Assembly (NCBI GenBank): GCA_002371695.1
Contig: DFGG01000154.1
Location: 1,169 to 24,497, forward strand
DNA length: 23,329 nt
Direction: 5' to 3'
DNA from: a bacterium UBA3756
GTDB taxonomy: Bacteria; Bacteroidota; Bacteroidia; Bacteroidales; Bacteroidaceae
Each line of letters starts with the position of its first letter. Positions within the stretch are counted from its first letter, which is position 1. The notes beneath the pieces are model-generated. The model was not told the origin of the DNA. It saw nothing but the letters and a program-made list of their open reading frames with translations, and made no database searches. Position numbers and translations under genes: made by a program. Positions 1 to 23,329 of this stretch are shown here, piece after piece.

Positions 1-298
1 CGAAGCTGTCACCGTGGTCGAGGTGAAGCACGATCTCAGGCTTTTCGCAACCCAGCTCCTTAGCATATGCTACAGCACCCTCTGCCATGTAGCGCAGGAT
101 AGTAGCGTTAGCATAGTTACGGGCACCTTTGGAAACCTGCATGATGACAGGAGACTTTGTTTCTACTGCAGCCTGAACGATGGCCTGCATTTGCTCCATG
201 GTGTTGAAGTTGAAAGCGGGGATAGCATAGCCACCGGCTACTGCCTTCTTAAACATCTCGCGGGTATTCACGAGACCTAAATCCTTGTAATTTACCAT
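1..298 (-). CDS. fba: Class II fructose-1,6-bisphosphate aldolase, N-terminal 99 residues (cut by window start)
   Basis: Zinc-dependent aldolase of glycolysis and gluconeogenesis, splitting fructose-1,6-bisphosphate into dihydroxyacetone phosphate and glyceraldehyde-3-phosphate in the cytoplasm. The visible protein starts MVNYKDLGLVNTREMF and contains YAIPAFNFN (about residues 24-32) and HLDHGDSF (92-99). In this family the Asp of HLDHG (D94) is the catalytic acid/base and the following His (H95) is a zinc ligand. The ATG at 296-298 is the natural start, about 40 nt downstream of a TATCTTTG box on the same strand. The remaining part of the protein (usual length about 330 aa) lies outside the window. 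The gene is separated by 182 bp from the next minus-strand gene and appears to have its own promoter. Family call is firm; the exact ortholog is not tested. Confidence 0.95.
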   Translation of the reverse strand, partial: MVNYKDLGLVNTREMFKKAVAGGYAIPAFNFNTMEQMQAIVQAAVETKSPVIMQVSKGARNYANATILRYMAEGAVAYAKELGCEKPEIVLHLDHGDSF

Positions 299-341
299 AA
301 TATCTATAATTTTTAAAAAGTGATACTTTCGGAATCGGATG

Positions 342-349
342 CAAAGATA
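342..349 (-). promoter_or_regulatory. Bacteroidetes -7 box (TATCTTTG) for fba
   Basis: TATCTTTG on the minus strand matches the Bacteroidetes sigma consensus TAnnTTTG and lies 43 nt upstream of the aldolase ATG. No clear TTTG -33 box is seen; the upstream stretch is a purine-rich repeat on the plus strand. Confidence 0.6.
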
Positions 350-361
350 CGATTTTTATAT

Positions 362-389
362 GAGAAAAGAGAAATGAGAAAAGAGAAAA
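362..389. repeat. Two tandem 14-bp purine units (gagaaaagagaaat)
   Basis: The 14-mer at 362-375 recurs at 376-389 with one mismatch. It sits directly upstream of the fba -7 box, where a -33 element would normally lie. It may be simple-sequence slippage; no function is assigned. Confidence 0.6.
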
Positions 390-480
390 ATGCTGCAGCC
401 AAAGATTTTTTTAAGTTTATTTGCACATAGCCGTCGTCAAGAAGGCATTTTTGCTAAACGCAGATAACATGTTTCCATCT

Positions 481-1713
481 TTACTCAGGTTTCTCACGGT
501 AGTGTACCACTAACCCAAAGCCAAACAGCCCCACAAGGATGTAGCCCACAAGGGGAATGATGAAGGGGATGACGAGATTGGTGGCATCGGCTATAATTCC
601 AACAAGCAGGAACCCGCAGCCACCCACTGGGGTCATCATCAGGAGCGAAGAGGCCGTCTTGGTAAGACTGCCCAGATTGCGCAGGGCCAGGGAGAAGATG
701 GTAGGAAACATGATGGCCTCAAAGAGGTAGATACCCATGAGGGCCACCAGCGAGACACGTCCGAGGTCGAGGAGCACCAGCAGGGTACAGACCACACTGC
801 CCACGGCACAATAGAGTAGCATCCACTCGGCAGGGATGCGACGCATCAGCATACTGCCCCCAAAGCGACCTACCATGAAGAAGGCCAGTCCTCCCGTGAG
901 TAACATCGAGGCCGTGGCATCGTCCATCCACCCTTGTCCTGTGACAAAATTGATAAAGTAGCTGTTGATGGATATCTCAGCCACCTCGTAAGCCAGCAGG
1001 GCTATCAGTCCGTAGACAAAGAACTTGTGACGCCACACCTTCTTCAGCGGCTCTCGCCCGTACTTGGCCTTGACTGCCATCGCATCGTCGTGCTCCATCT
1101 CAGGCAGACGCACTTTGGCAAAGACGAAGGCGATGACGAGCACTACAACGCCCAGTACGATGTAGGGCAGAGCCACATTTCCCAAGCCGTCGCCACTGTT
1201 CTGGAAGAGAAACTGCCCCACTGCAAAGGTAGCAAACAGGCAGCCCATTCCATTGAACGACTGCGAGAGATTCAGACGACTCGAGGCCGTCTCGCGTGCT
1301 CCCAGCTCTGTCACATACGGATTAGCAGCTGTTTCCAGGAAGGTCAGTCCGCAGCCAATGATAAAGAGTGCGAAGAGGAAGGCATAAAAAGTGGCTGCCT
1401 CGGTGGCTGGCACGAAGAGCAGCGAGCCAATACCGAAGAGGATAAGTCCGAACACCACGCCCCGGCGATAGCCAAAGCGATTGATGAAGAGACCGGCGGG
1501 GATAGCCATCAGGAAATAGCCCACGTAGGTGGTGACCTGAATGAGCGACGACTCTGTGATAGAGATGTTCAGCTCGTTCTGGAAATGTTTGTTGAGCACA
1601 TCGAGAATAGCACGGGCAAATCCCCAGAGAAAGAAGAGTGTGGTTATGAGTATGAACGGCACCAAGTAGTTGGTGCCGTTCGAGCGGAATAGTCCGTTTT
1701 TGGGGTTGTTCAT
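481..1713 (-). CDS. Sugar MFS transporter, FucP/FHS family
   Basis: Inner-membrane proton-coupled sugar uptake protein, 410 aa with about 12 hydrophobic segments, typical for the fucose-galactose-glucose:H+ symporter (FHS) family. The first helix carries FLWGFARAILDVL; D38 aligns by eye with the proton-coupling Asp of E. coli FucP. FLETAANPY places E127 in TM4, the second conserved acidic residue. The substrate cannot be fixed: L-fucose, glucose/galactose or an amino sugar are all possible. Its ATG (1711-1713) directly abuts the stop codon of the upstream aquaporin gene (1714-1716), so the two are surely co-transcribed and probably translationally coupled. It differs clearly from the second FucP-like protein at 5230-6537. 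Confidence 0.88.
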   Translation of the reverse strand: MNNPKNGLFRSNGTNYLVPFILITTLFFLWGFARAILDVLNKHFQNELNISITESSLIQVTTYVGYFLMAIPAGLFINRFGYRRGVVFGLILFGIGSLLFVPATEAATFYAFLFALFIIGCGLTFLETAANPYVTELGARETASSRLNLSQSFNGMGCLFATFAVGQFLFQNSGDGLGNVALPYIVLGVVVLVIAFVFAKVRLPEMEHDDAMAVKAKYGREPLKKVWRHKFFVYGLIALLAYEVAEISINSYFINFVTGQGWMDDATASMLLTGGLAFFMVGRFGGSMLMRRIPAEWMLLYCAVGSVVCTLLVLLDLGRVSLVALMGIYLFEAIMFPTIFSLALRNLGSLTKTASSLLMMTPVGGCGFLLVGIIADATNLVIPFIIPLVGYILVGLFGFGLVVHYREKPE

Positions 1714-2394
1714 TTATTTCTTCTCTTCGGTGTCGATGAGTTTCCATACACATGCAGCCAGTGCACCACCAGCGAAGGGGCCTACGATGAACACCCAGAG
1801 CTGGCTCAGAGCCTTGCCACCCTCAAAGAGAGCGGGACCAATAGAGCGGGCAGGGTTGACGGAAGTGCCTGTATAATTGATACCTACGAGATGGATCAGG
1901 ATCAGCGAAAGGCCGATGGCCAGACCAGCGAAATTGTTGGTAGCACCATTGGTCTTGGCTGTAGCACCCAGCACCACGAGCACGAAGATGAAAGTGAGGG
2001 CGATCTCTGCCACGAGACCGTTGATCACATTGTCTGATGCACAAGCATTGGCACCTGTAGCCGTACCACGGGCCAAGCCAGGATCGGTAGACACGAGGAA
2101 TGCCAGCAGGGCAGCAGCGATGATAGCGCCTATCACCTGGAAGAGCATGTACATACCACAGTCTTTGCTGTTCATACGTCCGCTAAGGAATACTCCCAAC
2201 GTAATGGCTGGATTAATGTGGCATCCCGAGATACCGCCAATGGTGTAGGCCATGGCGACTACTGCCAGACCGAAAGCTACTGCTGTTCCTACTACTGATG
2301 CCGTGTCGACACCACAATTCAGACTCACGGCTGCACCGCAACCGAGGAAAGTCAGCACAAACGTGCCAATCATTTCTGCATAATACTTTTTCAT
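1714..2394 (-). CDS. aqpZ: Aquaporin Z-type water channel
   Basis: Major intrinsic protein of 226 aa (usual size about 230), six membrane helices plus two re-entrant loops with the diagnostic motifs GCHINPAITLG (NPA 61-63) and GTSVNPARSIGPALF (NPA 180-182). By alignment to E. coli AqpZ the aromatic/arginine filter would be F41, H168, T177 and R183, the water-selective F-H-T-R set rather than the glycerol-facilitator set. This is inferred from sequence, not modelled. First gene of a two-gene unit with the MFS transporter: zero intergenic bases. A near-perfect promoter lies about 75 bp upstream. Pairing of an aquaporin with a sugar/H+ symporter could reflect osmotic balancing during solute uptake (inference). 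Confidence 0.93.
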   Translation of the reverse strand: MKKYYAEMIGTFVLTFLGCGAAVSLNCGVDTASVVGTAVAFGLAVVAMAYTIGGISGCHINPAITLGVFLSGRMNSKDCGMYMLFQVIGAIIAAALLAFLVSTDPGLARGTATGANACASDNVINGLVAEIALTFIFVLVVLGATAKTNGATNNFAGLAIGLSLILIHLVGINYTGTSVNPARSIGPALFEGGKALSQLWVFIVGPFAGGALAACVWKLIDTEEKK

Positions 2395-2468
2395 AATCTC
2401 AACTAGTTTTAATGTTTATGATAATGGTTTATTGATCGCTATTTCCTCATTTTTCCTGTATTTGGGGG

Positions 2469-2500
2469 CAAAGTTAACATTTTTTCTTTTCACAGCCAAA
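2469..2500 (-). promoter_or_regulatory. Promoter of aqpZ-MFS unit: TTTG-N20-TAACTTTG
   Basis: On the minus strand TTTG (2497-2500) is followed after exactly 20 nt by TAACTTTG (2469-2476), a full match to the Bacteroidetes -33/-7 consensus. The predicted transcript start near 2464 gives a leader of about 70 nt. Confidence 0.75.
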
Positions 2501-2519
2501 CATTTTGCAAGAAAAATAG

Positions 2520-2527
2520 TATCTTTG
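2520..2527 (+). promoter_or_regulatory. -7 box TATCTTTG only 8 nt before an ATG
   Basis: TATCTTTG ends at 2527 and the hydrolase ATG is at 2536. With initiation a few bases past the box, the mRNA would have a leader of only about 3-5 nt, with no room for a ribosome-binding site. No TTTG lies at the right -33 distance. Confidence 0.55.
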
Positions 2528-2535
2528 TAGCCGCA

Positions 2536-3525
2536 ATGGAACAAACGAATCAATACATCAAGCAGTTTCCCGAACTGTTCAACGGGAAAAAGATACTCTA
2601 CGTCCACGGATTCGGTTCCTCGGGACAGTCGGGAACGGTGACCCGCATCCGCGAGGTGCTGCCCAATGCCACGGTGACAGCCCCCGACCTGCCCATCCGT
2701 CCGCAGGAGGCCATAGAGTTATTAAATAAGGTGTGTACTCAGGAACAGCCCGACCTCATCATCGGCACCTCGATGGGTGGCATGTATGCAGAGATGCTCA
2801 GAGGCTACGACCGCATCCTGGTGAATCCCGCCTTGCAGATGGGCGACACCATGAAGGAGCACGGGATGATTGGGGCACAGCATTTCTCCAATCCCCGCCA
2901 GGACGGCATCCAGGACTTCATCGTGACGAAAGCTCTGGTCAAGGAATATAAAGAGATGACAGACCACTGCTTCGAAGGCATTAACGATGAGGAAAGGCGA
3001 CGTGTGTGGGGACTCTTCGGCGATGAGGATACCACTGTCGACACCTACGATCTCTTCCACAGCCACTACCCCACGGCCATCCGCTTCCACGGCGAGCACC
3101 GCATGAACGACAAGAGCTTCATGCACTCCGTGATGCCTGTCATCCGCTGGATAGATGATTGCCAGCAAGGACGTGAGCGCCCCATCGTCTACATCGACGT
3201 CAACACGCTGATAGACCAGTGGCGCAAGCCCCAGAGCTCCTGTCAGAAGACCATCCGCACCCTTCTCGAGAGCTATCAGCTCTATTTCGTCGCTCCCGCC
3301 GAAAACGTCCAGTACACCACGACAGTGTCGTGGTTATATGACTACATCAACCTCCCTGCTTACGCTCACACCATCTTCACCCAGCGCAAGGACCTGCTCT
3401 ACGGCGACTATCTCATTGACGCCGAGAAGACGGAAGGCATGGGTGCCCTCATCCAGTTCGGCTCTGATACCTTCAAGACCTGGGATGACATTGCCGAATA
3501 CTTCTCAAGGCTCGGAGGACAATGA
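2536..3525 (+). CDS. YqiA-like alpha/beta hydrolase fused to a degenerate HAD (5'-nucleotidase-like) domain
   Basis: 329 aa protein with two parts. Residues 18-208 resemble the YqiA/YcfP esterase family: ILYVHGFGSSG (oxyanion region), IIGTSMGGMYAE with nucleophile S79, FGDEDTTV (candidate acid around D163/D165) and GEHRMND-KSFMH (candidate His 188 or 197). Residues 216-329 begin VYIDVNTLIDQW and end with QRKDLLYGDYLIDAEKT, resembling the start and the C-terminal part of deoxyribonucleotidase-type HAD proteins, but the usual DxDx(T/V) motif reads D-V-N-T, so the second catalytic Asp is missing. The esterase half looks active; the HAD half may be a binding or structural relic. The substrate is unknown. 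No signal peptide is seen, so it is probably cytoplasmic. An apparently leaderless start follows a -7 box. A short octamer array starts at its stop codon. Confidence 0.8.
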   Translation: MEQTNQYIKQFPELFNGKKILYVHGFGSSGQSGTVTRIREVLPNATVTAPDLPIRPQEAIELLNKVCTQEQPDLIIGTSMGGMYAEMLRGYDRILVNPALQMGDTMKEHGMIGAQHFSNPRQDGIQDFIVTKALVKEYKEMTDHCFEGINDEERRRVWGLFGDEDTTVDTYDLFHSHYPTAIRFHGEHRMNDKSFMHSVMPVIRWIDDCQQGRERPIVYIDVNTLIDQWRKPQSSCQKTIRTLLESYQLYFVAPAENVQYTTTVSWLYDYINLPAYAHTIFTQRKDLLYGDYLIDAEKTEGMGALIQFGSDTFKTWDDIAEYFSRLGGQ

Positions 3526-3550
3526 GAGATTGAGAGATTGAGAAATTGAG
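3523..3550 (+). repeat. Octamer array (AGATTGAG-type, 3 units) starting at a stop codon
   Basis: Units agattgag, agattgag and aaattgag (3527-3550) follow TGAG at 3523-3526, whose TGA is the stop codon of the hydrolase. The array runs straight into the truncated flavoprotein frame. The same unit recurs on the minus strand at 6541-6606. Confidence 0.8.
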
Positions 3551-4100
3551 AATCACCCACTGGGGCATGAGCGGACCTGCCATCCTGAAACTCTCCAGCT
3601 ATGGAGCCCAACTTCTGGCGGAACACGACTATCGACAATCTCTGGCCATCAACTGGCTCAGCAGTCGCGATGAGGATATCAAGCAACAACTGCTGCGCCT
3701 CACCATCGAAGGCGGCAGGAAACAAGTGGCGAGCCTTCACCCCGAGGGAATCCCCGCCCGACTGTGGACCTATTTGCTCAACAAGGCCTTGGGCCAACGG
3801 GCGCAAAGTCCATGGATGAGCCTGAACCAGAAAGAGATCAACCGTCTGACAAATATCCTCGCCAACGATACCTACGACATTGCAGGGCGTGCTGCCTTCA
3901 AGGATGAGTTCGTCACCTGTGGAGGCGTCTCCCTCGAAGCCGTCAGCCCAGCGACACTTGAGAGCCGTCATGTACCTCACCTTTACTTTGCCGGCGAGGT
4001 GCTCGACATCGACGGCATCACCGGCGGCTTCAACTTCCAGGCAGCTTGGACAACGGCCTACACCGTAGCAAAGGCCATCAGCCAAGCCGCCGACTCCTAA
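3546..4100 (+). pseudogene. C-terminal half of a BaiN/HI0933-family NAD(P)/FAD flavoprotein (N-terminus lost)
   Basis: The frame reads ITHWGMSGPAILKLSSYGA near its start and LYFAGEVLDIDGITGGFNFQ near its end, both signatures of the HI0933/YhiN/BaiN flavoprotein family (about 400 aa). Only about 180 aa remain: the whole N-terminal Rossmann FAD-binding half (GxGxxG) is missing. The first homologous residues directly adjoin the octamer array, and the in-frame codon upstream at 3531 is TGA. A start could only be TTG at 3546 or ATG at 3567, the latter already inside the conserved motif. The C-terminal GG-motif that closes over FAD is intact and there is no internal stop, so the loss may be recent, or be an assembly artefact at the repeat. 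Its 3' end overlaps the convergent PIG-L gene by 4 bp (4097-4100). Confidence 0.8.
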
Positions 4101-5233
4101 AACTTGTATTCCACAAACGCCTCCATTGCCTCGTAGCACGCCAGTCCCAACTGGTCATACCTGCGTGCCGTATCGCGGTTGCGGTCTTCGGCACGCTGCC
4201 AGAACAGTCGCTCGTCGTTGCCCAGGAAGGGAGCACTCTCCATCTGACTCTGATGGCGCAGGATGGCATTGCGCTTCTCACGCAACTCCTCGGGACTCAT
4301 CGGCACACACATCTCGATATCGGCCACGTCCCATTCCGCCCATGCCCCGCGATACATCCACACCCTACAGTCGCTGAGCCACTCGGCATTGGCTGTCTTC
4401 TCCTCCTCAATAGCAGCCAGCACCACGTCCGTACACTTACGGTGGGTGCCATGGGGATCAGCCAGGTCTGCCGCCACGTAGATCTGATGTGGCTGTATCT
4501 CGCTGATAAGCTGCTGCACAATCCTGACATCGCGCTCTTCCACAGGCAGTTTCTCTATCTTGCCACTCTCATAGAAGGGCAGGTCGAGAAAGTGGATATG
4601 GTCTTTCTTGATATGGTTATAGCCACAGGCGTTGCGAGCCTCGCCCCTGCGGATGAGTCCCTTTACGGTGAGGATGGCCCGATTGTCCCAGTCGCCCTCC
4701 TGCTTCTCTTTCAGGTAGGTCATGATCTCACGGTAGCGTATCTTGATCACCTCGTCGCTACCGTTGGCGAAGAGCTTGTTGAACCCGTTGATGAAGTGCA
4801 TGTACAGCCGCACCTCCTCGTCAGCCACAGCGATGTTGCCGCTGGTCTCGTAGGCAATGTGTACGTCGTGCCCCTGTTGCATCAGTCGTCTGACGGTACC
4901 TCCCATCGATATCACGTCGTCGTCGGGATGTGGCGAGAATACGATGACCCGCTTCGGATAGGGCAACGCCCTCTCAGGGCGAGTGGAGTCGTCGGCATTG
5001 GGCTTGCCTCCGGGCCATCCGGTGATGGTGTGCTGCAGCTCGTTGAACACTTCGATGTTCACCAGGCCAGCCTGTCCCTGAAACTGTTCCACAAGCTGAC
5101 CGAGTCCGTTGTCCACGTAGTCTTTCGTCGAGAGTTTCAGCAGGGGTTTGTCCACTTTGTTGCAGAGGTCGATGACTTGCCTTCTCAGCGTGTGGTCAGG
5201 CATTTTGATGTTGTCTGTCAGATGTAAGTTCAT
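4097..5233 (-). CDS. PIG-L (LmbE) family N-acetylglucosamine deacetylase-like protein
   Basis: Predicted zinc-dependent deacetylase of the PIG-L/MshB/LmbE family, 378 aa. Motif VFSPHPDDDVISMGG puts H102 and D104/D105 in the metal site, and DPHGTHRKC supplies the further His (H261/H264). The N-terminal ~90 residues, with LQHTITGWPGGKPNADD, match (from memory) the linker and second half of a Bacteroidetes fusion protein that joins a NagB-type glucosamine-6-phosphate deaminase to a PIG-L domain; here the NagB half is absent. The chosen ATG (5231-5233) overlaps the stop of the upstream FucP-like gene as ATGA, indicating translational coupling; longer frames upstream run through the transporter gene and are rejected. 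The likely role is amino-sugar metabolism in the cytoplasm; the exact substrate is unknown. No signal peptide. Confidence 0.87.
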   Translation of the reverse strand: MNLHLTDNIKMPDHTLRRQVIDLCNKVDKPLLKLSTKDYVDNGLGQLVEQFQGQAGLVNIEVFNELQHTITGWPGGKPNADDSTRPERALPYPKRVIVFSPHPDDDVISMGGTVRRLMQQGHDVHIAYETSGNIAVADEEVRLYMHFINGFNKLFANGSDEVIKIRYREIMTYLKEKQEGDWDNRAILTVKGLIRRGEARNACGYNHIKKDHIHFLDLPFYESGKIEKLPVEERDVRIVQQLISEIQPHQIYVAADLADPHGTHRKCTDVVLAAIEEEKTANAEWLSDCRVWMYRGAWAEWDVADIEMCVPMSPEELREKRNAILRHQSQMESAPFLGNDERLFWQRAEDRNRDTARRYDQLGLACYEAMEAFVEYKF

Positions 5234-6537
5234 GATGATATTGGTTTTTGATAGGAACGGTAGCCGTAAGCGATGATGATCAGGAAACAGATAAGTGGCA
5301 GCACGAACGAGGCATTGACCGCCGGGAGTCCCATCACCGTCTGCATGTCGATGATCATACCTTGCAGGGGTGGCATGAGTGCTCCTCCCACGATGGCCAT
5401 CACCAGGAAGGCCGCACCGAGATTGGTGTCTCGTGCATCCACGTCGTGCAGGGCAATGCCGTAGATGGTGGGGAACATCAGCGACATGAAGAAGCTGATG
5501 CCTACCAGCGAGTAGAGTCCTGCCATGCCCACGATGCCGATGGCTCCCAGCGTACAGACAGCTGCCCCGCACCCGAAGATGGCCAGCAGCTTGCGACTGT
5601 CCACATACTTCATCAGCAGCGTGGAGATGAAGCGGCTACAGAGGAACAGAGCCATTGCCGCGATGTTGTACATCTGTGCCGTAGCCTTGTTCATGCCCAG
5701 GTTGTCGGCATAGTGGATGATGAATGTCCACACCATGATCTGGGCAGCCACGTAGAACATCTGGGCCACAACACCCTCACGGTAGACGGGGTTGTGCCAC
5801 AGGTTCCTCAGCGTCTCGCCGGCCCGGTAATCACGGGGACGGTGATCACTCTCCGTCTTAGGCATCTTCGTCAGGGCGATGACCACCATCACGATGAGCA
5901 CCACCAGGCCGATGGCCACGTAGGGGTCGCGTATCACGGCCAGGTCGTGCAGCCTGATGTCTGCCTTCTCTGCCTCCGAGAGTCCGTAGAAGATAATCTC
6001 TCCGGCCTCGTCACGACGGTCAGAGATGAGCTGTGGCAGCACCACGAGCGATGCGATGGCCATGCCACAGAGCGAGCCCATGGGGTTGAAGGCCTGCGCC
6101 ATGTTCAGCCGTCGCGTGGCAGTCTCCTTATCGCCCAAGGAGAGGATGAACGGGTTGGCCGTAGTCTCGAGGAAAGCCAGTCCGAAGGTGAGGATATAGA
6201 GCGACAGACAGAAGAAGGTGAACTCCTGCCATGCTGCAGCGGGTATGAAGAGGAAGGCTCCCGTGGCATAGAGTGCCAGTCCGAGAAGGATGCCTGCCTT
6301 GTAGGAGTAGCGACGGATGAAGAGAGCGGCAGGCACGGCCATTGTGGCATAGCCTCCATAGAAGGCGAACTGCACCAGTGAGGCCTTGGCAGCCGAAATC
6401 TCCATCACGGTCTGGAAGGCCGCCACCATGGGGTTTGTGATGTCATTGGCAAATCCCCACAGGGCGAACAGCGACGTGATGAGGATAAATGTCAGCAGGT
6501 ACCTGCGTGGTACCAAAGGCTTCTCTGTCTGCTTCAT
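5230..6537 (-). CDS. fucP: FucP-type L-fucose:H+ symporter
   Basis: 435 aa inner-membrane permease of the FHS family with about 12 TM segments. The N-terminal region SLFALWGFANDITNPMVAAF and FGLAFLETTANPF (E124 in TM4) agree closely with Bacteroides proteins annotated as L-fucose symporters (from memory). It is probably the third gene of a minus-strand operon. Upstream, a 66-bp octamer array fills the gap to the PEP-binding gene; downstream, its TGA overlaps the ATG of the PIG-L gene by the ATGA arrangement. The neighbour suggests the imported sugar could be an amino sugar instead of, or besides, fucose. No fucose catabolic genes (fucI, fucK, fucA) are in the window, so the substrate stays uncertain. 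Confidence 0.85.
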   Translation of the reverse strand: MKQTEKPLVPRRYLLTFILITSLFALWGFANDITNPMVAAFQTVMEISAAKASLVQFAFYGGYATMAVPAALFIRRYSYKAGILLGLALYATGAFLFIPAAAWQEFTFFCLSLYILTFGLAFLETTANPFILSLGDKETATRRLNMAQAFNPMGSLCGMAIASLVVLPQLISDRRDEAGEIIFYGLSEAEKADIRLHDLAVIRDPYVAIGLVVLIVMVVIALTKMPKTESDHRPRDYRAGETLRNLWHNPVYREGVVAQMFYVAAQIMVWTFIIHYADNLGMNKATAQMYNIAAMALFLCSRFISTLLMKYVDSRKLLAIFGCGAAVCTLGAIGIVGMAGLYSLVGISFFMSLMFPTIYGIALHDVDARDTNLGAAFLVMAIVGGALMPPLQGMIIDMQTVMGLPAVNASFVLPLICFLIIIAYGYRSYQKPISS

Positions 6538-6540
6538 TCT

Positions 6541-6606
6541 TCAATCTCTCAATTTCTCAATTTCTCAATCTCTCAATTTCTCAATCTCTCAATCTCTCAA
6601 TCTTCA
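6541..6606 (-). repeat. Octamer array (AGATTGAG/AAATTGAG) filling an intergenic gap
   Basis: About seven 8-bp units, read on the minus strand as AGATTGAG or AAATTGAG, occupy the whole gap between two same-strand genes. The stop codon of the upstream gene (TGA, 6604-6606) is in phase with the TGA of the repeat unit, and the array ends just before the FucP ATG. It shares its unit with the array at 3523-3550. Confidence 0.9.
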
Positions 6607-9600
6607 ATCAGGCATCAGCACCACGCCCGTCTGCTTCTTGCCGTCCATCATGATCTTCAGCGGACGCTCGAAGCGCACGTGGCGCACGTACTCCGTCTCC
6701 TCGATGGCAGGCATCTGGTCGAGCACCGACTGCTGGAAGATGCCATCGCCCGTATAGGTATTGATGGTGAAGTAGCCCACGCCGAAGCTGGTCAGGTTCT
6801 GGAAGAAGTGGGTGCCTTGCGAGGGGTCCACGTGGTAGTTCTTCAGCGCCGTCTCTACGATGACGCGCGCCCCGGAGATATGCGGCCACTTCACGGGGAT
6901 GCCCAGCCAGTAGTCGCTCGAGCCCCAGCGGCCGGGGCCCACGAGCACGTAGTTGCGCCCCTCGTCGAGGAACTTCTGGTTGATCTTCTCGATGTGGTAG
7001 GCGATGGTGGGATTGTTGGCTGCGGTGAAGTCCTCCCCAGTCTTCACATACACCACGTCCGTCACGTCCTCGGATATGCCGTGCCCCAGCGAGTTGCACG
7101 AGCGCAACAGACACCGCTCGTCGGGTATCTGCTGCAGGTCTTCATCGAGCACCTGCTTCGAATCCACGATGGGACGTATCTGGAGCAGGTAGAGTTCACC
7201 GGTCTTATCGTCGTTCAGATTACATGCGAATTCTATCTCCACCGGCCTGCGCATCTCGTCGGCACCGTATTTCTGAGCCATCTGCAACAGTTCAGGCAGC
7301 GGGAAGATGCCCTGCTGGAGCACGCCGCAGAAGGTGATCACCTTGCGCCCGCCCTCATAGATGCCGTCGCGAATCACCTGGTCCGTCGGGTCGAAGGTCG
7401 AGGCGATGTAGTTCAGCGAACCGTCCTGGTCTGCCTGCTTCACACGCAGTTTCTTGATATTGAACCCGTCGTCCACCTTAAAGTCGTCGCCCACATGGCT
7501 CATGTCCAGGGCGTAGAAGCGTGTCTGCGTGTCGCGCAGGGCCGTCTCCATCTCCGAGGTCTGCAGCACCTGCGTGGGGTGATAGGGACTGACGCGCAGC
7601 GTCTGTCCACCGTCCACGATATACTTGCCCAGTCCGAGTGCCAGGCTGGCAATGCCCTCCTCTGCCGTCTCGTCGCCGATAGGATAGTAGTTCAGCGAGC
7701 GCAGCACACCCGAGAAATTGGGATAGTAGAGGTCGCCGTACTGCTTGCCCACCACCTCCTGCAGTATCACGGCCATCTTCTCCTGGTCTATCACGTTCTG
7801 CGTAGCCAGCATGTAGGCCTTCGAGTCCTTGTAGTAGACGGAGGCATACACGCCCTTGATGGCGCAGGCCAGCATCCGTAGCATCTCGTACTTGTCTTCG
7901 AGATAGGGTATCATATAGGTGGAGTAGATACCGGCGAACGGCTGGTAGTGGGAGTCCTCCAGCAGCGACGACGAGCGCACGGCGATAGGGCTCTTCACCG
8001 CGTCGAAGAAGGTGAAGAAGTCGGCTATCAGCGAGTCGGGCAGCTGGGCGTGGAGGAAGTGCTTCAGTATCTCCTCGTCGGGTGCATCCGAGAGGGCTAT
8101 GGGGTAGAGGTTGTTCTTCTCCATGAACTCGTCGAAGAAGTCGGTGCAGAGCACCACCGTCTTGGGGATCGACACCTGGGCGTTCTCATACTGGTTCAGT
8201 TCCGGATGGCGCTTGATGATGCGGTCGAGGAATGCCAGTCCGCGCCCCTTGCCGCCGAGCGACCCGTCGCCGATACGTGCGAAGTGGGCATAGCGGTCGA
8301 ACTTCAGGCGGTCGAACACGGCCACCACACCGATGTTCTTCATCCGTCGGTACTGCACGATGGCATCGAAGATAATCTTGCGGTGGGCATCCACGTCCTG
8401 CAGCTTGTGCCACGTGACCGTCTTCAGGAAGGCCGACACGGGGAAGATGGCGCGGGCCGTCAGCCATCGGCTCATGTGATTGCGGCGTATGTGGCGCGAC
8501 AGCGAGTCGGCCGGTATCTTGAAGATGTTGTCCTGCAGTTCCTTCAGCGACGACACGCGGAAGATTTCCTCCTTCGTATGCGGGTCGCGGAAGATGAAGT
8601 CGCCGAATCCCATGTGCTCCTCCATCAGGTGGTGCAGGTCCACGTTCATCTTCGTCGAGTTCTTGTCGATGAAGTGGAAGCCCTCGGCCTTCGCCTTCGC
8701 GCGGTTCTGTGTCTCCTTCGAGTCGAGTATCAGGGGCACGTACTCGTCTCTGCGCCGTATCTCGCGCAGCAACTTCAGTCCGGCCTCGGGGTCGCCCTCC
8801 TCCACGTGGCTCAGCCGTCCCTTGCTACTCTTCATCGGGAACCGCGTGTCGCTGATCACGCCGAGCGTATTCTCGTGGTACTTCTCGTAGATCGCCATTG
8901 CCTCCTCGTAGTTGGTGGCCAGCACCACCTTCGGTCTGCCGCGCTTACGCTGGGCAGCGGCGTGGGGATTCAGGGCCTCCGTCGAGAAGCGTTTCGATTG
9001 TGCCAGGATATAATTATAGAGGTTGGGCAGCATCGACGAGTAGAAGCGTATGTTGTCCTCCACGAGCAGTATCATCTGCACGCCTGCCTCGCGGATGTCG
9101 TGGTCGATGTTCATCTTGTCCTCCAGCAGCTTGATGATCGAGAGGATGAGGTTGGTGTTGCCCAACCAGCAGAACACGTAGTCGAACACCGACATATCCT
9201 CGTTCTCAATGCGCTTGGTGATACCGTGTGAGAAGGGGGTGAGCACCACGCAGGGTATCGTCGCGTGGGCTGCCTTCACCTCACGGGCCACGGTGAAGGC
9301 ATCGTTGTCGGCATTGCCCGGCATACAGATCACCAGGTCGATGTCTGTCGTGAGCAGCACCTCGTTGGCCTCCTCCGTGGTCGACACCTGCGTGAACGTC
9401 GGGGGATAGCGCAGTCCCAGTTCCATATACTCGTCGAAGAGCTTCTCGTCGATGCGGCCATCGTCTTCCAGCATGAAGGCGTCGTAGGGGTTGGCCACGA
9501 TGAGCACGTTGAAGATGCGGCGCGTCATCAGGTTAATGAACGACACATCTTTCAGGTAGAATTTGTTCCACTCCTGTGGTATCTTGTTTTCTTCTTCCAT
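6604..9600 (-). CDS. PEP/pyruvate-binding ATP-grasp protein with N-terminal receiver-like domains
   Basis: 998 aa cytoplasmic protein. Residues 28-165 (IFNVLIVANPYD) and 176-320 (MILLVEDNIRFY, GVISDTRFPM with D251 as possible phosphoacceptor) look like two response-regulator receiver folds. Residues 430-860 resemble the nucleotide-binding domain of pyruvate phosphate dikinase and PEP synthase: GDGSLGGKGRGLAFLDRII (445-462), SPIAVRSSSLLEDSHYQPFAG (537-557) and VEIEFACN followed by LYLLQIRPIV. The phosphohistidine swivel domain (THG motif) and the PEP/pyruvate TIM barrel are absent, so it is not a PPDK or PEP synthase. The last ~130 residues include LVGPGRWGSSDYWLGIPVKW. Such long proteins are known in Bacteroidetes without an assigned reaction. 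A signal-controlled ATP-dependent phosphotransfer role is inference. It lies between gtrA-like and fucP-like genes in one orientation. Confidence 0.85.
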   Translation of the reverse strand: MEEENKIPQEWNKFYLKDVSFINLMTRRIFNVLIVANPYDAFMLEDDGRIDEKLFDEYMELGLRYPPTFTQVSTTEEANEVLLTTDIDLVICMPGNADNDAFTVAREVKAAHATIPCVVLTPFSHGITKRIENEDMSVFDYVFCWLGNTNLILSIIKLLEDKMNIDHDIREAGVQMILLVEDNIRFYSSMLPNLYNYILAQSKRFSTEALNPHAAAQRKRGRPKVVLATNYEEAMAIYEKYHENTLGVISDTRFPMKSSKGRLSHVEEGDPEAGLKLLREIRRRDEYVPLILDSKETQNRAKAKAEGFHFIDKNSTKMNVDLHHLMEEHMGFGDFIFRDPHTKEEIFRVSSLKELQDNIFKIPADSLSRHIRRNHMSRWLTARAIFPVSAFLKTVTWHKLQDVDAHRKIIFDAIVQYRRMKNIGVVAVFDRLKFDRYAHFARIGDGSLGGKGRGLAFLDRIIKRHPELNQYENAQVSIPKTVVLCTDFFDEFMEKNNLYPIALSDAPDEEILKHFLHAQLPDSLIADFFTFFDAVKSPIAVRSSSLLEDSHYQPFAGIYSTYMIPYLEDKYEMLRMLACAIKGVYASVYYKDSKAYMLATQNVIDQEKMAVILQEVVGKQYGDLYYPNFSGVLRSLNYYPIGDETAEEGIASLALGLGKYIVDGGQTLRVSPYHPTQVLQTSEMETALRDTQTRFYALDMSHVGDDFKVDDGFNIKKLRVKQADQDGSLNYIASTFDPTDQVIRDGIYEGGRKVITFCGVLQQGIFPLPELLQMAQKYGADEMRRPVEIEFACNLNDDKTGELYLLQIRPIVDSKQVLDEDLQQIPDERCLLRSCNSLGHGISEDVTDVVYVKTGEDFTAANNPTIAYHIEKINQKFLDEGRNYVLVGPGRWGSSDYWLGIPVKWPHISGARVIVETALKNYHVDPSQGTHFFQNLTSFGVGYFTINTYTGDGIFQQSVLDQMPAIEETEYVRHVRFERPLKIMMDGKKQTGVVLMPD

Positions 9601-9620
9601 TCAAAGCTAAAGTTAAGAAT

Positions 9621-9704
9621 CTTCAATCTTCAATCTTCAATGTTCAATCTTCAATCTTCAATGTTCAATGTTCAATCTTCAATGTTCAATCTTCAATGTT
9701 CAAT
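9621..9704 (-). repeat. Heptamer array, 12 units of (C/G)TTCAAT
   Basis: Twelve consecutive 7-bp units, cttcaat or gttcaat on the plus strand (ATTGAAG/ATTGAAC in the sense of the flanking genes). It fills most of the gap between the GtrA-like stop and the next start. The GtrA-like stop codon (TGA, 9700-9702) is formed inside the last unit. Differing unit order rules out a single recent duplication. Confidence 0.92.
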
Positions 9705-10098
9705 CATCATGTGGCGAGCGCTTGAAATGTTTGAAGACAAAGCGCACCATGAGGAAATTGACGGGTGTGGAGACGGCATAGACACCGATGGGAGCCAGCT
9801 CATAGCTCATGCCTATCCACACAAAGAAGTTGAGCAGGACCATCTGCAAGAGGTAGTTGAACAGATGGGCACCCCCGAAGCCGGCACCGTTGCCTGCGGT
9901 GGCCTTTTCATGGAAAATGTAACGGGCCGAGAGGTAATAGTTGACGATGAAGCCCACGATATAGCCTGCCGTCCAGGCGATATTGTGATTGACCAACAAC
10001 AAAAGCAACCAATACACCAGGTAGTGGATGACGGTGATGAGTACACCGACGATGCAGAAACGGATAATCTCGCCTATCGATTCTTTGTTGAGCTTCAT
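9700..10098 (-). CDS. GtrA-like family membrane protein
   Basis: 132 aa protein with four hydrophobic segments (IIRFCIVGVLITVIHYLVYW, WTAGYIVGFIVNYYLSARYIF, LLQMVLLNFFVWIGM, GVYAVSTPVNFLMVRFVF). The spacing and the F(V/I)NYY-S--YIF pattern are typical of GtrA/DPMS3-like proteins, which are proposed to flip polyprenyl-linked sugars or assist glycosyltransferases in the inner membrane. The ATG at 10096-10098 is preferred: a TTG further upstream at 10117-10119 would lie inside the predicted -7 box. It is the first gene of the probable minus-strand operon. No glycosyltransferase is next to it, so its lipid-sugar substrate is unknown. Confidence 0.87.
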   Translation of the reverse strand: MKLNKESIGEIIRFCIVGVLITVIHYLVYWLLLLLVNHNIAWTAGYIVGFIVNYYLSARYIFHEKATAGNGAGFGGAHLFNYLLQMVLLNFFVWIGMSYELAPIGVYAVSTPVNFLMVRFVFKHFKRSPHDD

Positions 10099-10116
10099 AA
10101 ATGACCTAATTGGCTG

Positions 10117-10124
10117 CAAATTTA
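10117..10124 (-). promoter_or_regulatory. -7 box TAAATTTG for the gtrA-like operon
   Basis: TAAATTTG on the minus strand matches TAnnTTTG, and a start near 10112 would give a leader of about 14 nt to the ATG at 10098. No clear -33 TTTG is seen. It is back-to-back with the promoter of the CE15 gene. Confidence 0.5.
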
Positions 10125-10174
10125 CGAAAAGTTTTGGAAACGTAGCACATTTCTACCGAAAAAATCGACAATCG

Positions 10175-10206
10175 TTTGGAAGTATGGGCAAAAGATTGTA
10201 AATTTG
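10175..10206 (+). promoter_or_regulatory. Promoter of the CE15 esterase gene: TTTG-N20-TAAATTTG
   Basis: TTTG at 10175-10178 and TAAATTTG at 10199-10206 are separated by exactly 20 nt, a full consensus match. The predicted leader to the ATG at 10235 is about 24 nt. Confidence 0.75.
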
Positions 10207-10234
10207 TGCCGACAAACCATCAACTGTATCAACG

Positions 10235-11389
10235 ATGAAAAAGAGGAACTTATTATCAACACTCGTGCTGGGCGCAGCGCTCTCTGCCTCCGCTCAGCTG
10301 ACAGCTCCGCAGAAGGACCTGCCCAACCCCCTCAGGATGAACAATGGCACAGAAGTGAAGACCCTCGGCGACTGGAGTGCCCGCAGGCTGGAGATTGCCG
10401 ATATGATTCAGCAGTACGGCATCGGCGAGAAACCCGACGTGCCCCGCGAGGCCGTCAAAGCACGCATGGACGGCGACACGCTCATCGTCGACGTCACCGT
10501 CGGCGGCGAGACGCTCACCCTGAAATCCGCCATCCACTACCCCACCGCCGGTCAGCCTCCCTACGCCCTGATGATCGGCACGAGCATGCTCTCGCTGCCC
10601 AAGGCGCTGTTCGAGAACAGGCCCATCGCCGTGATGAACTACCACGAGGCGCAGGTCAACGACTACTCGCAGTGGCGCCGAGGCCACCACGACCGCGGCG
10701 AGCATCCCTTCGACCGTCTCTATCCCCATCTGAAGGACAACGGAGCCTACAGCCAGTGGGCCTGGGGACTGAGCCGGCTCATCGACGGACTGGAACTGCT
10801 GGGCCCTGAGGTGACCAAGATCGACGTCAGGCGCATCGGTGTCAGCGGCTGTTCCTATGCCGGCAAGATGGCCCTCTTCTGCGGTGCCTTCGACGAGCGC
10901 GTCGCCCTGACCATCGCCCAGGAGCCGGGAGGCGGAGGTGCCGCCTCGTGGCGCTACAACTGCGGGCGCGACAGCGTGGAGAACCTCGACCGCACCGACT
11001 ACCACTGGTTCAAGGAGTCAATGCGCGAGATGTTCCACGACGACAGCGTCTACCTCATGCCCTACGACCACCACGAACTGGCTGCGATGGTCTGCCCCCG
11101 TGCCCTGCTGGTGCTGGGTAACACCGACTACAAGTGGCTGGCCGACGAGAGTGCCTACGTGTCGCTCAATGCCGCCCGACGGGTGTGGCAACATTTGGGC
11201 ATCGCCGACCGCATGGGCTATTCCATCGTAGGAGGCCACGGCCACTGCCAGCTGCCGGAGAGCCAGTTCCCCGAGGTGGAGGCCTTCATCGACAAGTTCC
11301 TTCTGGGCAAGCCCGCCGACACCAGCGACATCCAGATAGCTCCCGACTTCAAGGGCAAGATCAATCTCTCCGAGTGGATCAAGTACTGA
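10235..11389 (+). CDS. Secreted CE15-type glucuronoyl (4-O-methylglucuronoyl) esterase
   Basis: 384 aa alpha/beta hydrolase with an N-terminal signal peptide (KKRNLLSTLVLGAALSASAQ). CE15 enzymes cleave ester bonds between glucuronic acid side chains of xylan and lignin alcohols. Visible landmarks: VSGCSYAGKMALFCGAFD with nucleophile S207, IAQEPGGGGAASWRYN with E230 as acid, GNTDYKW, and VGGHGHCQLP with H337. C206 and C338 are placed like the conserved disulfide that braces Ser and His. One departure: the family motif is GCSRxGK, and here the Arg, which contributes to the oxyanion hole, is Tyr (Y208). Activity may be altered or the enzyme may represent a divergent subgroup. Single gene with its own strong promoter; very GC-rich compared with the genes after 12.5 kb. 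Confidence 0.88.
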   Translation: MKKRNLLSTLVLGAALSASAQLTAPQKDLPNPLRMNNGTEVKTLGDWSARRLEIADMIQQYGIGEKPDVPREAVKARMDGDTLIVDVTVGGETLTLKSAIHYPTAGQPPYALMIGTSMLSLPKALFENRPIAVMNYHEAQVNDYSQWRRGHHDRGEHPFDRLYPHLKDNGAYSQWAWGLSRLIDGLELLGPEVTKIDVRRIGVSGCSYAGKMALFCGAFDERVALTIAQEPGGGGAASWRYNCGRDSVENLDRTDYHWFKESMREMFHDDSVYLMPYDHHELAAMVCPRALLVLGNTDYKWLADESAYVSLNAARRVWQHLGIADRMGYSIVGGHGHCQLPESQFPEVEAFIDKFLLGKPADTSDIQIAPDFKGKINLSEWIKY

Positions 11390-11452
11390 CAGTATAAACG
11401 GAGGAACTTTTGTTATCACGCCACTGCGACAACATTTTCCCTCACGCGCACG
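11390..11452. other. Short intergenic stretch after the CE15 gene
   Basis: No coding potential and no clear terminator hairpin is visible between the CE15 stop codon and the long palindrome that begins at 11453. Confidence 0.4.
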
Positions 11453-11573
11453 TATATAGTAGGTAAACACAGAAACAACCCACACCTCCCGCACCTCTTA
11501 CACCTAAAGCGAAGAAACTTAGGTGTAAGAGGTGCGGGAGGTGCGGGATAAAAAGGCGTTAAGCTACTATATA
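11453..11573. repeat. Nested ~120-bp palindrome (REP/MITE-like)
   Basis: Inner arms 11479-11506 and 11520-11547 are 28 bp inverted repeats with a single mismatch (around cacctcccgcacctcttac), separated by a 13-nt loop. Outer arms tatatagtag (11453-11462) and ctactatata (11564-11573) form a second 10-bp perfect inverted repeat. There is no T-run, so it is not a simple terminator. The sequence is unrelated to the ends of the transposon copies nearby. A non-autonomous palindromic element is the likeliest reading. Confidence 0.8.
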
Positions 11574-11776
11574 TAGGCAGAATATCAAGGTGCAGGATGT
11601 CCCTCCTGCGTGAGCCTGCCTTTTTCAGACATATAACGAACGACTACGCCATTGAATTCTCTAGTAAATTCGTCGCTACGGAACTTCCGTACAACTCTAC
11701 GGAAGCGCTATAGAAACACAGGAAGGCTTCACAGAACCGCAGGAAGCCTCCGTGCAGAGGAAGCAAGCCTATCCCT
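11574..11776. other. Non-coding spacer with small hairpin
   Basis: No convincing gene. A short inverted repeat (cttccgta at 11684-11691, tacggaag at 11698-11705) is present, and several related aggaag/ggaagcct words recur up to 11750. It looks like degraded sequence or an untranslated region between mobile elements. Confidence 0.4.
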
Positions 11777-11820
11777 GATCATGGGGTCGGTTCTAGTGGA
11801 TCATGGGGTCGGTTCTAGTG
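11777..11820. repeat. Tandem duplication of the transposon's 22-bp left end
   Basis: The 22-mer gatcatggggtcggttctag+tg occurs at 11777-11798 and again at 11799-11820, the second copy continuing into the transposon. The second transposon copy (at 14291) has this end only once. Confidence 0.92.
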
Positions 11821-12313
11821 ATCATTTTTAAGTTTCTGAACTACTCCAAACGAGATGCCCGTCAGCCGGGACAGTTGTCTGACTCCTGCCCCAAAGGAAA
11901 GAGCGTATCTTAACACTTCATTCCGTCTCGTCTTCTCAAGACTTTGGACCATAAGAGGATTGGCAATTCCATGACTCATTTGAAGGAACGCCTTTACATC
12001 ACCGTCACTGATGGATTTGTTTCCTTCGGTGTCAATGGTGAATGTATCTTAACAAAGTGACAAAGTACTCAATATTGTCGACTGGTTCACTTCGAAACCT
12101 GTCTTGGAAGAGATGCCCGTTACGCTCGTATTTCTTGTTGAAATAATGCGCGTATGTCACGCCTATTCTCTTTACGATATTGCTGACACTATCTTCCCGT
12201 TCCTGTATTAGCAGGTGCAGATGGTTGCTCATCAGACAATATGCGTAGAATATGCAGAATGAAGATACCTGTTCCGCTTTTCTTCCGTATCTGTCTGGCC
12301 ATATATTTTCCAT
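11815..12313 (-). pseudogene. Y1 (RAYT/TnpREP-type) transposase, copy A, frameshifted by internal deletion
   Basis: Starts MENIWPDRYGRKAEQ. The motif YAYCLMSNHLHLLI contains the HUH pair H31/H33; GVTYAHYFNKKY-ERNGHLFQDRFRSEPV is the conserved region with the candidate catalytic Tyr. After RYIH (residue 92) the 188-bp deletion (not a multiple of three) creates a TGA. The remainder of the frame persists downstream to the TAG at 11815-11817, inside the terminal repeat. With the copy B segment restored, the frame is open for 228 codons. Compared with usual RAYT proteins, the first HUH-fold strand (around GxYHVxxRG) seems missing too, so even the reconstructed protein may have been N-terminally short. 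Confidence 0.85.
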
Positions 12314-12332
12314 GAATATTGCTTAACGATGG

Positions 12333-12364
12333 CAAATTTACAAACAAATTCTGATACAGCCAAA
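12333..12364 (-). promoter_or_regulatory. Transposase promoter of copy A: TTTG-N20-TAAATTTG
   Basis: On the minus strand TTTG (12361-12364) lies exactly 20 nt before TAAATTTG (12333-12340), and the ATG follows 19 nt further on. In copy B the deletion boundary cuts through this -7 box. Confidence 0.7.
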
Positions 12365-12510
12365 TTAATTACAAAAAAATGATCACCAGAACCGACCCCG
12401 TGATTAATTTTTATCTTAACGACTGCAGACACAGTTCCTGGAACTTTCGGACCATTTGTTAATATTTAAAAAAAGAGAGGGGAAATGGTACAACGAACAG
12501 AATTATTTCG

Positions 12511-12518
12511 TATATTTG
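12511..12518 (+). promoter_or_regulatory. -7 box TATATTTG for the Cys-rich lipoprotein gene
   Basis: TATATTTG fits TAnnTTTG and gives a leader of about 20-25 nt to the ATG at 12545. There is no TTTG at the -33 distance, so the promoter may be weak or regulated. Confidence 0.5.
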
Positions 12519-12544
12519 TAACCGAAAACTAAAACGATTAGATT

Positions 12545-14170
12545 ATGAAGACTAAAAACAATTTCTGGCTCCTAATTGCCATGCTGCTGAGCCTGACATT
12601 CACATTCTCAGCTTGTGGAGGTGGAGGTGATGATGACACCATACCTCGTGAACAACAACCCAACACCACCCCTAACGGAGGCGGCACTGAAGCTCCTCAG
12701 GGTACGTTGCAACTGACGCAGACCTGCGGCACATGCAAAGGTAATAAGAACTGCCCGACCTGTGGAGGCACAGGAAAAGGATGTCCGGTTTGCAAAGGTA
12801 CGACCGTGTGTCAAGAATGCGATGGGACGGGAGATCATCGCGAATGCGGTGGAACGGGCAAATGCCGTAAATGCGACGGAAATCGTAAGGAGAAATGTAG
12901 CGTGTGCAATGGTTCCAATAAGTGTAGTAATTGTCGGGGAAATGGAGTAGTCGGTGTTACCCAATGTGTGGTTTGTAAGGGTAAAAAAGAATGTCAGGAA
13001 TGTGAAAAGGGCTATGTTAGATGTTCCAGATGTAGCGGGACTGGTAGTTGTTCTTGTGGAGACGGCAAATGTCTAGAATGTAAAGGCAGCCACAAATGCA
13101 AGACATGCGGCGGTGACGGGCATTGTCCGTCTTGCGAAAACAGCGACGGCAAATGTAAAGCCTGTCACGGCAATGGCGAGATCAGCCTGCAGTCCTTCTC
13201 TTTTACCGATGCCAGTGATAAAGCGACAGTCAACATCCAGTGCACCGTAGAATGGACCGTATCGGCAGATGCAGACTGGATCAGTCTCTCGCAGTCATCA
13301 GGCAAGGGCAACGGCTCAATTACCGTCACAATCGCAAAGAACCCCACAGTCTCTTCGCGTAGTGGCGTCATCACTTTCACATACGGAAAGTCCAAACAGA
13401 CCGTCAATGTGCAGCAGGAAGGCGAAGCACTCAGGCTGACCGTTGCCCCAAATACAATTATATTGGATGCCAACGGTACGTCACAATCCGTCAAGATATC
13501 CTCGAACTCATCGTGGACTGTCAACGCTGAAGACTCATGGCTGACGTGCTCACCTGCCAATGGCAGTGGCGATGCGAACATTAGCGTCAGTGCCTCTGCC
13601 GTCGCCGCAGGGTCGCGTTACACGACGCTGACCGTCACTGACGCCACAGGAAAGGCGTCTGCTGAGGTCCTCATCAAGCAAGCCGAGAGCGCTGAAGCAT
13701 ATACGGCATTGAAGAATCTGTTGGAGAAGCCATTAGGTACCGTCAACGTGAACATCAAGACGGCATCAGCCAGCGCCGTTACGAATGCAGTCACAAGATT
13801 ATATAAGATAAAAGAGATCTCTAGTGGTGATTTCTGGCTTTATGCCAACGATAATCCTTCGCTCAACTTGACCTATCAAGGCTTGAATCTTCGGGGGATG
13901 TGTATTACTATTGAAAAAGACACCCGCTACGTCGCTTATGTGTTTGAGATTGAGAAATCCAAGGCTTCCGGTGGCTACAAGCCCTACCTCAAGAATATCC
14001 TTCAAGACTTCAAGTACAATCTTGGCATCACGTTAGAATCCACCAATGACTCCTATTATTTGGAGAGTTATAAGGTTCGCGACACTAATAAAAACACTTA
14101 TCATGTAGATGTAAGTGAATCTGAATATTTTGATACTTATGAATTCAAAATCAGTGTTTTCTACAAATAA
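12545..14170 (+). CDS. Surface lipoprotein with a DnaJ-type CxxC-rich region and two BACON domains
   Basis: 541 aa. Signal peptide with lipobox FSAC (C24) followed by GGGGDDD, an acidic-rich start like the export signals that send Bacteroidetes lipoproteins to the cell surface. Residues 61-207 hold 31 cysteines arranged as 14 CxxC pairs, one CxC (C169, C171) and one single Cys (C101), many as CxxCxGxG or CxxCxG, the pattern of the DnaJ cysteine-rich zinc finger but far longer than its four motifs. Residues 214-293 and 297-380 are BACON-type beta domains (VEWTVSADADWISLSQSSG; SSWTVNAEDSWLTCSPANG). The last ~160 residues are unrecognised. There is no J-domain, so it is not a chaperone of the DnaJ type. 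Function unknown; metal binding or disulfide-rich adhesion are possibilities. It sits between two transposon copies and is less GC-rich than upstream genes. Confidence 0.88.
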   Translation: MKTKNNFWLLIAMLLSLTFTFSACGGGGDDDTIPREQQPNTTPNGGGTEAPQGTLQLTQTCGTCKGNKNCPTCGGTGKGCPVCKGTTVCQECDGTGDHRECGGTGKCRKCDGNRKEKCSVCNGSNKCSNCRGNGVVGVTQCVVCKGKKECQECEKGYVRCSRCSGTGSCSCGDGKCLECKGSHKCKTCGGDGHCPSCENSDGKCKACHGNGEISLQSFSFTDASDKATVNIQCTVEWTVSADADWISLSQSSGKGNGSITVTIAKNPTVSSRSGVITFTYGKSKQTVNVQQEGEALRLTVAPNTIILDANGTSQSVKISSNSSWTVNAEDSWLTCSPANGSGDANISVSASAVAAGSRYTTLTVTDATGKASAEVLIKQAESAEAYTALKNLLEKPLGTVNVNIKTASASAVTNAVTRLYKIKEISSGDFWLYANDNPSLNLTYQGLNLRGMCITIEKDTRYVAYVFEIEKSKASGGYKPYLKNILQDFKYNLGITLESTNDSYYLESYKVRDTNKNTYHVDVSESEYFDTYEFKISVFYK

Positions 14171-14179
14171 TCTCACGAC

Positions 14180-14213
14180 TAACGACTCACGGACCTGTCC
14201 CCGTGAGTCGTTA
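14180..14213 (+). terminator. 13-bp perfect hairpin after the Cys-rich lipoprotein gene
   Basis: Arms taacgactcacgg (14180-14192) and ccgtgagtcgtta (14201-14213) pair perfectly around an 8-nt loop acctgtcc, beginning 9 bp after the stop codon. The following sequence has only a weak T-run. The loop and right arm (cctgtccccgtga) resemble REP motifs of RAYT elements, so it could be a REP sequence acting as a terminator. Confidence 0.6.
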
Positions 14214-14230
14214 AACTTATGGTGGCATAA

Positions 14231-14289
14231 ATGTCAAACGGCAGAGGCACAGCCGTGTTGTCAAGCTCCTTGCTCCTGACATTCACAGT
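14231..14289 (+). other. Possible left fragment of a small frame split by transposon copy B
   Basis: If copy B (14290-14845) is removed, the flanks join into one open frame from ATG 14231 to TAA 14904-14906 (39 codons), crossing the junction as gtg. The right part reads FGIDETAGLRLKASAF. No family is recognised and a frame this short can arise by chance. Confidence 0.25.
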
Positions 14290-14845
14290 TGATCATGGGG
14301 TCGGTTCTAGTGATCATTTTTAAGTTTCTGAACTACTCCAAACGAGATGCCCGTCAGCCGGGACAGTTGTCTGACTCCTGCCCCAAAGGAAAGAGCGTAT
14401 CTTAACACTTCATTCCGTCTCGTCTTCTCAAGAATTTGGACCATAAGAGGATTGGCAATTCCATGACTCATTTGAAGGAACGCCTTTACATCACCGTCAC
14501 TGATGGATTTGTTTCCTTCGGTGTCAATATCCATAATCTGACCATCATCTACTATAGGCGTATTGATTAACTCCACAAGGTCTGCCTGTCCGATACGGGC
14601 AAACACAGCCCTAGTAGAACAGAACGAGGCGGGACAGCCCCTGGGTGAATATTCCGTCCAGCTACTCCAAGGATAGGCGTTTATGTTTTCAACTATTCCT
14701 GCCTTCAGAGGATTCTGGTGAATGTATCTTAACAAAGTGACAAAGTACTCAATATTGTCGACTGGTTCACTTCTTTACAAACAAATTCTGATACAGCCAA
14801 ATTAATTACAAAAAAATGATCACCAGAACCGACCCCGTGATTAAT
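14290..14845 (-). mobile_element. REP-associated (Y1/IS200-like) transposon, copy B, internally deleted by 243 bp
   Basis: Same ends and orientation as copy A. It keeps the 188-bp block missing there (14529-14716) but lacks 243 bp that copy A has (12094-12336; junction 14773/14774). The lost part includes the transposase start, the HUH motif and the -7 box. Repair gives 798 bp, identical to the repaired copy A. Right inverted end reads gaaccgaccccgtgattaat. Neither copy can move by itself. Confidence 0.88.
14307..14773 (-). pseudogene. Y1 (RAYT-type) transposase, copy B, N-terminal half deleted
   Basis: The retained frame reads from about GSEPVDN through LLRYIHQNPLKAGIV, YPWSSWTEYS and the C-terminal helix-turn-helix-like end VRQLSRLTGISFGVVQKLKN, to the TAG at 14307-14309 in the terminal repeat. 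The 243-bp deletion is a multiple of three but removes the start codon, HUH motif and catalytic-Tyr region, so no activity is possible. Confidence 0.85.
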
Positions 14846-14906
14846 GAACCTCATGTTCGGCATCGACGAGACCGCCGGCCTCCGTCTGAAAGCCTCAGCC
14901 TTCTAA
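14846..14906 (+). other. Gene-like remnant right of transposon copy B
   Basis: Open frame ending FGIDETAGLRLKASAF then TAA at 14904-14906. An aromatic C-terminal residue would suit an outer-membrane barrel end, but the piece is too short to identify. It may continue the fragment at 14231-14289. Confidence 0.25.
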
Positions 14907-14949
14907 GGAGCCTATCAGAGTCAAATCAAAGACCCCAAAAATAGAAATC

Positions 14950-14976
14950 GTCCGACAAATTCCGAATTTGTCGGAC
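14950..14976. promoter_or_regulatory. 27-bp palindrome, candidate operator of the Kelch-AraC regulator gene
   Basis: Arms gtccgacaaattc and gaatttgtcggac (13 bp, perfect) flank one central base. Its centre (14963) lies 53 bp before the start of the -7 box at 15016, almost the same geometry as the matching palindrome at 16737. A T-rich stretch follows (tattttttgctttt), so it could also or instead terminate transcription from upstream. Confidence 0.7.
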
Positions 14977-15015
14977 TATTTTTTGCTTTTATTCTTTATT
15001 CTGCCATCTTTTGAC

Positions 15016-15023
15016 TAATTTTG
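15016..15023 (+). promoter_or_regulatory. -7 box TAATTTTG of the regulator gene
   Basis: TAATTTTG fits TAnnTTTG; the leader to the ATG at 15055 is about 27 nt. No -33 TTTG at the right distance, as would suit an activator-dependent promoter. Confidence 0.55.
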
Positions 15024-15054
15024 TACCCGACATTTGAGATATGTCAGAAAAGAA

Positions 15055-16734
15055 ATGAAGAAGATATTCCACATTATTCTATTAATAATAGCCCTGATGA
15101 CCACATCAAAGGCCACTGCCGATGATGTTGGGAATGCGAAATGTCCTATCATAAAGCTTGAGGCAGAGCGCTTGCCCGATATGACAGTCCCTCGCAGCGG
15201 TCACTCGGCATTCCTGGCTAATGGCGAGGTGACGGTAGTGGGAGGACACACCTCCGGCTTTGTACTTACGCCCACAGCAGAATATTTTGAGGATGGCAAG
15301 TGGCATCAGTTACAGACCGTCTATACCCACGACGGAGGCATCTCTATCGTCATGAAGTCAGGGCTGGTGTTTTTGGCAGGTGGATTCAAGGACAATCTGG
15401 GCATCGGCCAGAGTTTTGAGGTAGAACTTTATGATCCAGCCACGCATCAGTCGAAAGGATTCGGTTGCCTTGACCAGAAGCGAGTCGCAGGAGCTGCTGT
15501 TGAGCTGGACAGCGGACGGGTGATGATCACTGGCAACTGGTACACCAATGACGGTATAGAGATATTCGACGGAAAGACCACGTTCTCTCATGTCCGCGAT
15601 GTCACACAGTCACGCTATTTGCCCCACCTTTTCCGAACTTCAGACGGTGATGTACTGATAGTGGCAGGCTACGATAATCATGGCGAGTCCATTGACACCA
15701 TTGTCGTAGACAGACTCTACGGCGAACCCTTCTGCAACGAACTGTTCGATAACTGGCATCCCTTACATTACGATCTGGCGCAGCATAGTGATGACAGTTT
15801 TATTGGTGACGAGACCAAAGGCGAGTTCCGCTACCTGATGCCTGTAGAGAACAAAGACGGGCAGTTGGCTATCATTGATGTACGCGACACCATCTTCACC
15901 CCTCTGCCCACTTCGGCTCCCATTCCTATGAGCAGTCAGTGGGGTGATATCAAATACATCACACCGGTCTTTGCCGACCGTCAGCATCAGCGAGGATATG
16001 TCGTAGGATTCGACAAAACCAGCCGTTTATATGCGCTTTGCATTGACTATACCAGGAATCCGGCCACACTGAAACTCTATCATACTGACCCGTTGCCTGA
16101 AGCAGGCATGCTCACCATTCCCGTACTGACAGCAGAGGGCAACCTGATGCTGACGGGTGGTATTGGCACCGAGCCCAACGGCAATTTCTCGCCAAAGTCC
16201 TCCGTCTGGCTCCTGCGTTTCAATGACGATGGCTCAGAAGCGACAGCAAGCACCAATGGCTGGCTTTGGGGACTCTTAGCGGCAGGGCTCTTACTGGCAT
16301 TCATAGTCTTTTTCGTCCTGAAGCGCAGAAAGCCACAGCCTCAACAGGAATCAGAGGAGCCGTCAGAGGCTGTCACCAAAGGTGATGAGCAGCTGATGCA
16401 ACGTATCTGTCATCTGATGGACGAGAAGCAACTCTATCTGCAACAAGGACTGAAAGTATCCGATATTGCTTCTGCGCTTGGTATCAACAGCCGATACGTC
16501 TCTGATTGTGTGAAAGCTGTCAGAGGTTGTTCTCTGACGCAATTTGTCAACGAATACCGTGTGGAGCATGCCAAGCGTCTGTTGCTCGAACGTCCGGAGA
16601 TGAAAATATCCACCGTAGCCATCGAGTCGGGCTTTACCAACGATAAGGCGATGACCCGCTACTTCAAGGAACAAACAGGCATGACGCCTACTGAATGGAA
16701 AACCAACAAACAAAATAACACCCAAAATCCGTAA
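15055..16734 (+). CDS. Transmembrane one-component regulator: Kelch-like sensor, TM, AraC-type HTH
   Basis: 559 aa from ATG 15055 (a longer TTG start at 15034 would put residues before the signal-like helix). Residues 1-20 form a signal peptide or anchor (KKIFHIILLIIALMTTSKA). Residues 30-395 are a Kelch-like beta-propeller with VTVVGGH, VFLAGGF, RVMITGN, LIVAGYD and LMLTGGIG blades. Residues 403-422 are one TM helix (WLWGLLAAGLLLAFIVFFVL) followed by KRRK, placing the rest in the cytoplasm. Residues about 440-545 are an AraC/XylS double HTH (LKVSDIASALGINSRYVSD; ISTVAIESGFTNDKAMTRYF). There is no kinase, phosphoacceptor His or receiver domain, so it differs from Bacteroides hybrid two-component regulators. 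It probably senses an extracytoplasmic ligand and activates the operon downstream. Its sensor is homologous to the secreted protein at 18697-20100. Confidence 0.9.
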   Translation: MKKIFHIILLIIALMTTSKATADDVGNAKCPIIKLEAERLPDMTVPRSGHSAFLANGEVTVVGGHTSGFVLTPTAEYFEDGKWHQLQTVYTHDGGISIVMKSGLVFLAGGFKDNLGIGQSFEVELYDPATHQSKGFGCLDQKRVAGAAVELDSGRVMITGNWYTNDGIEIFDGKTTFSHVRDVTQSRYLPHLFRTSDGDVLIVAGYDNHGESIDTIVVDRLYGEPFCNELFDNWHPLHYDLAQHSDDSFIGDETKGEFRYLMPVENKDGQLAIIDVRDTIFTPLPTSAPIPMSSQWGDIKYITPVFADRQHQRGYVVGFDKTSRLYALCIDYTRNPATLKLYHTDPLPEAGMLTIPVLTAEGNLMLTGGIGTEPNGNFSPKSSVWLLRFNDDGSEATASTNGWLWGLLAAGLLLAFIVFFVLKRRKPQPQQESEEPSEAVTKGDEQLMQRICHLMDEKQLYLQQGLKVSDIASALGINSRYVSDCVKAVRGCSLTQFVNEYRVEHAKRLLLERPEMKISTVAIESGFTNDKAMTRYFKEQTGMTPTEWKTNKQNNTQNP

Positions 16735-16736
16735 TC

Positions 16737-16763
16737 GTCCGACAAATTCCAAAAATGTCGGAC
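16737..16763. promoter_or_regulatory. 27-bp palindrome, candidate operator of the BspA-Kelch operon
   Basis: Half-sites gtccgaca and tgtcggac at the same 27-bp span as the palindrome at 14950; an 18-base block beginning aatcgtccgacaaattcc is identical in both. Pairing extends to tcgtccgaca/tgtcggacga (16735-16765). Its centre (16750) lies 54 bp before the start of the -7 box at 16804. It begins right after the regulator's stop codon and precedes ataattttt, so a terminator role is possible. Confidence 0.7.
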
Positions 16764-16803
16764 GATAATTTTTATTATAATCCCCATATTCGCCTTTTTT
16801 CCC

Positions 16804-16811
16804 TATCTTTG
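16804..16811 (+). promoter_or_regulatory. -7 box TATCTTTG of the BspA-Kelch operon
   Basis: TATCTTTG fits TAnnTTTG; the leader to the ATG at 16847 is about 30 nt. No TTTG -33 element is seen, consistent with dependence on an activator bound upstream. Confidence 0.6.
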
Positions 16812-16846
16812 TCCCAGCATTACTAACTCAAAAAAACATTTTATTT

Positions 16847-18700
16847 ATGAGAAAAGCGTTACTAATATTTGTTGCGATGCTCTCGGTTATAACCGTAGGA
16901 GCACAGGGCTTAGAGTACGTCTACGATGATGCTACTCACACTGCAAAAGTAACTTATCGTGTAAGGACATTGGGTGATGGAACGAAGGAGCGTATCAAAG
17001 GAAGCTACCACGGGGACATTGTCATTCCAGAAACAGTATCAGGCTATACAGTAACTGGTGTTGGCGAGCTGGCTTTCGACCAATGTGATAACATCCCGTC
17101 CGTAAAGTTTCCCAACACGATGAAGGCGATTGAGGAACGTGCTTTTTGTGGCTGTAAGATTTTGAAGGAAGTGATTATTCCCGCCAGTGTTGATACCATC
17201 TACAACAATGCCTTTGACGATTGCCAAGCTTTGGAGAAAGTCGTATTTGAAGATGGTGAAAACCTTCTGAAACTGGGTGTCGGCAGTTCTTCGGCAGAGT
17301 CAGGCATGTTTTCTTTCCAGCCTGTAAAAACCGTCTACATTGGCCGTCCTTACCGCTATCCAAAGGTGAAGGCATGGGGATGGTATGATTATTACGACCT
17401 GAGTGCCTTTGGACGCTGCCAGACACTGGAGGAGGTTACATTCGGACCTTATGTTAAGGAAATCCAGCCTTTCGAGTTTATACTTACGCCAGCACTTAAA
17501 ACTGTCACAATAAACGGAACTATCACTACTTTAGCCACAAAGGCTTTCTACAAATGTGAGAGTCTCAAGTCCATCAACCTACCTGAGGGTCTCACGACGA
17601 TAGGTGTCAGAGCGTTTGAATTTTGTAAGTCGCTTGAGAATATTAAATTCCCGTCTACTTTGACAATGATTGACGAATATGCGTTTGGAAGTTGTGAGGG
17701 ATTACAGAAACTTGTCATTCCTGCCAGTGTAGGGTCCTTAGGCCTGGCTTCGTTTACCGCATGCACATCCGTAAAAGAGGTTATTCTCGAAGATAGTCCA
17801 TACGAACTTACTTTGCCCTATGGAAGTGAGGGTGGCAGTAACGGTTTCTTCACCAGCATGCCTTTAGAGAAGGCCTATATCGGGCGGCCCTACAGTCATC
17901 CTGAGACAGGCTGGGCTGGCTACAGGACAGGAGCATTTACCCGCTGTGCCTATCTTAAGGAAGTTCGGTTTGGAGATTATGTAACAAAGATCTTGAACGG
18001 AGATTTCATGGAATTACATAAATTACAGACTGTTGTTCTCCCTAAATCGTTAAAATCCATAGGTGAATTTGGGTTTACCGCATGCGAAAATCTGAATGCC
18101 ATTACTTGTCCTGCAACGACTCCACCCGTATGTAGCAATTATGTATTCTCTAATACAGATAAACAAACCTGTAAATTATACGTGCCAAGTGAAAGCATCG
18201 AGTTGTACAAGGCAGCAAACGTATGGAAGGAATTTTTCAATATTGAGGCATATGTTGGTCCTGATCCTGGTGGTGAAGGTACAGGCGACGGCACGGAGTT
18301 TATCGTTCATCTGAAGGCTGGAGGCACTGTAGGCTATGCCCTCGCATCGAAGCCGAAAGTCACATTGAGCGGCAATGTGTTCACGGTGACAACGACCGAT
18401 GGGGCTGCCACCTATCAGCACTCAGAAGTGGAGAAATTCACGCTCAATGTGGCAACAGCCATTAGCCAGCCTATTGCTGAAGCAGCAGGTGAGCCGCAGA
18501 TTATTCGTCAGGTAGGCCAGCTCACCTTTACAGGTTGCAAGCCTAATGAGAGCATCTGCATCTATTCGGCTGCCGGAAAACTTCTGCTGACGGCTCAGAC
18601 CGATGCCAACGGCTATGCCGAAGTGCAGACCAGCCAGTTGCCAAAGGGCATCTACGTAGTGAAATCAGACAGTGTAACCATCAAAATTGCAAAGCAATGA
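16847..18700 (+). CDS. BspA-type leucine-rich repeat (LRR_5) secreted surface protein
   Basis: 617 aa. Signal peptide 1-20 (KALLIFVAMLSVITVGAQ). Residues about 55-465 hold roughly ten LRR_5 units with the pattern L--I-LP-sl--I---AF--C--L, for example LKSINLPEGLTTIGVRAFEFC and LQKLVIPASVGSL. The repeat series is interrupted twice by a related insert (VYIGRPYRYP at 163-172, AYIGRPYSHP at 343-352). After a GPDPGGEGTGDG linker, residues 484-534 form a beta module (EFIVHLKAGGTVGYAL), and residues 555-617 end in GIYVVKSDSVTIKIAKQ, resembling a type IX secretion sorting domain. BspA-like proteins are adhesins or bind polysaccharide or host proteins; the ligand here is unknown. Its TGA overlaps the next ATG (ATGA, 18697-18700), so both are translated together. 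Confidence 0.9.
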   Translation: MRKALLIFVAMLSVITVGAQGLEYVYDDATHTAKVTYRVRTLGDGTKERIKGSYHGDIVIPETVSGYTVTGVGELAFDQCDNIPSVKFPNTMKAIEERAFCGCKILKEVIIPASVDTIYNNAFDDCQALEKVVFEDGENLLKLGVGSSSAESGMFSFQPVKTVYIGRPYRYPKVKAWGWYDYYDLSAFGRCQTLEEVTFGPYVKEIQPFEFILTPALKTVTINGTITTLATKAFYKCESLKSINLPEGLTTIGVRAFEFCKSLENIKFPSTLTMIDEYAFGSCEGLQKLVIPASVGSLGLASFTACTSVKEVILEDSPYELTLPYGSEGGSNGFFTSMPLEKAYIGRPYSHPETGWAGYRTGAFTRCAYLKEVRFGDYVTKILNGDFMELHKLQTVVLPKSLKSIGEFGFTACENLNAITCPATTPPVCSNYVFSNTDKQTCKLYVPSESIELYKAANVWKEFFNIEAYVGPDPGGEGTGDGTEFIVHLKAGGTVGYALASKPKVTLSGNVFTVTTTDGAATYQHSEVEKFTLNVATAISQPIAEAAGEPQIIRQVGQLTFTGCKPNESICIYSAAGKLLLTAQTDANGYAEVQTSQLPKGIYVVKSDSVTIKIAKQ

Positions 18701-20100
18701 AACGAAATATAATCTTTAAAGCCCTGATAGCAGCTATTGTCAGCACCGCAGCCTTGCAAGTGCAGGCTCAGGGCATCTATGTGAACAAGAAGAATGGCGA
18801 GAGCATCCCTTATCCCGCTGCCACCTTCGACAAGGTGACACCCACGTCGAAAGCAACTGCTTCGACGAATACTACTGAAGGAGTTGTGGCCACGCTCAAA
18901 TGTGAGAAAATTGCTGATATGATAAACGGCCGTTTCGACCATCATATTTTTGCTTCAGGCAATGATATCGTCGTTGTCGGTGGCCTTAGTTCTTGGTTCA
19001 AGGCCAACAGAACGGCAGAAGTTTACCACAATGGTGTCTGGAAAGAAATGAGCATCGACGATCCCCACAGGGGTGGCTTTTCTGCTATCCTGGCAGACGG
19101 ACGTGTTATGATAGGGGGTGGAGGTCAATATTCTGGTAGCGACAAGACTGCCTCCACCATCATCTACAATCCTTCGACTCAGACCTTTACTTCAGGTCCT
19201 GATATGACGACGGCCCGTTCTGAGTGCCAAGCGGTGCCTGTGGGTAATACCATCTATGTGACAGGTAATTACAAGGGTGATGATAAAACCATGGATTATT
19301 TCGACGGGACATCATTCAAAGCTGTTGGTGATACGTACGAGCGTTCATATCCATATATATTTGCTTCCGAAGAAGGAGACATCTGGACTTGGGGAACCAA
19401 AGACACTGAAGGAAATCCCGTTGAACTGTATCAGACCGATGACGGACGTCAAGGACTGCTTGTCAATGGATATAACCCCTCAACCAACGAGACAGGAAGT
19501 TACTTCTTCAGTATTTTAGCAGAATATAAGCCCATAGTGAAACGGGGCTATCTCCGTCCGACAGACTATTATAGTAGTGCCAGCGAAGAACCAGGTTATT
19601 TCTTCATCGGCGAAAACAGTGAAGGAGAGTATAAACTATTTAATGCAGTACCGTCTGGCGGTCATTGCCAGTTGAATTCATTTGGGCTTGACTTTCCAAA
19701 GGTTTTTCCCGGTACAGATGTAAAACTCCTATTTTCAGGCGCAGTTGTTCTTGTGAACTCTGCCAAGCATGAGCTATACATTATTACCCAATATGAGAGT
19801 CATGATGAGTGTATCATCAGCTATGACTATTATACTGGGGATTGGAGTATTGCCAAGACAGAAGGACTCCATCAATTACAGTCTTGGTCTGGTGCGTTTG
19901 CATTACTGAATGATGGTCGCATTGTCTGTGCAGGAGGTATTAATGGAGATGACGGAGTAAAAGATGTTTACATCATCACTCCGCCAACTGCTGGCACTAC
20001 TGGTATTGCTGGTGAAAATGGTGTTGATGTCTGGAAGAAAGACGGCAGCCATGACACCTATTGGGAAAGTGAGCTGGAGAGTATCAGCACTTACGAATGA
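18697..20100 (+). CDS. Secreted Kelch-like beta-propeller protein, paralog of the regulator's sensor
   Basis: 467 aa. Signal peptide 1-24 (NIIFKALIAAIVSTAALQVQA). Residues 60-430 are Kelch-like blades (DIVVVGGL, RVMIGGGG, TIYVTGNY, RIVCAGGI). They align along most of the length with the exported part of the regulator at 15055: WKEMSIDD with WHQLQTVY, TAEVYHNG with TAEYFEDG, VTGNYKGDD with ITGNWYTND. Two short modules bracket the propeller: IYVNKKNGESIPYPAATFD (27-45) and VDVWKKDGSHDTYWESELES (443-462), of the KxxG-Y type common near the ends of Prevotella secreted proteins. No galactose-oxidase copper ligands are apparent. No C-terminal sorting domain is evident, so its final location (periplasm or surface) is open. 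It probably binds the same ligand as the regulator, or antagonises it (inference). Confidence 0.87.
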   Translation: MKRNIIFKALIAAIVSTAALQVQAQGIYVNKKNGESIPYPAATFDKVTPTSKATASTNTTEGVVATLKCEKIADMINGRFDHHIFASGNDIVVVGGLSSWFKANRTAEVYHNGVWKEMSIDDPHRGGFSAILADGRVMIGGGGQYSGSDKTASTIIYNPSTQTFTSGPDMTTARSECQAVPVGNTIYVTGNYKGDDKTMDYFDGTSFKAVGDTYERSYPYIFASEEGDIWTWGTKDTEGNPVELYQTDDGRQGLLVNGYNPSTNETGSYFFSILAEYKPIVKRGYLRPTDYYSSASEEPGYFFIGENSEGEYKLFNAVPSGGHCQLNSFGLDFPKVFPGTDVKLLFSGAVVLVNSAKHELYIITQYESHDECIISYDYYTGDWSIAKTEGLHQLQSWSGAFALLNDGRIVCAGGINGDDGVKDVYIITPPTAGTTGIAGENGVDVWKKDGSHDTYWESELESISTYE

Positions 20101-20143
20101 CACATCGGGGACAGGATACATTGTGACATGAGCCCTTTAGAAA

Positions 20144-20175
20144 AAGAATCGCTATCAGCCATGGTAGCGATTCTT
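20144..20175. terminator. Bidirectional terminator hairpin between convergent genes
   Basis: Arms aagaatcgcta (20144-20154) and tagcgattctt (20165-20175) pair perfectly around a 10-nt loop. A T-run (ggtttt) follows on the plus strand and aaaa precedes it, giving a T-run on the minus strand too. It lies 44 bp after the Kelch stop and 31 bp from the esterase stop. Confidence 0.8.
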
Positions 20176-20205
20176 GGTTTTGTCTTAGAAATCCCCGTGA
20201 TTAAA

Positions 20206-21867
20206 CTATTTCTTCTTCAGATACTTGGCCAGCGGGGAGCCGATCTGTCTCAGTCCCTGGGCCACGCTGCGGGCATTCATCTGGGCACCGAGCTTGGAGG
20301 TGTGAGTGTGGTCGTGGTTGAAGTACTTGGAGGCCTTCGCCTTGCTCTTCGCCTCATCCTTCGAAGCAAACTTCTTGTCAAGGAAGTCGGCAGAGATATT
20401 ATGGACATCGACAAACTCTACACCCGTAGCCTCAACGACCTCACGATACCACTTGCCATAGGTATCGTTGCGGCGCTCAATCTTGCCCCCAGGCCACTCG
20501 TTGCGCGGCGTCAGAGAGAGCAGGATGGGCGTGGCACCCTTCTCACGGACATCGTCGATGAACTTCTTCAGATACCAGCCGAAACTGTAGACCACCACGA
20601 AGATTCCGTCCTCCTCCATCTTATACACATGACAGGTGTCGGCAGTGCCGGGGATGACGCCACGGGCCTTCTTGTCGGTGATGGGACAGATATCGTTGTG
20701 GCCGAACTGCAGCAGCACGAAGTCGCCTGGGCGCAGCGCATTGTAGACCTTCTCCCAACGCCCCTCGCGGAGGTAGCTGCGCGTAGAGCGTCCTGCCATC
20801 GCCACATTCTCATAGGTGATCTTCGCCGGGTCGAAGATGAGTCCTGCCTGTGAACCCCAGCCCCACATGCCGTCTTCATCCTTGTCTTTATTCTTCACGG
20901 TAGAGTCGCCAGTGATAAACACCATCGGCTTGCCCTCCTCGCGCTGCTGTCCGTAGGCTTCGAGAGGCACGTTCACCATCATCTGCTGCAGGGGCTTGAG
21001 CAGAGGATGCTGCGAGTAGTAGATACCCTCAGCGGCACTGCGGGCGTTGAGCTCGGCTCCGAAGGCAGAGGTGTGGATATGGTCGCCGAAGAAGTGGTAC
21101 TGCTCCTTCCAACGGCTCATGCGGTCAATCTTCTGTCCGGAAATCTCGTTGAGGTCGACGAAAGGCACGCCCTCAATGGCAGCCACGTAGGCCGCCCACT
21201 GTGTCTGAGGCTTACGGACGATCTTACCCTGCGGGGTGTAGGCATCACGCGGGGTGAGCGACATCAGGATGGGATTGGCCCCAGCGGCGCGTATCTCGCT
21301 GACGTAGCGGCGCAGGTACTCGCCATAGCTATAGACAGTATCGTTCTTCTGCAGACGCTCGTTGAAGCCCACCACCATCGTGTCGGGACAGACGCCGTCG
21401 ATGACACCACGGGCCCGCTTCTTGTCGAAGAAGTCGGCATGGTCGTTGTGACCTATGGAGACAATCACCCAGTCACCAGGCTTGAGGGCCTGGCGCACGG
21501 CAGGCCACAGGTCGGTGTAGAACGTACGGGTGGACATGCCTCCGAGGGCCTGGTTCTCGACGGAAATCTTGCGACCGTCGAAGTACTTGTTGGCGTAGTA
21601 TCCCCATCCCCACTGACCATTGGAGCCGTTGCCCATGGTACCGTTGCGCATGGTGCTGTTGCCAATCAGAAACAAGACGGGGTTCCCGGACTGACGGGTG
21701 GATCCTGGCGCCGGACGGTTCATGAGTGCCTTGGCAATCGAGTCGGGCGTATTGTCGATGACTTTCTCCTCAACGGGCGTTGGCAGGTTGTCGAAACCTT
21801 GGGCCGAAACGGAAATAGAGGCCAGAAAAAGCGATAAGAAGACAGAAAATCGTTTCATATAGTGCAT
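20206..21867 (-). CDS. Tandem two-domain SGNH esterase, CE12/rhamnogalacturonan acetylesterase-like
   Basis: 553 aa secreted protein; signal peptide at about 4-22 (KRFSVFLSLFLASISVSA). An ATG at 21856-21858 (MKRF) is an equally good start. Domain 1 (64-285): FLIGNSTM with S71, SIGHNDH with N141, GDHIHTS with D262/H265. Domain 2 (314-540): FITGDSTV with S322, FGHNDI with N391, HDHTHTS with D519/H522. These match blocks I, III and V of GDSL/SGNH esterases of the CE12 type, which remove acetyl groups from pectic rhamnogalacturonan. Domain 1 has GNS instead of GDS in block I, a departure outside the catalytic triad. Both domains keep Ser, Asp and His, so both may be active. Monocistronic, with a -7 box 20 bp upstream. 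Confidence 0.9.
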   Translation of the reverse strand: MHYMKRFSVFLSLFLASISVSAQGFDNLPTPVEEKVIDNTPDSIAKALMNRPAPGSTRQSGNPVLFLIGNSTMRNGTMGNGSNGQWGWGYYANKYFDGRKISVENQALGGMSTRTFYTDLWPAVRQALKPGDWVIVSIGHNDHADFFDKKRARGVIDGVCPDTMVVGFNERLQKNDTVYSYGEYLRRYVSEIRAAGANPILMSLTPRDAYTPQGKIVRKPQTQWAAYVAAIEGVPFVDLNEISGQKIDRMSRWKEQYHFFGDHIHTSAFGAELNARSAAEGIYYSQHPLLKPLQQMMVNVPLEAYGQQREEGKPMVFITGDSTVKNKDKDEDGMWGWGSQAGLIFDPAKITYENVAMAGRSTRSYLREGRWEKVYNALRPGDFVLLQFGHNDICPITDKKARGVIPGTADTCHVYKMEEDGIFVVVYSFGWYLKKFIDDVREKGATPILLSLTPRNEWPGGKIERRNDTYGKWYREVVEATGVEFVDVHNISADFLDKKFASKDEAKSKAKASKYFNHDHTHTSKLGAQMNARSVAQGLRQIGSPLAKYLKKK

Positions 21868-21886
21868 ATTTATTAGTTTTTGCGTG

Positions 21887-21894
21887 CAAAGATA
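21887..21894 (-). promoter_or_regulatory. -7 box TATCTTTG for the CE12-like gene
   Basis: TATCTTTG on the minus strand lies 20 nt before the outer ATG (21867) and 29 nt before the inner ATG (21858). A TTG lies 23 nt upstream, slightly outside normal -33 spacing. Confidence 0.6.
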
Positions 21895-21937
21895 ACAATT
21901 TTATTAGAAATAAAGAACAATCTATGAGAATTTTTAC

Positions 21938-21945
21938 TATCTTTG
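21938..21945 (+). promoter_or_regulatory. -7 box TATCTTTG for the TMEM43-like gene
   Basis: TATCTTTG on the plus strand gives a leader of about 60 nt to the ATG at 22012; no clear -33 element. It is divergent from the promoter at 21887. Confidence 0.6.
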
Positions 21946-22011
21946 CACCGAAAAGATAATAACGAAGCCCGAGAACTAGTAAACATTTATAACCCAATAA
22001 CCATTAAGATT

Positions 22012-23329
22012 ATGGCATATCAAGAGACAAGAACGGTGGGCTACGGCTCACGAGTGGGAAGCTCCTTCAAAGGGATAGGAGCAGGTATCATGCTGTTTCT
22101 GGCAGGCACAGCCCTGCTGTGGTGGAACGAGGGTCGTGCCGTGAAGACGGAGAAGATGCTCGACGAGGCCGGCAGCAAGTATGTGGAGATGGAGAATCCC
22201 AACAAGAAAGACGCCTCGCTGGAGGGCGAGCTGATCTGTGGCACGGCAATGGCCACCACGGAGGACTCGCTCACCGATGACCAGTTCGGCATCGGTGCCA
22301 AGGCCATCGCCCTTAGTCGCACGGTGGAGTATTACCAGTGGGTGGAGCACGCCCAGGAGAAACGTGAGGACAAGCTGGGCGGCAAGGAGGAGATCACCAC
22401 CACCTATACGTACAGCAAGGAGTGGGTGCGGGAGCCGATCGAGTCGGCACAGTTCAAGGATCCTGGTTTTCAGAAGAAGAACACCGTGCTGACCACCGTG
22501 GAGAACGATGAAGAATGGGCAGAGAACGTGAAGTGGGGTGCCTACAAGCTGCCAGAGAGTCTCTTCCACAGCATGCGCAGCGTGGAGGGGCTGGACCTGG
22601 CCATCGCCGAGGACCTGCTGGCGCAGTTTGACAAGAACGCGCAGACAGCCTACGAGCGGTTCTACGGCATCCTGAAGAGTCGCCCCGCCTCTACGGGGAA
22701 TCAGCAGTCGGCCCAGCCCGGCTCAAGGGATGAGCTATCCTCTCTGCCCGACTCGGTGAAAGCGCTGCTGCCCGACTCGGTCAGGGCGGCCCTCGAAGCC
22801 CTGCAGGCCCGCAACGACTCCATCAACAAGGCCATGGCAACAGCTGAGAACAAGAAAGACCTGGAGTACGTACACCAGGCCGGCAACGTGCTCTACTTCG
22901 GACGCGTGCCCGGATCGCCTGAGGTGGGCGACGTACGTGTGACATTCGAGAAGATCGTGCCTGCCAAGGTGACGGTGATGGCCGTGGTCGACGGCGATAC
23001 CTTCAAGCCCTTCAAGGCCAAGAACGGAAAGCGCTTCCAGACACTCGTGATGGGACAGAAGAGCGGCGACGAGATCATCGATGCTGCCAAGGAGAGCAAC
23101 AACATGATGCTCTGGTTCTTCCGTATCATCGGCATCGTGATGGTCATCAGCGGTCTGAAGGGTATCTTCGCCTTCCTGGAGACCATCCTCAAGGTGGTGC
23201 CCTTCGTGGCCAACATCATCGGATGGGGCGTGGGTGTCGTTTGCACCGTCATCGGCATCGCCTGGAGCCTCATCATCATCGCCATCGCATGGCTCTTCTA
23301 CCGTCCGCTGCTGGGTATCAGCCTGCTGG
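22012..23329 (+). CDS. TMEM43-family membrane protein (cut by window end)
   Basis: 439 codons seen, no stop before the window ends. Starts MAYQETRTVGYGSRVGSSFK. One hydrophobic segment near residues 22-39 (GAGIMLFLAGTALLWWNEGR), then a large non-membrane region rich in charged residues, with a repeated LPDSV motif at about 244-256. The C-terminal half carries several hydrophobic segments (MMLWFFRIIGIVMVISGLKG onward). N-terminal WWNEGRA, YFGRVPGSPEVGDVRV and FRIIGIVMV are characteristic of the bacterial branch of the TMEM43 family, whose biochemical role is unknown. ATG 22012 follows an AT-rich leader and a TATCTTTG box. Nothing in the neighbourhood suggests a partner. Confidence 0.85.
   Translation, partial: MAYQETRTVGYGSRVGSSFKGIGAGIMLFLAGTALLWWNEGRAVKTEKMLDEAGSKYVEMENPNKKDASLEGELICGTAMATTEDSLTDDQFGIGAKAIALSRTVEYYQWVEHAQEKREDKLGGKEEITTTYTYSKEWVREPIESAQFKDPGFQKKNTVLTTVENDEEWAENVKWGAYKLPESLFHSMRSVEGLDLAIAEDLLAQFDKNAQTAYERFYGILKSRPASTGNQQSAQPGSRDELSSLPDSVKALLPDSVRAALEALQARNDSINKAMATAENKKDLEYVHQAGNVLYFGRVPGSPEVGDVRVTFEKIVPAKVTVMAVVDGDTFKPFKAKNGKRFQTLVMGQKSGDEIIDAAKESNNMMLWFFRIIGIVMVISGLKGIFAFLETILKVVPFVANIIGWGVGVVCTVIGIAWSLIIIAIAWLFYRPLLGISLL

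Follow-up and report, generated by a model that had tools for sequence, protein, structure and literature searches.

A membrane regulator of gut Prevotella that combines a Kelch propeller with an AraC-type DNA-binding domain probably senses outside the inner membrane and binds a predicted operator, set at a fixed distance, of the adjacent surface-protein operon. It is encoded in the window, the whole stretch of DNA that was analysed, 23,329 nucleotides in length. Control of the neighbouring operon, to which a sequence-only reading had taken the regulator to be dedicated, is well supported because the operator-promoter geometry is fixed, the half-sites covary with recognition helix 2 and, in the genomes searched, the best-matching sites lie beside sensor genes. 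The three genes are present as that reading had described them, and the features of the region are as follows.

14950..14976, + strand: inverted-repeat operator 5' of the sensor gene, half-site TG at 14969 (pattern match)
15016..15023, + strand: -7 promoter box TAATTTTG of the sensor gene, 47 nt from the half-site TG (TAnnTTTG consensus)
15055..16734, + strand: Kelch-TM-AraC one-component regulator, 559 aa (ORF, domain searches, structure model)
15145..16236, + strand: propeller domain of the regulator, aa 31-394, galactose-oxidase-like (structure match)
16258..16326, + strand: transmembrane helix of the regulator, aa 402-424 (model; hydropathy peak at the matching place in relatives)
16378..16725, + strand: AraC-type DNA-binding domain of the regulator, aa 442-557 (Pfam and model)
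16636..16668, + strand: recognition helix 2, aa 528-538, TNDKAMTRYFK (covariation with the operator)
16737..16763, + strand: operator in the gap between the regulator and cargo genes, an inverted repeat with its half-site TG at 16756 (repeat and geometry)
16804..16811, + strand: TATCTTTG, the -7 box of the cargo promoter, at a distance of 48 nt from the half-site TG
16847..18700, + strand: LRR protein of BspA type, 617 aa, carrying a T9SS type A sorting tail (ORF, Pfam, NCBIfam)
18697..20100, + strand: exported Kelch propeller protein of 467 aa, its gene overlapping that of BspA by ATGA (ORF, families, model)

In the regulator a signal sequence leads into a Kelch propeller like that of galactose oxidase, and this is followed by the membrane helix and the AraC DNA-binding domain, so that exported sensor and DNA-binding domain stand in one chain with a single membrane helix and no kinase. 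Its two-HTH AraC domain matches HTH_18 with E 1.5e-21, above the Pfam cut-off, and aa 442-557 are all-helical in the structure model. Predicted structures of both the sensor and the secreted Kelch protein show the Kelch propeller fold, while the Kelch motifs of the sensor score just under the Pfam cut-offs (Kelch_2 20.3 vs 21.3 bits, Kelch_1 19.5 vs 20.1). Both propellers match galactose oxidase (AA5) along their length, with 8-16% identity among the matches listed, which is a likeness of predicted fold and not of enzyme activity. No histidine kinase or receiver family was found in the regulator (Pfam; best 25 of 29 NCBIfam matches). Domain searches and model thus agree with the earlier description of Kelch, TM and AraC in a single polypeptide lacking kinase and receiver, and by the features tested the protein is an AraC-family membrane one-component regulator and, as had been stated, not an HTCS. 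The propeller would lie in the periplasm.

In the window the operator pattern matches twice, compared with a mean of 0.01 in shuffled sequences, and each of the two inverted repeats has T-rich DNA directly 3'. The third half-site of the window is degenerate (TATAATCC, mismatched at 5 of 8). In the portion of PMC7366714 consulted, TAnnTTTG is the -7 consensus recognized by the main sigma factor of Bacteroides.

Across the family, the DNA 3' of sensor genes carries an inverted repeat, often together with a third, direct half-site at +21. Without any motif model, 9-mers repeating at offset 21 downstream of the sensor occurred in 22 of 50 discovery sequences, compared with 0.8 expected from shuffles, and the 21-bp direct repeat recurred in 21 of 40 separate validation sequences, where no other offset exceeded 3. 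With tandem repeats filtered out the counts were 21/50 (discovery) and 19/40 (validation) vs 26/403 regions after other genes; unfiltered, the control gave 28/164, with 26 at offset 14. In the filtered control offset 12 reached 28, so some background remains, and a few of the 26 regions at offset 21 are sites 5' of sensors. A strict array definition was satisfied by 29 of 50 sensors vs 5 of 670 random 250-bp windows, the stretches after sensors being of varied length. Direct half-sites about 21 bp apart near a promoter, as expected of an AraC-type operator, were thus found for about half of the sensor family.

Final operator counts rest on a geometry rule (an inverted-repeat half-site plus TAnnTTTG), which was fixed after the 48-49 nt spacing had been noticed and which counts all spacings from 25 to 80. 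It was applied to 98 sensors, made up of 50 representatives sharing less than 80% identity and 48 validation sensors less than 80% identical to those; the latter were left unfiltered among themselves and include a few near-duplicates. They derive from 60 regions, picked among the places that the search of the nearest genus had listed, plus L135-L138, in which 67 sensors were found and those at least 80% identical to a discovery sensor were dropped. Downstream of these 98 sensors the distance from half-site TG to TAnnTTTG is 48 nt in 37 and 49 nt in 15 (52/98), and no other spacing between 25 and 80 occurred; 44 of the 98 have no site on either side by this rule. Upstream, 8 of 93 sensors have a site at spacing 47-49, with one more at 66 and one at 80. 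When both strands of 79 loci (1.32 Mb; the best of 378 confirmed matches in named genomes) were scanned, 77 sites lay beside full sensors, 76 of them at 47-49, and 17 lay elsewhere at all spacings, two of these preceding truncated sensors. Additional operators with 48-nt spacing precede further genes in the sensor loci L120 (7066) and L124 (9340), so a single sensor may act on two promoters.

With propeller distance held, the distance between half-sites tracks recognition helix 2 (partial Mantel r 0.56, p 0.0005); the corresponding values are 0.06 (p 0.24) for helix 1 and 0.12 (p 0.06) for the rest of the AraC domain, and 0.06 (p 0.18) for the propeller with helix 2 held. When 11-residue windows were scanned along the protein, the best 12 all touched helix 2. 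Among sensors with a site, half-site base 4 is C in all 6 that have arginine at position 531 and in 6 of the 23 that have threonine, these 23 including the near-duplicates L135 and L136 (Fisher p 0.002). In the K531 clade, to which the window belongs, 5 of 5 sensors combine the half-site TGTC[GT] with a loop of 11 nt. Of the K531 sensors, L053 carries a site upstream only, and L139 and L146 have none by the geometry rule. Removal of this clade lowers the helix-2 value to 0.33 (p 0.0005), and a window of the propeller at aa 263 then does as well as the best one of helix 2 (0.406 and 0.409). In the 21 validation sequences taken alone, helix 2 gives r 0.24 (p 0.02), and first rank goes to a propeller window near aa 263. 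The difference between the K531 clade and the others therefore carries much of the signal. Outside the genus, helix 2 led to the predictions TGGCAGTC for L217 and TGTCAGTC for L218, and both were found after the sensor, the first with the 21-bp direct copy and no canonical -7 box, the second with a spacing of 48 and no third copy. If the operator rule is true, it helps in predicting operators from a single helix.

In five genomes, all 6 matches to TGTTAGTC-N13-TGTTAGTC with at most one mismatch adjoin a sensor, and of the 8 matches with two mismatches 2 do so and 6 do not. Up to two mismatches, the real pattern gave 14 matches vs 52 for its reversed control, i.e. no genome-wide enrichment; since the control outnumbers the real pattern, it is the location of the sites and not their number that is evidence. 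The palindrome of the window (at most one mismatch) occurs once each in G001, the nearest genome to the window and 61% complete, and in G032 and G251, always just 5' of a sensor; it is absent from G014, G120 and G123. Half-site TGTTAGTC is common to two sensor loci of G158, so sites are not always private. In pairs of sensors on the same contig the downstream half-sites differ in L071, L075 and L116 and are equal in L065.

Most likely, the Kelch propeller senses an extracytoplasmic signal, for which it would bind a ligand, and RNA polymerase is recruited by an AraC dimer that sits on the two direct half-sites, which extend into the -33 region. The third, inverted half-site may keep a loop or a dimer in place, and may in addition terminate the sensor transcript. 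The regulator would most likely activate its own promoter as well as that of the cargo. An upstream site at spacing 47 is found in the near relatives L051, L052, L055, L108 and L137, but exact own half-sites upstream of the sensor occur in only 4 of 32 loci, so autoregulation is not general. AraC-family activators usually have direct half-sites next to the -35/-33 element. This layout argues against the converse arrangement, in which the regulator represses the cargo and the signal relieves repression; with the third half-site located 21 nt beyond the second, leaving 27-28 nt to the -7 box, and thus covering the -33 region where a repressor would also work, such repression retains a modest chance, and activation is the preferred reading.

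The secreted Kelch protein had been described as aligning with the sensor over most of its length. The two share the predicted fold, but sequence similarity (29% identity) is limited to 204 residues in the N-terminal half, which also disposes of the protein as a full-length sequence copy of the sensor. Unrelated folds had been named as an outcome that would refute the earlier reading, and structure prediction, which makes both propellers galactose-oxidase-like, came out in its favour. Among sensors H65 (48/48), T66 (48/48) and D93 (47/48) are practically invariant, and they are kept in most of 38 secreted relatives, hand-picked for spread from 112 found (29, 30 and 32 of 38, respectively). H92 and the GIGQ motif are conserved as well. 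Many of these relatives have about 685 aa; the copy of the window and a few others have 462-476 aa.

From this kinship the sequence-only reading had deduced that sensor and secreted paralog bind one ligand, the latter acting as carrier, decoy or feedback element. Common fold, the partial identity, retention of the signature in most relatives, and secreted Kelch genes next to the sensors of L103 (same strand) and L078 (divergent) speak for it. The copy in the window, however, has L, S and R in place of H65, T66 and D93 and has also lost the GIGQ motif, and this absence of sensor-invariant residues weakens the idea. The family is moreover rare: the secreted relative P0139 (684 aa) has matches in 5 of the 266 good genomes of the genus, in just 3 of which the match covers the propeller, vs 57 of 266 for the sensor, and no sensor lies in the 18-19 kb fetched around the secreted Kelch genes of L050, L130 and L131. 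Judged from sequence, a shared ligand is plausible for the family and doubtful for the secreted copy of the window, where we consider it improbable.

That the inverted repeats are merely intrinsic terminators around the sensor gene, the regulator acting elsewhere, is the least probable alternative: the right arm lies just after the stop codon in many loci and has a T run behind it, each repeat of the window is followed by T-rich DNA, and the repeats may double as terminators, but a terminator has no need of a promoter box at a fixed 48-49 nt further downstream, of a direct copy at 21 bp or of covariation with a recognition helix. The repeats are best read as operators of the membrane regulator.

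In the nearest genus the sensor is found at E <= 1e-60 in 63 of 277 genomes (57 of the 266 good ones); at 1e-40 it matches 4 of 344 sampled genomes of the order, one being G001, and in the class 1 of 247, again G001. Altogether 1299 protein relatives at E <= 1e-10 were obtained among 7997 candidates scored, and the best 120 of them all contain an AraC domain. The 79 loci come mostly from Prevotella, Prevotellaceae or Bacteroidales assemblies, many of them from ruminants. The sensor gene directly follows argC in 20 of the 79 loci by hand count (L054, L055, L069, L071-L076, L079, L084, L085, L089, L095, L107, L113, L114, L116, L120 and L123), and argD follows the cargo in many; there is perhaps an insertion hot spot inside the arginine genes.

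A same-strand gene lies within 450 nt downstream of 79 of the 87 sensors in these loci. A signal sequence was recognized heuristically in 69 of 73 first downstream genes of at least 150 aa, vs 222 of 672 other genes of the same loci, and in 37 of 40 among the representatives. LRR_5 occurs in 11 of 60 first-cargo proteins (59 of the 61 listed plus the window protein; L084:11727 and L118:11800 were left out) and T9SS tails were recognized in 13 by NCBIfam and in 11 by Pfam; further matches are to cleaved-adhesin, BACON, peptidase C10 and Mfa1-fimbria models. Second-cargo proteins (32 of 40 plus the window protein) contain BACON in 9 of 33, Y_Y_Y in 6 of 33 and several Ig-like families.

The BspA-type protein of the window is an ordinary member of the LRR surface proteins of that name, with LRR_5 repeats and a T9SS tail; the latter matches TIGR04183 with 25.6 bits (cut-off 23) and stays below the cut-off of the Pfam sorting model (21.4 vs 27). 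It would be exported by the T9SS and may serve in surface contact. No T9SS sorting domain was found in the secreted Kelch protein (Pfam, NCBIfam). The ATGA overlap between the two genes was read correctly from the outset, and the genes are probably translationally coupled. By hand count, the first cargo gene overlaps the next gene by 4 nt in 14 of 79 loci (L051-L054, L057, L061, L070, L071, L075, L079, L091, L103, L105, L107); in 11 of the 14 pairs the first product has 157-212 aa and matches the C-terminal part of the window BspA protein, and the second has 622-1300 aa.

A search of related genomes for the order sensor, BspA and secreted Kelch had been proposed as a check; this order is absent from every other locus fetched, and as a conserved unit the trio is rejected. 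The sensor is constant and the cargo changes, that of the window being one of many interchangeable ones. Over 467 residues, the LRR part of the window protein and the cargo of L055 share 88.6% identity, with the sensor of L055 reaching only 75%, while the sensors of L051 and L052 are 82-83% identical to that of the window and their first cargo genes have no LRR match; this fits cargo exchange. Proteins that unite LRR and Kelch are encoded downstream of a sensor in L072, and also in L131, where the fetched stretch holds no sensor; they lend support to an LRR-Kelch partnership. What had looked like a single three-gene device of fixed make-up is better seen as a family in which the sensor stays and the cargo changes.

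Tentatively, the whole could represent plug-in surface display in Prevotella, in which a conserved Kelch-TM-AraC sensor is combined with quickly diverging local operators readable from helix 2 and with exchangeable exported cargo, and in which several such systems stand side by side per genome, partly insulated, and secreted propeller copies, sometimes fused to LRR, arose to compete for or present the signal. This joint proposal is possible and clearly less likely than control of the adjacent operon.

SusR of Bacteroides is likewise a membrane one-component regulator with periplasmic sensor, cytoplasmic DNA-binding domain and direct-repeat operators, as described in the part of PMC3878776 consulted. 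It controls starch-use genes, whereas the neighbouring cargo here consists of exported surface-type proteins; unlike SusR-like regulators, with SusR compared by description only, the present protein has a Kelch propeller sensor and an AraC-type DNA-binding domain. For HTCS, the same part of PMC3878776 gives predicted motifs of direct repeats with a period of 20-21 bp (16+5, 12+9, 14+6). Of the solved structures that match the AraC domain, one of the best two belongs to an HTCS (12aw), but no histidine kinase or receiver was found in the regulator, which works like an HTCS minus the phosphorelay. A single chain that holds sensor, DNA-binding domain and one membrane helix is also typical of the CadC/ToxR regulators and the VtrA/VtrC co-component systems, which in the portion of PMC9214523 consulted are fast-evolving gene cassettes, a likeness to the cassettes of the regulator. 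In the present protein the DNA-binding domain is C-terminal and the sensor is a Kelch propeller, in difference to CadC, ToxR and VtrA. The DNA-binding domain of CadC/ToxR is a winged HTH, that of the regulator has the AraC fold.

Among the matches listed from the open-licence PMC literature no paper treats a Kelch-AraC membrane regulator, which is a statement on that literature and not a claim of absence from print. What sets the regulator apart are the Kelch sensor, the inverted-plus-direct operator and the arrangement of constant sensor and variable cargo; membrane one-component AraC regulation itself is of a known kind. If true, the proposal names regulator, DNA site and promoter for Prevotella surface-protein loci for which no assigned regulator was found, and makes the extracellular signal testable with a simple reporter.

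Another AraC-domain protein, of about 410 aa, is encoded divergently to genes resembling Kelch and the BspA C-terminus in L130 (3758-5008) and L133 (3040-4269), and is perhaps another regulator of the same kind of cargo. Within the window, the gene at 12545-14170 (+ strand) encodes a putative lipoprotein with many CxxCxGxG repeats, which we take to resemble the DnaJ zinc-finger region, followed by BACON domains. It is flanked by two copies of an IS200-like (Y1_Tnp) element, both shortened internally and alike at their ends, at 11799-12405 and 14295-14846, each of which, judged by eye, keeps a different part of the transposase.
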